Shown: one piece after another, positions 1 to 64,000 of the stretch | How positions within the stretch are numbered: the first letter of the stretch is position 1 | How the letters are laid out: every line of letters starts with the position of its first letter | NCBI GenBank assembly: GCA_017549105.1 | Contig: JAFYVN010000011.1 | Span: forward strand, 62,001-126,000 | DNA from: Clostridia bacterium | Lineage (GTDB): Bacteria; Bacillota; Clostridia; Oscillospirales; Acutalibacteraceae | Direction: 5' to 3' | Length of the DNA: 64,000 nucleotides | Notes under the pieces: model-generated | What the model saw: only the letters and a program-made list of their open reading frames with translations | The model's database searches: none | What the model was told of the DNA's origin: nothing | Made by a program: the position numbers and the translations under genes

Positions 1-572
1 ATATATTCATCCTTTTTATCGGAATCGTGAAACTCCGCACACGGGAAGAACGGCATTTCGGGGAACACACCGAGAGTGGCGATGATTCCGTTTGCTTCTC
101 TGTCGATATGGGCAGGGTAACAAATTCCGCCAAACTCTTCAACAAGAGCGGGTGCCTCGTCAACCGTTATCTGCGTTGCATTTGAAAGCAGAAATTCGTC
201 AACTCCGATAACCTCGTCATTTTCGTCCATTATCATCTGCTGACCGAAAATATCAACTCGGTTTTTAAAAGGTATTCTGCGGAGATTAACTTTTTCGCTG
301 AATTTCAGCGCATCATCAAGTTGCTCAAAAAGGCAGACAAGGTGAATATCTTCCGCAGTAGTCAGTTCCATACCTGCAACGGGTACAATTCCGTTTGCCT
401 GCGCCGTTTTGAAAAAAGCGGGGCAGTTGAGGCAGGTGTTGTGGTCGGTCAAAGCCATAATATCAAGCTTCGCAACCACACCCATACCCGCAATGTTATT
501 CGGAGTCATATCGTCGTCACCGCAGGGCGACAGGCAGGAATGCATATGCAAATCGTAATAATATTTCTTCAT
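1..572 (-). CDS. PHP-domain phosphoesterase, 3' end cut by window edge
   Basis: About 190 codons are visible and no stop is reached before base 1, so the C-terminus is missing. The protein opens with DLHMHS (residues 7-12), then TDHN (42-45) and GMELT (67-71), the ordered metal-binding motifs of the PHP (polymerase and histidinol phosphatase) family of metal-dependent phosphoesterases. A further CYPAHID motif near residue 150 supplies another metal ligand. There is no signal peptide, so it should be cytoplasmic. The ATG at 572-570 overlaps the TGA of the preceding DRTGG gene as ATGA, which indicates translational coupling. It is the last visible gene of a six-gene minus-strand cluster with an H-cluster protein. 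The substrate is unknown; relatives include the TrpH/YciV type nucleotide or oligonucleotide phosphatases. Confidence 0.85.
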   Translation of the reverse strand, partial: MKKYYYDLHMHSCLSPCGDDDMTPNNIAGMGVVAKLDIMALTDHNTCLNCPAFFKTAQANGIVPVAGMELTTAEDIHLVCLFEQLDDALKFSEKVNLRRIPFKNRVDIFGQQMIMDENDEVIGVDEFLLSNATQITVDEAPALVEEFGGICYPAHIDREANGIIATLGVFPEMPFFPCAEFHDSDKKDEY

Positions 573-889
573 ATCTTAAGAAGCATCGCCGTTTCGTAGG
601 CGGGCAAATCCGATGTGAGGATGTTGACACCCTTTGCGTTTGCCGTTTCGGTAACGGCAGCATCAAGAGTAACGCCCTCGGCAAGGATTATACACGCAAC
701 GTCGGCAAGGGATGCAACGGCAACGATGTTGATGTTGGACATAATTGTTATCCACGCACCGTCTGCCTTTGCTCTGCCCATAACCCAGCTGAGCAAATCA
801 CCGATATAAACGTTGGTAATTTCACGTTCACCGTCGGGGATGGCAACGGCTGTGAAGCCGGGCATTGCCGCAAGCTCATTTACCGTCAA
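569..889 (-). CDS. DRTGG-domain protein (downstream copy)
   Basis: This is a 106-residue protein read from a TTG at 889-887. That start is chosen because GGAGGTG lies seven bases upstream; the longer frame reading back to base 1000 overlaps the hydrogenase-like gene and has no such site. The sequence contains ITNVYIGDLLSWVMG, then MSNINIVAVASLADVACIILAEG and NILTSDLPAYETA, the pattern of small DRTGG-domain proteins found next to [FeFe]-hydrogenase-like genes in Clostridia. The domain also occurs as a ligand-sensing or regulatory part in phosphotransacetylase and HprK-related proteins. It overlaps the upstream gene by 14 bases and the downstream PHP gene by 4. A sensory or regulatory role is inferred from context only. 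Confidence 0.8.
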   Translation of the reverse strand: MTVNELAAMPGFTAVAIPDGEREITNVYIGDLLSWVMGRAKADGAWITIMSNINIVAVASLADVACIILAEGVTLDAAVTETANAKGVNILTSDLPAYETAMLLKI

Positions 890-2174
890 CCGAATCACCT
901 CCGCTGTATTCCGCAATATATTTCTTAAGAAGTTCCTTGTAAGCGATAATGCAATCGTTTCTGTCGGCATTTCCCATAACAATATCTTCCGCAAAAGCAC
1001 GGCAGCTCGGTGCGCCGCAAGAACCGCAGTCGATACCCGGAAGCTCCTTGCGTACCGCCTGAATCTTTGACATAAGTCTCATCGATTCACCGATATTATC
1101 GCTCAGACGGTTGAGCGGATTATAATTCGGCAGGTCGGTAAAGAAGCATTCGTGGGGAATGTAGCTCTCGCTGTCTTCGGGGGCATTGAGAGAAACGGGC
1201 ATATAGCGTCTCAGGGTATGAAGTCTGTTTTTGGCAACATAGGGATTTTCAATCGTCAGAACACCGCCCACGCATCCGCTCGGGCAAGCGTTAAGCTCAA
1301 CAAAATCAATCGGGGGAATGTTGCCGTCTTCTATCTGGTCGAGAACGGAGATAACGTTGTTGATTCCGTCCGCAGCAAGAATTTTGTCGTTTAAAAGTGC
1401 GGAGCCTTCGCCGCCGCATATCGCCCAGCTCAGACCGATTCTGCCGGCCTCGCTTGCGATTTCGCACACCCTCTCACGCTTCATAACGTTGATAAGCTGA
1501 AGGTAAATTTCGCTCATTGAAATTACCAGGTCAACCTCGCTCTTGTAGCTTCCGAAGCCGTTCCTTGCATAGCTCATCTTTGCGGGGCACGGAGAAATGA
1601 AGCAAACTCCGATATCCTCACTTCTGAGTTCGGGATGCTCCTTCATTGCTCTTTCTCTCGCAAGCCTTGCGGCAACCTCCATCGGAGGCAGAAGCGGAAT
1701 AAGATTATCTTTAAGGAACGGAAAACGGAGAACGATAAGCCTTGCAACAACAGGGCAAGCAGTGCTGATAACAGGCTTCTTGATGCCTTCGGTATGAAGA
1801 TAGAGGCGGGTATAAGCCGAAACAAGCTCGGCACCCTTTGAAACCTCAAACACATCGTCAAAACCGATATCAAGCAGACCCTGAAGCACATAGCCTATGT
1901 TGTCAAGATTATCAAACTGTGCAAAAAGCGCAGGTGCGGGCAATGCGATTTTGAATTTGAATTTTTTTATTTCGTCAAAAGAGTTGCAAATGCTCTTTTT
2001 GGCGTTGTTGGGGCAATTACGGATACACTCGCCGCAATCGATACAGCGTTCGGAATCAATAACAGCGCAGCCGTTACGGATTCTGATCGCCTCTGTGGGG
2101 CAATGCTTCATGCAGGTTGTGCAGCCGGTACATTTGCTCGGGTCAAGAGCAACCGAATGAATGTATGTATTCAT
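876..2174 (-). CDS. [FeFe]-hydrogenase-like H-cluster protein, sensory/group-B type
   Basis: The 432-residue protein starts with two [4Fe-4S] ferredoxin motifs (C15-x2-C-x2-C-x3-CP and C44-x2-C-x2-C-x3-CP). A hydrogenase large-subunit domain follows with the H-cluster cysteines C140 (STACP), C196 (SPCPAK), C297 and C301 (ACPSGCVGG). A C-terminal extra Fe-S domain carries DCGSCGAPSC from residue 382 and a last cysteine at 408. In catalytic hydrogenases the first motif is TSCCP and its first cysteine relays protons; here that position is Ala139. This and the short length resemble the group B/C enzymes, which are poorly characterised and partly thought to be sensors. GGAGTG precedes the ATG. Neighbours are a NuoE-like protein, an anti-sigma-type ATPase, two DRTGG proteins and a PHP phosphoesterase. 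H2 or redox sensing is likelier than bulk H2 production, but this is inference. Confidence 0.85.
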   Translation of the reverse strand: MNTYIHSVALDPSKCTGCTTCMKHCPTEAIRIRNGCAVIDSERCIDCGECIRNCPNNAKKSICNSFDEIKKFKFKIALPAPALFAQFDNLDNIGYVLQGLLDIGFDDVFEVSKGAELVSAYTRLYLHTEGIKKPVISTACPVVARLIVLRFPFLKDNLIPLLPPMEVAARLARERAMKEHPELRSEDIGVCFISPCPAKMSYARNGFGSYKSEVDLVISMSEIYLQLINVMKRERVCEIASEAGRIGLSWAICGGEGSALLNDKILAADGINNVISVLDQIEDGNIPPIDFVELNACPSGCVGGVLTIENPYVAKNRLHTLRRYMPVSLNAPEDSESYIPHECFFTDLPNYNPLNRLSDNIGESMRLMSKIQAVRKELPGIDCGSCGAPSCRAFAEDIVMGNADRNDCIIAYKELLKKYIAEYSGGDSVDGK

Positions 2175-2204
2175 AAAAATACACTCCTTCCCGCTTTGTC
2201 AGGC

Positions 2205-2636
2205 TCAGTACCTTACCTTCATGGTGATGGTGGTACCTTCACCCACAACCGAATCAATCTGCATTTCATCGGTATATCTTTTCATATTGGGCAGACCCAT
2301 ACCTGCTCCGAAGCCGAGCGAACGGACATTATCGGGTGCGGTTGAAAAGCCTTCCTGCATAGCCTGTTCGATGTTGGCAATGCCGGGACCTTTGTCTGCC
2401 AGGATTATTTCAATACACTCGTCACTGACGATAACAGAAGCCTCTCCGCCTTTTGCGTGGATAACCATATTGATTTCGCCTTCATACATGGCAATCGAAA
2501 CGCGGCGGATTGTTTCGGGGTCGATGCCGAGCTGACGCAGATTCTTTTTGACCTGCACCGAAGCCTGACCCGCAGAGGTGAAGTTATCGCCGTCAACCTC
2601 AAATCGGAATACCAAGGGTTCAGCCATCTGATTCAC
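2205..2636 (-). CDS. HATPase_c / anti-sigma-factor-type ATP-binding protein
   Basis: This 143-residue protein has the GHKL ATPase boxes: an N box with E-x3-N and HA around EGEINMVIHAKGG, a G1 box DKGPGI and a G2 box GFGAGMGLP. That places it with the small RsbW/SpoIIAB-like ATP-binding proteins rather than full histidine kinases, because there is no membrane segment or dimerisation domain. The start is taken as the GTG at 2636 behind GAGAGGAAAC; an internal ATG at 2627 is possible. It overlaps the end of the DRTGG gene upstream by 17 bases. In related clostridial clusters such proteins accompany H-cluster proteins. A protein-kinase or partner-switching role is inferred; no anti-anti-sigma partner is visible in the window. 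Confidence 0.8.
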   Translation of the reverse strand: MNQMAEPLVFRFEVDGDNFTSAGQASVQVKKNLRQLGIDPETIRRVSIAMYEGEINMVIHAKGGEASVIVSDECIEIILADKGPGIANIEQAMQEGFSTAPDNVRSLGFGAGMGLPNMKRYTDEMQIDSVVGEGTTITMKVRY

Positions 2637-2976
2637 CGTTTCCTCTCAGTCCGTTTGAATAGAGGATACCGCAAGCATCATACATACGCATCGGAGTGGT
2701 CATCACTGCGATACCGCATTCGTTTGCAAGCTCTATCATATCGGACGAAGGACGCTTTGAGCGAACAAAAACGACACACATCATATCCATCATCTCTGCG
2801 GTACGGATGACCTGAGCATTTACAAGTCCCGTTAAAAGCACCGCCTGATTCTTTACATATGCAAGCACATCGCTCATCATGTCGCTTCCGCAAGCAGAAT
2901 GAACATCGTTTTCGAGATGTTCGCTGCCGCAAAGAACCTCTGCGCCGAGTAAATCTTTTATAGTGTTGATAGTCAT
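2620..2976 (-). CDS. DRTGG-domain protein (upstream copy)
   Basis: This 118-residue protein contains SACGSDMMSDVLAYV, LLTGLVNAQVIRTAEMMD and VFVRSKRPSSDMIELA, features of the stand-alone DRTGG family. The ATG at 2976 is preferred over a TTG six bases earlier because GAGGGAT sits eight bases before the ATG and almost on top of the TTG. It lies between the NuoE-like gene and the ATPase gene in the same operon. It is only distantly similar to the second DRTGG gene at 569-889, so the cluster holds two different members of the family. The serine residues in the glycine-rich stretch could be binding sites, but no ligand is known for this type. Confidence 0.8.
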   Translation of the reverse strand: MTINTIKDLLGAEVLCGSEHLENDVHSACGSDMMSDVLAYVKNQAVLLTGLVNAQVIRTAEMMDMMCVVFVRSKRPSSDMIELANECGIAVMTTPMRMYDACGILYSNGLRGNGESDG

Positions 2977-3010
2977 TATCAATCCCTCATTTCCGCTTTG
3001 CGGTTAAAGA

Positions 3011-3505
3011 TTAGTTGTACTTTGCGAGGATATCGGGAATTTCGTCAGCAGTAACTCTGCCGTAAACGTCTTCGTTGATTGTGAAAACGGGAGCAAGACC
3101 GCAAGCACCGATGCAACGGCAAGCTTCAACCGAGAATTTGAGGTCGTCTGTGCATTCGCCGGGTGCAACACCGAGAACTTCGCAGATTTTGTCGAGAATT
3201 TCCTGTGAACCCTTAACATAGCAAGCTGTGCCGAGGCAAACAGAAACATTGTACTTTCCCTTGGGAGTGAGTGAGAACAGAGCATAGAAGCTTGCAACGC
3301 CATAAACCTTCTGAAGGGGAACGTTCATGCCGTCTGCAATCATGGTCTGAACCTCGATGGGCAGATAACCGTAAATGTTCTGTGCTTCCTGCATAACGTG
3401 CATAAGCATACTCTTATCATCTTTGCATTCTGCGATGATAGCCTTGAGCTGTGCTTCCTGTTCGGGAGTGCCTGTAAAAGGCAGGTTGCTGATTTTTTTA
3501 ACCAT
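3011..3505 (-). CDS. NuoE/HydC-like thioredoxin-fold [2Fe-2S] protein
   Basis: The 164-residue protein has the complete NuoE-type [2Fe-2S] site: C90-x4-C95 (CLGTAC) and C131-x3-C135 (CIGAC). The N-terminal helical part contains QEAQNIYGYLP and the YGVASFYALF motif of the family. Such subunits carry electrons between NAD(P)H-oxidising flavoproteins and ferredoxin-type centres in complex I and in bifurcating hydrogenases. No NuoF-type flavoprotein follows it here, so it may pass electrons to, or read the redox state for, the H-cluster protein three genes downstream. Its ATG follows AGGAGGAATGA. It is the first gene of the minus-strand cluster and is probably driven by the promoter near 3593-3601. 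Confidence 0.9.
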   Translation of the reverse strand: MVKKISNLPFTGTPEQEAQLKAIIAECKDDKSMLMHVMQEAQNIYGYLPIEVQTMIADGMNVPLQKVYGVASFYALFSLTPKGKYNVSVCLGTACYVKGSQEILDKICEVLGVAPGECTDDLKFSVEACRCIGACGLAPVFTINEDVYGRVTADEIPDILAKYN

Positions 3506-3592
3506 CTAAGTCATTCCTCCTGAATGAAATTTTAAACAATTGAATCTTTCAGAGTTGCAGACTCAAAAACCCGCAATTCTGCATTCTAAAGC

Positions 3593-3601
3593 ATTATAAC
3601 A
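3593..3601 (-). promoter_or_regulatory. Extended -10 promoter of the H-cluster operon
   Basis: On the minus strand the sequence reads TGTTATAAT, an extended -10 element. The -35 region is only a poor match (GAAATT). It lies about 90 bases upstream of the NuoE-like gene, in AT-rich DNA shared with the divergent methyltransferase promoter. Confidence 0.5.
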
Positions 3602-3723
3602 TATTGTAATAAAAATTTCTACTTTTTTATCGATATTTTTTGCACGATTTAAAAGATTTTTTTATGTTATTTTTATATAAATATTCTTTTTTACGGTTAG
3701 TTTTATCTAACTTGCGTGAATCG

Positions 3724-3753
3724 TTGACAACATGAGCAAGATTATGATAAAAT
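3724..3753 (+). promoter_or_regulatory. Sigma-A-type promoter for the RlmI-like gene
   Basis: TTGACA at 3724-3729 is followed after 18 bases by TAAAAT at 3748-3753, with a TG extension before the -10. Transcription would start near 3760, downstream of the TTG at 3755, so the gene must start at the later ATG (3794). Confidence 0.7.
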
Positions 3754-3793
3754 ATTGGATAAAGCAAAAATTAGCAACGAAAGTGATAACCTT

Positions 3794-5017
3794 ATGAAAA
3801 ACAAACGTAATTTTCCGATTGTAACCGTTACAAAAAAGGCTGAAGCCGTGCTTAAAAAAGGTCATCCCTGGGTCTATGATGCCGAGATAACACAGACCTT
3901 CGGAGAAATGCAGAACGGCTGTCTTGTTGACGTTTTATCGTCCAAAGGCTCATATCTAGGAACGGGATTTTTAAGTCTCAACAGCAAAATAAGAGTGCGT
4001 GTTCTCTCTTCAAACGCAAACGAAACCTTCTCCCCCGCTTTCTGGGAAAGAAGGCTGAAATATGCAATAGATTACAGAAAAACCGTTATGGGCAACGATT
4101 TTTCCTGTTGCCGTCTCGTTTTCGGCGAAGCCGACGGACTTCCCGGACTTACGGTTGACCGCTTTTCGGATATAATCGTCACCCAGGTGCTTTCCTACGG
4201 TATGGATAAAATCAAGGATATGATTTACACTGCAATCGTAAAAATCCTGCGTGATGACGGCGAAGAGATAAACGGTCTTTTTGAGAGAAACGACGTTGCA
4301 ATCCGTGAGCTTGAAGGTCTTGAACAGTACAAAGGCTGGTACGAAGCAATCCCCCACCCCGAAAGCACTGTGACCGAAATATGCGAAAACGGAATAAAAT
4401 ATCTTGTCGATGTCGAAAACGGTCAGAAAACGGGATTTTTCCTCGATCAGAAATATAACCGACTTGCCGTTTCAAAAATCGCAAAGGGCAAAAAAGTGCT
4501 TGACTGCTTTACCCATACGGGTTCATTCGCACTCAACGCTGCAATGGGCGGAGCGGAGCACGTGACCGCAGTTGATGTTTCAAAAACAGCGGTTGAAATG
4601 GCAAAGGCCAATGCCGAAAGAAACGGTCTTGAAGGCAGAATGGATTTCCTTGCCGCAGACGTTTTTGACCTTCTTCCAGAGCTTGAAGCAAAGGGCGGAA
4701 AGCCTTATGATTTCATCATTCTCGACCCTCCCGCATTCACAAAAAGCCGCAAAACCGTGCACAGTGCGGAAAGAGGATATAAAGAAATAAACTACAGAGC
4801 AATGAAGCTTCTGCCGAGAGGCGGATACCTTGCAACCTGCTCGTGCTCGCACTTTATGAAAAACGAGCTTTTCGTAAAAATGCTTCACGATGCGGCGGCT
4901 GATGCGGGCGTTCAGCTCAAACAGATTGAGGCACGTCAGCAAGCGTGCGATCACCCCGTTCTCTGGAATGTACCCGAAACTGATTACCTTAAATTCTATA
5001 TTTTTCAGGTGGTGTAA
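3794..5017 (+). CDS. RlmI-like class I SAM-dependent rRNA (cytosine-C5) methyltransferase
   Basis: This 407-residue protein has an N-terminal PUA domain (VTVTKKAEAVLKKGHPWVY), a central linking domain and a Rossmann methyltransferase with VLDCFTHTGSFALNAA (SAM motif I), ILDPPAFTKS (motif IV) and CSCSHFM (catalytic cysteines). This order matches the RlmI/YwbD family, whose E. coli member makes m5C1962 in 23S rRNA. The ATG at 3794 is used because the upstream TTG lies before the predicted transcription start. The next gene begins three bases after the stop, suggesting co-transcription. The exact target base is inferred from the family. Confidence 0.9.
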   Translation: MKNKRNFPIVTVTKKAEAVLKKGHPWVYDAEITQTFGEMQNGCLVDVLSSKGSYLGTGFLSLNSKIRVRVLSSNANETFSPAFWERRLKYAIDYRKTVMGNDFSCCRLVFGEADGLPGLTVDRFSDIIVTQVLSYGMDKIKDMIYTAIVKILRDDGEEINGLFERNDVAIRELEGLEQYKGWYEAIPHPESTVTEICENGIKYLVDVENGQKTGFFLDQKYNRLAVSKIAKGKKVLDCFTHTGSFALNAAMGGAEHVTAVDVSKTAVEMAKANAERNGLEGRMDFLAADVFDLLPELEAKGGKPYDFIILDPPAFTKSRKTVHSAERGYKEINYRAMKLLPRGGYLATCSCSHFMKNELFVKMLHDAAADAGVQLKQIEARQQACDHPVLWNVPETDYLKFYIFQVV

Positions 5018-5020
5018 AAT

Positions 5021-5917
5021 ATGTTTTTTGAAAACTGGATGTCATACATCAAAGACGATGCAAAAATCACCAAAGTTGCTATGCCCGGTTCCCACAACTC
5101 GGCAACAATGGGTATGATAAAACTCGCAAAATGCCAGAACGGCTCTCTTTATGAACAGTACCGATACGGTGTAAGATACTTCGATATCAGACTTAAAGCA
5201 GATAAAAAAGGCAGACTTTTTATCGCTCACGGCATTATGAAGGGTATGCCCGCAAAACTCGCATTTGAAAGTCTGAAAAAGATTTTTGACGAAAGCGATG
5301 AGTTCTTCGTTATCAAAATGATAACATATATGAACCAGAAAATCGGTCCTTTCAGTCTCAGCTACAAAGGCAATGCGGGCGAAACATCAAGGCTCATCAG
5401 AGAGTATCTCAACCCCGAAAAATATGCCCTCACCGGCTACGGTGATATCAGCGACCTTACTCTGGGCGAGATAAGAAAAGCAGGTAAAAAATACATAATT
5501 ATCAACGAAAACAAAGAATACGATTTCAGCAATGACTGCACCGTTGACGGCCCCTGGAGCGGTGAGGTTCACGGCTATAAGCCCGAAAAATTTGCAAAGG
5601 AAATTATGAATTATTTCCGCAAGGTCAACACTGACGGATTCTTCTGGTTCCAGACTCAGCAGACCCCTAATCCCGGCACGGAAATCGGCTGGTCAATGTG
5701 GCCCGACGATCTCGACAAAATCACCCGTGAATATTTCCCCGGCATCATCGCCGATATAGCCGCAAATCCCGAATTCATTGAAAAAGCCAACATAGTCGCA
5801 GGCGATTTTATGACTGCGGACTATATGAAAGCAAAAGAAATTCTCTCCCTCAACCTGCTCAAAGGCATCGTCAAGGAAGAGATGATTGATAAGTATAAAA
5901 AGGCAATAGGCAAATGA
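5021..5917 (+). CDS. PI-PLC X-domain-like phosphodiesterase
   Basis: This 298-residue protein resembles bacterial phosphatidylinositol-specific phospholipase C catalytic domains. It has AMPGSHNSAT near residue 23, with the first catalytic-type His, RYFDIRLK with the conserved Asp/Arg, and FIAHGIMKG with the second catalytic His. The usual secreted bacterial enzymes carry a signal peptide, but this one starts directly with MFFENWMSYIKDD and has none, so it is predicted cytoplasmic or exported by another route. It follows the methyltransferase by three bases and ends at a strong terminator. The substrate, whether phosphoinositide or another glycerophosphodiester, cannot be told from sequence. 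Confidence 0.8.
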   Translation: MFFENWMSYIKDDAKITKVAMPGSHNSATMGMIKLAKCQNGSLYEQYRYGVRYFDIRLKADKKGRLFIAHGIMKGMPAKLAFESLKKIFDESDEFFVIKMITYMNQKIGPFSLSYKGNAGETSRLIREYLNPEKYALTGYGDISDLTLGEIRKAGKKYIIINENKEYDFSNDCTVDGPWSGEVHGYKPEKFAKEIMNYFRKVNTDGFFWFQTQQTPNPGTEIGWSMWPDDLDKITREYFPGIIADIAANPEFIEKANIVAGDFMTADYMKAKEILSLNLLKGIVKEEMIDKYKKAIGK

Positions 5918-5922
5918 TTTTA

Positions 5923-5950
5923 ACGGCGGGAGTTGCTCCCGCCGTTTTTT
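5923..5950 (+). terminator. Rho-independent terminator
   Basis: A nine-pair stem CGGCGGGAG / CTCCCGCCG with a TTG loop (5924-5944) is followed by six T. It closes the methyltransferase/PI-PLC operon. Confidence 0.9.
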
Positions 5951-5951
5951 G

Positions 5952-6488
5952 TCAGTTTACCGAAACACGGCTAAAATTGTAAAGTCGAAAACCAAACAAG
6001 CTGTCCTTTATATAAACAAAAAAGCTCTTAAGCGTTTGGAAAATAATTTTAAATAAAGAATATTCGCCTTCCGGTTTTCCGAAATTGTACTCTATTAAAA
6101 CATAGTCACCATCGTCGTCACGGACATATTGAACAGTTTCACCGTTCACCTTAACAACGCAATTTTCAGCAAAACAATCACCTTCGTTTTGAGGGCGAAG
6201 CTCAAATATCAAAGAATATTCGTATTGCGGAAGAAAAACATCGGATTTTGCAAAAAACTCAACGCCGTTAAATTTTGAAATCCACGCAATCGTTCCTACA
6301 CGACAGTTTTTGTTATCGAGTACAATTTCTTTATGTGCGTATGTTTCTTCGCCTGTCCGAGGTGCGGGCAAATTAATATTAACTTCACTTATTTCACTTT
6401 CTCCGGCAAAAGCACCGGGACAAAAAGAAGAAAATATTGTTAAAAACAACAAGAAAACCACTAAAACGTTTTTAAGATTTCTTTTCAT
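5952..6488 (-). CDS. Secreted protein of unknown function
   Basis: The 178-residue protein starts at the ATG 6488-6486 behind AGGAGGGGAATTATT; a longer frame back to 6536 lacks a site and would precede the transcription start. A signal peptide (MKRNLKNVLVVFLLFLTIF, ending near GAFAG) is clear. The mature part is a beta-rich domain with no family recognised by eye. It ends with an aromatic amphipathic stretch (TLKSFFVYIKDSLFGFRLY) like the tails of other exported proteins in this window. It has its own consensus promoter and stands alone, convergent to the PI-PLC gene. Confidence 0.75.
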   Translation of the reverse strand: MKRNLKNVLVVFLLFLTIFSSFCPGAFAGESEISEVNINLPAPRTGEETYAHKEIVLDNKNCRVGTIAWISKFNGVEFFAKSDVFLPQYEYSLIFELRPQNEGDCFAENCVVKVNGETVQYVRDDDGDYVLIEYNFGKPEGEYSLFKIIFQTLKSFFVYIKDSLFGFRLYNFSRVSVN

Positions 6489-6515
6489 AATAATTCCCCT
6501 CCTTTTTATATATTT

Positions 6516-6544
6516 ATTATAAATCCCCGAAATCATTTTGTCAA
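6516..6544 (-). promoter_or_regulatory. Consensus sigma-A promoter of the secreted protein gene
   Basis: On the minus strand TTGACA (6544-6539) is separated by exactly 17 bases from TATAAT (6521-6516), with the ribosome-binding site about 15 bases further on. Confidence 0.85.
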
Positions 6545-6606
6545 TGTCGAATTAACAAAATATCCTACAAACGTTAAAACTCAATTCATACGCAATTAAT
6601 ATTTTC

Positions 6607-6680
6607 GGGGTATTATCTGAATGTACCGAGCGGGAGCCGCAACCCGCAACGTACTGCTCATTTTGAGTAAGCAATACCCC
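6607..6680. repeat. 74-bp inverted-repeat element with internal hairpins
   Basis: The ends GGGGTATT (6607-6614) and AATACCCC (6673-6680) are perfect 8-bp inverted repeats. Inside are GCGGG/CCCGC and CTCA/TGAG hairpins, so the whole can fold as a branched structure. It lies upstream of the promoter of the neighbouring secreted gene and so is not in its leader. It may be a small non-autonomous mobile element or a stand-alone RNA. It has the length of a tRNA but no T-loop consensus. Confidence 0.45.
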
Positions 6681-6703
6681 TCCTCAATTCAACCCCATAA
6701 AAG

Positions 6704-6731
6704 AAAAAGGTGCTCTCGCGAGCACCTTTTT
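6704..6731. terminator. Bidirectional terminator
   Basis: The stem GGTGCTC / GAGCACC (loop TCGC) is flanked by AAAAA and TTTTT, so it works on either strand. It ends the minus-strand ylmH operon. Confidence 0.9.
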
Positions 6732-6738
6732 CTTGCAT

Positions 6739-7086
6739 TCAGTCCAAATTTATATATTTACCGATGTTGAAAGTTATATTTGACGGATATGTTACACGCA
6801 GGATATTTTCTTTTATGAGAATATCGCATCCGTATTTCATGCGGATGCATACACTTTTAACATCGTCTTTTACTTTCGGGTAAAGCTCTTTGGCTTTTTC
6901 AACGCTGTAAGTTCCTCCGAAGTAATAAAATCCTACATCGGCTTCTTCCGATAAGTACACTTCTTTAATAGGAAAATCACTGTTTTCCATTGCTTCTGCA
7001 ATTTTCATCGGGTCTATAAATTCATCCCTGCAGTAAGTCAGTCTTTCGTTATTTCCCCATATTTCCTTTTCCTTCAGTCTGAACAT
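6739..7086 (-). CDS. Hypothetical 115-residue protein
   Basis: The ATG at 7086-7084 follows GGGGGGGAAAG and lies 11 bases after the ylmH stop, so the longer frame that overlaps ylmH is rejected. The protein is soluble and mixed alpha/beta, with EKEIWGNNERLTYCRDEFIDP at the start and no signal peptide or membrane segment. It contains EVYLSEEADVGFYYFGGTYSV and ends VTYPSNITFNIGKYI. No known family was recognised. Co-transcription with ylmH is likely from spacing. Confidence 0.6.
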   Translation of the reverse strand: MFRLKEKEIWGNNERLTYCRDEFIDPMKIAEAMENSDFPIKEVYLSEEADVGFYYFGGTYSVEKAKELYPKVKDDVKSVCIRMKYGCDILIKENILRVTYPSNITFNIGKYINLD

Positions 7087-7096
7087 CTTTCCCCCC

Positions 7097-7879
7097 CTAC
7101 ATAAACCTTGTAATTTCAACAATAACTCTGCCTTTTTTCGAAACCGACGAGCAGTCGTTGACGATTATTCTGCCCTTTCGCCTGAAGACGACCTTATCGC
7201 CTTCGGCGATTTTTTTATCGGGTTTTGTGCATTCAACGTCGTTGACATAAACAACCCCGCTTTCAATCGCAGCCGCCGCATCGCCCCTCGAAAGGCGGAA
7301 GGCATTCTTCACAACGCTGTCGAGCCTCATTGAAGAAACGGTAAAACTGTCGGGTATTCCGACTGCCTTTGCGCCATCTCTTGCCTGAGAAGGTGAAATT
7401 ATTTTTGCTTTAAGCGTTCCTCTGCCCGCTTTACCGAGATTTTCGGCAACAAACGGTGCAATCTTCGCCAGCACAGCCATTCTGCATCCGTTTTCGCTGA
7501 CGATGATATCCCCCGCCATTTCACGCTTGATTCCGAGACCCATAAGCGCACCGAGATAATCCCTGTGTCCGAGTGCGGGAGAAAATTTATCCTTTTCAAT
7601 TTCAACAACAGCAATCGGGTCGTCATCGGGATAACCGTTAAAATAATCAGCAGGTTCTTCGGTTATATATTCGGGCATAAACACGGCAACAGTTCTTTCC
7701 GCATCATCAAATCCGCCGTAAAAATATAATCTTGTGTCGCTGAACGGATTTTTCATTCCGCTGACAACCGAGCGTTCGTGCATATCAAGAAAAACGCTGT
7801 TTGTTATCATTGAATTTTCGCTGCATTGCCTTGCTTTATCCTCGATTTTTGCAACAAGAATTTTTTCATCCGAAGTCAT
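7097..7879 (-). CDS. ylmH: YlmH-like S4-domain RNA-binding protein
   Basis: This 260-residue protein matches the YlmH family. It has an N-terminal alpha/beta domain with RLYFYGGFDDAERTVAVF, a middle part with LGHRDYLGALMGLGIKREMAGDI, and a C-terminal S4 RNA-binding domain (about 180-245) with SSMRLDSVVKNAFRLSR and GVVYVNDVECTKPDKKIAEGD split across typical positions. YlmH sits in the division gene cluster in Bacillus and has been linked to handling of stalled 50S-peptidyl-tRNA complexes. Here it is away from ftsZ/sepF, paired only with a small hypothetical gene. It acts in the cytoplasm on ribosomes by family analogy. Confidence 0.9.
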   Translation of the reverse strand: MTSDEKILVAKIEDKARQCSENSMITNSVFLDMHERSVVSGMKNPFSDTRLYFYGGFDDAERTVAVFMPEYITEEPADYFNGYPDDDPIAVVEIEKDKFSPALGHRDYLGALMGLGIKREMAGDIIVSENGCRMAVLAKIAPFVAENLGKAGRGTLKAKIISPSQARDGAKAVGIPDSFTVSSMRLDSVVKNAFRLSRGDAAAAIESGVVYVNDVECTKPDKKIAEGDKVVFRRKGRIIVNDCSSVSKKGRVIVEITRFM

Positions 7880-7890
7880 TTTTACCTCTT

Positions 7891-7923
7891 AAAAAACCGC
7901 CGAATCCGAAAGAATCCGACGGT
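7891..7923 (-). terminator. Rho-independent terminator of the DUF4474 gene
   Basis: Read on the minus strand, a 12-pair stem including G-T pairs (ACCGTCGGATTC / GGATTCGGCGGT, loop TTTC) is followed by TTTTTT. Confidence 0.85.
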
Positions 7924-7938
7924 GATATAAATTTCAAA

Positions 7939-9087
7939 TTAAAGAACTGCCGAAACGAGCAGAGCCAACAAAGAGAATGCACCGACAAAGGGTATTATGT
8001 AAATCCAGAGGGGCATCAGCCACATTGCCGAAACCGTGCCGCCGACAACCTTGATTGCCATTGTGCTTTCAGCCTCGGAAATATTCTGCCAGCAGAAATA
8101 AACGTCTTTTCCATCCATACAGTACTGATCAACACCGACGCTGTCGTTTCTTTTGCTTTCCTTAAGTCTGCATTCCTTAAGACCGTCGGCAACAATCTGT
8201 GCCATTTTTTCATCCTTGAAAGTGATTCTGCCAACCAGACGAAGCTCATCGGCAGGCTCCTGCTCTCTGAGATGGCCGTTCTTGAAGCCTGTGCACCACC
8301 AATACTTATCGTATTCACGGGTAAATTCACGAACGTAATTTCCCTGCAAATCCTGATGATAAAGGCTCATTTCCATCATAAGCCAATCCTCTTCGGCAGG
8401 GCAGTTATACATTGTCCAATCGTTAACACCGTCTTCGGAATGCTCTCTGTTATAGATTCCGATTTCTCCGCCGTAGAAAATCAGACCGTACTGACCCTTC
8501 CACATCTGGAGCATCCAATCCTTGTTTTCGTATGTGAAAAAGACTCTGATATAGTCGTATTCAAGCAGAATATAAGGAGAAGCGATATCGTAGATTTTTC
8601 CGAATCCGAAATTATACTGCCACGATTCTTTATCGTTGGTATAATAATAGTCATCAATATAGCTGTACTGATAGCTCAGAATCTGCTGCTTTTCAAGCAG
8701 GTCTCTGACAAAGTTGCTGTTTTTGGTAACGTTGATAACAAAATCTCCTCTGAGAGTTTCACCGTCAACAGTTGCGCTTGCGGTTATCGTTGCGTTACCG
8801 GGTTCGATACCTCTTACAACACCGTCCTCATTAACGGTTGCAACGGACGAATCTGAGGTTGACCACACGATACGGGGCTGCTGAGCAACGTTTGTAACCT
8901 TTGCAGTCATCTTAATTGTTCTTCCTATCGCAACGGTCAGACCCTCGCTTTCAAGAACCAAAGCGTGTGTTGCGTCTTCCGGAACAGGGTCAGTCGGTGT
9001 TGCAACAGCATGAGCAACCGCAACATACGAAAACGCAAATATCAAAACAAAAAACACCGAAATTGCTTTTAACACTGTTTTTTTCAT
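7939..9087 (-). CDS. Secreted Ig-like (BIG2) plus DUF4474 protein with C-terminal membrane segment
   Basis: The start is the ATG at 9087-9085 behind GGAGGAACGAGA; the longer frame to 9198 crosses the promoter. The 382-residue product has a signal peptide (MKKTVLKAISVFFVLIFAFS, cleaved near AHA), then a BIG2-type Ig-like domain with VWSTSDSSVATVNEDGVV and GNATITASA. A DUF4474 domain follows with the characteristic WQYNFGFGKIYD, MWKGQYGLIFYGGEIGIYN and a cysteine pair. The last 25 residues are a hydrophobic helix that would anchor the C-terminus in the membrane. DUF4474 proteins are common in Clostridia and have no known function. It is monocistronic. Confidence 0.85.
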   Translation of the reverse strand: MKKTVLKAISVFFVLIFAFSYVAVAHAVATPTDPVPEDATHALVLESEGLTVAIGRTIKMTAKVTNVAQQPRIVWSTSDSSVATVNEDGVVRGIEPGNATITASATVDGETLRGDFVINVTKNSNFVRDLLEKQQILSYQYSYIDDYYYTNDKESWQYNFGFGKIYDIASPYILLEYDYIRVFFTYENKDWMLQMWKGQYGLIFYGGEIGIYNREHSEDGVNDWTMYNCPAEEDWLMMEMSLYHQDLQGNYVREFTREYDKYWWCTGFKNGHLREQEPADELRLVGRITFKDEKMAQIVADGLKECRLKESKRNDSVGVDQYCMDGKDVYFCWQNISEAESTMAIKVVGGTVSAMWLMPLWIYIIPFVGAFSLLALLVSAVL

Positions 9088-9117
9088 TCTCGTTCCTCCA
9101 AGTATACAATTTGTTAG

Positions 9118-9146
9118 ATAATACCATATATCTGCACAAAAAACAA
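9118..9146 (-). promoter_or_regulatory. Promoter of the DUF4474 gene
   Basis: On the minus strand TTGTTT (9146-9141) is followed after 17 bases by TATTAT (9123-9118), preceded by TGG as an extended -10. Confidence 0.65.
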
Positions 9147-9187
9147 GTATAATTAAAAAACACATTTCCGTGCACCGGTGTTTCCGG

Positions 9188-9216
9188 TTGAAAAACAAAA
9201 TAATATATGCTATACT
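9188..9216 (+). promoter_or_regulatory. Promoter of the rlmD operon
   Basis: TTGAAA (9188-9193), 17 bases, TATACT (9211-9216), with TGC before the -10. It is divergent from the DUF4474 promoter. Confidence 0.75.
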
Positions 9217-9250
9217 TTAATATTAATATGACAGTTTCGGAGGATTTTTT

Positions 9251-10615
9251 GTGGAACTCAAAAAAAATGACAGAATACCTCTTAAAATAGAATCCTGCTC
9301 TTCTAACGGAAGCGGAGTCGGCAAACTCAACGGAATGGCAATTTTTGTGCCCGCAACAGCTGTCGGTGACGAGATTACCGCTCACATTCTTAAAGTCAAG
9401 AAAAATTACGCTTTTGCAAAGGTTGAAAGTGTTATTAATCCGTCGGCAGACAGAATTGCGCCCGAATGCCCTGTTTATCTCAAGTGCGGAGGCTGTGTTT
9501 TTTCTCATATGACATACAGTGCCGAAAAAGAGATAAAAGCAAACCACGTCAGGGAATGCTTCAGACGTATCGGCGGAGTTGACCCCGAATTTGAACCGAT
9601 AATCGGCGGTGATTCCGAAAAACGTTACCGCAACAAAGCGCAGTATCCCGTTGCATACGACAACGGTGAGATTAAAACGGGTTTCTATTCACCTCACAGC
9701 CACAGAGTTATCCATTGCCCCGACTGTCTGCTTCAGCCCGACGAATTTGAAGATATTCTCGGAGTTTTTGCGTATTATGTCAAAAAGCATAACGTCAGCA
9801 TCTATGACGAATCAACCCACAGAGGTCTGCTTCGCCACATCTACATCAGAAAAGGCTGTGCAAGCGGAGAAATAATGGTTTGTGCCGTTATAAACGGTAA
9901 CCGCCTGCCCGATGAAAATACTCTTGTTGAAAATCTTCTCGCAAAAGAAGGTAATATAAAAAGTATTATTATTAATTCTAATACAAAGGATACAAACGTT
10001 ATACTCGGCGATAAATGCCGCACCCTTTGGGGCAGCGATTATATAACCGATATCCTCTGCGGACTGAAATTCAGAATATCTCCCCTCTCGTTTTATCAGG
10101 TCAACCGCAACCAGGCGGAAAAGCTTTACGGAAAAGCCGCTGAATATGCAGATCTGACGGGTACCGAAACGGTTATGGACCTGTATTGCGGAGCGGGCAC
10201 AATCGGTCTTTCAATGGCAGATAAAGCAAAGAAAATCATCGGTGTTGAAATTGTTCCCGAAGCAATCGAGGATGCAAAAATCAATGCTGAAATCAACGGA
10301 ATAAAGAACGCCCGCTTCATCTGCGGCGATGCTCCTCAGGCGGCAGAAACGCTCAAAACAGAGGGAATAAAACCCGATGTTATCATCCTTGATCCGCCCC
10401 GTAAAGGATGCAGTCCCGAGATGGTGAAGTCTGCAGCGGAATTCAACCCCGAAAGAATTGTCTATGTTTCCTGCGACCCCGCAACGCTCGCAAGGGATTG
10501 TGGACTTTTCAAAGAACTCGGATATACCGCAGTCAAAGCCACTCCCGTCGATATGTTCCCGAGAACAGGTCACGTCGAGACGGTATGTTTATTGTCCAAA
10601 AACGAAAATATATAA
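9251..10615 (+). CDS. rlmD: 23S rRNA (uracil-C5)-methyltransferase, RlmD/TrmA family
   Basis: This 454-residue protein has a TRAM domain at the N-terminus (about 1-60), the [4Fe-4S] motif CPVYLKCGGCVF, a second cluster cysteine downstream and a C-terminal Rossmann methyltransferase with DLYCGAGTIGLSMA, LDPPRKGC and the nucleophile motif VSCDPATLARD. Such enzymes make m5U in 23S rRNA; Firmicutes often have one enzyme for U747 and U1939, so the exact site is uncertain. The GTG start at 9251 follows CGGAGGA. A GH95-like gene follows after 23 bases, and with the flavoprotein gene these probably form one transcript, though they have no obvious functional link. Confidence 0.9.
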   Translation: MELKKNDRIPLKIESCSSNGSGVGKLNGMAIFVPATAVGDEITAHILKVKKNYAFAKVESVINPSADRIAPECPVYLKCGGCVFSHMTYSAEKEIKANHVRECFRRIGGVDPEFEPIIGGDSEKRYRNKAQYPVAYDNGEIKTGFYSPHSHRVIHCPDCLLQPDEFEDILGVFAYYVKKHNVSIYDESTHRGLLRHIYIRKGCASGEIMVCAVINGNRLPDENTLVENLLAKEGNIKSIIINSNTKDTNVILGDKCRTLWGSDYITDILCGLKFRISPLSFYQVNRNQAEKLYGKAAEYADLTGTETVMDLYCGAGTIGLSMADKAKKIIGVEIVPEAIEDAKINAEINGIKNARFICGDAPQAAETLKTEGIKPDVIILDPPRKGCSPEMVKSAAEFNPERIVYVSCDPATLARDCGLFKELGYTAVKATPVDMFPRTGHVETVCLLSKNENI

Positions 10616-10638
10616 TGTCATATGATTGGTGATATAAA

Positions 10639-12732
10639 ATGAATACATATTTTAACGAAATAAACTCAAAACCCGTTAGTGCCACCGACAGCAAAATTCT
10701 CTACAAAATACCCGCAGGTGCGATGTGCGGTAACGGTGACCTTGCCGTTGTTTTTGACAACGACGAAAAAGACCTTATTATCCGCATTTCAAAATGCGAC
10801 TTCTGGAAATTTGTTTCCGGCAAAAAATCCGATGCCGGAATAAAAGCAGTCGGCAGTATTCGTATAAATAACGTTGACCTGTCGGAATATAATATCAGGC
10901 AGTATTTCGACAAGGGACTTCTCGAATGCACCTTCGGAAAAGCCGGAATCGAGCTTTTCATCGCTCCCGAAAACATAATTTATATTCAGATCAAAGTTCC
11001 CGACAGCGAAGAATTTCCCGGCACAGGCATTGAAATTCCCGACACCTGCGGTTCGGTCAATTCTGAATTTACCGATAACGGTGTGGGTTGTTATGTCCGT
11101 AAATTCACCGGTGAAGATATTGATCTTGAATCTGCGGTTGTTCTTTGCCTGCGAGAGCTTGATTCGCAAACAGCTGACGGATTTAAAACCGTCAGATACT
11201 GCATTTCTGCAGTCACCTGCTTTGACGACAGCGATTATACCGCCAAGGGAATCCGTCTTGCACTGGATGCCGATTACGAGCGTGACAAAATAAAAACCGA
11301 GAAAAAATGGAAAGACTTTTTCTCTGCATCAAAAGTAACTCTTGAAGACAAAGAAATCGAGAAATACTATAATTCAAGCCTTTACCATCTTGCCGGATGT
11401 ATGGGCAACAAAGAATTTCCTCCCGGATTATTCGGCAATTTCATAACAGACGATTTCTTCCCCTGGGCGGGAGATTATCATATGAACTACAACTATGAAG
11501 CTCCTTATTATTGTATTTTTGCCTCAAATCATCCCGAGCTTTTTGACGGATATATGACTCCCGTCAACGAAATGAGAGAAAACGCAAAGAAGTTTGCAAA
11601 GCTTTTCGGCTGCAGAGGATATGCTTTCCCCGTAAGCTTCGGACCCAAGGCGCTTGACTTATACACTATGAAAGAGTGCAAAGAACACGGAATTCTTTTC
11701 CTCGGTCAGAAGAGCCATGCCGCTTATACCTGCGTTATCCCCATTATGCACTGGTATTCAACATACGACAAAGATTTTGCCCTTGAAAATTACTATGATT
11801 TTGTGTTCAACACAGCCGCTTTCTGGGAAGATTATCTTGTCAAAGAAAAAGGCAGATACGTAATCAAAAACGATGCGGCGCATGAAATCCCCTATTACCG
11901 CGGCGAAAAATTCAATTATTTTACCCACAAGGGTCAGATTGAAGCGGTCAACGCAATAAATTCTCTCGGTCTTGTAAAAATGCTCTTCAAAGGCATTTAT
12001 GATATGGCAAAAGAGCTTGGAATCAACGAAGAAAAATATCCCCTCTGGGAAGATATCAACAAAAATCTGAGCGATTTCCCGACCTTTATAAAACACGGAA
12101 AAAAATGCTTCCGCTATTCAAAAAGAGGCATCCGCTGGAGAAATGAGAACACAGTCGGTCTGCAGCATATTTTCCCTGCATCGCAGATAGGTTTTTCCTC
12201 AGATGAAAAACTGCTTAAAATTGCAAGAAACACATATTTTATCAATGACCGCCGTCTTGACGACAACGGCTCAAACTCCTATCTCCCCGCAGGCGCAAGA
12301 ATCGGTGTTAACCCCGATTTTCTGATTGAAGGAATCAGAATGAATATAAAAGAATTCGGACTTCCCAACAGACTTTTCCGCCATCACGGCGGCGGAATCG
12401 AGCATCTCACATTGGTGCCTTCAACCGTTAACGAAATGCTTATGCAGAGCTACGAAGGGGTTATAAGAATTTTCCCTTGCTGGAACAAAAAAATGAATGC
12501 CTCATTCGAAAACCTGAGAGCAGACGGAGCTTTTCTTGTTTCGTCCGAACTCAGAAACGGAAAAATTTCTTCACTTGAAATCAAAAGTCTTATGGGCAGA
12601 AAATGCGTTGTCGAATGCCCCGATATCAAGCAGATTATCAGAAAATCCGACAGCAAACCAATTCCCTGCACGCAGAACGGCAACACCGTTTCTTTTGAAA
12701 CCCACCCCGATGAAGTGTATCTGCTGAAATAA
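10639..12732 (+). CDS. GH95-like glycoside hydrolase, cytoplasmic
   Basis: The 697-residue protein resembles the (alpha/alpha)6-barrel family GH95 (alpha-L-fucosidase and alpha-L-galactosidase). The best sign is GLFGNFITDDFFPWAGDY followed by HMNYNYEAPYY, matching the GNFITDDxPxWNGDYH-type motif, and a late HHGGGIEHLTLVPSTVNEML like the active-site end of the barrel. The N-terminal third is a beta-sandwich (SKCDFWKF, LLECTFGKAGIELF). No signal peptide is present, so it would act on imported oligosaccharides. The start ATG follows GGTGATATAAA. It sits between rlmD and a NimA-like gene. Family identity is fairly sure; the sugar specificity is not. Confidence 0.75.
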   Translation: MNTYFNEINSKPVSATDSKILYKIPAGAMCGNGDLAVVFDNDEKDLIIRISKCDFWKFVSGKKSDAGIKAVGSIRINNVDLSEYNIRQYFDKGLLECTFGKAGIELFIAPENIIYIQIKVPDSEEFPGTGIEIPDTCGSVNSEFTDNGVGCYVRKFTGEDIDLESAVVLCLRELDSQTADGFKTVRYCISAVTCFDDSDYTAKGIRLALDADYERDKIKTEKKWKDFFSASKVTLEDKEIEKYYNSSLYHLAGCMGNKEFPPGLFGNFITDDFFPWAGDYHMNYNYEAPYYCIFASNHPELFDGYMTPVNEMRENAKKFAKLFGCRGYAFPVSFGPKALDLYTMKECKEHGILFLGQKSHAAYTCVIPIMHWYSTYDKDFALENYYDFVFNTAAFWEDYLVKEKGRYVIKNDAAHEIPYYRGEKFNYFTHKGQIEAVNAINSLGLVKMLFKGIYDMAKELGINEEKYPLWEDINKNLSDFPTFIKHGKKCFRYSKRGIRWRNENTVGLQHIFPASQIGFSSDEKLLKIARNTYFINDRRLDDNGSNSYLPAGARIGVNPDFLIEGIRMNIKEFGLPNRLFRHHGGGIEHLTLVPSTVNEMLMQSYEGVIRIFPCWNKKMNASFENLRADGAFLVSSELRNGKISSLEIKSLMGRKCVVECPDIKQIIRKSDSKPIPCTQNGNTVSFETHPDEVYLLK

Positions 12733-12749
12733 AATAAGGAGTAAAAACC

Positions 12750-13238
12750 ATGCCAAACGGAATGACTCGCAGAGAACGTGAGATAACAGATATCAATGAA
12801 ATAACAAAAATTCTCGACACCGCCAAGGTGCTTCACCTCGGTCTTGTTGACGGCGATGAACCCTATGTTGTGCCGATGAACTACGGATACGTTATGGAAA
12901 ACGGCAAGCTGACTGTCTATCTTCACGGTGCAAGAAGAGGCAGAAAAATCGACGTTATTCAGGCTAACCCTAAGGTTTTCTTTGAGGCGGAATGTGATAT
13001 TCAGCCGTTTGAAGGCGACATTGCCTGCCGTTACGGAATCACCTATTCCTCGATTATGGGCAAGGGCATCGCAACAATCGTTGAGGACGTTGAAGAGAAG
13101 AAAAAAGCTCTTTCGATTCTTATGAAAACCCAGACGGATAAAGACTTTGAATTTGAGGACAAAATGGTTGCATTTGTCAGTGTTATCCGCATAGACGTTT
13201 CACAATACACCGCAAAATACAGACCTATGCCTAAATAA
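12750..13238 (+). CDS. NimA-like pyridoxamine 5'-phosphate oxidase family flavoprotein
   Basis: The 162-residue protein has the split-barrel flavin-binding fold signature of the NimA/PNPOx-like family: MTRREREITD, KVLHLGLVDGDEPYVVPMNYGYV near residue 35, LYLHGA-like YLHGARRGRKID, and SSIMGKGIATIVEDVEEKKKAL. NimA proteins bind FMN or PLP, and some reduce nitroimidazoles, but most homologues have other or unknown roles. The ATG follows AAGGAG. It lies 17 bases after the GH95-like gene in the same operon. A resistance phenotype should not be assumed from this match. Confidence 0.85.
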   Translation: MPNGMTRREREITDINEITKILDTAKVLHLGLVDGDEPYVVPMNYGYVMENGKLTVYLHGARRGRKIDVIQANPKVFFEAECDIQPFEGDIACRYGITYSSIMGKGIATIVEDVEEKKKALSILMKTQTDKDFEFEDKMVAFVSVIRIDVSQYTAKYRPMPK

Positions 13239-13252
13239 TATAAAATGTATTA

Positions 13253-13281
13253 TTGACAATTTATCAATTTTTTGGTTAAAT
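13253..13281 (+). promoter_or_regulatory. Promoter of the secreted PHP gene
   Basis: TTGACA (13253-13258), 17 bases, TTAAAT (13276-13281), 32 bases before the start codon, which follows AAGGAGG. Confidence 0.75.
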
Positions 13282-13312
13282 ACTCTATATAAAACTCAAG
13301 GAGGTCAACAAA

Positions 13313-14689
13313 ATGAAAACTTTCAGAAAGACTCTGAGCATTATCCTTTGCGTAATTCTTGTTGCACAGCTCGGCATCTGCGGTTTTGCGAGCTCGGATT
13401 ACACAATCGTCAACCCCTACGAAGATGTTATCTGGAGCGGTGACAACGCATGGGGCGCATACAAAGGCACACTTCATTCACACACAACTTACAGCGACGC
13501 AAGCGAATCTCTTTCCGTTATGATTAAGGAATACTATAATCAGGACTATGATTTCGTTGCAAACGCTGACCACGGCGTAACAGGTGTTGACTGGGACGAA
13601 GCTCCCGTGTTCCCCCCTCTCTATCTCTATCAGCCCATCATCGGCTGCACATATGAGCATCTCACAACAGAAGAATACGCTGCTATTCAGGACGGTACTT
13701 TTCCTCTTTATGACGGAATAACAGCAAGAAACAGAAAGATGGTTCCCGTTCTCGGTGCAAACGAACTTAACTTCATCGCTCTTTCAAAGAACCATGTAAA
13801 CGGCTTTTTCCTTGACGGAGCAACAGGCATGGGCTTCCAGAGCTTTGAAGGAATGGCAGGATATGAAGATGCAGTTGCTTTTGTTGAAGCAAACGGCGGT
13901 CTTTCACATATCAACCATCCCGGTGACTGGCTCAATTCAAATGCTAATCCCGAGGTTGTCAATGATCCCGAAATGGTAAAGCAGTTCGGCGACATTATTC
14001 TCAAATATGATTCCTGCCTCGGCACAGAAGTTTTCAACGAGAAGAACGGCACAACAGGTTATGACAGAATTCTCTGGGATAATCTTCTTATGTACACTCT
14101 TCCCTACGGCAAGAACGTTATCGGCTTCAGCAACACAGACGCTCACACAAAGAGCATGGTTAACTCATCCTTCAGCGTTTTCATGATGGAAGAAAATAAT
14201 AGTGACAACATCAAGGAAACAATGCAGAACGGTAACTTCTTCATGGTTACAAGAAATCTCCGCAAGAATGTTGTTAACGACATCGGTCCCGACGAAGCAT
14301 TTGATGTTATCGACGAAATCGGTCTTTCATATCCCATGTTCACAAAGGTTTCCGTTGACGGCCACAAGATTACTGTTGCTGCAAAGGATGCTGACAAGCT
14401 TCAGTTCATCGCAAACGGCAAGGTTATTGCAAAATACGATGTCGGCGAAGGCGAAATCACTCTTGACCTCGACACCATTGAAGGCGCAGAAGATTTCCTC
14501 TATGTCAGAGCAGAGCTTCTCGGCGAGGGCGGTATGACTCTCACTCAGGCTCTCACAATTGACGATGGTTCGGAGCCCCTCGAATTCGTTGCAAAGACAG
14601 GCGTTGAAGCTCTTTTGGAAAAGGCTCTTCAGATTCTTTCAAGCCTTCGTCTTGTTGTTATTGTTCAGGAAATAATCAGAGCATTCTGA
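13313..14689 (+). CDS. Secreted PHP-domain phosphoesterase-like protein
   Basis: The 458-residue protein has a signal peptide (MKTFRKTLSIILCVILVAQL, cleaved near GFA). A PHP domain follows with GTLHSHTTYSD (His pair), NADHGVTG, a Glu in LGANELNF, HINHPGDW and SNTDAH, which together give the metal ligands. After about residue 330 comes a small beta domain (KVSVDGHKITVAAKDADKLQF). The C-terminus is a hydrophobic helix (LEKALQILSSLRLVVIVQEI). It should be outside the cell or anchored at the surface. Secreted PHP proteins are rarer than the cytoplasmic ones; the substrate is unknown. It is monocistronic, between its own promoter and terminator. Confidence 0.85.
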   Translation: MKTFRKTLSIILCVILVAQLGICGFASSDYTIVNPYEDVIWSGDNAWGAYKGTLHSHTTYSDASESLSVMIKEYYNQDYDFVANADHGVTGVDWDEAPVFPPLYLYQPIIGCTYEHLTTEEYAAIQDGTFPLYDGITARNRKMVPVLGANELNFIALSKNHVNGFFLDGATGMGFQSFEGMAGYEDAVAFVEANGGLSHINHPGDWLNSNANPEVVNDPEMVKQFGDIILKYDSCLGTEVFNEKNGTTGYDRILWDNLLMYTLPYGKNVIGFSNTDAHTKSMVNSSFSVFMMEENNSDNIKETMQNGNFFMVTRNLRKNVVNDIGPDEAFDVIDEIGLSYPMFTKVSVDGHKITVAAKDADKLQFIANGKVIAKYDVGEGEITLDLDTIEGAEDFLYVRAELLGEGGMTLTQALTIDDGSEPLEFVAKTGVEALLEKALQILSSLRLVVIVQEIIRAF

Positions 14690-14699
14690 TAAATTATTT

Positions 14700-14728
14700 A
14701 CGGGTATGTTTCGGCATACCCGTTTTTT
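14700..14728 (+). terminator. Rho-independent terminator
   Basis: The stem ACGGGTATG / CATACCCGT, loop TTTCGG, is followed by T6. Confidence 0.9.
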
Positions 14729-14756
14729 GTATGCAGCCGCAATCGCAGAAATAGAA

Positions 14757-14779
14757 AAATTCTCTCATCAAGAGAATTT
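14757..14779. promoter_or_regulatory. Inverted repeat upstream of the XRE-TPR gene
   Basis: AAATTCTCT and AGAGAATTT form a perfect 9-bp inverted repeat with a CATCA spacer, about 100 bases before the regulator start. It could be an operator; there is no T-run to make it a terminator. Confidence 0.4.
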
Positions 14780-14829
14780 GTTTCAATGAACAGGTTATTG
14801 TTTATCCTTTGGGAAACTGTTATTATTCA

Positions 14830-14856
14830 GTTGTAACCAACGGCCGGGTTAACAAC
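14830..14856. promoter_or_regulatory. Candidate operator of the XRE-TPR gene
   Basis: GTTGTAACC (14830-14838) and GGTTAACAAC (14847-14856) form a near-perfect inverted repeat just before the ribosome-binding site. The embedded AACCAACGG (14835-14843) recurs, inverted, before the next XRE gene. Confidence 0.4.
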
Positions 14857-14878
14857 AAAAGTTGAAAGGTGATATACT

Positions 14879-15970
14879 ATGACAATCTATTTCGGAGAAA
14901 ACCTCAAGAAGCTTCGCAAATCAAAGGGCCTCACTCAGGAGGATCTTGCAGATTTCCTCGGTATGTCTTTCCAGGCAATAAGCAAGTGGGAACGCAACGA
15001 AACCTATCCCGACATAACCATACTTCCGACAATCGCATCCTTCTTCGGCGTTACGGTTGACAGTCTTCTCGGTACGGATATGATTGAAAAAGAAAAACGT
15101 ATTAATGAATACCGTGAAAATTATTTACGTTTGATTAGCAAAGGAAAAACAAGCCAGGCAAGAGACATGCTCAAAACAGCAATCAGCGAATTCCCCGGCA
15201 ATTATGATTTGCTTTCAAAATATCTTAATGCACTTATCTATGCGCAGTATGATGACAGTTATCTTCTTTCAATAAAAGCAGAGGTTCTGAGAATTTATGA
15301 CAACATACAGAATTACTGCACCGTTGACAGCATCAGAATTTGGACAAAAAAGCTTATGTGCCGTTACCTGCGTGACCTGAGCCTTATTAAAAACAGCGGT
15401 GTTGATATTGCCGAGGCCGAAAAAATTCTTGAACAAATGCCTGTTATGCAGAACACACGAGATTACGAAGCGATGTATATGTATCCCCACGATGATGAAA
15501 AGCGTGCGGCTGCCTGTGCAAACGGAATTTCCGAAATGCTTCGCCTTTTCGGTGAAATAATGAACAGAAAGTATAAAAACTTCCTTGATGCCGACGACAA
15601 CATTTCAGAAGCATATCTTAAGCTTGTTGAAGCCGTTATGCCCGACGGTGACTACGGCAAGAGCCATTATCTTATGGTAATTTACAACCAGAGACTCGGT
15701 GTCAAAAAATATCTCGCAGGCGATGAAAAATCTGCACTTGCACATTTTGAAAAAGCTCTTACTCTTGCGAAAAAATACGATGAAATGCCCGATGTTCTTG
15801 TTCACACATCAAACGCTGTAAAAGGTCTTGAATTCGATAAAACGAAAGCATACCGTTTCTGGGAAGGTTCTTTCTTTGAGGATGTAAAAGACGGTCTGAT
15901 GAACAGACCCGAGCTGCCCGAGGAGTTCAAAAACAGCCAGGAATTCAAGAAAATCACAAAAAACATCTGA
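14879..15970 (+). CDS. XRE-family regulator with C-terminal TPR-like domain
   Basis: The 363-residue protein has an N-terminal helix-turn-helix (about 5-62) with LRKSKGLTQEDLADFLGMS and AISKWERNETYPDI, typical of the Cro/CI-XRE family. The rest is a helical, TPR-like array (YDLLSKYLNALIYAQ, KYLAGDEKSALAHFEKALTLA), which in comparable regulators binds peptides or partner proteins. The ATG follows GAAAGGTGATATACT. Inverted repeats at 14757 and 14830 may be its own operators. It is followed by 325 non-coding bases and another XRE gene. The ligand is unknown; peptide-pheromone receptors (RRNPP type) have this layout but longer TPR arrays. Confidence 0.85.
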   Translation: MTIYFGENLKKLRKSKGLTQEDLADFLGMSFQAISKWERNETYPDITILPTIASFFGVTVDSLLGTDMIEKEKRINEYRENYLRLISKGKTSQARDMLKTAISEFPGNYDLLSKYLNALIYAQYDDSYLLSIKAEVLRIYDNIQNYCTVDSIRIWTKKLMCRYLRDLSLIKNSGVDIAEAEKILEQMPVMQNTRDYEAMYMYPHDDEKRAAACANGISEMLRLFGEIMNRKYKNFLDADDNISEAYLKLVEAVMPDGDYGKSHYLMVIYNQRLGVKKYLAGDEKSALAHFEKALTLAKKYDEMPDVLVHTSNAVKGLEFDKTKAYRFWEGSFFEDVKDGLMNRPELPEEFKNSQEFKKITKNI

Positions 15971-16295
15971 CTTTTATCTGATTTCAAATTTGATTTATCC
16001 CATTTTAAGTTTATCCGGAAACCGGTTGAAATGCAAAAATCAGTGTGATATTATGCAGTTGCAGACAAGGAAAAACATTTCTATGAATTTTTAAAAAGTT
16101 TATCAGAAAATTCAATCCGAATGTGTTTTTTCATACGTCTTAAGGTATGAAACAGATGTCAACCGTTGGTTGAAACAGAAAAAACAACTGCAGGTTTACC
16201 GATTTCAACATTTCGTTTATTGACTCAACCGAAGGAATTTGCCAAAATGAAATCGGCAGCTGCAGTCAAAATCACAATCTGAAGGAGACCGAATT
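15971..16295. other. Gene-free region between two XRE genes, with inverted repeats
   Basis: No credible coding frame is present. Two inverted repeats stand out: TTTCATAC / GTATGAAA (16129-16152, 8-base spacer) and the palindrome TCAACCGTTGGTTGA (16159-16173). The second contains CCGTTGGTT, the reverse complement of the motif before the previous XRE gene. A weak promoter, TTGACT then CAAAAT 17 bases on, lies near 16220-16250. No terminator was seen for the upstream gene. Confidence 0.5.
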
Positions 16296-16805
16296 ATGAA
16301 TCTCGGAAACAATATTTACGGAAGAAGAAAAGCAATGGGAATGACTCAGGATGACATTGCCGCAAGGCTCGGAGTATCACCTCAGGCAGTTTCAAAATGG
16401 GAGAATAACTTATCCTGCCCAGATATTTCGCTTCTGCCCGAAATATCAAAAATTTTCGGCGTAAGCGTTGATGAACTTCTGAAGGATGAACCCGTAACCG
16501 TCAACACAGAACCCGTTAAAGAAGATGTATCTTATTCCGAACCTGAAGCAGCATATAAAGAGCCCGTTTTTAACGGCAAAAAAGCAACCACGCTTCTTAT
16601 TTCAACCGAACGCAACGGAAAAACCGCAAACGTAAAAATCCCTCTCGGAATAGTGCGCTTCGGTCTTAATCTGGGCAGTGCCTTCGGCGGTATCACAGGT
16701 GAGCAGGCAAATGTAATTGAAAACGCCGTGAGAACGGGACTTACGGGGGAAATCCTCTCGGTTGACGGTGAGGATGGCGAAAAGGTTACAATCAGTATTG
16801 TTTAA
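16296..16805 (+). CDS. XRE-family regulator with small C-terminal domain
   Basis: The 169-residue protein has an N-terminal helix-turn-helix (about 5-62: RRKAMGMTQDDIAARLGVS and AVSKWENNLSCPDI), a linker rich in Glu and Pro (about 68-90), and a C-terminal part with ATTLLISTERNGKTANVKIPL and FGLNLGSAFGGI. The C-terminal part looks like the SHOCT-free 'DUF' domain often seen in bacterial anti-sigma or membrane-stress regulators, but no family could be fixed. The ATG follows AAGGAGACCGA. It sits just before the rimP operon but has a promoter region between, so it is probably separate. Confidence 0.8.
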   Translation: MNLGNNIYGRRKAMGMTQDDIAARLGVSPQAVSKWENNLSCPDISLLPEISKIFGVSVDELLKDEPVTVNTEPVKEDVSYSEPEAAYKEPVFNGKKATTLLISTERNGKTANVKIPLGIVRFGLNLGSAFGGITGEQANVIENAVRTGLTGEILSVDGEDGEKVTISIV

Positions 16806-16819
16806 TTTTAAAAAAACAC

Positions 16820-16848
16820 TTGATATTTTTATTATTATGTGTTAAAAT
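16820..16848 (+). promoter_or_regulatory. Promoter of the rimP-nusA-infB operon
   Basis: TTGATA (16820-16825), 17 bases, TAAAAT (16843-16848), with TGT before the -10 as an extended element. Confidence 0.75.
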
Positions 16849-16868
16849 ATAAACAGTAGGATTATGAA

Positions 16869-16898
16869 ACAAGAGAGTGGGGCGACCCGCTCTTTTGT
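16869..16898 (+). ncRNA. Structured 5' leader hairpin of the rimP operon
   Basis: A 13-pair stem (ACAAGAGAGTGGG with CCCGCTCTTTTGT, three bases from the loop being G-C pairs) closed by a GCGA tetraloop follows the promoter by 20 bases. Similar purine-rich hairpins precede rimP in many Firmicutes, so a conserved leader, perhaps an attenuator, is likely. The T-run after it is only TTTG and broken. Confidence 0.6.
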
Positions 16899-16948
16899 TT
16901 GTGCAAAAAACAAATTTCATAAAAAGAAATATAAAGGAGATTTGACCC

Positions 16949-17425
16949 ATGGCTAAAGGAAAAGGCGGTAATACAGTTGCTGCCGTATGGGAAATAGCAG
17001 AGCCTATCGCCAAAGAGCTTGGACTCGAAATCTGGGATATCCGCTTTGTCAAGGAAGGCACAGACTGGTTTCTTCGCATAATAATCGATAAGGACGGCGG
17101 CGTTGGCATCACAGACTGCGAAAATATGAGCCGCGCAATCGACAAGCCTCTCGACGAGGCCGACCCCATTGAGCAGAGCTACTGCCTTGAGGTTTCATCC
17201 CCAGGTCTTGAAAGAGATTTGACAAGAGAAACCCATTTTGAAGCCTGCAAGGGAAAAAAAATAAAGGTTAAAATGATAAGAGCCGTTGAAGGCGTGCGTG
17301 AATTCTCAGGCATCCTTGAGGATTTTGACGGAAAACTCATCACTCTCCGCCTTGAAGACGGCAACGCAATGTGCTTTGAAAAGAAAGAAACAAGCTATAT
17401 AAAGCTCGACGACTTTGACATATAA
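16949..17425 (+). CDS. rimP: Ribosome maturation factor RimP
   Basis: The 158-residue protein has the two RimP domains: an N-terminal alpha/beta domain with ELGLEIWDIRFVKEG and the conserved DKDGGVGITDCENMSRAID, VSSPGLERDL at the junction, and a C-terminal Sm-like beta-barrel. RimP is needed for 30S subunit maturation. The ATG follows AAAGGAGATTTGACCC. It is the first gene of the classic nusA operon, 22 bases before nusA, behind a structured leader. Confidence 0.95.
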   Translation: MAKGKGGNTVAAVWEIAEPIAKELGLEIWDIRFVKEGTDWFLRIIIDKDGGVGITDCENMSRAIDKPLDEADPIEQSYCLEVSSPGLERDLTRETHFEACKGKKIKVKMIRAVEGVREFSGILEDFDGKLITLRLEDGNAMCFEKKETSYIKLDDFDI

Positions 17426-17447
17426 TTGAAAGGGAGTATTTGAAAAA

Positions 17448-18512
17448 ATGAACAACAGCGAATTTTTTGAGGCAGTCAGACTCCTCAGCAAGGAAAAGAG
17501 AATCGCAGAGGACGGTCTGCTTGAAGGTATCCAGAGAGCAATCGTAACAGCAGTTAAAAGAGACTATAATAATAAGGATATCGTTTTTTGCGAAATCGAC
17601 AAGGAAAGCGCTAAAATCAGAGTTTTTGTCCGCAAGAACGTTGTTACCGAAATCCTCGACCCCGATGAGGATATGACAGTTGAACAGGCTCAGAGATTCA
17701 AGAAAAATGCCATCGCAGGCGATATCGTTGAAATCGAGCTTGAAACAAAGGAAGTAAGCCGTATTGCCGCAGAAAAGGGCAAGCACATTCTCCGCCAGGC
17801 AATCAGAGAGGCTGAACACGGTCAGATTAAAGAAGAATTCCAGAGCAAGAATCAGGAAATCGTTACCGCAAAGGTATCAAAGGTTGACCCCGTTACTCTT
17901 GATGCAATTGTTGAAATCGGCAAGCTCACCGAAAAGCTTCTCAGAAGCGAACAGCTTCCCACCGATAATTTCACCGAAGGCGACATCATCAAAGTATTCA
18001 TTGCAGACATCAGAGATGCAACAAGAGGTCCCAAGGCAACAATTTCCAGAACCCATCCCGGTCTCGTAAGACGTCTGCTTGAAAGCGAAGTTCCCGAAAT
18101 CTTCGACGGCACCGTTGAAATCAAGTCCGTATCACGTGAAGCAGGTTCAAGAAGCAAGATTGCCGTTTACAGCGCAGACGAAAACGTTGATCCCGTTGGC
18201 GCATGTATCGGTCAGAGAGGCGCAAGAATCAACAAGATTGTTGATCTTCTCGGCGGCGAAAAGCTTGACGTTGTCCGCTACAGCGAAAATCCCGCAGAAT
18301 TCGTTGCCGCTTCTCTTGCTCCCGCAGACGTTATCTCCGTAACAGTTGAAAACGAAGAGGAGCGCTCCTGCAAGGTTGTTGTTCCCAACAGCCAGCTTTC
18401 ACTCGCAATCGGCAACAAGGGTCAGAATGCCCGCCTTGCCGCAAAGCTTACCGGCTGGAAAATCGACATCAATCCCGAAACAGAAGAAGCTGTTATCAAT
18501 TTTGATGAATAA
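17448..18512 (+). CDS. nusA: Transcription termination/antitermination factor NusA
   Basis: The 354-residue protein starts with the RNA-polymerase-binding N-terminal domain (to about 125), then the S1 domain (KGKHILRQAIREAEHGQIKEE leads into it, with VDPVTLDAIVEIG), and two KH domains with the GXXG loops of ACIGQRGARINKI and IGNKGQNARLAAKL. It lacks the extra acidic C-terminal repeats of the E. coli protein, as is normal in Firmicutes. It modulates pausing, termination and antitermination in the cytoplasm. Codon use is that of a highly expressed gene. Confidence 0.97.
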   Translation: MNNSEFFEAVRLLSKEKRIAEDGLLEGIQRAIVTAVKRDYNNKDIVFCEIDKESAKIRVFVRKNVVTEILDPDEDMTVEQAQRFKKNAIAGDIVEIELETKEVSRIAAEKGKHILRQAIREAEHGQIKEEFQSKNQEIVTAKVSKVDPVTLDAIVEIGKLTEKLLRSEQLPTDNFTEGDIIKVFIADIRDATRGPKATISRTHPGLVRRLLESEVPEIFDGTVEIKSVSREAGSRSKIAVYSADENVDPVGACIGQRGARINKIVDLLGGEKLDVVRYSENPAEFVAASLAPADVISVTVENEEERSCKVVVPNSQLSLAIGNKGQNARLAAKLTGWKIDINPETEEAVINFDE

Positions 18513-18543
18513 TATCAAAAATACTTTTTAAGAGGTAGAACCT

Positions 18544-18813
18544 ATGCAAACACGTCGGATTCCCATGAGAAAATGCACGGGATGCAATGAAATGAAATCC
18601 AAAAAAGAGCTGGTAAGGGTTGTCAGAAGCCCCGAAGGCGAAATATCGCTTGATTTAACGGGCAAAAAACCCGGCAGAGGCGCATATGTATGCCATGACT
18701 CCGCTTGTCTTGCAAAAGCAAGAAAGGCAAAAAGGCTCGAAAAAGCGTTTTCGTGTGAGATTCCCGACGGAGTCTACGAGAGAATGGAGGAAGAGCTGAA
18801 AAATGACAGATAA
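18544..18813 (+). CDS. rnpM: RNase P modulator RnpM (YlxR)
   Basis: This 89-residue protein has RRIPMRKCTGCNEMKSKKEL with the conserved C-x2-C near residue 13, then GRGAYVCHD and a basic tail. It matches YlxR, which has been shown in Bacillus to bind RNase P RNA and is named RnpM. Its gene lies at the usual position between nusA and the L7Ae gene, and it overlaps the latter by 11 bases. GAGGTAGAACCT precedes the ATG. Confidence 0.9.
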   Translation: MQTRRIPMRKCTGCNEMKSKKELVRVVRSPEGEISLDLTGKKPGRGAYVCHDSACLAKARKAKRLEKAFSCEIPDGVYERMEEELKNDR

Positions 18814-19135
18814 TCCAAAGCTCCTCTCTCTTCTCGGCATATGCCGCAGGGCAAAAAAGCTCAGCTGCGGTCACGATGCGGCAATCGGTTCAATCAGAAG
18901 CAAAGGCGCAAAGCTTTGCCTGCTGAGCAGCGATTCTTCTCAGCGGCTGAGGAAAGAGATTGAGCGTGAGGCAGCTTTTGAGGGGCGCAATATCCCGGTC
19001 AGAATGCTGTTCTCATCAGCAGATGAAATAGGTTGGGCAACGGGTCTCAAATCCGCAGTGCTCACAGTCAATGACGAAGGCTTTGCAAAAAAAATGCTTG
19101 AGCTTTTGGTTACTACAGGGGAGGTTAATCTATGA
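18803..19135 (+). CDS. rplGA: L7Ae-family ribosomal protein (YlxQ)
   Basis: The 110-residue protein has [19 protein letters not shown], the RNA-binding helix region of the L7Ae/L30e/S12e/Gadd45 family, and a conserved end. It corresponds to YlxQ, a kink-turn-binding protein encoded between ylxR and infB. Its TGA overlaps the infB ATG as ATGA (19132-19135), indicating coupling. Confidence 0.9.
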
Positions 19136-21648
19136 TAAATAAATACAGAGTACATGAAGTTGCCAAGGATTTCGATATAAAGAGCAACATAGTCGTTGAT
19201 TTGCTTCAGGCGCATTTCGACGGTCAGAAAAAGCATATGACAGTTCTCGAAGAAGACGAACTTGATCTCATCTTCGAAACATTCACAAAAGAAAACGAGG
19301 TTGCAGACCTCAACGAATATTTTGAGTTTACGCCCTCCGCAAAGAAATCAAAGGAGAAGAAGGAAGAAAAGGCAGAAGACGCACCCGAAGCTCCCGCAGA
19401 AAAGAAAGCGGAACCCGAGGCTAAACCCGAAAAGAAGGCTGAAAAGAAACCCGAAAAGAAAGCAGACGAAAAGAAGTCTGCTCCTGCAGAAAAGAAAGAA
19501 CCCAAGCAGGAGAAAAAAGCAGAGAAGAAGCCCGAACAGAAAGCAGAGCAGAAAAACGCTCAGCCTGCAAAACCCGGCAAGCTTCCTCCCATGCCCCAGA
19601 AAAAGCAGCCTAAACCCGAAGCAGAGGTTAAAGAAAACAAACCCATGCAGTCAAGAACCAAGGGCGAAATGCGTACAATCGACACCCGTGCCGATAACGT
19701 TGACCTTGAAAAATACAACGAGAGATATGAAAATATCGCTCCCGAAAACAAAACAAAGCAGCACGAAGGCGCTGTTAAAAAGCAGAAGCTCAAGCAAAAG
19801 AGCCAGCAGTACAGAAAGCAGGGCGGTATGCGTTCTTCAAGACGTGAAACCGAAGCTGAAAGACTCAAGAGAATTGCTGCTGAAAGAGCAAAGAAGCCTC
19901 AGATGCTCCTCAAGCTTCCCGAAGAAATCACCGTCGGCGAGCTTGCTGCAATGCTCAAGATGACTGCTGCGGAAGTTATCAAAAAGCTCTTCACTCTCGG
20001 TCAGATGGCAACCGTAAACGAAGTTCTCGACTATGATACCGCTGCTATCGTTGCGGAAGAACTCGGCGCAAAGGTTGAGAAAGAAGTTGTTATCACAATC
20101 GAAGACAGAATCATCGACGACCACGTTGACGACGAAAGCGAACTCATTTCAAGAGACCCCGTCGTTGTTGTTATGGGTCACGTTGACCACGGTAAAACCT
20201 CACTTCTCGACGCAATCAGAAACACATCCGTTACATCAACCGAAGCAGGCGGTATCACTCAGCATATCGGTGCTTACAGAGTTGATCTCAACGGTCAGAA
20301 GATTACTTTCCTTGACACACCCGGTCACGCAGCATTCACATCGATGCGTCTGAGAGGCGCAATGGCAACGGATATTGCTATCCTTGTTGTTGCTGCAGAC
20401 GACGGTATTATGCCCCAGACAATTGAGGCTATCAACCACGCAAAGGCTGCAGGTGTTCAGATTATCGTTGCCATCAACAAGATGGATAAACCCGCTGCAA
20501 ACCCCGACAGAGTTCTTCAGCAGCTCACAGAGCACGAACTCGTTCCCGAAGAATGGGGCGGCGAAACAATCTGCGTTCCCGTTTCGGCACACACAAGAAT
20601 GGGTATCGATTCACTTCTTGAATCAGTTCTTCTTGTTGCTGAAATGCAGGAACTCAAGGCTAACCCCAACCGCTCGGCAAAGGGCGTTGTTATCGAAGCA
20701 AAGCTCGACAAGGGCAGAGGCCCCGTTTCAACTCTTCTTGTTCAGAACGGTACTCTCAAATCAGGCGACATCATCGTTGCAGGTACTTCAGTTGGCCGTG
20801 TAAGAGTTATGATTGACGACAAGGGCAGAAAGGTTAACGAAGCAGGTCCTTCCGTTCCCGTTGAAATCATGGGTCTTGCAGAAGTTCCCCAGGCAGGCGA
20901 CGGCTTTGACGCAGTTAACGACGAGCGTCTTGCAAGAGAGCTTGTTGAACAGAGAAAGAACAAGGCAAAGGAAGAGCAGTTCAAGGAATTCCAGAAGGTT
21001 ACTCTCGACAACCTCTTCGCTTCAATTCAGGAAGGCCAGCTCAAAGACCTCAACATCATCATCAAGGCAGACGTTCAGGGTTCGGCAGAAGCTGTTAAGC
21101 AGAACCTCACCAAGCTTTCAAACGAAGAAGTCCGTGTTAAGGTTATCCACAGCGGTGTTGGCGCAATCGTTGAAAGCGACGTTATGCTTGCAAACGCATC
21201 AAACGCTATCATCGTAGGCTTCAACGTAAGACCCGATAATGTTGCTTCGGAAATTGCAGAACGTGACGGCGTTGAAGTAAGAACCTACAGAGTTATTTAC
21301 GAATGCATCGAAGAAGTTGAAGCAGCTATCAAGGGTATGCTTGCTCCCAAGTTCAGAGATGTTGATATCGGTAAGGCAGAAGTCCGCCAGGTTGTTAAGA
21401 TTTCGTCAGTCGGCAACATCGCAGGCTGCCACGTTATCAACGGCAAAATCACAAGAGGCGCAAAAATCAGAGTTGTCCGTGACGGCTTTGTTATTGCAGA
21501 AGACGAAATGGCTTCGCTCCGCCGTTTCAAGGATGACGTTAAGGAAGTTGCTTCAGGTTTCGACTGCGGTATCGGTCTTAACAAGTTCAACGATATCAAG
21601 GAAGGCGATATCTTTGAAGCCTTCATCACAGAGGAGTACAGAGATTAA
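19132..21648 (+). CDS. infB: Translation initiation factor IF-2
   Basis: This 838-residue protein has an N-terminal IF2_N domain ([18 protein letters not shown]), a long Lys/Glu/Pro/Ala linker (about 70-240), a second IF2_N domain, the GTPase domain with G1 motif GHVDHGKT (349-356), DTPGH and NKMD, then domains II, III and C. It brings initiator tRNA to the 30S subunit. The linker contains repeated EKKAE/KPEKKA units, a low-complexity feature that is common in IF-2 and gives spurious frames on other registers. It overlaps rbfA by one base (TAATG). Confidence 0.98.
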
Positions 21649-22004
21649 TGGCAGGATACAGAATTGACAGAGTGTCCGAAGATATAAGAAGAGAAATTGC
21701 CGCTATTATGCGCGAGCTGAAAGACCCGAGAATTCAGGGTATGCTCACGGTTGTCAACGTTGAGGTCAGCTCCGATGCTTCATTTGCGAAGGTTTATGTC
21801 AGCGCAATGGAAGGCATCGAGACCGCAAAGCTTGCGGTCAAGGGTCTGACCAGCGCAACCGGCTACATCCGCAGAGAAGTCGGCAAAAGACTTCATCTGC
21901 GCAAAACTCCCGAGCTTAAATTTGTTGCCGATGACTCAATCGAAAAAGGTATGGGCATCGCAAGAATGATCGGAAATTTCAATTCGGACAGTAATGAAGA
22001 ATAA
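21648..22004 (+). CDS. rbfA: Ribosome-binding factor A
   Basis: The 118-residue protein has a KH-type fold with YRIDRVSEDIRREIAAIMREL, the strongly conserved KDPRIQGMLTVVNVEVSSD region and LRKTPELKFVADDSIEKG at the end. It is the cold-shock 30S maturation factor. The ATG overlaps the infB stop by one base. Confidence 0.96.
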   Translation: MAGYRIDRVSEDIRREIAAIMRELKDPRIQGMLTVVNVEVSSDASFAKVYVSAMEGIETAKLAVKGLTSATGYIRREVGKRLHLRKTPELKFVADDSIEKGMGIARMIGNFNSDSNEE

Positions 22005-22016
22005 GGAGTGTCGATT

Positions 22017-22982
22017 ATGAGAATTGACCTTCGTGAAACCGCAGAATTACTTCAGAGCTTTGATAAAATCCTTCTTTTGTGCCACGCACATCCCGACGGA
22101 GACACCCTCGGCAGTGCAACCGCACTTGCCCACGCTCTTTCGGCAAAAGGCAAAAAGATAAGGATCGAATGCTCCGACCCTATCCCCAAGGACTTCGGAT
22201 TTATGTTTGAGGGCCTTGCGGATGAGGAGTTTGAGCCTGAACTTATTGCGGCAATAGATGTTGCGGATATCAAGCTTCTCGGCAAAGAATCCGAAGGCAG
22301 ATATCAGGGCAAAATCGGTCTTTGCATCGACCATCACGGTTCAAATATGATGTATGCGGACAAAGTGTGCCTCGAGCCCGATTCGGCATCGGCGGCAGAA
22401 ATGATGTATCTTCTCCTCAAAGAGCTTGAAGCAGAAATCACTCCGCAGATTGCATCGTGCCTTTTCACGGGCGTAACAACCGACACGGGCTGTATGCGTT
22501 TTTCAAACACAACACCGAGAACCTTTGAAATTTCGGCAGAGCTTGCAAAGCTCGGAGCTGACACCTACAACATCATTCAGGTTTTTTTTGAAACAAAAAC
22601 AAGAACCTATGCGGCGCTTGAGCGTCTTGCTCTCGAAGGAATGAGATTTTATTTCTCCGACCGCTGCGCAGTTATCTGCGTAACGCAGGATATGTATAAG
22701 AAAAGCGGCTCAGACGAAAGCGAAACAGACCGTCTTGCAAATCTTCCACGTCAGGTTGAGGGCGTGCTTGTCGGCGTTTCAATGAGAGAACTCAAAGACG
22801 GAAGCTTCAAGGCATCCGTTCGCACTCACGGAGATATCGATGCATCTGCCATCTGCAAAAGACTCGGCGGCGGCGGTCATATGGGTGCGGCAGGCTGTAC
22901 GCTTTACGGCACAAAACAGCAGGCAATCAATTCCCTTCTCAAAGAAATCCAGACGGAGATTGATGCTTTTACCATTGATTAA
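22017..22982 (+). CDS. nrnA: DHH/DHHA1 bifunctional oligoribonuclease / pAp phosphatase (NrnA)
   Basis: The 321-residue protein starts at ATG 22017, eight bases after AAGGAG; the GTG at 22008 lies inside that site. The motifs are CHAHPDGDTLGSA (residues 22 on), AIDVAD, IDHHGSN and GVTTDTGCMRF for the DHH domain, and GGGGHMGAAG for DHHA1. NrnA degrades short RNA and dephosphorylates pAp in Firmicutes. Its place after rbfA is standard. A terminator follows, so truB is read separately here. Confidence 0.93.
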   Translation: MRIDLRETAELLQSFDKILLLCHAHPDGDTLGSATALAHALSAKGKKIRIECSDPIPKDFGFMFEGLADEEFEPELIAAIDVADIKLLGKESEGRYQGKIGLCIDHHGSNMMYADKVCLEPDSASAAEMMYLLLKELEAEITPQIASCLFTGVTTDTGCMRFSNTTPRTFEISAELAKLGADTYNIIQVFFETKTRTYAALERLALEGMRFYFSDRCAVICVTQDMYKKSGSDESETDRLANLPRQVEGVLVGVSMRELKDGSFKASVRTHGDIDASAICKRLGGGGHMGAAGCTLYGTKQQAINSLLKEIQTEIDAFTID

Positions 22983-22988
22983 AAAATG

Positions 22989-23016
22989 CGGGCAACTTTT
23001 GCGGTTGCCCGTTTTT
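22989..23016 (+). terminator. Terminator of the rimP-nrnA operon
   Basis: CGGGCAAC / GTTGCCCG with a 7-base loop, followed by TTTTT. Confidence 0.85.
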
Positions 23017-23044
23017 AATAAGAAATAAACTAAAAGACCACTAC

Positions 23045-23165
23045 GGCTTCTCCTTGAGGAGAAGCTGTCACGAAGTGACTGATGAGGTGGTTGCGAAGCA
23101 ACACTCACTGTTGTGTTTACACCTCATCCACCGCAAGCGGTCCCCCTTCCCCTCAAGGGGAAGGC
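23045..23165. repeat. Family-1 inverted-repeat element, copy A
   Basis: It opens with GCTTCTCCTTGAGGAGAAGC and closes with CCTTCCCCTCAAGGGGAAGG, both self-complementary. Between are GTCAC-GAA-GTGAC, TGATGAGGTG paired with CACCTCATC, and CCGCAAGCGG. It has no coding capacity and lies between the nrnA terminator and truB. Copy B lies just after truB. Confidence 0.75.
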
Positions 23166-23201
23166 TTTTTAACGGTATTCATTAATGCGAAAGGAATTGC
23201 T

Positions 23202-24092
23202 ATGACAGGAATAATTCTTCTCGACAAACCCAAGGATATAACCTCGTTCGGCGCTGTTGCAAGGGTTCGCCGCATATGCGGTGAAAAAAAGTGCGGTCAT
23301 ACAGGCACTCTTGACCCGATGGCAACGGGTGTTTTAACAATAATGCTTGGCGGTGCAACACGTTTCTGTGAGCTTTTGCCGAGCCATAACAAAGCATATA
23401 TCGCAACTTTCCGTCTCGGCACAACAACCGATACACTTGATATCACGGGAAAAGTTCTTGAAACAAGACCCGTCAGCGCAACTGCGGCAGACGTCAGAGA
23501 AAAACTCAAGGATTTTGAGGGTGAAATCAGCCAGCTTCCGCCGATGTATTCGGCCGTTTCGGTTGACGGTCAGAGACTCTATGACCTTGCACGCAAAGGA
23601 ATTGAGGTTGAACGCAAGGCAAGGCAGGTAACAATTTTTTCAATTGAAATGCTCAGCGAAAACGAAGAAAACGGAGAATATTCCATTGCCGTTGAATGCT
23701 CATCGGGCACCTATATCCGCACTCTTATTGCCGACCTCGGTGAAGCGCTCGGATGCGGCGCGGTTATGACCGAACTTCGACGCACAAAGGCAAACGGATT
23801 TTCAATAGAAAATGCCGTCACCCTTGAACAGCTTTCGGCTGCTGCGGATAACGGCAGTTTGAACGATATAGTTATTTCTGTTGACAAGGCATTGGAGGAA
23901 TATCCCGTCATCAAAGTCAGCGCCGCGCAGGCAAAACGCTTTTCAAACGGCGGTGAACTCGACCTGCAGAGGCTGAAATATCCCCGTATGCTCGGATTTT
24001 TCAGAATTTATGACCCCGACGGCAAATTCATCGGTCTCGGCGAAATCGGCACGGGCGACAGCCTGACGGTAAAGCGTGTTTTTGTGGGGTGA
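23202..24092 (+). CDS. truB: tRNA pseudouridine(55) synthase TruB
   Basis: This 296-residue protein starts at ATG 23202 behind AAAGGAATTGCT; the open frame reaching back to 23082 is only read-through of a repeat element. It has GIILLDKPKDITSF, CGHTGTLDPMATGVL with the catalytic Asp, LPPMYSAVSVDGQRLYDLAR and SSGTYIRTLIADLGE. It makes psi55 in the tRNA T-loop. It is normally part of the nusA operon but here is cut off from nrnA by a terminator and a repeat element, so its transcription may need a promoter within that element. Confidence 0.96.
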   Translation: MTGIILLDKPKDITSFGAVARVRRICGEKKCGHTGTLDPMATGVLTIMLGGATRFCELLPSHNKAYIATFRLGTTTDTLDITGKVLETRPVSATAADVREKLKDFEGEISQLPPMYSAVSVDGQRLYDLARKGIEVERKARQVTIFSIEMLSENEENGEYSIAVECSSGTYIRTLIADLGEALGCGAVMTELRRTKANGFSIENAVTLEQLSAAADNGSLNDIVISVDKALEEYPVIKVSAAQAKRFSNGGELDLQRLKYPRMLGFFRIYDPDGKFIGLGEIGTGDSLTVKRVFVG

Positions 24093-24100
24093 AATTAATG

Positions 24101-24215
24101 ACTTCTCCTTGAGGAGAAGGTGGCGGCGATAGCCGACGGATGAGGTGTTTTTTGTTGCTCACGCAATCACCTCATCACCGTCCATGACGGAGCTTCCCCT
24201 CAAGGGGAAGCTGAA
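24101..24215. repeat. Family-1 inverted-repeat element, copy B
   Basis: CTTCTCCTTGAGGAGAAG at the left and AGCTTCCCCTCAAGGGGAAGC at the right, with GGATGAGGTG and CACCTCATC inside, match copy A in layout but differ in the middle. Confidence 0.75.
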
Positions 24216-24241
24216 ACAATAAGCAACAGATGTGCAGAATA

Positions 24242-24268
24242 GGCGGTCTTTGACCGCCCGATTTTTTT
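24242..24268 (+). terminator. Terminator after truB
   Basis: GGCGGTC / GACCGCC with a TTT loop, then CGA and T7. Confidence 0.85.
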
Positions 24269-24269
24269 A

Positions 24270-24298
24270 TTGAATTTCACAAAGTAATGTGTTATACT
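24270..24298 (+). promoter_or_regulatory. Promoter of the LRR gene
   Basis: TTGAAT (24270-24275), 17 bases, TATACT (24293-24298). Transcription would begin near 24304-24305, at the 5' strand of the leader stem. Confidence 0.7.
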
Positions 24299-24303
24299 GA
24301 ATT

Positions 24304-24459
24304 TGCGACACAATTAAATAACCACATATCTTTGAGTTTGTATTTTTTTTGATAAAAATGCATGCTCTATTTCAGCATACTCATAAGATGTGTGGAAAAT
24401 TGTGTCGCAGCAATCGGAGCGATGCATTTTTTGTGCGTAGCTTCGGCTGCGCACTTTTT
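24304..24459 (+). ncRNA. Long structured leader with tandem terminators (cis-regulatory RNA candidate)
   Basis: A perfect 12-bp stem (TGCGACACAATT at 24304-24315 with AATTGTGTCGCA at 24398-24409) encloses a second imperfect stem (CCACATATCTT with AAGATGTGTGG and TGAG/CTCA) and a GCATGCT/AGCAT hairpin. Directly after come two terminator-like hairpins: GCAATCG/CGATGC with T6 (24410-24432), and GTGCGTAGC/GCTGCGCAC with a TTCG loop and T5 (24433-24459). The start codon follows 21 bases later behind ACGGAGGA. This is the layout of a transcription-attenuation leader. No known riboswitch class was recognised. A transposon-like inverted repeat is the alternative. Confidence 0.55.
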
Positions 24460-24479
24460 ATTTTACGGAGGAATTTAAA

Positions 24480-26417
24480 ATGAAACGCACACTCAAAAAA
24501 GCAATGTCAATTCTCCTCGCATTCACACTCCTTTTCGGCTCATTTGCATTCGGATTAGCGGATGTTGATTGGGTAGACTTTGCGGTAAAAGCAAAGGCGA
24601 TGACGTTAGGTGATTATACCTATTCTAAAGATTGGTTAGGGATACGTATAATATCAGTTAACAAGTCGATTTCTGGCGATGTTGTTGTTCCTGCATATTT
24701 TACTTGTGAACTTGCTGATGGTAAAACAGAGGTTGTACCTGTAGCATACATATATGACGAAGCATTTAAAAACTGCACTGCAATTAAAAGTATAACACTG
24801 CCCGATACAGTATGCTATATATGGAGAGAAGCTTTTTATGGCTGCACATCTCTTGAAAGTATTACGCTCTCAAGAGATTTAAAGGAAATCGGTTATATGG
24901 CATTTAAAAATTGTAAAAGCCTCAAGAGCATAGTGATTCCGGATAAGGTGAAAACCATATCATCTGATGTTTTTGCCTATTGTGAAAGCTTAACAAGTGT
25001 AACACTTTCCAACAGCCTTACAAGTATATCCGATGATTTATTCTATCGTTGCAAGAAACTTGAGAACATAACAATTCCTGACAATGTAACGAGCATAAGT
25101 AGCAGTGCATTTCAGGGATGCGAAAGTCTGACAAACATAGTGTTGCCTGATAACATAACAAAAATAGGAAGTTTTGCATTCTGTGGTTGCAAGAAACTTG
25201 AAAGCATAACATTTCCCGATTCTCTTACAAGCATAGGTGACTATGCATTTGAAGGTTGCGAGAAATTTGAAAGTATAACTATTCCTGCTGCAGTGACAAA
25301 GATAGGCTCTAATGCATTTTTTGGCTGCGACGGACTTGAAAGCATAGCAGTAGAAAAGGAAAATACGGTGTATTCAAGTGATGAACGCGGTGTACTGTTC
25401 AACAAAGACAAAACACAATTGATTCAATATCCTGCAGGAAGCACAAATGAAATTTATTATGTTCCTGACGGTGTAACAAAAATTGATTATTATGCTTTTA
25501 ACAAATGTGATTCACTTAAAACCATAGTATTTCCTGACGGCGTCACAGAATTATTTTCTACCAATATTTTGGAATGTGCAAATCTTGAATGTGTTCATAT
25601 TCCAAAAAGCGTTACATCGTTGAGCAGTAGTTTTTTAAAGGGTACCAATGCGTATATATGTTCAACCACAGAAAATTGTTATGCTAAAGAATTTGCTGAC
25701 GCAAACGGTATTGAATTCCGAGTCTGCACTGGGCATAATGCATTTATCCCCGAGCCTACAACCAAGCCTGCTGTAACGGAACCAGCAACAACAAAACCCG
25801 TCGAAGTTCCGACAACAACCAAGCCTGTCGTAACTGAGCCTTCGACAACGAAACCTGTTGAGATTCCTACAACAACAAAACCTGTAGTAACCGAACCTTC
25901 AACCACAAAACCTGTTGAAGTTCCCACAGCAACCAAGCCTGTTATAACAGAACCAGCAACAACAAAACCGATTGAAGTTTCTACAACCAAACCGACAACT
26001 TCAAAACCCACAACGAAACCTGTTGAAACTACAAAACCGACAGAAGTGCCAACAACCAAGCCCTCAGTTGGATTTATATTTAAAATTTTAAAACCGTCTA
26101 TATCTGTTGTTAAATATGGTGAAACACTTATCCTTCATACCAATTTAACCTCAATATCCGCAAACGAAAAAATCGAGTGGAGTGTTGAAGGTAATGGTGT
26201 AACAATTGTTCCATCTGATGATGGATTGACCTGTGCCGTAACGTCAACATCAACGGGTGACGTTACAATAACAGCAAAATATACAGATGCAAACGGTGTT
26301 GAACATGTTTCCGAACAGGAAATCGAATCCAACGCAAGCTTCTGGCAGAAAATCGTGTCATTCTTCAAAAACCTTTTCGGCATAAGCAGAATAATTGAGC
26401 AGTCAATAAAGTTTTAA
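24480..26417 (+). CDS. Secreted BspA-type leucine-rich-repeat surface protein
   Basis: The 645-residue protein has a signal peptide (MKRTLKKAMSILLAFTLLF). Residues 85-410 carry about a dozen LRR_5 (Treponema/BspA) repeats of the form AFxGCxxLESITxPDSVTSIG. Residues 425-530 are a Thr/Pro/Lys linker with a repeated TTKPVEVPTTTKPVVTEPS-like unit, probably wall-spanning and extended. An Ig-like domain follows (SVVKYGETLILHTNLTS to VTITAKYTD), and an aromatic amphipathic tail (SFWQKIVSFFKNLFGI). No LPXTG motif is present. Its codon use is clearly more AT-rich than that of its neighbours, which suits transfer or a surface gene under diversification. Adhesion or host/glycan binding is inferred from the repeat type. 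Confidence 0.85.
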   Translation: MKRTLKKAMSILLAFTLLFGSFAFGLADVDWVDFAVKAKAMTLGDYTYSKDWLGIRIISVNKSISGDVVVPAYFTCELADGKTEVVPVAYIYDEAFKNCTAIKSITLPDTVCYIWREAFYGCTSLESITLSRDLKEIGYMAFKNCKSLKSIVIPDKVKTISSDVFAYCESLTSVTLSNSLTSISDDLFYRCKKLENITIPDNVTSISSSAFQGCESLTNIVLPDNITKIGSFAFCGCKKLESITFPDSLTSIGDYAFEGCEKFESITIPAAVTKIGSNAFFGCDGLESIAVEKENTVYSSDERGVLFNKDKTQLIQYPAGSTNEIYYVPDGVTKIDYYAFNKCDSLKTIVFPDGVTELFSTNILECANLECVHIPKSVTSLSSSFLKGTNAYICSTTENCYAKEFADANGIEFRVCTGHNAFIPEPTTKPAVTEPATTKPVEVPTTTKPVVTEPSTTKPVEIPTTTKPVVTEPSTTKPVEVPTATKPVITEPATTKPIEVSTTKPTTSKPTTKPVETTKPTEVPTTKPSVGFIFKILKPSISVVKYGETLILHTNLTSISANEKIEWSVEGNGVTIVPSDDGLTCAVTSTSTGDVTITAKYTDANGVEHVSEQEIESNASFWQKIVSFFKNLFGISRIIEQSIKF

Positions 26418-26426
26418 TTCTACCCG

Positions 26427-26536
26427 CCTCCCTTGTTAAAGGGAGGTGGATTTTTGCGAAGCAAAAAGACGGAGGGATTCTTTTTTTGAATCCCCCTTGC
26501 TCACTTCGTTTCGCTTTCCCCCTTTGACAAGGGGGA
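26427..26536. repeat. Family-2 inverted-repeat element
   Basis: CCTCCCTTGTTAAAGGGAGG at the left and CCCCCTTTGACAAGGGGG at the right are self-complementary. Between them lie TTTTTGCGAAGCAAAAA and GGATTC-rich arms. It has no coding capacity. A related, shorter piece (CTCCTTTTCAAAGGAG) occurs near 56172. Confidence 0.7.
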
Positions 26537-26653
26537 CTTTGGCAACGCCCACCCGACACTTTGCACTTAATTATGCACCTTACGGTGCATTCGGGACGTC
26601 AGGGTCGCCGTCCCCTACAAAAATGTTCGGCGGGTTGGGTCAAGCCTCCCTAC

Positions 26654-26679
26654 AAAAAACGGGCGTCCAAAGGACGCCC
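26654..26679 (-). terminator. Terminator of the HAD gene
   Basis: On the minus strand GGGCGTCC-TTT-GGACGCCC is followed by GTTTTTTG. The rest of 26540-26700 is short hairpin-rich repeat debris. Confidence 0.7.
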
Positions 26680-26709
26680 CTACGTTGAAATTATTGAAAC
26701 GTTGTATAG

Positions 26710-27318
26710 TTAAACCTTAATCCCCTTTTCAGCCATTGCTTTTTTGAGGATTTCAAGGTCACCGTGGTAATAGCAGTGACCGTCCATTCCTGCATTCTTT
26801 GCTCCGTCGATATTCGCCTGAACATCGTCGATAAAATAACATTCCTCGGGATTGAGCGAGAATTTTTCATAAAGAGCAAGATAAATTTCCTTTTCGGGTT
26901 TGAGAAGCTTGTAGTCGGCTGAAATAAGATAGCCGTCGAAAAGCGAAAGAGCGGGAATTCCGTCAATTCGCTCATAAAAATCACCCGATGCGTTTGAAAG
27001 AAGATAGATTCCGTAACCGTTTTCTTTGAGACCCTTTATGAAATCATACATCTTCTCAAACGGCGGCATATAAGGATAGAAATTATGCACCATTTCGCTT
27101 GTTTTTTCAAAAATTTCGGGTGGAATGGTGTTTTTCTTTTGCTCCATAATTTCGTCGGGAAAAATAATTCCTCTGTCCTTATCCGACCAGACAGGATTTC
27201 TGAAAATCTCTCGGAGCAGAATATCGGCAGTTTCTCTGTCGAAAAGCGAATAAAGAGTTTTTTCGGGGTTATAGTCAATCAGTACCCCGCCCATATCAAA
27301 AATAATGTTTTTTATCAT
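26710..27318 (-). CDS. HAD-superfamily phosphatase-like hydrolase
   Basis: The 202-residue protein has HAD motif I as FDMGGVLIDYN (nucleophile Asp8; the usual second Asp is Gly, as in many YihX-like glucose-1-phosphatases), motif II LLSNAS, motif III Lys in KLLKPEKEIY, and motif IV FIDDVQANIDGAKNAGM. The helical cap lies between about 15 and 85, so it is HAD subfamily IA. The ATG follows GGAGATAAAT. It is downstream of the DUF1874-like gene but separated by a terminator. The substrate is probably a small phosphorylated metabolite. Confidence 0.88.
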   Translation of the reverse strand: MIKNIIFDMGGVLIDYNPEKTLYSLFDRETADILLREIFRNPVWSDKDRGIIFPDEIMEQKKNTIPPEIFEKTSEMVHNFYPYMPPFEKMYDFIKGLKENGYGIYLLSNASGDFYERIDGIPALSLFDGYLISADYKLLKPEKEIYLALYEKFSLNPEECYFIDDVQANIDGAKNAGMDGHCYYHGDLEILKKAMAEKGIKV

Positions 27319-27331
27319 ATTTATCTCCGTG

Positions 27332-27358
27332 AAAAACCGCTCTGCAGAACAGAGCGGT
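27332..27358 (-). terminator. Terminator of the DUF1874-like gene
   Basis: On the minus strand ACCGCTCTG / CAGAGCGGT with a 5-base loop is followed by TTTTT. Confidence 0.85.
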
Positions 27359-27363
27359 AATTT

Positions 27364-27744
27364 TTATGCCATTTTAACAATATGCTGACAGTATACGTAA
27401 ACGTTCTGAATTTTCTTTGCCTCGGTATCATATTTTGTTTTGATAACGGGCTGGGTTTCCGAAGGAGTGATATAGACCTTGAACACAATTGCGTGCTGAC
27501 CCGGGCGCATATTTGTTATCTTTTTGTATTCAAAATGCTGACCCTGGATGTCAAGATATTTGAAGACGATTTCTTCAAGCATATCGCCGGTAAAGCAACG
27601 GATAATGTCGTCATCATCATACATTTCGATAATGGCTTTTGTTTCTTCAAAGGTCATCATCTCGCTTTTGAATTCGCCCTCGTTGATAGCAGTGCTCATC
27701 GAAGAATTGTCAAGCAGCAATAACGGTAAATCATTGTTTTTCAT
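27364..27744 (-). CDS. DUF1874-like (STIV B116 / AcrIII-1-type fold) small protein
   Basis: The 126-residue protein begins LPLLLLDNSSMSTAINEGEF and continues MTFEETKAIIEMYDDDD, IIRCFTGDMLEEIVFKYLDI, and ITNMRPGQHAIVFKVYITPSE. This order of strands and helices matches DUF1874 (the family of archaeal virus protein B116 and of ring nucleases such as AcrIII-1/Crn2). In the ring nucleases a SIGH-D motif carries the catalytic His; the aligned position here is the Gly of CFTGD, so cyclic-oligoadenylate cleavage is not expected. It has a consensus promoter flanked by ATCACGTG boxes and its own terminator. The family call is by eye and not certain. Confidence 0.55.
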   Translation of the reverse strand: MKNNDLPLLLLDNSSMSTAINEGEFKSEMMTFEETKAIIEMYDDDDIIRCFTGDMLEEIVFKYLDIQGQHFEYKKITNMRPGQHAIVFKVYITPSETQPVIKTKYDTEAKKIQNVYVYCQHIVKMA

Positions 27745-27777
27745 AATCCCGGCCTCCTTGGTTAATTTATTGGGTTT

Positions 27778-27826
27778 ATTATATCACGTGAATGTACATC
27801 TGTCAACAACTTGCATAATACACGTG
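27778..27826 (-). promoter_or_regulatory. Promoter with flanking ATCACGTG operator-like boxes
   Basis: On the minus strand TTGACA (27806-27801) and TATAAT (27783-27778) are 17 bases apart. The palindromic core CACGTG occurs at 27785-27790 inside the spacer and at 27821-27826 upstream of the -35. The 8-mers ATCACGTG and CACGTGAT make these two inverted copies 36 bases apart, suggesting a repressor or activator site. Confidence 0.7.
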
Positions 27827-27868
27827 ATTTTTTCTGCTTTTTGCACAAATTATGCAAGATTAATATGG

Positions 27869-30800
27869 TCAACTTGCAGAATTGCCCGGATTTTCGTCCA
27901 TATAATCAAGCACACGCTCAATCAGATTAAGGCGGTTTTCGCCTTTGAGAAGCTTCACCGCAATATGCGGTTTTCCGTTGCCTGCGCTGACAACGAACCT
28001 GCCTCTGAAATGAGCCGATGCCATTGATATTTTTTCCATATCAAGCTGGCTGATTCTGAAAATGATGCGGTCGCTCTGCATCGTGATTTCATAAACATCG
28101 TGCCTTGCCGCCTTGCCTCTGAGAAGCGCAATTTTGATAAGACCCTCAACGCTTTCGGGCGGGTCGCCAAATCGGTCGCAAAGCTCGTCGATAACATCCG
28201 AAGCATCCTCGTTCGTCTTGATATCCGCAATTCTGCGGTAAATCTGAAGTCTTTGCGGAACGCTTTCGATATACTCATCGGGAATGTGAGCATCAATCGG
28301 CAGGTCGATAACGCAATCCTTTTCGGGTTCTGCGGATTTTTCGCCTTTTTCCTCGCTGATTGCCTGCTCAAGAAGTTTTACATACATCTCATAACCGACG
28401 GATTCCATATGTCCGTGCTGATTTGCGCCGAGAACGTTGCCCGCGCCACGGAGTTCAAGGTCACGCATCGCAATATGAAAACCCGAACCGAATTCGGTAA
28501 ATTCTCTGATTGAATCGAGCCTGCGGGTTGCGATTTCGCTGAGCTGTTTGCCTCTTGTGAATGTGAAATAAGCGCTTGCTCTTCTTGACGAACGGCCGAC
28601 TCTGCCTCTTATCTGATGAAGCTGGGCAAGACCCATTCTGTCGGCATTTTCAATAATAAGCGTGTTTGCATTGGGCACGTCAACACCGGTTTCGATAATC
28701 GTTGTGCAGACGAGAATATCGATTTCGCCTTCGAGAAGTCTGCGCCACACTTCGCTGAGCTCATCCTCGGTCATTTTGCCGTGACCGATTCCGATATTAG
28801 CATCGGGCAGCATTGCCTTGATTTCCGCCGCTTTTTTCTCGATATCCTCAACACGGTTATAGAGATAATAAACCTGACCGCCTCTGCGGAGTTCCTGCTC
28901 CATCGCCTGGACGAGAACGGGCATATTGTGCTCGATAACATAGGTCTGAACGGGCTGTCTGTCCTGCGGAGCTTCTTCAAGCACCGACATATCCCTGATA
29001 CCCGTCATCGCCATATTGAGAGTGCGGGGAATGGGAGTTGCCGTAAGAGTGAGAACATCAACAGCGGGGAAAAGAGTTTTGAGCTTTTCCTTCTGCGCAA
29101 CACCGAAACGCTGCTCCTCATCAATGATAATCAGTCCGAGGTCACGGAACTGAACATCCTTTGAAATTATACGGTGAGTGCCGACAACAACGTCAACCGA
29201 ACCTCGGCGCAGACCGTTGATTGTTTTGTCGATTTCTTTTTTTGTACAGAATCTTGAAAGCATTCCCGCTTCAATCGGAAAACCTTCGAAACGTTTGAGA
29301 ATCGTCTGATAATGCTGAAGCGCAAGAATTGTTGTGGGAACCATTATTGCGCACTGCTTTCCGTCGGCAATGCACTTGAAAACAGCACGGAGCGCAACCT
29401 CGGTTTTGCCGAAGCCGACGTCACCGCAGAGCAATCTGTCCATCGGATACTGCTTTTCCATATCCTTTTTGATTTCGTGAATGCAGCGGAGCTGATCGTC
29501 TGTTTCAACAAATTCAAAACGGCGCTCGAAATCGTTCTGCATATCTATATCGGGTGAAAACGAGTGGCCCTGAACCTTGATTCGCTTGGAATAGAGTTCG
29601 ATAAGCTCCTTCGCCATATCCTTGACGGCACTCTTGACCCTTGAACGGGTTTTCTGCCAATCCTTACCGCCAAGTTTGCTGAGTTTGAGCGGCTTTTCGT
29701 CACTCTTGGGTCCGATATATTTTGAAACCTGGTCAAGCTGAGTGACGGGCACATAAAGATTATCGCCCTTGTCATACTGTATTTTAATATAATCCTTGGT
29801 GTTTCCCGAAGCTTCGAGGGTTGTTATACCCTCAAAAATACCGATACCGTGGGTTGCATGAACAACATATTCGCCTCTGTGAAGCTCATCGAGATTATTA
29901 AATGCGTTCTTGACTCTCTTTGACGAAACAACTTTATTTTTGGTCACCGTTCTGCTTCGGTAAGTTATGACGGTGTATCTTGCCGATGGATATTCGAAGC
30001 CGTATGAAAGTCCTCCGGGAAGAACACAGACGGTTTTTCTTGGGAATTCGGCAGGCGGAACGGGGCAGAAAAGAGCCGGAATGCCTTCATTTTCGAGGTC
30101 GTCGGCAAGAGTTTTTGCAGCCTTATCCGTGCCTGCAAGAACAGCGCAGGAATTACCCTGCCTGCGTATTGCATCGAGGTCATCAACAAGAGCGGTGAAA
30201 GTACCGTTCCACGGTGCAATCTGTTTTGCGGTAAACGTTATAAGCTCCTTGACGGGGGTATCAAAACTGCCCCTCGGAAGATTATCAAGATAAACCGCAC
30301 CCATTTTTTCGTAGTACGCAAAAAGCTCGTGAGTACGGATTGAGTATCTGTCAAGTCCCTTGCAGAGCGTGCCATCCTGAAAAAGACCCTTGACGGTTTC
30401 GTTCATCAGCTGGCTTGACGCTTCAAATTTATCCTTGACTGAAAAACTTTCGCAGACAAACAGCATACTGCCGTTTGCGTAGTCAAAGATACTTGCGCTG
30501 TCGGGATAAATCAGCGGCATATATTTATCGAAAGAAGAAAGACGGATGCCGTCGTTAAGGCTGTTCAGGTCTTCTTCAAGTTTTTTGAGGGCATCACCCT
30601 TGATTTTTTTATCGGAAATGTGGCGTTCGATGAGAGCCTTGAGCATTTCGTCGGTGCAAAGAATTTCTCTTGCGGGGGTTATTCGGATTTCATCCGTCAT
30701 ATCGGTTCTTCGCTGACTTTCAAGCTCAAAAAACGCAATGCTGTCAACTGCATCTCCCCAGAATTCAACTCTGCACGGCAGCTTTGAATCGGGCGGGAAG

Positions 30801-31342
30801 AAATCGAGAATTCCGCCTCGCAGAGCAAACTGACCGGGACCGTCAACCTGTTCACTGCGGGTATATCCGCAACGGATAAGACTGAGAATAAGCTCATCAA
30901 TCTCATACTCCTCACCGACGGTAACGGCAAAACTGTTGTTCATCAGCATTGCAGGCGGCACGGTGAGCTGAGAAGCCGCTTCGGCAGAAAGAACAACCGC
31001 ATCGTAATCGCCCGAAAGCATTTTGTCGAGCACCTTCAGTCTTGAGTGTTCATATTCTCTTGAAACGGTTTCGTGAGTGCGGAACGAAAAATCCCTTGCG
31101 GGGTAAAGGAAAGCGTTTATTCCGAAGGCTTCCATATCCTGTCTGAGCCTTGTTGCCTGAGCTTCGTCGGGGGTAATAACAACCGCTTTTTTCAGCAGAG
31201 ACATACACATTGAGGCTATGACGTGCGCCTTATGGACGTGCGAAAGCCCCGTCACGCCGCAAGGCAGACGGTATTTTTGGATTGCCGAAGCAAGATTGAG
31301 AAACTCCGGCGTTAATTTTGCAATTTCGGTGTAACAGTTCAT
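27869..31342 (-). CDS. mfd: Transcription-repair coupling factor Mfd
   Basis: The 1157-residue protein has the UvrB-homology region (from GGILDFFPPDSKLPCRVEFWGD), the RNA-polymerase-interacting CarD-like domain (GEYVVHATHGIGIFEGI, YDKGDNLYVPVTQLDQVSKYIG), the SF2 translocase with Walker A GDVGFGKTEVALRA and DEEQRFGV, SATPIPRT-like TLTATPIPRTLNMAMTG, motif VI QIRGRVGRS, and a TRCF C-terminal domain. It removes RNA polymerase stalled at lesions and recruits UvrA. The length is normal. The start ATG at 31342 has only a weak ribosome-binding site (GAAAGAA). It is preceded by a hairpin-rich repeat, so its promoter is not obvious. Confidence 0.97.
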   Translation of the reverse strand: MNCYTEIAKLTPEFLNLASAIQKYRLPCGVTGLSHVHKAHVIASMCMSLLKKAVVITPDEAQATRLRQDMEAFGINAFLYPARDFSFRTHETVSREYEHSRLKVLDKMLSGDYDAVVLSAEAASQLTVPPAMLMNNSFAVTVGEEYEIDELILSLIRCGYTRSEQVDGPGQFALRGGILDFFPPDSKLPCRVEFWGDAVDSIAFFELESQRRTDMTDEIRITPAREILCTDEMLKALIERHISDKKIKGDALKKLEEDLNSLNDGIRLSSFDKYMPLIYPDSASIFDYANGSMLFVCESFSVKDKFEASSQLMNETVKGLFQDGTLCKGLDRYSIRTHELFAYYEKMGAVYLDNLPRGSFDTPVKELITFTAKQIAPWNGTFTALVDDLDAIRRQGNSCAVLAGTDKAAKTLADDLENEGIPALFCPVPPAEFPRKTVCVLPGGLSYGFEYPSARYTVITYRSRTVTKNKVVSSKRVKNAFNNLDELHRGEYVVHATHGIGIFEGITTLEASGNTKDYIKIQYDKGDNLYVPVTQLDQVSKYIGPKSDEKPLKLSKLGGKDWQKTRSRVKSAVKDMAKELIELYSKRIKVQGHSFSPDIDMQNDFERRFEFVETDDQLRCIHEIKKDMEKQYPMDRLLCGDVGFGKTEVALRAVFKCIADGKQCAIMVPTTILALQHYQTILKRFEGFPIEAGMLSRFCTKKEIDKTINGLRRGSVDVVVGTHRIISKDVQFRDLGLIIIDEEQRFGVAQKEKLKTLFPAVDVLTLTATPIPRTLNMAMTGIRDMSVLEEAPQDRQPVQTYVIEHNMPVLVQAMEQELRRGGQVYYLYNRVEDIEKKAAEIKAMLPDANIGIGHGKMTEDELSEVWRRLLEGEIDILVCTTIIETGVDVPNANTLIIENADRMGLAQLHQIRGRVGRSSRRASAYFTFTRGKQLSEIATRRLDSIREFTEFGSGFHIAMRDLELRGAGNVLGANQHGHMESVGYEMYVKLLEQAISEEKGEKSAEPEKDCVIDLPIDAHIPDEYIESVPQRLQIYRRIADIKTNEDASDVIDELCDRFGDPPESVEGLIKIALLRGKAARHDVYEITMQSDRIIFRISQLDMEKISMASAHFRGRFVVSAGNGKPHIAVKLLKGENRLNLIERVLDYMDENPGNSAS

Positions 31343-31359
31343 AAATAATTCTTTCGTGA

Positions 31360-31484
31360 ATGATTTGTGCTGTGCACATAATAGAATAAATTGCTCCGAC
31401 GGAGCATGAATTGTTGCTGCGCAACATTAAGGACAGGCTTCGCCTATGACCGTTATATTTAATGCACCGAACGGTGCAAATCAT
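31360..31484. repeat. Hairpin-rich inverted-repeat element upstream of mfd
   Basis: The ends ATGATTTG (31360-31367) and CAAATCAT (31477-31484) are inverted. Between them are small perfect hairpins: TGCTCCG-A-CGGAGCA, TGTTGCTGCGCAACA, AGGCTTCGCCT and GCACCG-AA-CGGTGC. AGGCTTCGCCTATGACC also occurs in the repeats near 53610 and 56100. The rest of 31485-31656 is AT-rich with no gene. Confidence 0.6.
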
Positions 31485-31656
31485 ACAAATTTTAATTGCA
31501 ATTCATAACAAAGTCAAATCATGCCGCAAGCAAATTATCCAATAATTATAATACAATTTATTCCGATTTGAGTCAAGGAAGAATAAAATTTTAATTTTTG
31601 TTTTTAATTTTATGAGGCAAAATTCGGTAAACGTTACAAAATATATTAATATACTG

Positions 31657-31685
31657 TTGAAATTATATAAAATATGTGTTAATAT
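31657..31685 (+). promoter_or_regulatory. Promoter of the tandem lipase-like genes
   Basis: TTGAAA (31657-31662), 17 bases, TAATAT (31680-31685). Confidence 0.65.
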
Positions 31686-31731
31686 GAAGTGTAAATTTGA
31701 CTTAAAGTCAAAAAAGGAGAGTGTTTTAAAA

Positions 31732-33591
31732 ATGAAGAACAGAATCAAAAGAGCAATTTCTCTTATTCTGTGCGCTGCAATGCTCGCATCAATCGGTGCA
31801 GTAGGTGCATCTGCAGCAACAAAAACTGACTGCGGCGGAAAATGCGACAGATCGCCTGTTGTTATCCTTCCCGGTATCAACCATTCACCCACATATCTTT
31901 ACGATGAGAACGACGAACCCTATCTCGATGCTGACGGCAACCACGTTGGCGGTACTCTTCTCATCCTTGAACTGAGCAAACTCTGGGGTACTCTTCCCAA
32001 GCTCATCCTCAGCCTTCTTACAACCCTCACAACTCAGATCCCCCTCGGTCTTGAAGATGCTGCATATGATGCCGCAAGCGCTGCATTCTGGGTTCAGAAG
32101 TGCGACAATGACGGTAACTACATCAACAACCTTCAGACAAAGAGATGGAATCACCCCATTTCAGAAATGAACGAAGATGATAAGGATTGGCTCTACACCA
32201 TGATTCCTCTTCAGGCAGTTGAAAAGGAAATCGGCGGCGACCACATCTATATGTTCACCTTCAACCTCGTTGGCGACCCCATGCAGTCGGCTAAAGAGCT
32301 TGATGAATACATCGATATGGTTAAGGAGCAGACAGGCCACGATAAGGTTACTCTTCTCCCCGTTTCGCTCGGCGGCACAATCCTCACCGCTTACCTTGAC
32401 GCATACGGTCACGATAAGGTTGACGAAATCGTTAACGCTGTTGCTTGCCTTGACGGTACAGACATCGTTGCAGATATGCTCGAAAGAAAGTGGAACCTCG
32501 CTGATGAATTCCTCTATCACGAGTTTATTCCCCCCATTCTCGGTGACGACGCTACTCTCGGCTATCTTATCAACTGCATTCTTCACATCATTCCCCGTGC
32601 AGGCGTAGAAGCAATCCTCACCGGTGCAATCAGCGGTGTTCTTGATTCAATGATGATCAACTGCCCCCAGATCTGGGCAATGGTTCCTTCATACAGATAC
32701 GATGCACTTGCTGAGAAATATCTCAACAACGCACCTGAAAAGGCAAAGCTCAAGGAAAAGACAGACCGTTTCCAGACTGCAAGACTCAACCTCAAGGACA
32801 ATATCCTTGACGCAGTTGCAGACGGCGTTAAGGTCAACACCATCGCTGGTGCAAACCTTTCATTCGGCGAGCAGGATTACACCTTCTTCGGCATCGTTGA
32901 ATCCGCTCACGATTATAACACAGACGGTATCATCAATCTTGCTTCAACAACCCTCGGCGCAACAGGCGCACCCGCAGGCAAGACTCTTGCTGATATCAGC
33001 TACGAAAAGAACACATACTGCAAAAACAAGAACCACAATCACGTTTCACCCGACAATAAGGTTGACGTTTCAACATCAATCCTTCCCGAAAACACCTGGA
33101 TTTTCCTTGACCAGCATCACGAAGTAGGCAACAACGACGTTGTTCTTAATCTCATTAAGGCTATCCTTGTAGGCGACGTTTCAAACGTTAACGAAAATCC
33201 CGAAGTATATCCTCAGTTCAACTACAGCTGCAAGACCAAGTACATCCGCCGCTGGAGACTTCCCGATGCAAAGGATCTTCTTGAAAAAGATGCAGCAGGT
33301 GAAATCACCCTTCCCGCAGAAGATAAGGCAGAGCTTGAAGCAGCAATCGCACAGGGCGAAGCTGTTATCAACGCAACAATCGCTGACCAGGAAAAGGTTA
33401 CTGCTGCAGAAGACAGACTCAATGCAATTCTTGCTAAATACGACCTTTATACATACGACGAAGAGCCCTCAAAGTTTGACGTTTTCCTTGATGAATCAAT
33501 GGAAAAAGCAAGCCTCTTCCTTGTTAAGTGGCTCGGCGGCGGCAACCTCATCGACTGGGTTTTCTCACCCATCACAAAACTTTTCAAATAA
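31732..33591 (+). CDS. Secreted alpha/beta-hydrolase (lipase-like), first tandem copy
   Basis: The 619-residue protein starts at ATG 31732 behind AAAAGGAG; a longer frame to 31612 has no site. A signal peptide (MKNRIKRAISLILCAAMLAS) is followed by the unusual motif CGGKCDRSPVVILPGINHSP, with the hydrolase first strand and oxyanion region. The nucleophile motif is PVSLGGT (Ser212), and HxxxxD-type residues occur further on (NHNHVSPD, HHEVGNNDV). Residues about 540-600 are helical and Glu-rich. The end is an aromatic tail (LIDWVFSPITKLFK). It is a lipase/esterase or PGAP1-like hydrolase by fold; the substrate is unknown. The second copy starts 21 bases downstream. Confidence 0.8.
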   Translation: MKNRIKRAISLILCAAMLASIGAVGASAATKTDCGGKCDRSPVVILPGINHSPTYLYDENDEPYLDADGNHVGGTLLILELSKLWGTLPKLILSLLTTLTTQIPLGLEDAAYDAASAAFWVQKCDNDGNYINNLQTKRWNHPISEMNEDDKDWLYTMIPLQAVEKEIGGDHIYMFTFNLVGDPMQSAKELDEYIDMVKEQTGHDKVTLLPVSLGGTILTAYLDAYGHDKVDEIVNAVACLDGTDIVADMLERKWNLADEFLYHEFIPPILGDDATLGYLINCILHIIPRAGVEAILTGAISGVLDSMMINCPQIWAMVPSYRYDALAEKYLNNAPEKAKLKEKTDRFQTARLNLKDNILDAVADGVKVNTIAGANLSFGEQDYTFFGIVESAHDYNTDGIINLASTTLGATGAPAGKTLADISYEKNTYCKNKNHNHVSPDNKVDVSTSILPENTWIFLDQHHEVGNNDVVLNLIKAILVGDVSNVNENPEVYPQFNYSCKTKYIRRWRLPDAKDLLEKDAAGEITLPAEDKAELEAAIAQGEAVINATIADQEKVTAAEDRLNAILAKYDLYTYDEEPSKFDVFLDESMEKASLFLVKWLGGGNLIDWVFSPITKLFK

Positions 33592-33612
33592 TCAAACAGG
33601 GGTTGAATATTA

Positions 33613-35445
33613 ATGAAAAAAGTTGTTTCGTTTATTCTCGCTCTTACAATAATTTTCTCCGTTCTTACCGTAGGTGCTTCGGCAGCTGCGGTTAAGACGG
33701 AATGCGGCGGCAAATGCGACACCTGCCCTTCAATCGTTGTTCCCGGTATCGGTCAGTCCAACGTATGGGCGCTCGACGAAAACGGTGACTATATTCTTGA
33801 TGACGAAGGCAACAGAGTCAGCTGCTTCCCCGCAATTTTCGATATCGGCACAATTGTTTTAAAGGCTATTTTCCCCGTACTTCTTACTCTTCTCACCCAG
33901 CGTGATATCGGTCTTTCCTCCGCACTTTCGGATATTATTCTCGACAGCTTCGAGGTTAATATGTGCGACGATAACGGCAAAAACACCGGTAATCTTGAGG
34001 TAGAGAAGTATCCCTATTCTGTTGCAGAATGCAGCGAATATGAAAAAGAGCAGATTTATAATAACGTTCCTCTTCTTGACTACGCAGAGCAGGCAGGCGA
34101 AGACCACCTTTATTACTTTGCATACAACTCATTTTCAAACCATCTTGAAATCGTAAACGAGCTTTATGATTTCATCCAGATGGTCAAGAGAGAAACGGGC
34201 CACAACAAGGTCAACATCGTTCCCATCAGCATGGGCGGTTCGGTTGCAAACGGACTTCTTGAATATTATCCCGAAGTTATGGATGATCTCAACAAGGTTG
34301 TATATATTGTTCCTGCTCTTGACGGTTCAACAATCGTAGGCGACCTTCTTTCAAAAGATCTCACCTTCTTTGACAAGGAATTCCTCTTCAACGGTTTCCT
34401 TGAAACCCTTATGGATGAAGACGAAGCAAGAATGATTGAAGTTATCGCAAGAATCATTCCCGATAACGTTCTTCTCAAAGGTCTTCACGCAGCGGTTAAT
34501 ACTCTTGTTGACGAAGTTGCATCAAAAATCACAAGCATCTGGGCGCTCAGCCCCTCATCCTATTATCCCAAGCTTGCAAAAGAGCTTCTTTCCGACCCCG
34601 CAAGAGCTGAAATAAAGCGCGAAACAGAAATGTACTATCACGCTCAGCTCAACTCCGACAAAAACATTCAGACTCTTGTTGACAAGGGCGTTCAGGTTTT
34701 CAACATTGTTGACTACGATGTACCTCTTTACTGCATCGGCAACACCTGGAATGACGACAACGCAGACGGCGTTATCCACCTTGACTCAACATCAATGGGT
34801 GTTAAGAGCGCAAAGGTCGGCGAAGCACTTCCTGCAGATTATGTTCAGGCAAACACACATTGCTCAAACCCCGAGCATAATCACATTTCTCCCGACAGAG
34901 TTGTTGACGCATCAACTGGTCTTCTTCCCGACACAACATTCTATTTCGACGGTCAGAATCACGAAAAGACTGCAAGAAACGATATAATAATCTCTCTTGC
35001 AACCCGTCTTCTTGCGAAGGATGACATCAAGGATGTTTACTCTTCACCCGAATATCCTCAGTTCAACGGCGCAAGAGACCCCAGAGGTCTTAAGAACAGC
35101 CACATTCCCGCAGCAAAGGCTGTTGACACTTCGGCTCTTTCGCCCGAGGTTGCCGCAGAACTTGAAGCTGCACTTGCAGAAGCAGAAGCTTTTGTAAACG
35201 GAACGGTTTGCTATGCCGGTCAGCAGAAGGAAGTTGAAAACAGACTCCGCGCAGCTCTTGTTGCAGCAGGTGTTTATACGGTTGAAGAAGAGGAAGAACC
35301 CTCTGATTTCTTCAAGAATCTCAGCCTCTGGCTTTATGAGAACTACGGCACGGAAGGTTTCTCTGAAATGCCCGGAATTACAGTGAATCTTATTTTCAAG
35401 CCGTTCTTTGAACTTTTCAACAAACTTCTTACCCCCGCATTTTAA
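33613..35445 (+). CDS. Secreted alpha/beta-hydrolase (lipase-like), second tandem copy
   Basis: This 610-residue paralogue of the preceding gene has the same plan: signal peptide (MKKVVSFILALTIIFSVLTV), the CGGKCDTCPSIVVPGIG motif, nucleophile PISMGGS (Ser206), VVYIVPALDGSTIVGD matching the first copy's AVACLDGTDIVAD, an EHNHISPDRVVDAST motif and a C-terminal helical Glu-rich part ending in an aromatic tail (LIFKPFFELFNKLLTPAF). The two are clearly a tandem duplication that has diverged. Translation starts behind GGGGTTGA. A strong hairpin follows. The conserved CxxxC pairs just after the signal peptide could form a disulfide. Confidence 0.8.
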   Translation: MKKVVSFILALTIIFSVLTVGASAAAVKTECGGKCDTCPSIVVPGIGQSNVWALDENGDYILDDEGNRVSCFPAIFDIGTIVLKAIFPVLLTLLTQRDIGLSSALSDIILDSFEVNMCDDNGKNTGNLEVEKYPYSVAECSEYEKEQIYNNVPLLDYAEQAGEDHLYYFAYNSFSNHLEIVNELYDFIQMVKRETGHNKVNIVPISMGGSVANGLLEYYPEVMDDLNKVVYIVPALDGSTIVGDLLSKDLTFFDKEFLFNGFLETLMDEDEARMIEVIARIIPDNVLLKGLHAAVNTLVDEVASKITSIWALSPSSYYPKLAKELLSDPARAEIKRETEMYYHAQLNSDKNIQTLVDKGVQVFNIVDYDVPLYCIGNTWNDDNADGVIHLDSTSMGVKSAKVGEALPADYVQANTHCSNPEHNHISPDRVVDASTGLLPDTTFYFDGQNHEKTARNDIIISLATRLLAKDDIKDVYSSPEYPQFNGARDPRGLKNSHIPAAKAVDTSALSPEVAAELEAALAEAEAFVNGTVCYAGQQKEVENRLRAALVAAGVYTVEEEEEPSDFFKNLSLWLYENYGTEGFSEMPGITVNLIFKPFFELFNKLLTPAF

Positions 35446-35455
35446 TAAAACAATT

Positions 35456-35486
35456 AACGACCCTTGCCAGACGGCAAGGGTCGTTT
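35456..35486. terminator. Hairpin terminator between convergent units
   Basis: AACGACCCTTGCC / GGCAAGGGTCGTT with an AGAC loop. The T-run is weak on the plus strand (TTTACGTT) and on the minus strand reads AATTGTTTT. It separates the lipase genes from the micropeptide genes. Confidence 0.7.
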
Positions 35487-35503
35487 ACGTTAGCTGATAT
35501 ATT

Positions 35504-35590
35504 TTATGCAATTGCGGGTGCATCCTCTTTTAAAAGAAGGATTCCGGTTACAACCGAAACTGCGATTATGATAATTCCGAATACTGTCAT
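35504..35590 (-). CDS. Single-helix membrane micropeptide, type alpha, copy 2
   Basis: A 28-residue peptide with a strong site (GGAGGGAATAAAAA) before its ATG. It is almost all hydrophobic (TVFGIIIIAVSVVTGILLL), then ends with a charged, Pro-containing tail KEDAPAIA. It is closely similar to the peptide at 35744-35830: both share M-x-VF, TG-x-LL and K-[DE]-D-x-P-x-x-A. It is last of four tiny genes on the minus strand. Too short for usual gene callers. Function unknown; a small membrane protein, toxin-like peptide or leaderless bacteriocin are all possible. Confidence 0.7.
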   Translation of the reverse strand: MTVFGIIIIAVSVVTGILLLKEDAPAIA

Positions 35591-35614
35591 TTTTTATTCC
35601 CTCCGTCATTCTGC

Positions 35615-35704
35615 TCATTCAATGGGCTTTGCCCTGCAGATTGCCGCCACCGATATAGCGGTTGTTGTTGCGAAAAATGCGCCTGTAATAATTAATGCTG
35701 TCAT
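35615..35704 (-). CDS. Single-helix membrane micropeptide, type beta, copy 2
   Basis: A 29-residue peptide behind GGAGGGACACAAT. It has a hydrophobic helix rich in Ala/Thr/Ile and then SVAAICRAKPIE, with one Cys near the end. The peptide at 35938-36021 has a similar length and the same SVA-x-x-C-x-AK ending. It lies 24 bases upstream of the type-alpha gene at 35504-35590, which suggests co-translation of an alpha/beta pair. Confidence 0.65.
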   Translation of the reverse strand: MTALIITGAFFATTTAISVAAICRAKPIE

Positions 35705-35743
35705 ATTGTGTCCCTCCGTTTTAACTGATAACCTTCCGTGTTA

Positions 35744-35830
35744 TCATGCATAAACAGGTGAATCGTCTTTTATAAGAAGAACTCCTGTTGTTAATGCAAG
35801 TGTGATTACGATTGTTGTGAATACTGCCAT
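35744..35830 (-). CDS. Single-helix membrane micropeptide, type alpha, copy 1
   Basis: A 28-residue peptide behind GGAGGGGACAAAA. Its hydrophobic segment (AVFTTIVITLALTTGVLLI) is followed by KDDSPVYA. About 13 of 28 positions are identical to the alpha peptide at 35504-35590, and most others are conservative. No signal-peptidase site is evident, so the whole peptide is probably the mature form with its charged end on one face of the membrane. Confidence 0.7.
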   Translation of the reverse strand: MAVFTTIVITLALTTGVLLIKDDSPVYA

Positions 35831-35937
35831 TTTTGTCCCCTCCGTTGTTTTTTGTTATGGCTTCATTATATCACGCTGTTTTCTAAGAAAAAAGCAGGCA
35901 AACCTCTAAAAAATTATTAAGAAAAACGAATCAATTC

Positions 35938-36021
35938 TTAAAAAAGCTTTGCCGCGCACGCTGTTGCAACGGAAAATCCCGCCGCTGCAAGAAGTGAGTA
36001 AACGATAATGATTGCCTCCAT
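35938..36021 (-). CDS. Single-helix membrane micropeptide, type beta, copy 1
   Basis: A 27-residue peptide behind GGGGCGGAC. It has a hydrophobic, Ala-rich helix (IIIVYSLLAAAGFSVATA) ending CAAKLF. It shares the SVA-x-x-C-x-AK pattern with the peptide at 35615-35704. It is the first of the four on the minus strand, 107 bases before the next. Upstream is AT-rich DNA with the palindrome ACATTTCGAAATGT (36059-36072) but no clean promoter. Confidence 0.6.
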   Translation of the reverse strand: MEAIIIVYSLLAAAGFSVATACAAKLF

Positions 36022-36058
36022 CTTTGTCCGCCCCGTTTTATACAAGATTTTCTTTTTT

Positions 36059-36072
36059 ACATTTCGAAATGT
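36059..36072. promoter_or_regulatory. 14-bp palindrome upstream of the micropeptide genes
   Basis: ACATTTCGAAATGT is a perfect palindrome about 40 bases upstream of the first micropeptide start on the minus strand; a second, TTGTTGCAACAA, lies near 36113-36124. Either could be an operator. Confidence 0.4.
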
Positions 36073-36189
36073 TTTTTGTCCCTTTGTTATATTAGTGTCC
36101 CGTGTTGCGTAAATTGTTGCAACAAAAATAAAAATTTTTTGATTTTTTTCAAAATTTTATTTAAAACACAAAAATAGGGCTGTTTTTTA

Positions 36190-36218
36190 TTGTTATTCAC
36201 GGCTTGGTATGTTACAAT
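36190..36218 (+). promoter_or_regulatory. Promoter of the MalY-like/GH42 unit
   Basis: TTGTTA (36190-36195), 17 bases, TACAAT (36213-36218), with an extended -10 TG. The AT-rich DNA upstream may act as an UP-like region. Confidence 0.65.
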
Positions 36219-36251
36219 AATTCAGTAAATTTTTTAAAACAGGTGAAAACA

Positions 36252-37934
36252 ATGAAGCACGATTTTACAAGCATTCCCGACCGCAGCCGTTTCGGCTCGT
36301 CAAAATGGGAAATTGCAAAAAACGCATCAATGGAATTTGTTCCCCTCTCGGTTGCGGATATGGAATTCCCTACCGCAAGACCGATAGTTGACTCAATAAA
36401 AAAGCTTGCCGAAGAAGCAATTCTCGGTTATACAAACCCCACGCAGGAATATTACGACGCTGTTGTTTCGTGGATGAAGCGCAGACACAGTTTTGACATC
36501 AAAAAAGAATGGCTTCTGCAAACTCCCGGAATCATCAATGCTCTTGCAATGCTTATTGAATCCGTAACAAAACCCGGTGACGGTGTTATTGTTATGCCTC
36601 CCGTCTATTATCCGTTTGATATGACGATTATAGCAACGGGCAGGCGCAGCGTTTTCTGTCCGCTGATTGAGAATAACGGCAGATATGAAATCAACTATGC
36701 TCTTCTTGAAGAATTGGCAAAGGATGAAAACAACACCGCCCTCATCTTCTGCAATCCCCATAATCCCGTGGGCAGAGTGTGGTCAGCGGATGAACTGAAA
36801 AAGACGGCTGAAATATGCTGTAATAATAATGTATTTATAATAGACGACGAAATCCACAACGACCTGATTATGCCCGGCTATGAGCATACCGTTATGGCAA
36901 ACGTCAGCGAAGAAGCAAAGAATAATATTGCGGTCTGCACCGCACCGAGCAAAACATTCAATCTTGCAGGCGTTCAGTGTTCCAATATAATCATCCCGAA
37001 TGATGAAATCAGAGCAAAGGCAACAATCCGCAACAAGATGAATATGCAGATGCATCTGAATGTTTTTGCTTACACAATCTGCACTGCCGCTTATAACGAA
37101 TGTGAAGACTGGCTCGATGAACTGCTCAGCGTTATTGCCGGAAACGCAAAATGTGTTGAGGATTTTATGGCAGAAAACTTCCCCGAAATCAAGGTTTATC
37201 CGCTTGAGGGTACTTATCTGCAGTGGCTCGATGTTCGTGCTCTCGGTATGACCCATCTTGAAGTGCGTGAAATGCTCGAGGATGCGAACATATATCTCGA
37301 CAACGGTGAGATGTTCGGTGCGCTCGGCAGAGGATATCAGAGAATAAACCTTGCCTGCGCAAAATCAACTCTCGAAAAAGCGCTTGAACGCTTTAAATCT
37401 GCGGTTGAAAATGCAAGAGCAAAGGATAAGGAATATCACAAAACCCTTGAAATCGGAGATACCCTTGAAGAAATTAATGCGGACAAAACAACCCTCGTTG
37501 TTTTCGGCAGAAAAAGCGAATGCAAGCTGACCGAAGATTTGCTTGACACACTTAAAGAAAAATATGCGGAGTTTGAATCGGCAAATCTCGATATCAAATT
37601 TATCGTTCCGTCAGCAAAGTCCGATAAGGATTATCCCTTTGAAATAATCTCCGACACCGAAGCTGTATTATATAAAAAGTATAATGTTTTTGAGGCAGAC
37701 AGCGCAGTCTATGCCGTTGCGGGCGACAAAATGTTTGAGGAAAAAGTCGGTGGGGATTCCGTTAAAATTATGGAATCAAAGGTCTTTGCACCCACAGACG
37801 AAAACGAATTCCGTCCCCTCCAGCTTTTTGCGTTTATCGGAATTGATGAAAACAAAAAGGTTGTTTATTCATACTATTCAAAGACAATCGGTGATTTTCC
37901 CAACATAAATGAAATCATTGAGAGGTTAAAATAA
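36252..37934 (+). CDS. MalY/PatB-type PLP C-S lyase or aminotransferase fused to a peroxiredoxin-like domain
   Basis: The 560-residue protein starts at ATG 36252 behind CAGGTGAAAAC. Residues 1-395 match the MalY/PatB branch of fold-type-I PLP enzymes: DFTSIPDRSRFGSSKWE, VADMEFPTARPI, CNPHNPVGRVW and the PLP Lys234 in APSKTFNLAGVQCSN. Such enzymes cleave cystathionine or cysteine C-S bonds. MalY/PatB proteins are about 390 residues, so the last 165 are extra. That part has VVFGRKSECKLTEDLL (Cys424), FPFEIISDTEAVLYKKYNV-like strands and LFAFIGIDENKKVVYSYYS, resembling an AhpC/TSA peroxiredoxin. The fusion links a sulfur-amino-acid enzyme to a thiol-redox fold. A GH42 gene overlaps its stop by one base. 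Confidence 0.8.
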   Translation: MKHDFTSIPDRSRFGSSKWEIAKNASMEFVPLSVADMEFPTARPIVDSIKKLAEEAILGYTNPTQEYYDAVVSWMKRRHSFDIKKEWLLQTPGIINALAMLIESVTKPGDGVIVMPPVYYPFDMTIIATGRRSVFCPLIENNGRYEINYALLEELAKDENNTALIFCNPHNPVGRVWSADELKKTAEICCNNNVFIIDDEIHNDLIMPGYEHTVMANVSEEAKNNIAVCTAPSKTFNLAGVQCSNIIIPNDEIRAKATIRNKMNMQMHLNVFAYTICTAAYNECEDWLDELLSVIAGNAKCVEDFMAENFPEIKVYPLEGTYLQWLDVRALGMTHLEVREMLEDANIYLDNGEMFGALGRGYQRINLACAKSTLEKALERFKSAVENARAKDKEYHKTLEIGDTLEEINADKTTLVVFGRKSECKLTEDLLDTLKEKYAEFESANLDIKFIVPSAKSDKDYPFEIISDTEAVLYKKYNVFEADSAVYAVAGDKMFEEKVGGDSVKIMESKVFAPTDENEFRPLQLFAFIGIDENKKVVYSYYSKTIGDFPNINEIIERLK

Positions 37935-39940
37935 TGGAAAAGAAATTTTTTGATAAAATCATTCACGGCGGTGACTATAATCCCGACCAGTGGATCAACA
38001 CTCCCGAAATCTGGGACGAGGATATGCGTCTTATGAACCTCGCCCACGTCAACAGCGCAACCATCAGCATCTTTTCGTGGTCGCTTCTCGAACCCGAAGA
38101 GGGTGTTTATAACTTCGGATGGCTTGACGAAATTATGGATAAGCTCCACGCTAACGGGAAAGAGGTTATTCTTGCAACTCCGTCGGGCGCAAGACCCCCC
38201 TGGCTTGCGCAGAAATACCCCGAAGTGCTCCGTGTTGAAGAAAACGGAATCCGCAACGAATTCGGTGTGCGCCATAACCATTGTCTTACCTCCCCCGTTT
38301 ACAGAGAAAAGGTCCGCAACATCAACCGTATGCTTGCCGAAAGATATAAAAATCATCCCGCTCTCAAAATGTGGCACATCTCCAACGAATACTGCGGCGA
38401 ATGCCATTGCGAACTTTGTCAGCAGGCATTCAGAGATTGGGTAAAGGAATATTATCACAACGATATCGAAGAACTCAACGAAAAATGGTGGAACGGTTTC
38501 TGGAGCCACCGCATGAACGACTGGTCACAGATAAATTCACCGAAAAACCGCGGCGAAAACCACGTTTCCGCAATGAAGCTCTGCTGGAACAGATTTGTTT
38601 CTGACAGCCACATTTCGTTCTATGAAAACGAAATCGAACCCCTTCGTGAAATCACCCCCGATATCCCCATAACAACCAACTTTATGCGTATGTATGACGG
38701 CATCGACTATCAGAAATTCGCAAAGAAGATGGATCTTGTTTCGTGGGATAACTACCCCGCCTGGGATAAAGGCAGAAATGAAGAAGAAGCTCTTGCAGTT
38801 GCGTTTGTTCACGATGCTTTCCGTTCGATGAAAGACGGTCAGCCGTTCTTTATGATGGAAAGCACACCCTCTCTCGTCAACTGGCACGATGTCAACAAGC
38901 TCCCGAAACCCGGTATGCAGGAGCTTTCGTCAATCCAGTCGGTTGCTCACGGTGCAGACAGCGTTCAGTATTTCCAGTGGAGAAAGAGCAAGGGCGGTCA
39001 CGAAAAATATCACGGCGCCGTTGTTGACCACGTCGGTCACGAAAACACAAGAGTTTTCAGAGATGTTGCCCGTCTGGGTGAAGTGCTCGAAAAGCTTTCG
39101 GGCGTTGTTGGCAAAGAAAGCAACAGCAAGGTTGCCGTTGTCTATGACTGGGAAAATTCCTGGGCAGTCAAGCATTTCTGCGGATTCAACAACATAAACA
39201 GAAACTATCTCGGCGAATGCATCAAATGGTATGCACCGTTCAGAAAAAGAGGGATTTCCGTTGACGTTATACCAATGGATGCCGATTTTTCAAAATATAA
39301 CACAGTCATTGCGCCCTTCCTTTATATGCTCAAGGACGGCACAGGCGAAAGAATAAAAACCTATGTTGAAAACGGCGGTAATTTTGTTGCAACCTATCTT
39401 ACGGGATTCGTTGACAAAAACGATATGTGTTATCTCGGCGGTTTCCCCGGTGACGGACTTATGGACGTTTTCGGTGTATGGTGCGAAGAGACCGACTCTC
39501 TGCCCGAGGGAATGAAAAACACCGCTTCTTTCAGTGGCAAGGATTATGACGTTGTTCACATCTGCGATATCATCCACTCAAAGGGTGCGGAAATTCTTGG
39601 CGAATACAAGCGCGATTTCTATGCAGGTATGCCCGCCGTAACCGAAAACAGCTTCGGCAAGGGCAAGGCTTATTATGCCGCATTCAGAAATGATGGCGAC
39701 TTTACCGATGATTTCTGCAAAATGCTGATTGAGAAAAACTCAATCGCTCCCGACTGCGGTATCACCGCAGATGACGGAATTGAAATCCGCAAAAGAGGAA
39801 ATCATATTTTCATTATGAATTTCAGCGACAGCGCAAAAAAGATTGCTCTTGATAAGGAATATACAAACGTTGTCAGCGGTGAAAAGATAAGCGGTGAAAC
39901 CGTTATTGAGTCGTGTAAATATATTATTGTAACAGATTAA
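37934..39940 (+). CDS. GH42 beta-galactosidase
   Basis: The 668-residue protein has the GH42 TIM barrel with general acid/base Glu152 in HISNEYCGECHC and nucleophile Glu309 in MMESTPS. The cysteines of the CGECHCELC segment form the family's zinc site. A beta-galactosidase trimerisation domain follows (from about 390) and a small C-terminal beta domain. No signal peptide, so it hydrolyses imported beta-galactosides. Its ATG overlaps the MalY-like stop (TAATG). Start of sequence HGGDYNPDQW is the family's substrate-site motif. Confidence 0.95.
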   Translation: MEKKFFDKIIHGGDYNPDQWINTPEIWDEDMRLMNLAHVNSATISIFSWSLLEPEEGVYNFGWLDEIMDKLHANGKEVILATPSGARPPWLAQKYPEVLRVEENGIRNEFGVRHNHCLTSPVYREKVRNINRMLAERYKNHPALKMWHISNEYCGECHCELCQQAFRDWVKEYYHNDIEELNEKWWNGFWSHRMNDWSQINSPKNRGENHVSAMKLCWNRFVSDSHISFYENEIEPLREITPDIPITTNFMRMYDGIDYQKFAKKMDLVSWDNYPAWDKGRNEEEALAVAFVHDAFRSMKDGQPFFMMESTPSLVNWHDVNKLPKPGMQELSSIQSVAHGADSVQYFQWRKSKGGHEKYHGAVVDHVGHENTRVFRDVARLGEVLEKLSGVVGKESNSKVAVVYDWENSWAVKHFCGFNNINRNYLGECIKWYAPFRKRGISVDVIPMDADFSKYNTVIAPFLYMLKDGTGERIKTYVENGGNFVATYLTGFVDKNDMCYLGGFPGDGLMDVFGVWCEETDSLPEGMKNTASFSGKDYDVVHICDIIHSKGAEILGEYKRDFYAGMPAVTENSFGKGKAYYAAFRNDGDFTDDFCKMLIEKNSIAPDCGITADDGIEIRKRGNHIFIMNFSDSAKKIALDKEYTNVVSGEKISGETVIESCKYIIVTD

Positions 39941-39959
39941 TTTTTCGGAGGTGTTTTGT

Positions 39960-40703
39960 GTGGATATAAACAGAATCATTGAAAAGCTTGACGGATATCT
40001 CGGCAAAAACGATTATTCTTCCGCAGAAAGACATCTCCTTTACTGGCTTTCCGAAGCGGAAAAAAGCAGTGATTTCCGTGCGATGCTTCTTATGAGAAAC
40101 GAACTGATGGGGCTTTACCGTAAGCTCGGCAAAAAAGATGATGCTCTTTGCTGTGCCGAATCGGCACTCGGCATAATTGATGCTCAGAATTTATCCGATA
40201 ACATCGGTGCCGCAACAACTTATCTCAACACCGCAACGGTTTTCAAAGCCTTCGGTATGGCTGAAAAAGCACTGCCTCTTTATGAGAAAGCAAAGATAAT
40301 TTACGAAATAAACCTTAATCCGTATGATGAGCGTTTCGGCGGTCTTTATAACAATATGGCTCTTGCACTTGTTGATTTAAAAGCATTCTCCCGTGCAGAT
40401 GAGCTTTACAGAAAGGCTCTCGGAGTTACAGAAAACTTTGACGGCAGAAAACCTGAAGCGGCAATAACCTATCTGAATATGGCGAATGCAGCCGAGGCTG
40501 AACACGGTCTTGAAAACGCAGAGAGCATCATAACGGAATATCTCGAAAAGGCGATTGAACTGCTCGATTCTTCCGTCAGCGAAACAGACGGCAACTATGC
40601 TTTCGTCTGCGAAAAGTGTGCATCGGTATTCGGTTATTACGGATATTTTTTCTATCAGAAAGAGATTGAAAGAAGGTCAAAGAAGATTTATGAAGGGTCT
40701 TGA
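39960..40703 (+). CDS. Tetratricopeptide-repeat protein paired with a DUF4037 protein
   Basis: A 247-residue protein starting at GTG 39960, eight bases after GGAGG; a GTG nine bases earlier is too close to that site. It has several TPR-like units: YLNTATVFKAFGMAEKALPLYEKA, FGGLYNNMALALVDLKAF, RADELYRKALGV, and TYLNMANAAEAEHGLENAESI. TPRs bind partner proteins. It overlaps the DUF4037 gene by 14 bases; the same pair is common in Clostridia, so the two products probably work together. Confidence 0.8.
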   Translation: MDINRIIEKLDGYLGKNDYSSAERHLLYWLSEAEKSSDFRAMLLMRNELMGLYRKLGKKDDALCCAESALGIIDAQNLSDNIGAATTYLNTATVFKAFGMAEKALPLYEKAKIIYEINLNPYDERFGGLYNNMALALVDLKAFSRADELYRKALGVTENFDGRKPEAAITYLNMANAAEAEHGLENAESIITEYLEKAIELLDSSVSETDGNYAFVCEKCASVFGYYGYFFYQKEIERRSKKIYEGS

Positions 40704-41631
40704 GCTTTCCGAAAAATTTTATAACGAATTCGGCGCTCCGATGATTCATTCCGGGTTTTCCGGAATTGAGCCGATGATAGCCGTCGGTCTTTGCGGAAGC
40801 GGCTCCGAATGCTTCGGTTTTGATGACGGAATCTCTGCCGACCACGATTTTGAGCCGGGTTTCTGCATCTTCATTCCCGATGGCGACATCATCGACAGAC
40901 GCACGGTTTTTCTGCTCGAAAAAGCTTATAATTCTCTTCCGAAAGAATTTATGGGATATAAGAGGAGCAATATGGCTCCCGTTGGCGGAAAAAGAACGGG
41001 TGTTATTTCAATCGGCGATTTTTTTGAAGCAAAAACGGGCAGCCGAAGCGGTATTCTTTCAACCCGTGAGTGGCTTTCCGTGCCCGAATATTCGCTCGCG
41101 GAAGCGGTCAACGGCAGAATTTTCTGCGATAACCTCGGTATGGTCACGGAAATCCGCAATCATCTTTCAAAAATGCCCGAAAACGTCAGGCTCAAAAAAC
41201 TTGCAGGCAATCTTCTGTTGATGGGTCAGTCGGGTCAGTATAACTATTCCCGTTGCCTTGCACACGGTGAAAATGCTGCTGCACAGCTTGCACTTTTTGA
41301 GTTTGTCAAAAGCGCAATGAACTGCGTTTTTCTGCTCAACCGTGTTTATATACCCTATTATAAATGGAGCTTCCGTGCGATGCGTGAACTTTCGCTTCTT
41401 TCGGAAATTTCCGCTTCGCTCGAATATCTCATTTCAAGCGGCAACGGAGAAAAAGAAGCAAAAACAAAGGCTGAAACCGTTGAAAAAATCTGCTCGGATA
41501 TAATTGCGGAAGTTAAAAATCAGGGACTTTCCGATTTTTCGGGCGATTCGGCAGAGGGTCACGCATATGCGGTCAACAACAAAATCTCTGACCCCGAAAT
41601 CCGCAATCTCCATATTCTTTATGCTGTCTGA
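40690..41631 (+). CDS. DUF4037 nucleotidyltransferase-like protein
   Basis: The 313-residue protein starts at ATG 40690; the longer frame overlapping the TPR gene is rejected. It has GLCGSGSECFGFDDGISADHDFEP near residue 37, matching the DUF4037 nucleotidyltransferase-like motif (GSE-x3-FDD-x-SxDHD), in which the acids could bind metal. A helical C-terminal region follows. The reaction and substrate are unknown. It is the last gene before a new promoter. Confidence 0.85.
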   Translation: MKGLELSEKFYNEFGAPMIHSGFSGIEPMIAVGLCGSGSECFGFDDGISADHDFEPGFCIFIPDGDIIDRRTVFLLEKAYNSLPKEFMGYKRSNMAPVGGKRTGVISIGDFFEAKTGSRSGILSTREWLSVPEYSLAEAVNGRIFCDNLGMVTEIRNHLSKMPENVRLKKLAGNLLLMGQSGQYNYSRCLAHGENAAAQLALFEFVKSAMNCVFLLNRVYIPYYKWSFRAMRELSLLSEISASLEYLISSGNGEKEAKTKAETVEKICSDIIAEVKNQGLSDFSGDSAEGHAYAVNNKISDPEIRNLHILYAV

Positions 41632-41650
41632 TATTTTTTAATATTAATGC

Positions 41651-41680
41651 TTGCAAAATATATACAGATAATGATAAAAT
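41651..41680 (+). promoter_or_regulatory. Promoter of the sugar-dehydrogenase unit
   Basis: TTGCAA (41651-41656), 18 bases, TAAAAT (41675-41680), with TGA extension. The start codon follows GGGAGGATATTTTT. Confidence 0.65.
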
Positions 41681-41718
41681 AAATCAATAAGCAAAAATAA
41701 CCTTGGGAGGATATTTTT

Positions 41719-43740
41719 ATGGCAAAATTTTTATTTTCGGCATTCGCCGACGAAGCATCGGCTGATATTCTTGAGCAGATAGCCGCTTGTAAGGCTAACG
41801 GAATCGAATACATCGAGCTTCGCAACGTTAACGGAAAAAACATCTCAAACTTCACCGTTGAAGAGGCAAAAGAACTCAAAAAACTCCTTGACGACAACGG
41901 TATCAAGGTTTCTTCAATCGGTTCTCACTACGGCAAAATTGAAATTGACGATGATTTTGCACCTCATTTTGAAGCATTCAAGCAGACTGTTGAGGTTGCT
42001 AAAGTTCTTGAAACAAAATATATCAGAATGTTCAGCTTCTTCTTCACAAAAGGTCAGAGCCGTGAAGAACTCAAAGACGAAGTATACGCAAGACTTGATG
42101 CTATGGTCGATTATTCAAACGAACACGGCATCCTCTGCTGCCACGAAAACGAAAAGGGTATCTACGGCGATATAACAGAAAGATGCCTTGAACTTGCCGA
42201 GCATTACGGCGAAAGAATGGGTTGCATCTTTGACCCCTCAAACTACATTCAGTGCGGCTCAGACACTCTTGAAGGCTTCAAGCTTCTTCAGGATTACGTT
42301 ACATATTTCCACGTTAAGGACTGCATTGCGGAAATCGATACCGTTGTGCCCGCAGGCGAAGGTGACGGCCATATCGAAGATATTATGCGTATGCTCGACG
42401 AGAAGGAAGGCGTTTATTTCCTCTCTGTTGAACCTCACCTGAGAGTCTTTGAGGGTCTCGATAACCTCGAACCCGACGACGCAACAGCAAACGCAATGAA
42501 CAAGAAGTTCGTTTATCCCGACAATATGACTTCATTTGCAGCTGCCTGCTCAGCTATTCACAACATCATCGAAAATAAGATTCAGCCCGTAAGATTCGGC
42601 ATCATCGGTGTCGGCAATATGGGTATGTCTCATATCAATATGCATCTCAAGGGTGCTCACAAGGAGCTTCGCATCACAGCAGTTGCCGATATCAACCCCG
42701 AAAGACTCGATGCGGCAAAGAAAGTTATGCCCTCGCTCAAAACTTTCGACAGTGCAGAAGCACTCATCGACAGCGGTGAGGTTGACGTTGCTCTTATCGC
42801 AACTCCCCACTATGACCACTCACCTATCGCTCAGTATGCGTTCAGCAAGGGTGTTCACGTTCTTACCGAAAAACCCGCAGGCGTTTACACAAAGCAGGTC
42901 CGTGAGATGAACGAGGCTGCCGCAAAGACCGACCTTGTTTTCGGTATTATGTATAACCAGAGAACAAACTGCGTTTACAGAAAAATGCGCGAGCTTGTTC
43001 AGAGCGGTGAACTTGGCGAAATCAGACGTGTGAGCTGGATTATCACCGATTGGTACAGAACCCAGGCATACTATAATTCAGGCGGATGGCGTGCAACCTG
43101 GAAGGGTGAAGGCGGCGGCGTACTTCTCAACCAGTGCCCCCACAATCTTGACCTCTGGCAGTGGATCTGCGGTCTGCCCGTTAAAGTCAGCGCATTCCTT
43201 CACGAAGGCAAGTGGCACGATATCGAGGTTGAAGACGACGTTACAATTTATGTTGAATATGCAAACGGCGCAACCGGTACATTCATAACAACAACCGGCG
43301 ACTATCCCGGCACAAACCGCTTCGAAATCACTCTTGACGGCGGTAAGCTCGTCTGCGAAAACCATAAGCTTATGCTTTACAAACTCAAAGACAGAATTTC
43401 AAACCACTGCGCAAACACCGAAGAAGGCTTCGGCTCAATTGAAGGCGAATGGATTGAAGTTGAAACTGACGGCAGAAACAAGCAGCATTCAGAAGTCTGC
43501 AACAAATTTGCGGCTGCTGTTCTTCGCGGTGAAGAACTCGTTGCAAGAGGCGAAGAAGGCATCAGAGGTCTTTCAATCTCCAACGCTGCTCATCTTTCGG
43601 CCTGGCTCGGCAAAGAAGTTGAGCTTCCCGTTGACGAGGATGTTTATTATGCAGAGCTTCAGAAGAAGATTGCTGCAGGCAAGGCAGAAAAAGACAATGT
43701 TGTTGCAACCGTCCAGAGCGATATGTCATCAACATTCTGA
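41719..43740 (+). CDS. Fusion of sugar-epimerase TIM barrel and Gfo/Idh/MocA oxidoreductase
   Basis: The 673-residue protein joins two families normally on separate genes. Residues 1-285 are a xylose-isomerase-like/AP-endonuclease-2 TIM barrel (IEYIELRNVNGKNI, CHENEKGIYGDI, GCIFDPSNYIQCG, YFHVKDCI, LSVEPHL) with metal-binding Glu/Asp/His at typical sites. Residues 293-673 are a Gfo/Idh/MocA NAD(P)-dependent dehydrogenase with GIIGVGNMG, EKPAG (384-388) and GGVLLNQCPHNLDLW. The combination suggests consecutive steps such as keto-sugar isomerisation and oxidation of inositols or uronates. It heads a run with a second Gfo/Idh/MocA gene and an SDR. Confidence 0.88.
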   Translation: MAKFLFSAFADEASADILEQIAACKANGIEYIELRNVNGKNISNFTVEEAKELKKLLDDNGIKVSSIGSHYGKIEIDDDFAPHFEAFKQTVEVAKVLETKYIRMFSFFFTKGQSREELKDEVYARLDAMVDYSNEHGILCCHENEKGIYGDITERCLELAEHYGERMGCIFDPSNYIQCGSDTLEGFKLLQDYVTYFHVKDCIAEIDTVVPAGEGDGHIEDIMRMLDEKEGVYFLSVEPHLRVFEGLDNLEPDDATANAMNKKFVYPDNMTSFAAACSAIHNIIENKIQPVRFGIIGVGNMGMSHINMHLKGAHKELRITAVADINPERLDAAKKVMPSLKTFDSAEALIDSGEVDVALIATPHYDHSPIAQYAFSKGVHVLTEKPAGVYTKQVREMNEAAAKTDLVFGIMYNQRTNCVYRKMRELVQSGELGEIRRVSWIITDWYRTQAYYNSGGWRATWKGEGGGVLLNQCPHNLDLWQWICGLPVKVSAFLHEGKWHDIEVEDDVTIYVEYANGATGTFITTTGDYPGTNRFEITLDGGKLVCENHKLMLYKLKDRISNHCANTEEGFGSIEGEWIEVETDGRNKQHSEVCNKFAAAVLRGEELVARGEEGIRGLSISNAAHLSAWLGKEVELPVDEDVYYAELQKKIAAGKAEKDNVVATVQSDMSSTF

Positions 43741-43761
43741 TTTACCGAAAGGAACTTCACT

Positions 43762-44778
43762 ATGAAAGTTGCCGTTATCGGCTGCGGAAACGTTTCGGTT
43801 ATGCATTTCAATGCGCTTAATGATAATCCCGACACCGAAATCGTTGCAGTCGCAGACATAAAACCCGAAAGGGCAGATAAAAAAGCCGAGGAATTCGGCG
43901 CAAGGGCATATTATGATTTTGACACTCTTCTTGAAAACGAAGAGCTTGACTGCGTTCATATATGCACCCCTCATTATCTCCACACACCTATGGCAATCAA
44001 GGCTCTCGAAAATGGCATCAACGTTCTTCTCGAGAAGCCGTGTTCCGTTTCAAAAAAAGAGATTGAAGAGCTGCGCACAGCCGAAAAGGCAAGCGGAAAA
44101 CAGCTCGGAATCTGCTTTCAGAACAGATACAATGCCTGCGTCCGTGAGGCAAAACGCATCATTGATTCAGGCAAAATGGGTGCAGTCAAATCGGTCAGAG
44201 CGTTTGTCACCTGGATGCGTGACAAAGAATACTACAGCGACGACTGGCACGGCACTCTCGACAAGGAATGCGGCGGCGTTATGATAAATCAGTCCATCCA
44301 CACGATGGATTTGCTTCAGTATCTTGGCGGAAGGTGCAAAAAAGTTACTGCTCACGTTTCAACGGATAAGTTTCGGGGCATAATTGAGGTTGAAGACACC
44401 GCAAACGCACTTTTAGAGCTTGAAAACGGAGCTTCGGCGGTATTCTATGCAACACTTGCTTTTGCCGAAAATTCCGAAGTGTTTATTGAAATTTCCCTTG
44501 AAAACGGAAAACTCCGTCTGGAAGGCGAAAAACTTTATTCAATTGATAAAGACGGAAAATTCACCGAAATCACAAGCAAAACCGATGTTGTTTACCACGG
44601 TCAGAGCTATTGGGGTTCGGGACATTCCGCGCTGATTGACGATTATTATTACTGCCTGAAATCAGGCGAAAAGTTTGAAATTGATGCCGTTGAGGGCGGC
44701 AGAGCAGCAATGATTGTTGCGGCCTGCTACGAATCCTCAAAAAACGGCACACCCATTGAAATTACGGAAGGAGTATAA
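43762..44778 (+). CDS. Gfo/Idh/MocA family oxidoreductase
   Basis: The 338-residue protein has the Rossmann start VAVIGCGNVSVMHFNAL, the catalytic-type LLEKPCS (EKP), ICFQNRYN and GGVMINQSIHTMDLLQYLGG with the active-site His. It belongs to the NAD(P)-dependent sugar/inositol dehydrogenases. It is a stand-alone relative of the C-terminal half of the previous fusion. Its start follows GAAAGGAACTTCACT. The substrate is probably a modified hexose or uronate shared with its neighbours. Confidence 0.88.
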   Translation: MKVAVIGCGNVSVMHFNALNDNPDTEIVAVADIKPERADKKAEEFGARAYYDFDTLLENEELDCVHICTPHYLHTPMAIKALENGINVLLEKPCSVSKKEIEELRTAEKASGKQLGICFQNRYNACVREAKRIIDSGKMGAVKSVRAFVTWMRDKEYYSDDWHGTLDKECGGVMINQSIHTMDLLQYLGGRCKKVTAHVSTDKFRGIIEVEDTANALLELENGASAVFYATLAFAENSEVFIEISLENGKLRLEGEKLYSIDKDGKFTEITSKTDVVYHGQSYWGSGHSALIDDYYYCLKSGEKFEIDAVEGGRAAMIVAACYESSKNGTPIEITEGV

Positions 44779-44781
44779 TAA

Positions 44782-45630
44782 ATGTTTCACGAAAACTTAA
44801 AAGGCAGAGTAGCCGTTATCACGGGCGGCGGCGGTGTTCTTTGCAGCGGTTTTGCAAAAGATCTTGCAAAGCTCGGTGTTAAGGTTGCCGTTCTTGACCT
44901 CAGAGAAGAAGCTGCACAGAAAGTTGTTGATGAAATTACAGCAGAGGGCGGAACAGCTCTTGCAGTAGGCTGCAACGTTCTTGAAGCTGAAAGCCTTGAA
45001 GCTGCAAAGGCAAAAATTACTGCCGAACTTGGTATCTGTGATATTCTTATCAACGGTGCGGGCGGCAACTCCCCTCTCGGCACAACTACAAAAGACACTC
45101 TTGAACTCAAAGATATGGCTGAAAAGGCAGAGGGCGTAAAGACCTTCTTTGACCTTGATGCAAAGGGAATTGAATTTGTTTTCAATCTCAACTTCCTCGG
45201 CACACTCCTTACAACGCAGTGCTTTGCAAAGGATATGGTCGGCAGAGAAAACGCAACAATTCTCAACATTTCATCGATGAACTCGTTCAAGCCCCTCACA
45301 AGAATTCCCGCTTATTCGGCAGCAAAGGCGGCAATCTCAAACTTCACACAGTGGATGGCTGTTCACTTTGCGGATGTCGGCATCAGAGTCAACGCAATTG
45401 CACCCGGATTCTTTTCGACAATCCAGAACGCAAAACTTCTTTACAACGAAGACGGCTCACTCACCGAGCGTTCAAACAAGATTATCACTCACACACCTAT
45501 GCGCCGTTTCGGTGTTCCCGAAGATCTTACGGGTGCACTCGTGTTCCTTTGTGACGAGCAGTATTCCGGTTTCATCACCGGTGTTGTTCTTGCTGTTGAC
45601 GGCGGTTTCTCGGCATATTCGGGCGTTTAA
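44782..45630 (+). CDS. SDR oxidoreductase, D-mannonate oxidoreductase (UxuB)-like
   Basis: The 282-residue protein has the SDR cofactor motif TGGGGVLCSGFA, NGAGGNSP, and the catalytic Ser in ISSMNSF and Tyr-Lys in YSAAKAA. The stretch FFDLDAKGIEFVFNLNFLGT and the GVLCS/GNxPxGTTTK pattern are those of the B. subtilis YjmF/UxuB-type D-mannonate (fructuronate) oxidoreductases, so it is likely an NAD-dependent hexonate/fructuronate reductase. It follows the Gfo/Idh/MocA gene by three bases. A terminator follows. Confidence 0.88.
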   Translation: MFHENLKGRVAVITGGGGVLCSGFAKDLAKLGVKVAVLDLREEAAQKVVDEITAEGGTALAVGCNVLEAESLEAAKAKITAELGICDILINGAGGNSPLGTTTKDTLELKDMAEKAEGVKTFFDLDAKGIEFVFNLNFLGTLLTTQCFAKDMVGRENATILNISSMNSFKPLTRIPAYSAAKAAISNFTQWMAVHFADVGIRVNAIAPGFFSTIQNAKLLYNEDGSLTERSNKIITHTPMRRFGVPEDLTGALVFLCDEQYSGFITGVVLAVDGGFSAYSGV

Positions 45631-45647
45631 TATTATATGTATATAAC

Positions 45648-45683
45648 AAAAACGGACTGTTCATAAAAGAACGGTCCGTTTTT
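45648..45683. terminator. Bidirectional terminator
   Basis: AAAAACGGACTGTTC pairs with GAACGGTCCGTTTTT over an ATAAAA loop; the ends give T-runs on both strands. It separates the SDR gene from the convergent lipoprotein gene. Confidence 0.88.
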
Positions 45684-45686
45684 GAT

Positions 45687-45926
45687 TCAGCCGATATTTG
45701 TAACGGTATCTGCCATTGCGGATGTGGGTACGGTGCCCGTATTTGTATCGTGAGCGCTTGTGAACATCTCCGAAATCTCGGTCATCATATCCTGAACTCC
45801 CGTCATTGCCTCTGAAAGATCCTGACGGTTATCGGTTATCTTTCCGCCGTCGGCACCCTTGCAAGCTGCAAAAATGCAGGCAATAAGGATAACCGCTGCA
45901 ACAACTGTAATTGCTGTTTTTTTCAT
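45687..45926 (-). CDS. Small lipoprotein
   Basis: The 79-residue product starts at ATG 45926. It has a lipoprotein signal (MKKTAITVVAAVILIACIF) with lipobox FAAC and a short, acidic, Thr/Met-rich mature part. Its ribosome-binding site GGAGCGG is the 3' arm of an 11-bp inverted repeat (45931-45983), so translation may be held in check by a hairpin. It is 80 bases after the other lipoprotein gene. Function unknown. Confidence 0.7.
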   Translation of the reverse strand: MKKTAITVVAAVILIACIFAACKGADGGKITDNRQDLSEAMTGVQDMMTEISEMFTSAHDTNTGTVPTSAMADTVTNIG

Positions 45927-45930
45927 AATA

Positions 45931-45983
45931 AATGCCGCTCCTTTTTCCTTTTGCAATTATTTTTGCATAGGAGGAGCGGCATT
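45931..45983 (-). promoter_or_regulatory. Ribosome-binding-site-sequestering hairpin
   Basis: In the minus-strand RNA, AATGCCGCTCC (45983-45973) pairs perfectly with GGAGCGGCATT (45941-45931), which holds the ribosome-binding site of the small lipoprotein. The loop has TCCT/AGGA and TGCA/TGCA inner pairs. It can also act as a weak terminator for the upstream gene. Confidence 0.5.
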
Positions 45984-46005
45984 ATTCATTCTTTTTTCAA
46001 TAAAA

Positions 46006-46431
46006 TTATTTTATTGTGTAATTTTCCTTGATTTTTTCGAGATCCTGCTCATAGTTGCCGTTAAATGCATCGCCCGACCAATATGAAATATATCTTATGT
46101 CTGCGTTAAGCTCGGTCACCTCTGACTTACCTTCAAGCTTTTCTTTTGCGGCATTGAATGCGGGTTCGTTGGTATAAAACATATGTGTCTCTTCATCTGT
46201 CTTAACACCGTTTTCGTAATAAACAACCACATATTTAACATAGTCGTTCACGCATTCATAGGCAACAATTCGGCTGTCCTTCTGAGTTATGCCGAGACTG
46301 TTGATGATATCGGTCTGCGCCTTTTCAATGGGTGACGGCTCAACATCGCCCGGCTGCGGTGCGGGTTTCCGGCACGAAGCGAACGATAAAAGCATAACAA
46401 AAGCCGAAATCAAGGCAATTATTTTTTTCAT
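46006..46431 (-). CDS. Lipoprotein of unknown function
   Basis: The 141-residue protein has a lipoprotein signal (MKKIIALISAFVMLLSFASC) with Cys20 as the lipidation site. The soluble part is acidic, with YECVNDYVKYVVVYYENGVKTDEE and ELNADIRYISYWSGDAF. No family was recognised. Its start follows GGGAGAAATCCA. It lies 17 bases after the M28 peptidase gene and is probably co-transcribed with it and the next small lipoprotein. Confidence 0.75.
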   Translation of the reverse strand: MKKIIALISAFVMLLSFASCRKPAPQPGDVEPSPIEKAQTDIINSLGITQKDSRIVAYECVNDYVKYVVVYYENGVKTDEETHMFYTNEPAFNAAKEKLEGKSEVTELNADIRYISYWSGDAFNGNYEQDLEKIKENYTIK

Positions 46432-46448
46432 TGGATTTCTCCCGTAGA

Positions 46449-47702
46449 TTATTTTTTGTAGCTTGCGATACCGCCCTTTTTATCATAAAGCTCTGCACAT
46501 TCCTTGCAGATTTTGAGCGAAAGCTCGATGCATTCGGGGCTGATGTTATCCCATCTGTCCTCACGGGTGTGATAATACTTCTTGGGATTATGGTTAACAC
46601 CGCAGAAACCTGCTGCTTCAAGACCTTCCTGAGTGAAAGCATCGGAGTCGATTGCACCGGGATAAAGCTGTGCTCTGGGCATATCGATACCGCACTTAAG
46701 ACCTGCTTCGCGGATAAGGTCGCCTACTGCTTTGCTGGAGTGAACCGAACCTGTGCAACCGATGTTGTAAATCTGGAGCTGCTCGATTTCACGCATTGTG
46801 TCCATAGCAACAAAAATTGTTTCTGTTTCAAGGAATTCTTTCTTATGCTTTCTTGCAAAAGCTCTTGCACCTCTGATGCCTGCTTCTTCGGCACCTGAAA
46901 GAAGGCAGCCAACCTCTGTGTTTTCAAATCTTTCGTCAGCTTCAAACATATCCTTGATAACTGCCATTGCAATGTAGTTTGCGGAAAGATTGTCGTTTGC
47001 ACCGTCAACAATAACCTTCCAGTTGATAAAGAAGAGAATGAGGATAAAGAAAGGAATGAGGCAAAGCATAACAATGCCGATAACCTTCCACACGCCCTCG
47101 ATTTCGGGAGCAACAAAACCGTTCATAATGATTTTTACGGTCCAGATGATGCTTACGATTGCAACGGCAAACATACCGATAATAGCACCCGCCATAACGG
47201 GAGCAAGAGCAGCAATGCCGCCATGATATGTATAAGTCCATTCCTGAGCTGCGTCGGTATGACCGCCAAAGATGATGCGGCGCTTAACTTCGCCCTTGGG
47301 CTTTCTTACTGCATAAACATTTCTTGAAACCGCTTTGGGGAAAAGCTTGTCAACAAAAGGTCTGTAAAAAAGAAACTCAAAGATGAACATAAGAAGGTCT
47401 GCAATCATAAGCACACTTGCAACGATTGAAAGCCAGGGTGCCTGCGGAGTAAGCCAGAAAAAGATTACCGAAAGAATTCCGAAAACACCTGCAACAGGGA
47501 TAAATCCCATAAATGCCTTGGGATGAATCTCAAAATCTTCCATAATAACTTCGTCCGAATATTTCTCAAGCTCTTTTTTGAGATAAGCCTGAGCATCTCT
47601 TTCGGACTGAGTGCCGGGCGCTCTGTCCTTGAACTTTTCGCAGATTTCGCGAATGCCGTCAGTCATGTACTTAAGTGTTTCTTTTGAAACTGTCTTTGCC
47701 AT
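46449..47702 (-). CDS. Membrane-embedded M28-family zinc aminopeptidase-like protein
   Basis: The 417-residue protein has the M28 zinc ligands in order: GGHTDAAQ, GANDNLS, a catalytic Glu pair in SGAEEAGIRGARAF, and a last His in YYHTREDRWDNI. Several hydrophobic helices are inserted before and between these (about 65-130 and 170-240), so the domain should sit at the cytoplasmic membrane with the catalytic part on one side. Aminopeptidases of this type remove N-terminal residues from peptides. The upstream partner is the small membrane protein at 47752-48378. Confidence 0.88.
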   Translation of the reverse strand: MAKTVSKETLKYMTDGIREICEKFKDRAPGTQSERDAQAYLKKELEKYSDEVIMEDFEIHPKAFMGFIPVAGVFGILSVIFFWLTPQAPWLSIVASVLMIADLLMFIFEFLFYRPFVDKLFPKAVSRNVYAVRKPKGEVKRRIIFGGHTDAAQEWTYTYHGGIAALAPVMAGAIIGMFAVAIVSIIWTVKIIMNGFVAPEIEGVWKVIGIVMLCLIPFFILILFFINWKVIVDGANDNLSANYIAMAVIKDMFEADERFENTEVGCLLSGAEEAGIRGARAFARKHKKEFLETETIFVAMDTMREIEQLQIYNIGCTGSVHSSKAVGDLIREAGLKCGIDMPRAQLYPGAIDSDAFTQEGLEAAGFCGVNHNPKKYYHTREDRWDNISPECIELSLKICKECAELYDKKGGIASYKK

Positions 47703-47751
47703 AATATAACCTCTTTCTTTATTAAATTTTTATTTTTCTCTTTAATTTGTA

Positions 47752-48378
47752 TCAGTGCTTATCAGCTTTGACTTTGGGTTCTTTGTCTTCGCCGATTTCG
47801 ATAAGATAGTAGCATCCTGTCCATACAAGAAGGAAAACAAAAGTAAAAATAAGTCCGTTCTGGAAACCTGCAAGCGAAATTGCTTCAATCTTAACAAGGT
47901 TACCGAGAAGCGATGTCAGTAAACCGCCTGACATAACGTCGCTGACACCGATAACGCCGGTTGTAATTACCGATGCGGCTGACTTGAAGCAAGCAGTCAT
48001 AACAATTGTTGAAACAAGACCGAAAAAGCTTGCCGAAAGAACAGGAATTCTTTTGCTGCTGCAAATTGACCATACAATAATGAAGATTGCCGCGATTATA
48101 ACAAGCGCAAGGCACACGCCCGATGTAATAAGTCTGCCGTTTATGATATCAAAAGCTTCGGGCCAGGTGAAGCTTGACGACTTGATTCCGTCAAAAATAA
48201 ATGAGAAATAATGCTCGCCGCGGACGATATCAATGATATCCATAACCGAAAGTGTTTCGTGAAGACCCGCATCGAGAACGGTTGTACCTATTCTGAAATA
48301 GATGAAATCCATCAGCAGAATAATGGGAAACACAACAGCCGCAAGAAGGCTGTTAACGATTCTGTATAAAATATTCAT
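47752..48378 (-). CDS. Multi-pass membrane protein of unknown function
   Basis: The 208-residue protein has about five hydrophobic helices (LLAAVVFPIILLMDFIYF, SGVCLALVIIAAIFIIVW, VLSASFFGLVSTIVMTA, ISLAGFQNGLIFTFVFLLVW). It has a charged C-terminus. No family was recognised. It precedes the M28 gene and follows glnS on the same strand, and is likely co-transcribed with the peptidase as a membrane partner. The ATG follows GAAAGGATTTTTAAA. Confidence 0.7.
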   Translation of the reverse strand: MNILYRIVNSLLAAVVFPIILLMDFIYFRIGTTVLDAGLHETLSVMDIIDIVRGEHYFSFIFDGIKSSSFTWPEAFDIINGRLITSGVCLALVIIAAIFIIVWSICSSKRIPVLSASFFGLVSTIVMTACFKSAASVITTGVIGVSDVMSGGLLTSLLGNLVKIEAISLAGFQNGLIFTFVFLLVWTGCYYLIEIGEDKEPKVKADKH

Positions 48379-48393
48379 TTTAAAAATCCTTTC

Positions 48394-50052
48394 TTATTTC
48401 CACGATGATTTAAGGTCAACCGTTCTGTTGAAAACAAGCTTGCCGTCGGTTGAAGTTTTATCAACGCAGAAATATCCCTGTCTCATAAACTGGAAGGTAT
48501 CGGCGCATTTTGCGTTGCCGATTCCGCCCTCAACAAGGCAGCCGGTGAGAACTTCGAGCGAGTTGGGATTGAGGTGGTTAAGATAATTTTCCTTGCCGTC
48601 AACCATAGGATTCTCTGCACTGAAAAGACGGTCGTAAAGACGGATTTCGCAGGGAACGCTGTCTGTTGCACTTACCCAGTGAATTGTGCCCTTAACCTTT
48701 CTGCCGTCGGGAGCTTCGCCGCCCTTGGTTTCGGGGTCGTAGGTACAGTGAACGCAGGTGATTTCTCCGTTTTCGTCAGTTTCCCAACTGTTGCAGGTTA
48801 CGAAATATGCGCTCTTGAGACGAACTTCGTTGCCGGGGAAAAGTCTGAAATACTTCTTGGGAGGCTCAACCATAAAGTCGTCACGCTCAACAAAAATTTC
48901 TTTTGAGAAATGAACGGTTCTTGTGCCGAGTTCGGGCTTGAGGGGATTGATTTCAACCTCGATTGCCTCGTTCTGTCCTTCGGGGTAGTTATCGATAACA
49001 ACCTTGAGGGGACGGAGAACAGCCATTGCTCTGGGTGCGTTTTCGTTGAGATTATCTCTTACGCAGGCTTCAAGCAGACCGTAATCAACAACGCTGTCTG
49101 CCTTTGAAACACCGATACGGTTGATGAACTCACGCACAGCCGCTGAAGGATAGCCTCTTCTTCTCATACCGCTGAGGGTAATCATTCTGGGGTCATCCCA
49201 ACCGTCAACAATTCCGTCCTGAACCATTGCAAGGTTATATCTCTTGCTGGTTACGCAGTAGTTGAGGTTAAGACGTGCAAATTCAATCTGTCTGGGAGGC
49301 TCTTCAAAGCCGATTTCCTTGATGAACCAGTCGTAAAGGGGTCTGTGGTTTTCAAACTCAAGTGAGCAGAGTGAATAGGTTACACCTTCTCTTGCATCCG
49401 AAAGAGGATGAGCGAAGTCATACATCGGATATACGCACCACTTATCGCCTGTCTGATGGTGAGTGACGTGAGCGATTCTGTAGATAACGGGGTCACGCAT
49501 ATTGATGTTGGGCGAAGCCATATCAATCTTTGCACGGAGAGTTCTTTCACCGTCGGCAAATTCGCCGTCGGTCATTCTCTTGAAGAGATCAAGGTTTTCT
49601 TCAACCGAACGGTCACGGTAGGGGCTGTTCTTGCCGGGTTCGGTGAGAGTGCCTCTGTATTCTCTGATTTCATCAGCTGAAAGGTCGCAGACATAAGCTT
49701 TGCCGTTTTTGATGAGCTTGATTGCGCATTCATAGATGAAATCGAAATAGCTTGATGCGTAAAGCACCTTATTCCACTTGAAACCGAGCCATTCAATATC
49801 CGCTTTTATTGCGTCAACATACTCAACATCCTCTTTTGAGGGGTTGGTATCGTCAAGACGGAGATTGCATTCACCGCCGTACTTTTCGGCTGTTGCAAAG
49901 TCGATGCAGATAGCTTTTGCGTGGCCGATGTGGAGATAGCCGTTGGGTTCGGGCGGGAAACGGGTCTGGATTCTGGTGTTGACTCCGTTGGCAAGGTCTT
50001 CGTCAATGAAGTCGTATATAAAATTTGACGGTGTGGTGTTGAGTTCGTCCAT
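48394..50052 (-). CDS. glnS: Glutaminyl-tRNA synthetase
   Basis: The 552-residue protein has the class I HIGH motif as [14 protein letters not shown], the KMSKS-like [14 protein letters not shown], and a C-terminal beta-barrel anticodon-binding domain. It charges tRNA-Gln directly. Many Clostridia instead use GatCAB, so a glnS gene here is notable but not unique. It overlaps nothing; a repeat element separates it from gltX. GGAAGTACCCACA precedes the ATG. Confidence 0.95.
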
Positions 50053-50077
50053 TGTGGGTACTTCCTTTCAGGTTTAA

Positions 50078-50188
50078 ATGAAGAATGAATAATGAAAAAT
50101 GAAGAATTAAGGGTCTGCGACGCTTATTGTATTGGGTGCGGGTGAAACCCGCCCGAAATTATTCATTATTCATTTTTAATTTTTCATT
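50078..50188. repeat. Family-4 inverted-repeat element between gltX and glnS
   Basis: TGAATAATGAAAAATGAAG at the left and ATTCATTATTCATTTTTAAT at the right are imperfect inverted ends; the middle has GGTGCGGGTGAAACCCGCCC. The right end contains the gltX stop codon (50187-50189). It has no coding potential. Confidence 0.7.
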
Positions 50189-51857
50189 ACTTAAGATTCT
50201 CAAGTGTCTTTGTAAGTCTTGCCTTGATTTCGTCCTCGCCAAGAAGATTCATAATTGAATAAAGGTCGGGAGTGTTCTTTCTTGAGGTCAGAGCGATACG
50301 GATAACCGTTGAAACATCGCCTACGTGACCCTTGAAGGCTTCGGGATTCTTCTTGAATTCCTTAACGTTGGGAGTGAAGCCGAGAGGCTCGCACATATCC
50401 TTGATTCTTGCAAACCATTGGTCTTTATCGTCTGCAAGTGAGAATTCACCGAGATACTTTTCGATTATTGCTGCCGCATCTTCGTTTGAGATGTTTTCGG
50501 GCATTGTGTAATCGGGAGTATAAAGACTGTTATAAAGATATGAGAAATAATCCTTGACCTCGTTCCATTTTGCAATGTCTTTTCTGGGCTTGGGATTTTC
50601 TCTGTCGATATTGACAGCTGCGGTTGAGAATTCGGGGTCTTCGGTGAAAATATCATAAAACTCGGGGTCATAAACCTTTGCCCAGGCAGCAACGTTTTCG
50701 TAAACCTGCTGAGCAGTCATAACCGAAATAACATTTTTGCTTACGTCGTTGAGCTTCACAAGGTCAAACAGACAGCCGCTTGAACTCATCTTTTTGAGAT
50801 TGAAGGGGAACTTTGAAATATCTTCAGTCGGATTTGCTCTGCGCCAATCTTCAAAGTTTGAGTTGAGAAGAGTGAGAAGATATTCAAGCACGCTTTCTTT
50901 CGGGAAGCCTTTTTCAACAAAGTAGCTGACCGCTGCTTCGGGGTCTTTTCTCTTTGAAAGCTTACGCTTGTCGCCCGTCTCTTCATCTATCTTGAGCACC
51001 TGCGGAGTATGTGCAAACTTGGGAAGTTTGAAGCCGCAGGCTCTGAAAAGCTCGATGTGCTTGGGTACGGAAGAAATCCATTCCTCACCGCGGATGACAT
51101 GAGTTGTTCTCATAAAATGGTCATCGCATGCGTGTGCAAAATGATATGTGGGAATGCCGTCGGATTTGAGAAGAACTTCGTCAATTATGTTTTCGGGCAT
51201 TTCGATTTTGCCTCTGATAACGTCGTCAAACATTATCTTTTTATCGTCGCTTCCGCCTGAACGGAGACGAAGCACCCAAGGCTTGCCCTCTGCAATATTC
51301 TTTTCGATTTCCTCAAAGCTGAGGTCACGGCATTTTGCCCATTTTCCGAAGTAACCCCAGATAAGAGCATCGCCCTGTTCCTGCTCCTTGCGAAGCTCGG
51401 CAAGCTCGTCCGCTGTGCAGAAACAAGGATATGCAAGACCTTTTTCAACAAGGCTCTTTGCAACAGTCTGATAAATTTCTACGCGCTGGCTCTGGGTATA
51501 GGGGCCGTATGCGCCCTTCTCTGTGCCGAATCCTGTTACGCCTTCGGTGAATTCAACACCGAAATAATCGAATCCGTTGATGATTGCCGAAACGCCGTCG
51601 TCAATCTCACGCTTTTTATCGGTATCCTCAATTCTGAGGAATGAAACTCCGTTTGTTGCCTGAGCGGTAAGCACGTCAACAAGTGCACCGAAAAGACCGC
51701 CGATGTGGAGATATCCCGTAGGTGACGGAGCAAATCTTGTTACTCTCGCACCCTCGGCAAGACCTCTTTCGGGGTAAAGCTCCTCATAATAATCGGGAGT
51801 TTTGTCGATATGAGGAAATAGAAGCTCTGCCAGTTTTTTATTGTCCAAAATATACAC
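50187..51857 (-). CDS. gltX: Glutamyl-tRNA synthetase
   Basis: The 556-residue protein has the class I motif APSPTGYLHIGGLFGALVD and the KLSKRKDPEAAVSYF motif, with an all-helical C-terminal anticodon-binding domain. It charges tRNA-Glu. The stop codon lies inside an inverted-repeat element, so the last residues may have been shaped by it. It lies upstream of glnS on the same strand. The start follows GAGGTGTATATT. Confidence 0.95.
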   Translation of the reverse strand: MYILDNKKLAELLFPHIDKTPDYYEELYPERGLAEGARVTRFAPSPTGYLHIGGLFGALVDVLTAQATNGVSFLRIEDTDKKREIDDGVSAIINGFDYFGVEFTEGVTGFGTEKGAYGPYTQSQRVEIYQTVAKSLVEKGLAYPCFCTADELAELRKEQEQGDALIWGYFGKWAKCRDLSFEEIEKNIAEGKPWVLRLRSGGSDDKKIMFDDVIRGKIEMPENIIDEVLLKSDGIPTYHFAHACDDHFMRTTHVIRGEEWISSVPKHIELFRACGFKLPKFAHTPQVLKIDEETGDKRKLSKRKDPEAAVSYFVEKGFPKESVLEYLLTLLNSNFEDWRRANPTEDISKFPFNLKKMSSSGCLFDLVKLNDVSKNVISVMTAQQVYENVAAWAKVYDPEFYDIFTEDPEFSTAAVNIDRENPKPRKDIAKWNEVKDYFSYLYNSLYTPDYTMPENISNEDAAAIIEKYLGEFSLADDKDQWFARIKDMCEPLGFTPNVKEFKKNPEAFKGHVGDVSTVIRIALTSRKNTPDLYSIMNLLGEDEIKARLTKTLENLK

Positions 51858-52005
51858 CTCTATAATATAATTATACTCTATTATTATTGCAGAAAATTAC
51901 GCAAGTATCAAGATATATTTTTAATTTTTTTCATTATTATTGGTGTTTTTTTGAAATTTACAGGCCGATTGGAATAATAAGAGCATGGGATGCCAAAAAT
52001 AAGGA

Positions 52006-52032
52006 TGAAAAATAATAAATGAAGAATTAAAA
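52006..52032. repeat. Fragment of the family-4 element
   Basis: GATGAAAAATAATAAATGAAG resembles the left end of the 50078 element but has no partner arm. It lies just before the M23 gene's ribosome-binding site. Confidence 0.45.
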
Positions 52033-52044
52033 AGAGGTTTGACA

Positions 52045-52731
52045 ATGAAGAAAAACATCAGAAAATATCCAAACATCTATCTTGCACTTTTCATCTGTCT
52101 GATTGCTGTGGGCATCGGCTCGGTTGTGGGGCTGACAAGCAGGAATTCGCCCGAAGAAACAACGGATTTCAGCCGAATCACAGTTGAATGGAGCGCCGTA
52201 AATGAAGAACCGCTGACGGATGAAGCAAACATCGGCATCAGCGGTATTGCAGACGAGCGTATTTTTACTCTGCCCGAAACAACAGAAAAAATCGAAGAAA
52301 ACAAGCCTTATTCCGGAAATTTTGCTCTCCCGATGGGTACGGACATCATCAAAGACTTCAGCGACGGTGAGATGGTGCTGTCAAAAACGATGGGCGACTG
52401 GCGTGTGCATAACGGAATCGACTTCGGCGGAAGCGCAGGTAACGAGGTTGTTGCGGTTGCAGACGGTAAAATCACCTCGGTTTATGACGACAGCTTCTGG
52501 GGTACGGTGGTTGAAATTGACCACGGCAACGGAATGACCGCGCGCTACTGCGGACTGAAAAGCGGAAGCTGTCTGCCCGAAGGAAGCGAGGTTAAAAAGT
52601 ATGATAAAATCGGCTCGCTCGGACACATTCCCGTTGAAATCAGCGACGAAGACCATCTCCACCTCGAAATCCTCATCGACGGCGAAAACGTTGACCCTCT
52701 CAAAGCTCTGAACAAGGTCGGTGAAAATTAA
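52045..52731 (+). CDS. Membrane-anchored M23 metallopeptidase, SpoIIQ-like
   Basis: The 228-residue protein starts at ATG 52045 behind AAAGAGG. One N-terminal membrane helix (IYLALFICLIAVGIGSVVGL), a Thr/Glu-rich linker, then an M23 domain with HNGIDFGGSAGNEV and DHLHLEI, both sets of zinc residues intact. The phrase IIKDFS-x-GEMVLSKTMGDWRVHNG is that of clostridial SpoIIQ-type sporulation peptidases. Its role in engulfment or the forespore-mother-cell channel is inferred. A repeat element abuts its stop codon. Confidence 0.8.
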   Translation: MKKNIRKYPNIYLALFICLIAVGIGSVVGLTSRNSPEETTDFSRITVEWSAVNEEPLTDEANIGISGIADERIFTLPETTEKIEENKPYSGNFALPMGTDIIKDFSDGEMVLSKTMGDWRVHNGIDFGGSAGNEVVAVADGKITSVYDDSFWGTVVEIDHGNGMTARYCGLKSGSCLPEGSEVKKYDKIGSLGHIPVEISDEDHLHLEILIDGENVDPLKALNKVGEN

Positions 52732-52842
52732 TTCGTAATGCGTAATTAAAGGATAGGCTCCTCCTGTGACCGATTATATAAAATGGGTACGGATAAAATC
52801 CGTCCTTCATTACGAATTACGCATTCCTAATTACGAATTAAT
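52731..52842. repeat. Family-3 inverted-repeat element, copy A
   Basis: ATTCGTAATGCGTAATTAAA at the left and AATTACGCATTCCTAATTAC plus GAATTAAT at the right are inverted ends. The middle has GGATAGGCTCCTCCTGTG and CGGATAAAATCCG. It starts at the M23 stop codon. Confidence 0.75.
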
Positions 52843-52846
52843 CTAT

Positions 52847-52945
52847 GTGATGGCGGCCGCCATTTGTCACCCGGCTCCCCACGGATGTTTTTAAACATCA
52901 CCGCCTGACGGCAACCGCCTTGTTTTTTTGAGAGTATACACTCTC
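52847..52945. other. Cluster of perfect palindromes before the rpsO promoter
   Basis: ATGGCGGCCGCCAT flanked by GTGA/TCAC (52847-52870), GATGTTTTTAAACATC (52884-52899) and GAGAGT-ATAC-ACTCTC (52930-52945) lie in 100 bases, with a TTTTTTT run at 52923. The region could hold a terminator or a small structured RNA; no known RNA class was recognised. No gene. Confidence 0.45.
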
Positions 52946-53001
52946 AATCCATTCTATGCCGCCATTAATTTTTGGACAGTAAAATAAATTTTAAAAAAGA
53001 C

Positions 53002-53030
53002 TTTACTTTTTGGTTTTGTTGTGATATAAT
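53002..53030 (+). promoter_or_regulatory. Promoter of rpsO
   Basis: TTTACT (53002-53007), 17 bases, TATAAT (53025-53030), with TGA before the -10. Confidence 0.75.
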
Positions 53031-53033
53031 CCC

Positions 53034-53118
53034 ATTTGCACATGCCCGCTTCTCGGGTTGCGGAGTAAACCTCAACGAGGTGTTCACCTGCCGCATTCTG
53101 GGTTCCGAGGCAAATAAT
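53034..53118 (+). ncRNA. Ribosomal protein S15 leader-like structure
   Basis: ATTTGC pairs with GCAAAT around hairpins CCCG/CGGG and CCTC/GAGG and an arm GCGG/CCGC, between the promoter and the rpsO start. Autoregulatory S15-binding leaders occupy this place in Firmicutes; this one is assigned by position and fold, not by a model search. Confidence 0.6.
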
Positions 53119-53136
53119 TAAATGAGGTGAAAGAAA

Positions 53137-53400
53137 ATGACACAGGCAGAAAAGACCGCAATCATGCAGGAATATGCTCTTCACGAGGGCGACACAGGTT
53201 CACCCGAAGTTCAGATCGCTGTTCTTACAAAGAGAATCAACGACCTTACAGAGCATCTCAAGGTTCACAAGAAGGACCATCACTCAAGAAGAGGCCTTCT
53301 TATGATGGTTGGTCACAGAAGAAACCTCCTTGCTTACCTTCAGAAGGTTGACATTGAGCGTTACCGTGCAATCATCGCAAGACTCGGCATCCGTAAATAA
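53137..53400 (+). CDS. rpsO: 30S ribosomal protein S15
   Basis: The 87-residue protein matches S15: [24 protein letters not shown] split over residues 20-45, [22 protein letters not shown] and [10 protein letters not shown]. It binds 16S rRNA early in 30S assembly. The ATG follows GAGGTGAAAGAAA. It is the usual neighbour of pnp, here separated by a terminator and a repeat. Confidence 0.98.
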
Positions 53401-53413
53401 TTTTAGCATTGAA

Positions 53414-53444
53414 GCAGGCAGGAACATAATATCTTGCCTGCTTT
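53414..53444 (+). terminator. Terminator after rpsO
   Basis: GCAGGCAGGA / TCTTGCCTGC, loop ACATAATA, then TTTGTG. The weak T-run suggests partial read-through. Confidence 0.7.
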
Positions 53445-53570
53445 GTGTCGTTTTAACAGGCAGATTATCCCGTTAAAACATTACCGTGATATCGCTTTAA
53501 ACTGATATCCTCAATCGCATCTTTCAGGCGGCTGTTTCCAAGGTTTTAGCGGTAAATCGAGGCTCTGAAT
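53445..53570. other. Gene-free spacer before pnp
   Basis: It contains an inverted repeat GTTTTAAC / GTTAAAAC (about 53451-53480) and two GATATC sites. It has no coding frame. No clear promoter was found. Confidence 0.5.
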
Positions 53571-53709
53571 AATTCGTAATTCTTAATTCGTAGTGCGTAA
53601 TTAAATGATAGGCTCCGCCTATGACTGTTTTTTTGCTTTTCACTATATAATCGGGTACGGGTGAAACCCGTCCTTCATTACGAATTACGCATTCCTAATT
53701 ACGAATTAA
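53571..53709. repeat. Family-3 inverted-repeat element, copy B
   Basis: AATTCGTAATTCTTAATTCG at the left and TTACGAATTACGCATTCC plus TAATTACGAATTAAT at the right are inverted ends. The core has AGGCTCCGCCTATGAC and GGGTACGGGTGAAACCCG. Confidence 0.75.
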
Positions 53710-53785
53710 TCAGAATTTGGATTTATTGCTAAACCCAAACCCGCCGCCTGTGGAAATAAAAATTTTTACAGAGAGGTAAAAGATT

Positions 53786-55984
53786 ATGTTTTTTGAAGCT
53801 TTCAAGAAGTACGAAACAGAAATCGCAGGCAGACCTTTTGTTGTTGAAGTAGGCAAAATGGCTCAGCTTGCAGGCGGTGCATGTCTTGTTCGTTACGGCG
53901 AAACAAACGTGCTCTGCACAGCTACTATGGCTGCAAAACCCAGAGAGGGCGTTGACTTCTTCCCCCTTTCGGTTGACTACGAAGAAAAACTCTATTCAGT
54001 AGGCCGTATTCCCGGCTCATTCCAGAGACGTGAGGGCAAGGCAAGCGAAAAGGCTACTCTTGCATCACGTGTTATCGACAGACCCATCCGTCCTCTTTTC
54101 CCCAAGGATATGAGAAATGACGTTGGCGTTGTTGCAACTGTTATGTCAGTTGACCCCGACTGCCAGCCCGAAATCGCTGCTATGCTCGGCGTTTCAATCG
54201 CTATCTCAATCTCAGAAATCCCCTGGGACGGTCCCGTTTCAAGCGTTGTTGTTGGTCTTGTTGACGGTCAGTACGTTATCAACCCCACTCTCGAACAGAG
54301 AGCAAAGAGCGATATGTATGTTACCGTTGCTTCAACAAGCGAGCTTGTTGCAATGATCGAAGCAGGTGCAAACGAAGTTTCCAACGACGATATGTACGAC
54401 GGCATCATGTTTGCACACAAAGAAAACCAGAGAATCGTTGAGTTCATCAACATGATCAAGGCTGAATGCGGCAAAGAGAAGGTTGATTTCCCATCAAACG
54501 ATCCCGATCCCGAAATGTATGAAGCAATCAAGGATTTCGCAATTGAAGATATCCGTTTTGCTCTTGATACAGACGATAAGAGAATCCGTGACGAGCGCCT
54601 TAAGCCCGTTTACGAGAAGGTTCACGAGAAGTTCGACGAAATCTATCCCGATATGGAAGTTAAGATTGAAGAATGCCTCTACAAGGTTCAGAAGTACGTT
54701 GTTCGCCGCTGGCTTCTTGATGACGGCAAGCGCGTTGACGGCAGAGGAATCAACGAAATCCGTCCTCTTAACGCACAGGTTGACCTTCTTGACAGAGTTC
54801 ACGGCTCAGGTATGTTCACCAGAGGTCAGACTCAGGTTCTTTCAATCACAACCCTCGGTCCTATGAGCGATGCTCAGCTTCTCGACGGTCTTGATGAGGA
54901 AGAATCCAAGAGATATATGCACCACTACAACTTCCCCTCATATTCAGTCGGCGAAACAAAGCCCTCAAGAGGCCCCGGCAGAAGAGAAATCGGTCACGGT
55001 GCACTCGCAGAGCGTTCACTCATCCCCGTTCTTCCCTCAGTTGAAGAATTCCCCTACACAATCCGTGTTGTTTCCGAAGTTCTTTCATCAAACGGCTCAA
55101 CCTCACAGGGTTCAGTCTGCGGTTCAACACTTTCACTTATGGCAGCCGGTGTTCCCATCAAGGCTCCCGTTGCAGGTATCTCCTGCGGTCTTATCACAGA
55201 AGGCGACCGCTTCATGACAATGGTTGATATCCAGGGTCTTGAAGACTTCTTCGGCGATATGGACTTCAAGGTTGCAGGTACAAAGAAGGGTATCACATCA
55301 ATCCAGATGGACCTCAAGGTTCACGGTCTTACACCCGCAATCATCAGAGAAGCTCTCGACAAGACTTACACCGCAAGATGCTACATTCTTGACGAAATTA
55401 TGCTTCCCGTTATTTCAGAACCCAGAGCAGAGCTTTCAAAGTGGGCTCCCAAGATGCTTACAACAAAGATTGACCCCGAAAAGATCGGCGACGTTATCGG
55501 TAAGCAGGGCAAGGTCATCCAGAAGATCTGCGCTGAATGCAACTGTAAGATTGACGTTCAGGAAGACGGTAACATCTTTGTTTCATCAACTGATATCGAC
55601 GATGCAAGAAGAGCAATCTCAATCGTTGAAACAATTGCTAACGACCCCGAGGTCGGCGCAATCTACAAGGGCATCGTAACCCGCCTTATGAGCTTCGGCG
55701 CATTCGTTGAAATCGCTCCCGGCAAAGAAGGTATGGTTCACATCAGCCAGCTCGACGTTAAGAGAACAGAGAAGGTTGAAGATGCTGTTACTGTTGGCGA
55801 CGAAGTTATCGTTAAGGTTCTTCCCAAGGATGACCAGGGCAGACTCAACTTCTCACGCCGTGAGGCACTCATCGAAGTTGAAGGTCTTGTTCCTGAAAAC
55901 ACAGTTTCAGACGCTCCCAGAAAGCCCAGAAGAGATTTCAAGGGTGAAAGAGGCGGCAGAGCTCCCAGAAAAGAAAACAACTGA
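53786..55984 (+). CDS. pnp: Polyribonucleotide nucleotidyltransferase
   Basis: The 732-residue protein has two RNase PH-like domains (FVVEVGKMAQLAGGACLVRYGE; RTRGQTQ-type motif in MFTRGQTQVL), a helical domain between, a KH domain (KIGDVIGKQGKVIQKI) and an S1 domain (GIVTRLMSFGAFVEIAPG), then a basic tail. It degrades RNA by phosphorolysis. The ATG follows GAGAGGTAAAAGATT. Promoter not obvious; it may share the rpsO transcript through the weak terminator. Confidence 0.98.
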   Translation: MFFEAFKKYETEIAGRPFVVEVGKMAQLAGGACLVRYGETNVLCTATMAAKPREGVDFFPLSVDYEEKLYSVGRIPGSFQRREGKASEKATLASRVIDRPIRPLFPKDMRNDVGVVATVMSVDPDCQPEIAAMLGVSIAISISEIPWDGPVSSVVVGLVDGQYVINPTLEQRAKSDMYVTVASTSELVAMIEAGANEVSNDDMYDGIMFAHKENQRIVEFINMIKAECGKEKVDFPSNDPDPEMYEAIKDFAIEDIRFALDTDDKRIRDERLKPVYEKVHEKFDEIYPDMEVKIEECLYKVQKYVVRRWLLDDGKRVDGRGINEIRPLNAQVDLLDRVHGSGMFTRGQTQVLSITTLGPMSDAQLLDGLDEEESKRYMHHYNFPSYSVGETKPSRGPGRREIGHGALAERSLIPVLPSVEEFPYTIRVVSEVLSSNGSTSQGSVCGSTLSLMAAGVPIKAPVAGISCGLITEGDRFMTMVDIQGLEDFFGDMDFKVAGTKKGITSIQMDLKVHGLTPAIIREALDKTYTARCYILDEIMLPVISEPRAELSKWAPKMLTTKIDPEKIGDVIGKQGKVIQKICAECNCKIDVQEDGNIFVSSTDIDDARRAISIVETIANDPEVGAIYKGIVTRLMSFGAFVEIAPGKEGMVHISQLDVKRTEKVEDAVTVGDEVIVKVLPKDDQGRLNFSRREALIEVEGLVPENTVSDAPRKPRRDFKGERGGRAPRKENN

Positions 55985-55994
55985 TAAAAAAATC

Positions 55995-56030
55995 ACCACC
56001 GCAGTTCATTACGAACCTGCGGTGGTTTTT
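55995..56030 (+). terminator. Terminator after pnp
   Basis: ACCACCGCAG / CTGCGGTGGT with an inner GTTC/GAAC, followed by TTTTG. Confidence 0.85.
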
Positions 56031-56069
56031 GTTTACAATAATATGAGGACCAGCTTCCGACGTGATAAA

Positions 56070-56240
56070 TGAATAATGAAAAATGAAGAATTTCGGATAG
56101 GCTTCGCCTATGACCGATTATAATTGCTCCGCAAAAAACTGAAATCAATCCTCAGCCACTTCGTGACAGCTCCTTTTCAAAGGAGCCAAGGAAATTTGCT
56201 CCGCAAAAGCTGTTTTCAGAGTAGGACGGGATACACTCAT
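56070..56240. repeat. Mosaic of repeat fragments
   Basis: It holds TGAATAATGAAAAATGAAG (family 4), AGGCTTCGCCTATGACC (shared core), CTCAGCCACTTCGTGACAGC (family-1-like) and CTCCTTTTCAAAGGAG (family 2-like), then GCGGGATG/CATCCCGC arms. No complete element is present. Confidence 0.6.
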
Positions 56241-56260
56241 CCCGCCGAAAAAACGCATTT

Positions 56261-56509
56261 TTATAAATATTCTTCTGCCAAACTCTTTCCGAATAAAATC
56301 CTGGGAGAGATTCCGAAATAATTATAAATTTTAAAAATCACTTCTACGCTGACATCATCCGAAAGCTCTCCTGCTTCAATTTTATCAACAGAATCAAGTT
56401 TGATATTTAAAATCCTTGCCATATCCTCTTTTGATAAACCGCTCTTCTTCCTTATCAGTATAACATTGTCAATAAAATTCCTGATTTCCTCTTCCGTTTT
56501 AATACTCAT
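56261..56509 (-). CDS. Small XRE-family repressor, minus-strand member of a divergent pair
   Basis: The 82-residue protein is almost a bare helix-turn-helix (about 15-70): LIRKKSGLSKEDMARILNIK and SVDKIEAGELSDDVSVE. It starts behind AAGGAGGACGTTT. It is divergent from another small XRE gene and shares three operator-like palindromes with it. It has no ligand domain. Its C-terminus ends in FGISPRILFGKSLAEEYL, a usual tail of Cro/CI-like proteins. Confidence 0.8.
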   Translation of the reverse strand: MSIKTEEEIRNFIDNVILIRKKSGLSKEDMARILNIKLDSVDKIEAGELSDDVSVEVIFKIYNYFGISPRILFGKSLAEEYL

Positions 56510-56525
56510 AAACGTCCTCCTTCTT

Positions 56526-56541
56526 GGTACATATATGTATC
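56526..56541. promoter_or_regulatory. XRE operator 1
   Basis: GGTACATATATGTATC, a near-perfect palindrome in the leader of the minus-strand XRE gene, downstream of its -10. Confidence 0.75.
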
Positions 56542-56549
56542 TTTGTTTT

Positions 56550-56579
56550 ATTATATGGTAAATATATGTACCTTGTCAA
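56550..56579 (-). promoter_or_regulatory. Promoter of the minus-strand XRE gene
   Basis: On the minus strand TTGACA (56579-56574), 18 bases, TATAAT (56555-56550). Operator 2 fills the spacer. Confidence 0.8.
56557..56572. promoter_or_regulatory. XRE operator 2
   Basis: GGTAAATATATGTACC, placed exactly between the -35 and -10 of the minus-strand promoter. Confidence 0.8.
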
Positions 56580-56581
56580 TA

Positions 56582-56597
56582 GGTAAATATATTTACC
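56582..56597. promoter_or_regulatory. XRE operator 3
   Basis: GGTAAATATATTTACC, a perfect palindrome just upstream of the plus-strand extended -10. Confidence 0.8.
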
Positions 56598-56598
56598 G

Positions 56599-56607
56599 TG
56601 CTATAAT
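56599..56607 (+). promoter_or_regulatory. Extended -10 promoter of the plus-strand XRE gene
   Basis: TGCTATAAT with no good -35; operator 3 covers the -35 position, so an activator or repressor bound there could control it. Confidence 0.65.
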
Positions 56608-56638
56608 TTATAAAAACTGTTAAGAAGGGGGAAACGCA

Positions 56639-56863
56639 ATGAATTACGCACAGAGAATACGTGATTTAAGAGAAGATAACGACCTCACACAAGAAGAAGT
56701 TGCAAAGATTCTCGGCACAAGCAGAAGCTATTACGGGCGATATGAAAGAGGTCTTCATCCCATGACAGCCGACCAAATCAAAACCCTTGCAGAATATTAC
56801 GGAGTAACTGCCGACTATATACTTGGCATAATTGACGAACCAAAGAAAATAAACAAAAATTAA
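56639..56863 (+). CDS. Small XRE-family regulator, plus-strand member of a divergent pair
   Basis: The 74-residue protein has a helix-turn-helix (about 5-60: RIRDLREDNDLTQEEVAKIL, GTSRSYYGRYERGLHPMT) and a short tail. It is like the small Cro/CI-type proteins. The ATG follows AGAAGGGGGAAACGCA. With the gene at 56261 and the three palindromes it forms a compact switch. Neighbours are ordinary chromosomal genes, and no phage gene is visible, so it may be the remnant of a mobile element or a host switch. Confidence 0.85.
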   Translation: MNYAQRIRDLREDNDLTQEEVAKILGTSRSYYGRYERGLHPMTADQIKTLAEYYGVTADYILGIIDEPKKINKN

Positions 56864-56890
56864 CCCGAAGGGATAATCCTTCGGGTTTTC
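56862..56890. terminator. Bidirectional terminator
   Basis: AACCCGAAGG / CCTTCGGGTT, loop GATAAT, with short T-runs on both sides; it separates the XRE gene from the convergent rhamnosidase gene. Confidence 0.75.
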
Positions 56891-56893
56891 TTA

Positions 56894-59071
56894 TCAGAAT
56901 TTATGTATGCCTGCGCCGATTTCGGTTGACTTGCCGTCGAGGATGACGGTTGCCGTTGCTCCTTCGGGAACGGTGAATTCATAGGTTGTTTTGCCATTTT
57001 CGGTTTTCCATTCGGATTTGACAAGACCCTTGCGTGTTTCAATCGAAGCCTTTACATAGGTCAGTCTGCCGTCTGTAACGGGAGCAAGAATAATGTGCTC
57101 AAATCCGGGCTTGCTTTCGTCAATCTTGATACCTGCGGCATCACCGTAAAGCCAGTCGGCAACCGCTCCGTAAGCATAGTGGTTGAACGAGTTCATTGAG
57201 GTGCTCCACATTGTGCCGTCCTCACGAACGCTGTCCCAATGCTCCCAGATGGTTGTTGCGCCCATCTTCACGGAGAAGAGCCACGAGGGATATTCCTCAC
57301 GTAGAAGAAGGCTGTAAGCGGTTTCGGCATAGCCGTTGTCGCTGAGAGCGTGGAGAAGATAAGGTGTGCCGACAAAGCCTGTCTTAAGGTGGCCACATTC
57401 GGTAACAAGCTCGTTGAGCTGCTTTGCGGTTTCAGCGGCATTATCGGTAATTCCAAAGTGAAGCGGAAGCACACAGGCGGTCTGGGTTGCATATTCGGGC
57501 AGAATTCTGCCATCTTTCATATATTCACGTCTGAACGCATTTATTGAATTCTCTCTCTTTGCCCAAATCTCGGATGCATCCTTGCCGCAAAGCTCAAGAG
57601 ATTTTGCGTAAATTGCGCTTGAATAAATATAAAAAGCGGTTGCAATAAGGCTCTTTTCGGTTCCCTTTGAACAGTCCTCGGGACTGCTGCCGTCAAGGTT
57701 GAGCCAGTCGCCGAAATGCCAGCTTCTGCTCCACAGACCGTTATCCGCACGAGTTTCAATGAATTCAATGTAATCCTTCATCGAGTCGAGCGAATCCTCG
57801 ATAATCTGCTTGTTGGCATAGGTCTGATAAATCTGCCAGGGACAGATTGTTGCTGCATCTGCCCAGGCTGCGGAACAGTCTTCATCGGGTCCGAAAACAC
57901 CGGGGATTACGTGGGGAACAGTACCCCAACCCGTCTGGTCTGCACGGAGGTCGGCAAGCCATTTTGTGAAGAAACGCTCAACATCGTAGTTATATGATGC
58001 TGTTTTGATGAAAACCTGAGCATCGCCCGTCCAGCCGAGACGCTCGTCACGCTGCGGACAGTCGGTAGGCACATCAAGGAAGTTGCTCTTCTGACCCCAG
58101 ATAATATTTGAGAAAAGCTTGTTGACTCTTTCATCCGAGCACTCAAAATAACCTGTTCTCTTTATGTCGGAATGAACAACGATTGCGGTGAAATTCTCTG
58201 CCTTCACTTCGTCGCTCCAGTTTTCAAGTCTGATATAACGGAAGCCGAAGAAGTTATAATCAGGCTTATGGATATGCTCTTTGCCGTCGCAGACAAAGAC
58301 AGCCTGAGCCTTTGCGCTTCTGAGGTTATCGGTGTAGAAATTGCCCTCTGCATCAAGCACCTCAGCGTGGCTGATAACTGCTCTGTCGCCCTTTTCGCCC
58401 TTGATTTTAAACTCAACGTAACCCGTCATATTCTGACCGAAGTCAAGCACGGTTTCGCCCTTGGGAGTTTTTATAATTTCAACGGGAGAAAGTCTTTCAT
58501 GCTCAACAACCTTTTCGCCCTGACGGTCGAGAAGAATCTTTCTCTCCTTTGTGAAAACCTGTGCCTTTGCAGGATTTATGTCCTTATATGCGGGATCGTA
58601 TACATAACCGTTATAAAGATGGGAATAAACATTCTTTCCCTTTTCGCAGTTCCAGTCGCCGCCGCTGGTGATGATTTCAGTCTCTCCGTCGGCATATTCA
58701 ATTGTGAGTGCGCAGATTGCGGCAACCTCATTATAGCCAAGGAAGGGATCTCCCGAATGCATTCCGAAATAGTTAAATGCCTTCCAACCGGGGCCGACAC
58801 CGATTGAAATTGCGTTATTATCTTTAATCATCGACTTTACGTCGTATGTATCAACCTGAAGACGGCTTTTATATGAAGTCCAGCCGGGCGCAAGAATAAA
58901 ATCGCCGACTCTTTCGCCGTTGATTTTTGCAACATAAACACCGAGTGCGGTAACTTCAAGAGTTGCCGAAACTATCTCTTTTTCTGTTTTGAATTCTCTT
59001 GAAAAAACAATCTCTCTGTCGGGAGAAATTACGGGACTTTTTATCCACTGTGCGTTAAGTATATTTTTCAT
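56894..59071 (-). CDS. GH78 alpha-L-rhamnosidase, cytoplasmic
   Basis: The 725-residue protein has the GH78 plan: N-terminal beta-sandwich domains (VTALGVYVAKINGERVGDF, APGWTSYKSRL), a further beta domain (VLDFGQNMTGYVEFKIKG), then the (alpha/alpha)6 barrel with CPQRDERLGWTGDAQ, the family's catalytic-region signature, and TIWEHWDSVREDGTMW. A C-terminal beta domain follows. No signal peptide, so rhamnosides are cleaved inside the cell. It has its own promoter (minus: 59127-59099) and is monocistronic. GGAGGTTGTT precedes the ATG. Confidence 0.93.
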   Translation of the reverse strand: MKNILNAQWIKSPVISPDREIVFSREFKTEKEIVSATLEVTALGVYVAKINGERVGDFILAPGWTSYKSRLQVDTYDVKSMIKDNNAISIGVGPGWKAFNYFGMHSGDPFLGYNEVAAICALTIEYADGETEIITSGGDWNCEKGKNVYSHLYNGYVYDPAYKDINPAKAQVFTKERKILLDRQGEKVVEHERLSPVEIIKTPKGETVLDFGQNMTGYVEFKIKGEKGDRAVISHAEVLDAEGNFYTDNLRSAKAQAVFVCDGKEHIHKPDYNFFGFRYIRLENWSDEVKAENFTAIVVHSDIKRTGYFECSDERVNKLFSNIIWGQKSNFLDVPTDCPQRDERLGWTGDAQVFIKTASYNYDVERFFTKWLADLRADQTGWGTVPHVIPGVFGPDEDCSAAWADAATICPWQIYQTYANKQIIEDSLDSMKDYIEFIETRADNGLWSRSWHFGDWLNLDGSSPEDCSKGTEKSLIATAFYIYSSAIYAKSLELCGKDASEIWAKRENSINAFRREYMKDGRILPEYATQTACVLPLHFGITDNAAETAKQLNELVTECGHLKTGFVGTPYLLHALSDNGYAETAYSLLLREEYPSWLFSVKMGATTIWEHWDSVREDGTMWSTSMNSFNHYAYGAVADWLYGDAAGIKIDESKPGFEHIILAPVTDGRLTYVKASIETRKGLVKSEWKTENGKTTYEFTVPEGATATVILDGKSTEIGAGIHKF

Positions 59072-59098
59072 AACAACCTCCGATTGATTGATGTTTTT

Positions 59099-59127
59099 AT
59101 TCTATCTTAACAGCACACAAATTGCAA
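59099..59127 (-). promoter_or_regulatory. Promoter of the GH78 gene
   Basis: On the minus strand TTGCAA (59127-59122), 17 bases, TAGAAT (59104-59099). Confidence 0.65.
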
Positions 59128-59150
59128 CACAAAAAAATTATATTTTTCAC

Positions 59151-59179
59151 TTGATTGAAATATCATTTGCTGATAGAAT
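59151..59179 (+). promoter_or_regulatory. Promoter of the DUF3298-like lipoprotein gene
   Basis: TTGATT (59151-59156), 17 bases, TAGAAT (59174-59179), with TGA extension. Divergent from the GH78 promoter, sharing the same -10 hexamer. Confidence 0.6.
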
Positions 59180-59209
59180 ATTATTATCAAAATTTAAGGA
59201 TGATTTTTT

Positions 59210-60010
59210 ATGAAACACTATATATGTTTATTTCTGATTTTATCGCTCTGCCTTTCGCTTGCGTCTTGCTCGGTTAAAAAAGACAGTTCCGAATTAAACG
59301 CCTCCCTTGCAACCGAAGAGGCATCAACCTCGCTGCCGAAACCTGATTTTGATACCGCAGAGTTTTCAAAGGAATTTATGGACGAAAACGGCAGGGTTGT
59401 TTATACCGTCAAGGCTAAACTTCCGAAATTCAGCGGTAACATTCCCGAAAATATCAACACATATCTCAACGGTTTTGTTTACGGAATTTTTGAAGATGCC
59501 TGCGAAACTGCCGAAAGCAACATTGCTAATGCTGCTTCTTTTATGGATGCTCAGCATCTTGAAAATCCGTGGGCAAGGTCATTTGATTACGATATCAATT
59601 TCTGCGACGGAAGATTTCTGAGCTTCACCGTCAAGGATTATTTCACTATGTACAACAGCGAAAATCTTGAACCCGATATGCACGGATACACCTTCGACAT
59701 CATAAAAGGCGTGCCTTGCACACTTCTTGATTTCAGCTATGAAAATTATTCTTTCGAAAATGTTGCACAGATTCTTGTTGATGAATTTATATGCGACGAT
59801 GTTTCAAACGTATTCTATAACGGTGCTCCGCTGACCGATGAGCAACGGGAAATTGTTCAAAGCGTTGTTAATCCCGAAAACTTTTATCTTACCGATACGG
59901 GAATCGGATTCTATTTCAGCAAGAGTTCAATCAACCCCAGCCACTACGGAACATTTATTTCGAACTACACCTGGGACGAAGTTGCGGTTGTTCTTAAAAT
60001 GCCTGCATAA
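59210..60010 (+). CDS. Lipoprotein with RsiV/DUF3298-like domain
   Basis: The 266-residue protein has a lipoprotein signal (MKHYICLFLILSLCLSLASC) with Cys20 lipidated. The mature part has KEFMDENGRVVYTVKAKLPKF, SFTVKDYFTMYNS, a stretch of the kind GYTFDIIKGVPCTLLDF, and FYLTDTGIGFYFSKSSINP, matching the DUF3298/RsiV family that binds lysozyme or peptidoglycan-related ligands at the membrane. No sigma factor gene is adjacent, so an anti-sigma role is not supported. The ligand is unknown. Confidence 0.75.
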   Translation: MKHYICLFLILSLCLSLASCSVKKDSSELNASLATEEASTSLPKPDFDTAEFSKEFMDENGRVVYTVKAKLPKFSGNIPENINTYLNGFVYGIFEDACETAESNIANAASFMDAQHLENPWARSFDYDINFCDGRFLSFTVKDYFTMYNSENLEPDMHGYTFDIIKGVPCTLLDFSYENYSFENVAQILVDEFICDDVSNVFYNGAPLTDEQREIVQSVVNPENFYLTDTGIGFYFSKSSINPSHYGTFISNYTWDEVAVVLKMPA

Positions 60011-60023
60011 AACAAGATACAAA

Positions 60024-60060
60024 AACCCCCTGCCCGATTGAGCAGGGGGTTCTCATTTTT
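60024..60060. terminator. Terminator between convergent genes
   Basis: AACCCCCTGC / GCAGGGGGTT, then TTCTCATTTTT on the plus strand and TTTTTG on the minus strand after the stem. Confidence 0.85.
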
Positions 60061-60070
60061 ATAAAGCTAA

Positions 60071-60412
60071 TCAGACAAGCTCGATGATGCACATCTCAGC
60101 TGCGTCGCCTCTACGGGGACCTGTCTTGATTATGCGGCAATAACCGCCGTTAACTTCCTTATATTTGGGGGCAATCTCATCAAAGAGCTTCTTAACAACG
60201 TCTTCTTTAGTAACGTATGCAAGAACCTTGCGCTTTGAGTGGAGAGAATCGTCCTTAGCAGTGGTGATCATTTTTTCAGCCATTGCACGAACTTCCTGAG
60301 CCCTTGTAACGGTGGTCTCAATTCTGCCGTTTTCCAAAAGATAGGTAACAAGGCCTCTGAGCATCGACTTGCGATGATCGCTTGTACGGCCAAGCTTTCT
60401 GGTACCGGGCAT
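60071..60412 (-). CDS. rplQ: 50S ribosomal protein L17
   Basis: The 113-residue protein begins [18 protein letters not shown] and has [20 protein letters not shown] and [19 protein letters not shown] at the end, all typical of L17. It ends the alpha operon. GGAGTGTGAATTT precedes the ATG. Confidence 0.97.
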
Positions 60413-60457
60413 AAATTCACACTCCTTTACCGTGTTGTGAACGATTACTCGTTACTG

Positions 60458-61408
60458 TTAGTCCTCATCTCTGCGAAGGTCAAAGCCAAGTGAATTGAGC
60501 TTTGCAACAACTTCGTCAAGAGACTTTCTTCCGAGGTTGCGGACTTTCATCATATCTTCCTCGGTTCTGTTGATCAAATCTTCAACCGTATTAATCTGTG
60601 CTCTCTTCAAGCAATTGAAGGAACGTACAGAGAGGTCAAGTTCCTCAATGGTCATCTCAAGGACTTTTTCCTTGCCGCTGTCATTCTTAACGACCATAAC
60701 CTCTGTGTCATATGCCTCACCTGAGAGGTCACCGAAGAGGTTGAGATGCTCGTTGAGGATCTTGGCGCCGAGAGAAACGGCCTCCATAGCGTTGATGGTT
60801 CCGTTTGTCCATACCTCGAGAGTCAGCTTATCATAGTCGGTAATCTGACCTACACGGGTATTTTCAACTGTGTAGTTAACCTTTAATACGGGTGTATAAA
60901 TAGAGTCAATTGCAATAACACCGATAATGGGCTGCATCATCTGCTTGTTTCTGTCTGCAGAAACATAACCTCTGCCCTTGTCGCAAGTAAGCTCCATGCT
61001 TACGTGAGCGTCTGAGTTGAGAGTTGCGATGTGAAGCTCGGGGTTGAGAATTTCAACCTCTGAATCGGTCTTGATGCTGCCTGCAGTGATTTCATCATCA
61101 CCGTTTGCATCAATATAGATTGTCTTAGGACCGTCACCGTGAATCTTGAGGATTACGTTCTTAAGGTTGAGAACAATCTCTGTTACGTCTTCCTTAACGC
61201 CGGGGATGGTGCTGAATTCGTGAAGAATTCCGTCAATCTTAACGGAGGTTATCGCATAGCCGGGAAGAGATGAAAGAAGAACTCTTCTCAGGCTGTTACC
61301 CAATGTTGTGCCATAGCCTCTTTCGAGGGGTTCAACAACAAATCTGCCGTATTTTCCGTCATCGGAAATCTCGGCTGTATCAATTCTGGGCTTTTCGATA
61401 CCAATCAT
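60458..61408 (-). CDS. rpoA: DNA-directed RNA polymerase subunit alpha
   Basis: The 316-residue protein has the N-terminal dimerisation domain ([23 protein letters not shown]) and the C-terminal domain (about 245-310) with the helix-hairpin-helix [22 protein letters not shown] that binds UP elements and activators. Located between rpsD and rplQ as usual. GGAGGGTTTTTGA precedes the ATG. Confidence 0.98.
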
Positions 61409-61528
61409 TCAAAAACCCTCCTTTAAAAGACGCAGGAGAATGATTCCTGCTTGAAAATGCATTCAAAAACGCTGTTGACAGCGAGTAAACACCGCTGAAT
61501 TGCCTTTGCAGGCAAATCAGGACGGCTA

Positions 61529-62155
61529 TTACTTTGAATAAAGTTCGACGATAAGATGCTCTTCAACGGGAACCATAATCTGCTCACGAGTGGGCAGAGC
61601 AAGTACCTTACCTGTAAGAGCTTCTGCATTGAGGTCAAGCCACTGGGGAACAGGTCTTGAAGCGTTTGCTTCAACTGTTGCCTTGATCTTGTCGCTTTCC
61701 TTGCTCTTATCCTTAATAGCGATTTCATCGCCAGCCTTAAGGAGATATGAAGGAACATTGACCTTCTTGCCGTTTACTTTATAATGGCCGTGAGTAACAA
61801 GCTGTCTTGCTTCTGCTCTGGAGTTAGCCCAGCCAAGAAGATAAACAACGTTATCAAGTCTGCTTTCGCAGATGCGGAGAAGGTTTTCACCTGTTACGCC
61901 CTGCTTACGCTCAGCCATAAGGAAATACTTATAGAACTGGCCTTCCTGAATACCGTAGTAACGCTTAGCCTGCTGCTTTGCGCGAAGCTGAAGACCGTAT
62001 TCAGTTGCCTTCTTGCGGCTCTGACCGTGCTGGCCGGGAGCATATGCTCTACGCTCTACAGCACACTTGCCGGTGTAGCAACGCTCACCCTTGAGGTAAA
62101 GCTTCTTGCCTTCACGGCGGCACAGTTTACATACCGCACCGGTATATCTTGCCAT
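61529..62155 (-). CDS. rpsD: 30S ribosomal protein S4
   Basis: The 208-residue protein has [16 protein letters not shown], with a C-x2-C pair and further cysteines, typical of zinc-containing S4, and an S4 domain ([20 protein letters not shown], then [15 protein letters not shown]). It binds 16S rRNA first in 30S assembly. The zinc form has Cys12, Cys15, Cys27 and Cys32. GGAGGTGTAACAC precedes the ATG. About 120 bases separate it from rpoA. Confidence 0.97.
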
Positions 62156-62182
62156 ATGTGTTACACCTCCAAAATATTCTGG

Positions 62183-62584
62183 TTACACGCGCCTTCTCTT
62201 GGGCGGGCGGCATCCGTTGTGAGGAATGGGAGTAACATCCTTAATCATGTTAACTTCCAGACCTGCTGTCTGAAGAGCTCTGATAGCCGCTTCACGTCCC
62301 TGGCCGGGGCCCTTAACATAAACTTCAACTGTCTTCATGCCGTGGTCGATAGCAATCTTAGCTGCTGTCTCGGCTGCAGTCTGTGCTGCGAAGGGAGTTG
62401 ATTTCTTTGAGCCGCGGAAGCCCATTTCACCGGCACTTGCCCATGAAACTGCATTACCCTGGGTATCAGTGATTGTAACGATAGTGTTGTTAAAGGTGGA
62501 TTGGATATGGGCTGCACCGCGTTCGATATTCTTGCGTTCGCGGCGTCTGCGAGTACCTGTTGTCTTTTTTGCTGCTTTAGCCAT
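62183..62584 (-). CDS. rpsK: 30S ribosomal protein S11
   Basis: The 133-residue protein starts at ATG 62584 behind GGAGGGATATC, not at the upstream in-frame codon that overlaps rpsM. It has [20 protein letters not shown] and the conserved end [20 protein letters not shown]. It belongs to the platform of the 30S subunit. Confidence 0.97.
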
Positions 62585-62600
62585 GATATCCCTCCTCGAC

Positions 62601-62969
62601 TTACTTCTTCTTGTTTGCAATGGTCTTCTTGGGACCCTTGCGTGTACGAGCGTTTGTCTTTGATCTCTGACCTCTTACGGGGAGACCTTTTCTGTGACGA
62701 ACGCCACGATAGCATCCGATTTCGATGAGTCTCTTGATGTCGAATGCGGTTTCTCTGCGAAGATCACCTTCTACAGTAAGGTTATGCTCGATGTAATCAC
62801 GAAGCTTTGAAACATCTTCTTCGGTCATATCCTTAACTCTGAGATCGGGATCAACGCCGGTTGCTGCGATAATGTCGCTTGCAGTCTTACGACCTATACC
62901 GTAGATATAAGTAAGAGCAATTTCAATTCTCTTCTCTCTGGGCAGGTCAACACCTGAAATACGCGCCAT
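62601..62969 (-). CDS. rpsM: 30S ribosomal protein S13
   Basis: The 122-residue protein has [52 protein letters not shown] and a Lys-rich end. It contacts the P-site tRNA and 50S subunit. GGAGGTGCAACTGACAA precedes the ATG. It lies between rpmJ and rpsK as in other Firmicutes. Confidence 0.98.
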
Positions 62970-63011
62970 TTGTCAGTTGCACCTCCAAATAAACTTGGTT
63001 TTACGTCGGGA

Positions 63012-63364
<353 letters not shown>

Positions 63365-63387
63365 AATAACCTCCTAAGTTGTTGCCG

Positions 63388-63624
63388 TTAATTCTGCATT
63401 AACTGTCTGAGTGCTTTTTTTAGAGCTTTGTTTGTTCTCATGTCGTTTTCCGTAACGGATAATCCGACGCACTCGACATGCCGAATATTTTTGCTTTTTG
63501 GTCTATCAATCGGACGTTCTTTTCCGTCGCAGACAAGAACCGAGCCGTTTTCGCTCTGCATTACTGCAAGAAGCCTGCCCTTATCTCTGCCCGCCAGCGA
63601 TTTTACAACCGTTCCTTTTTCCAT
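63388..63624 (-). CDS. KOW-domain RNA-binding protein (L14e-like)
   Basis: The 78-residue protein starts at ATG 63624, six bases after AAGGTGGGG; an upstream in-frame GTG overlaps that site. It has a KOW motif (GTVVKSLAGRDKGRLLAVM) followed by PKSKNIRHVECVGL. Such small KOW proteins lie between map and infA in Clostridia and resemble archaeal L14e. Their function is not established, although ribosome binding is likely. Confidence 0.85.
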   Translation of the reverse strand: MEKGTVVKSLAGRDKGRLLAVMQSENGSVLVCDGKERPIDRPKSKNIRHVECVGLSVTENDMRTNKALKKALRQLMQN

Positions 63625-63634
63625 AAGCCCCACC

Positions 63635-64000
63635 TTAAATCTTGGTAAGGATTACGGGACCGTTTGAAGTAATCGCAATTGTATGCTCGAAATGAGCCGA
63701 AAGTGAACCGTCCCTTGTTTTAATAGTCCAACCGTCAGGCAACTGCCTGATGCCTGCACCGCCCATATTTATCATGGGTTCGATGGCAATTGTCATGCCG
63801 GGGAGCAGGCGCACACCTCGACCGGGTGTGCCGAAATTCGGTACGCTGGGGTCCTCATGCATCTGCTTTCCGACTCCGTGGCCCGTAAACTCACGAACCA
63901 CCGAAAAGCCTCTTTCCTCGCAATACCTTTGGATTGTTGAACCGATATCGCCGATTCTGCCGCCTGCGACAGCCATCTTGATGCCTTCGTAAAGACTCTC
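63635..64000 (-). CDS. map: Methionine aminopeptidase, 5' part outside the window
   Basis: The last 121 residues are visible and the frame is open to base 64000, so the N-terminus lies beyond. It has REFTGHGVGKQMHEDPSVPNF with the metal His, MTIAIEPMINMGGAGI with a metal Glu, and HFEHTIAIT with the last metal Glu. These are type I MetAP motifs. It removes N-terminal Met in the cytoplasm. The stop is 10 bases before the KOW gene start. Confidence 0.95.
   Translation of the reverse strand, partial: ESLYEGIKMAVAGGRIGDIGSTIQRYCEERGFSVVREFTGHGVGKQMHEDPSVPNFGTPGRGVRLLPGMTIAIEPMINMGGAGIRQLPDGWTIKTRDGSLSAHFEHTIAITSNGPVILTKI

Follow-up and report, generated by a model that had tools for sequence, protein, structure and literature searches.

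The window, a stretch of 64,000 nucleotides from the genome of a Clostridia bacterium with relatives in the ruminant gut, carries a minus-strand array of four tandem micropeptide genes of two families, termed alpha and beta. The array and its flanks comprise the following features:

36080..36120, minus strand: beta1 promoter region, TGCAACAATTT ... ACACTAATATAAC, with a -10-like TATAAC at 36091-36086
35938..36021, minus strand: beta1, 27 aa, MEAIIIVYSLLAAAGFSVATACAAKLF
35856..35923, minus strand: promoter of alpha1-beta2-alpha2, predicted to be of two-component type from alignments and models R1 and R2; TTA boxes at 35920-35917, 35909-35907 and 35886-35884, -10 element TATAAT at 35870-35865
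35744..35830, minus strand: alpha1, 28 aa, MAVFTTIVITLALTTGVLLIKDDSPVYA, member of a family of 11 ORFs
35615..35704, minus strand: beta2, 29 aa, MTALIITGAFFATTTAISVAAICRAKPIE
35504..35590, minus strand: alpha2, 28 aa, MTVFGIIIIAVSVVTGILLLKEDAPAIA
35456..35485, minus strand: intrinsic terminator at the array end, 13-pair stem (consensus scan)
31612-33591, plus strand: hydrolase-like gene, first of a paralogous pair, sub-cut-off Abhydrolase_1 match
33613-35445, plus strand: hydrolase-like gene, second of the pair, no Abhydrolase_1 match
36204-37934, plus strand: aminotransferase gene on the other flank of the array

The four frames had been reported in a first-pass annotation, and their coordinates, lengths and motifs are all present as described, as are a GGAGGG-type Shine-Dalgarno sequence in three of them (GGAGGGG for alpha1, GGAGGG for beta2 and alpha2, the weaker GGGGCGG for beta1) and one hydrophobic stretch in each. 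Between the array promoter and the terminator no other gene was seen, neither for a transporter nor for an enzyme, and the promoter-model scan found no separate promoter for alpha2. The peptides are short with a single hydrophobic span (maximum Kyte-Doolittle mean over 19 residues 1.93-2.75, GRAVY 1.20-1.84), from which a membrane location is predicted. Across both families GRAVY ranges from 1.2 to 2.1, with charges of -1 to -3 for alpha and 0 to +2 for beta. Pfam and NCBIfam scans of the four peptides and of gamma, a further micropeptide described below, returned nothing over cut-off and five sub-cut-off matches (E 0.035-0.23), in line with the earlier statement that no known family was recognized. 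The alpha profile had no match in the PDB, and a literature search with few terms returned no title or abstract start naming the alpha, beta or gamma families. Common gene callers report genes from about 30 codons upwards; the array genes, at 27-29 codons, fall below this length. At its C-terminus the flanking aminotransferase is extended, and the extension weakly matches AhpC/TSA (thioredoxin-like), below cut-off.

Judged by their pattern of substitution, the four ORFs are genes, as orthologs differ mostly at silent sites. Pairwise differences among the 11 alpha ORFs amounted to 363/181/552 by codon position (pN 0.194, pS 0.412, pN/pS 0.47), and one orthologous pair had a pN/pS of 0.09. Beta2 and its ortholog in genome G062 gave pN 0.033 and pS 0.438. 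For beta1 and the ortholog G062_1393, pN was 0.194 and pS 0.656, a relation that rests on the protein frames; the automatic alignment of the window with G062 placed the G062 beta1 on the window's alpha1. An excess of third-position differences was found with p < 0.05 in six of nine pairs tested, among them beta2 of the window and G062 (2/1/9, p 0.004), the alphas of G011 and G002 (3/0/10, p 0.002) and the two alphas of G008 (0/3/12, p 0.0003). It was not significant for alpha1 and its G062 counterpart (6/0/8, p 0.06), for the G017 and G027 alphas (2/2/4, p 0.26) and for alpha1 and alpha2 of the window (12/5/8, p 0.63), so that the latter pair shows no protein-level constraint. The selection at protein level that had been proposed for the array thus holds between species, for most orthologous pairs tested, but not between the two alphas of the window.

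The alpha profile matched 12 of the 45 genomes of the genus at E ≤ 0.1. Eight of these (G000, G002, G008, G011, G014, G017, G027 and G062; each E ≤ 2e-13) were accepted, and the other four, with five places (L040-L043 and L046) that have E values of 0.028-0.097 and frames of 30-295 aa, were read and set aside. The beta profile matched seven of the 45 at E ≤ 0.1, three of them strongly and accepted (G000, G008, G062) and four weakly (E 0.01-0.09) and set aside. By these counts, the two types told apart in the first-pass annotation have counterparts in relatives beyond chance. An obligate partnership of alpha and beta is not needed: all three beta genomes contain alpha, but five of the eight alpha genomes are without a strong beta match. 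In a family-wide draw of 398 genomes, few of them from the genus, alpha was found at E ≤ 1e-4 solely in the window's own genome and in none of 134 other genera. Alpha1 was without a match in phage and plasmid records. A pattern search matched 50 stretches. Four of them were confirmed, each in a named Clostridia MAG; three of these MAGs originate from goat colon and the fourth from roe deer rectum.

The alternating order had been read as duplication of a beta-alpha pair as a unit. The arrangement in relatives does not support this. At G062:C79 the orthologs of beta1 and beta2 are adjacent, 23 nt from stop to start. Their upstream region is of the kind found in the window, they are convergent with the hydrolase-like pair that also flanks the window array, and alpha is absent. 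At G008:C12 a beta2-like gene stands behind a beta-type promoter, again without alpha. Alignment of the upstream regions indicates that the beta-type promoter is kept in the window, at G062:C79 and at G008:C12 and that it is unlike the alpha promoter type. In the window, alpha1 has a promoter of its own and stands between the two betas; beta1 is not under an alpha-type promoter. Moreover, alpha has a separate and conserved home locus in four genomes: a further alpha of the window's own genome, at C11:318167-318250, lies behind the same gene series as in G002, G011 and G062, namely aminotransferase, ThiI, CinA, two sortase-like genes and a SpoIID-like gene (domains scanned in G002). These neighbors are absent at the window, G017 and G027 loci and from the 4 kb seen of G014. 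An ABC transporter gene (domains scanned in G002) lies next to alpha in divergent orientation in G002, G008, G011 and G062. These loci, and the unconstrained divergence of alpha1 from alpha2, led us to reject a joint duplication of beta and alpha. In the simplest history, an alpha unit entered the beta operon together with its promoter; the reverse, a loss of alpha in G062, is possible. Two observations on beta-like sequences may be added. At G008:C12 (L066 / L048) a frame of 26 aa, MKKNLIITSASILALLFALTGLLILV, comes after the beta2-like gene and has a good Shine-Dalgarno sequence. A stretch like GTATAAAACGGGGGGGACAAAAGATGGTAGT, which resembles the beta1 start region, occurs near position 1500 of L033, L034 and L024 (G011, own genome and G023), where in each of the three genomes it apparently faces the 3' end of a coding gene in antisense orientation.

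The most informative feature of the array is its promoter, which the first-pass annotation had missed. Nine alpha-unit promoters from eight genomes align without gaps over 68 bp with a mean column identity of 85%. TTAA, TTA and TTA are invariant at columns 4, 15 and 38, boxes 1 and 2 being spaced by 11 bp, and the -10 element (TATA-T invariant) lies at column 54. The promoter is kept among alpha units although the home-locus neighbors are not shared by the loci of the window, G017 and G027 or by the 4 kb seen of G014. Model R1 was trained on 13 sequences, i.e. the nine alpha promoters, one gamma promoter and three other promoters, and model R2 on the nine alpha promoters alone. The sole match of either model in the window is the alpha1-beta2-alpha2 promoter, a training row of both. 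R1 matched 72 places at E ≤ 0.05 in 33 of the 45 genomes, many of them weakly. At E ≤ 3e-11 it matched 16 places, nine in front of alpha, four in front of gamma and three in front of other genes; 13 of these are training rows and three, all gamma, are outside the training. We read 38 of the 72 places, training loci included, and took wider regions for 26. Further R1 places precede gamma variants (G017, G027), response-regulator genes (G004, G007, G027), proteins with an export-like N-terminus, proteins of 87-94 aa and hydrophobic proteins of 47-62 aa, and some have no clear gene behind them. Since the alpha-type promoter also precedes secreted and 87-94 aa proteins, it says little about the action of the peptides. 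R2 found gamma promoters in six genomes with E values of 8e-14 to 1.4e-7, none of them part of its training. In the window's own genome, R2 matched nine places at E ≤ 1: the first three are two alpha promoters of the training set and a secreted-protein gene, the fourth is gamma, and the sixth, C11:33305-33363 (E 0.07), lies 41 nt upstream of the regulator gene of the two-component system TCS-A.

Several side observations concern alpha loci and places with alpha-type promoters. The 87-94 aa protein family (L108, L115, L117, L121, L123) and the hydrophobic 47-62 aa proteins (L114, L122, L124) stand behind matches of varying strength, and the region downstream of the two G008 alphas contains a 44-aa hydrophobic frame similar to the latter (L027 2299-2433). 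A single frame on G000:C12 (L069 11298-13157) fuses sigma-70 regions 2 and 4 with a BspA-type leucine-rich repeat region, and an alpha-type promoter is found about 1.5 kb from it on the opposite strand (L069 9676-9742). In seven of nine alpha units the terminator is directly preceded by TTTCA-N(1-17)-GGGAC (e.g. L017 1751-1771, L016 1373-1390), with a near variant in G008 and none in the window array. A stricter form with GGGGACARRAG was found at 23 of 183 loci, every one an alpha locus; the element resembles a Shine-Dalgarno site without a gene. On G008:C24 (L067 10506-9988, minus strand), four micropeptide frames, MVISAVIISAAAMAAIAAACMKQ, MSIRKFIEKSIDALAFLFTASLTAIAVVATIILVGCTL, MALILAASVTVITATSAVAMICYAI and MTFLIVIFAATTAFSVTSICMAKPF, lie upstream of a LytTR regulator gene and two FHA-domain genes; all four frames contain a hydrophobic span and, close to the end, a Cys. 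Phosphate starvation, suggested by the PhoP-like appearance of the boxes, was tried as the signal and rejected: partial PstS matches (E ≤ 1e-20) occurred in two of 45 genomes, none over the curated cut-off, and both loci were without an R1 match.

Gamma (28-34 aa) was found in 10 of the 45 genomes, with six strong matches and four weak ones that were read and accepted; an eleventh match, inside a 395-aa frame, was dropped. By raw count, ignoring relatedness, it is present in seven of the eight alpha genomes, G008 being the exception. The family-wide draw contained gamma in the window's own genome and in G063, and one match outside the genus, in a 547-aa frame, was rejected. Four of the ten gamma genes have an upstream region with TGTAA repeats and no R2 match. 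Comparison of the alpha and gamma profiles gave a probability of 32% over 19 columns, which the hydrophobic spans alone might explain. In G011, gamma follows the TCS-A kinase gene, the only one of 30 loci read in which it adjoins TCS-A, and in G002 and G062 the response-regulator and kinase genes of a third two-component pair come after gamma.

The kinase of TCS-A has about 900 aa, that of a second system, TCS-B, about 660 aa. Some match to TCS-A at E ≤ 1e-40 was present in 42 of 45 genomes, the weaker ones including paralogs like TCS-B. The 30 best loci, one per genome, were taken, so that at least 30 of the 45 genomes contain TCS-A; as alpha occurs in eight, TCS-A does not need alpha. Over these 30 loci R2 had 16 matches at E ≤ 1, of which one is the G011 gamma and five lie elsewhere. 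Where the start of the regulator gene was in view, 10 of 25 loci, own genome included, had a correctly oriented R2 site 15-61 nt upstream of it, mostly weak (E 3e-6 to 0.64 in 159 kb), and 15 of 25 had no R2 site there. R1 sites occurred near TCS-B in four of 12 loci, just downstream of the kinase gene in G001 and G015, further downstream in G005 and divergent and weak in G066 (E 0.11); the own-genome TCS-B locus has no R1 site near it. The third pair, preceded by gamma in G002 and G062, likewise has R1 sites nearby. The TCS-A regulator of G011 is of the OmpR type (Response_reg and Trans_reg_C), and tandem boxes in 11-bp phase are typical for such regulators. The assignment of the alpha-type promoter to an OmpR-type regulator is fairly well supported by these sequence features, and among several candidates for the cognate system TCS-A is our preferred choice.

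Overall, the array probably belongs to a two-component regulon with many small membrane peptides among its members. For the fuller reading, in which the promoter is activated by an OmpR-family regulator and the peptides act as small membrane regulators of an envelope-response circuit, we see about an even chance. The pattern of the alpha1-beta2-alpha2 promoter is also found at gamma and at a sensor-regulator pair, and the promoter is therefore likely switched on by such a sensor. An OmpR-family response regulator would bind and activate this conserved promoter, and alpha1, beta2 and alpha2 would be co-transcribed as far as the terminator. Having presumably moved in with its promoter, alpha1 would thereby have brought beta2 and alpha2 under the control of the latter. 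The signal could be envelope stress, and the peptides would sit in the membrane and modulate the sensor kinase or another membrane protein.

Other explanations have to be weighed against this regulatory reading. We consider it unlikely that the peptides are accessory subunits, each a small structural or stabilizing part of a co-induced membrane enzyme or transporter. KdpF and CydX, each about 30 aa long and with one span, are encoded in one operon with their enzyme; the array peptides match them in size and single span, and the ABC transporter gene divergent from alpha in four genomes would suit such a role. However, the array unit contains no enzyme or transporter gene, the home locus of the own genome has another gene in place of the ABC transporter, the transporter is likewise missing at the window, G017 and G027 loci and from the 4 kb seen of G014, and the family scans returned nothing over cut-off. 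Type I toxins, i.e. hydrophobic membrane-depolarizing peptides checked by antisense RNA or mRNA folding, seem improbable. Antisense promoter-like sites numbered four in nine alpha units versus 3.1 in shuffled sequences and had no shared place (consensus scan), a 1-kb region of the window contained nothing at Rfam gathering score, and alpha1 is unmatched in phage and plasmid records. Size, hydrophobicity and tandem copies would agree with toxins, and the CCTTTC of the 3' element conserved in seven of nine alpha units could pair with the Shine-Dalgarno sequence, but in folded alpha mRNAs the mean pairing of the latter varied from 0.33 to 0.88, which is not consistent sequestration and led us to reject fold-back translational control by this motif.

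Pheromone-like signaling peptides cut from membrane precursors appear very unlikely. Alpha-type promoters do lie close to two-component genes, and the four-peptide run of G008:C24, with one beta-like member, is upstream of a LytTR regulator gene, but this LytTR link was found once, the short C-terminal tails are conserved along with the span, and the three scanned neighbors in the window include no processing protease, exporter or AgrB-like gene. The prospect is slimmer still for a multi-peptide leaderless bacteriocin like aureocin A70, for which four tandem peptides of 30-31 aa are known. The array resembles aureocin A70 and garvicin KS in its tandem leaderless peptides, three or four in number and of about the right length, and an ABC transporter gene adjoins alpha in four genomes, though not in the window. 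These bacteriocins are, however, cationic and less hydrophobic: PMC6131525 gives charges of +4 to +5 and GRAVY values of 0.53-0.71 for aureocin A70, against acidic to weakly basic peptides with values of 1.2-2.1 in the array, which moreover belongs to a predicted regulon. The three scanned window neighbors are the hydrolase-like pair and the aminotransferase, with no immunity or export gene among them. Both the bacteriocin and the toxin reading had been named in the first-pass annotation, and neither gained support. Finally, the conserved promoter and 3' element and the short predicted transcripts of single-alpha units (186-270 nt) could point to a regulatory RNA with the frames as by-products. 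Most orthologous pairs show third-position excess and low pN/pS, and Shine-Dalgarno sequence and start are kept, which makes this explanation scarcely credible. What stands of the earlier interpretation are real membrane-type genes, two families and selection between species; the duplication of a pair does not.

If the regulatory reading is correct, the mode of action may, by analogy, be like that of MgrB and PmrR. MgrB is a PhoP-induced protein of 47 aa that inhibits PhoQ (PMC2789325), PmrR is a PmrA-induced membrane peptide that inhibits LpxT (PMC8129183), and PmrB was activated via its transmembrane domain by peptides selected from random sequence (PMC7790251). Like MgrB, the array peptides are small, of predicted membrane type and in a predicted two-component regulon, feedback being proposed by analogy. 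They differ from it in their size of 27-29 versus 47 aa, in their tandem array of unlike families and in their occurrence in Clostridia, and none of the sub-cut-off Pfam and NCBIfam matches obtained with the window peptides and gamma was named MgrB. PmrR has a length of about 30 aa. With it the array shares a membrane micropeptide behind a response-regulator box (predicted here), and gamma in G002, G011 and G062 shares its position next to two-component genes; no enzyme of a lipid A pathway is implicated here.

None of the micropeptide families turned up in the libraries searched, and the functional class to which they would belong is already known; we regard them as new families of a known kind. 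As the alpha-only model finds gamma and similar sites at sensor-kinase operons, the regulator boxes can guide to genes missed by annotation. It is conceivable, if rather doubtful, that alpha, beta and gamma form one two-component circuit that, in a genus of gut Clostridia, works largely via micropeptides: a kinase would induce several unlike membrane peptides of 25-35 residues, which would use their spans to tune kinases or envelope enzymes, and members would be recruited when a peptide gene and its boxes move into another peptide operon, as in the window. If the regulatory role is true, MgrB/PmrR-like control, known in enteric bacteria, would extend to gut Clostridia and to other peptide families, and the array would be an example of the recruitment of such a peptide into another operon.
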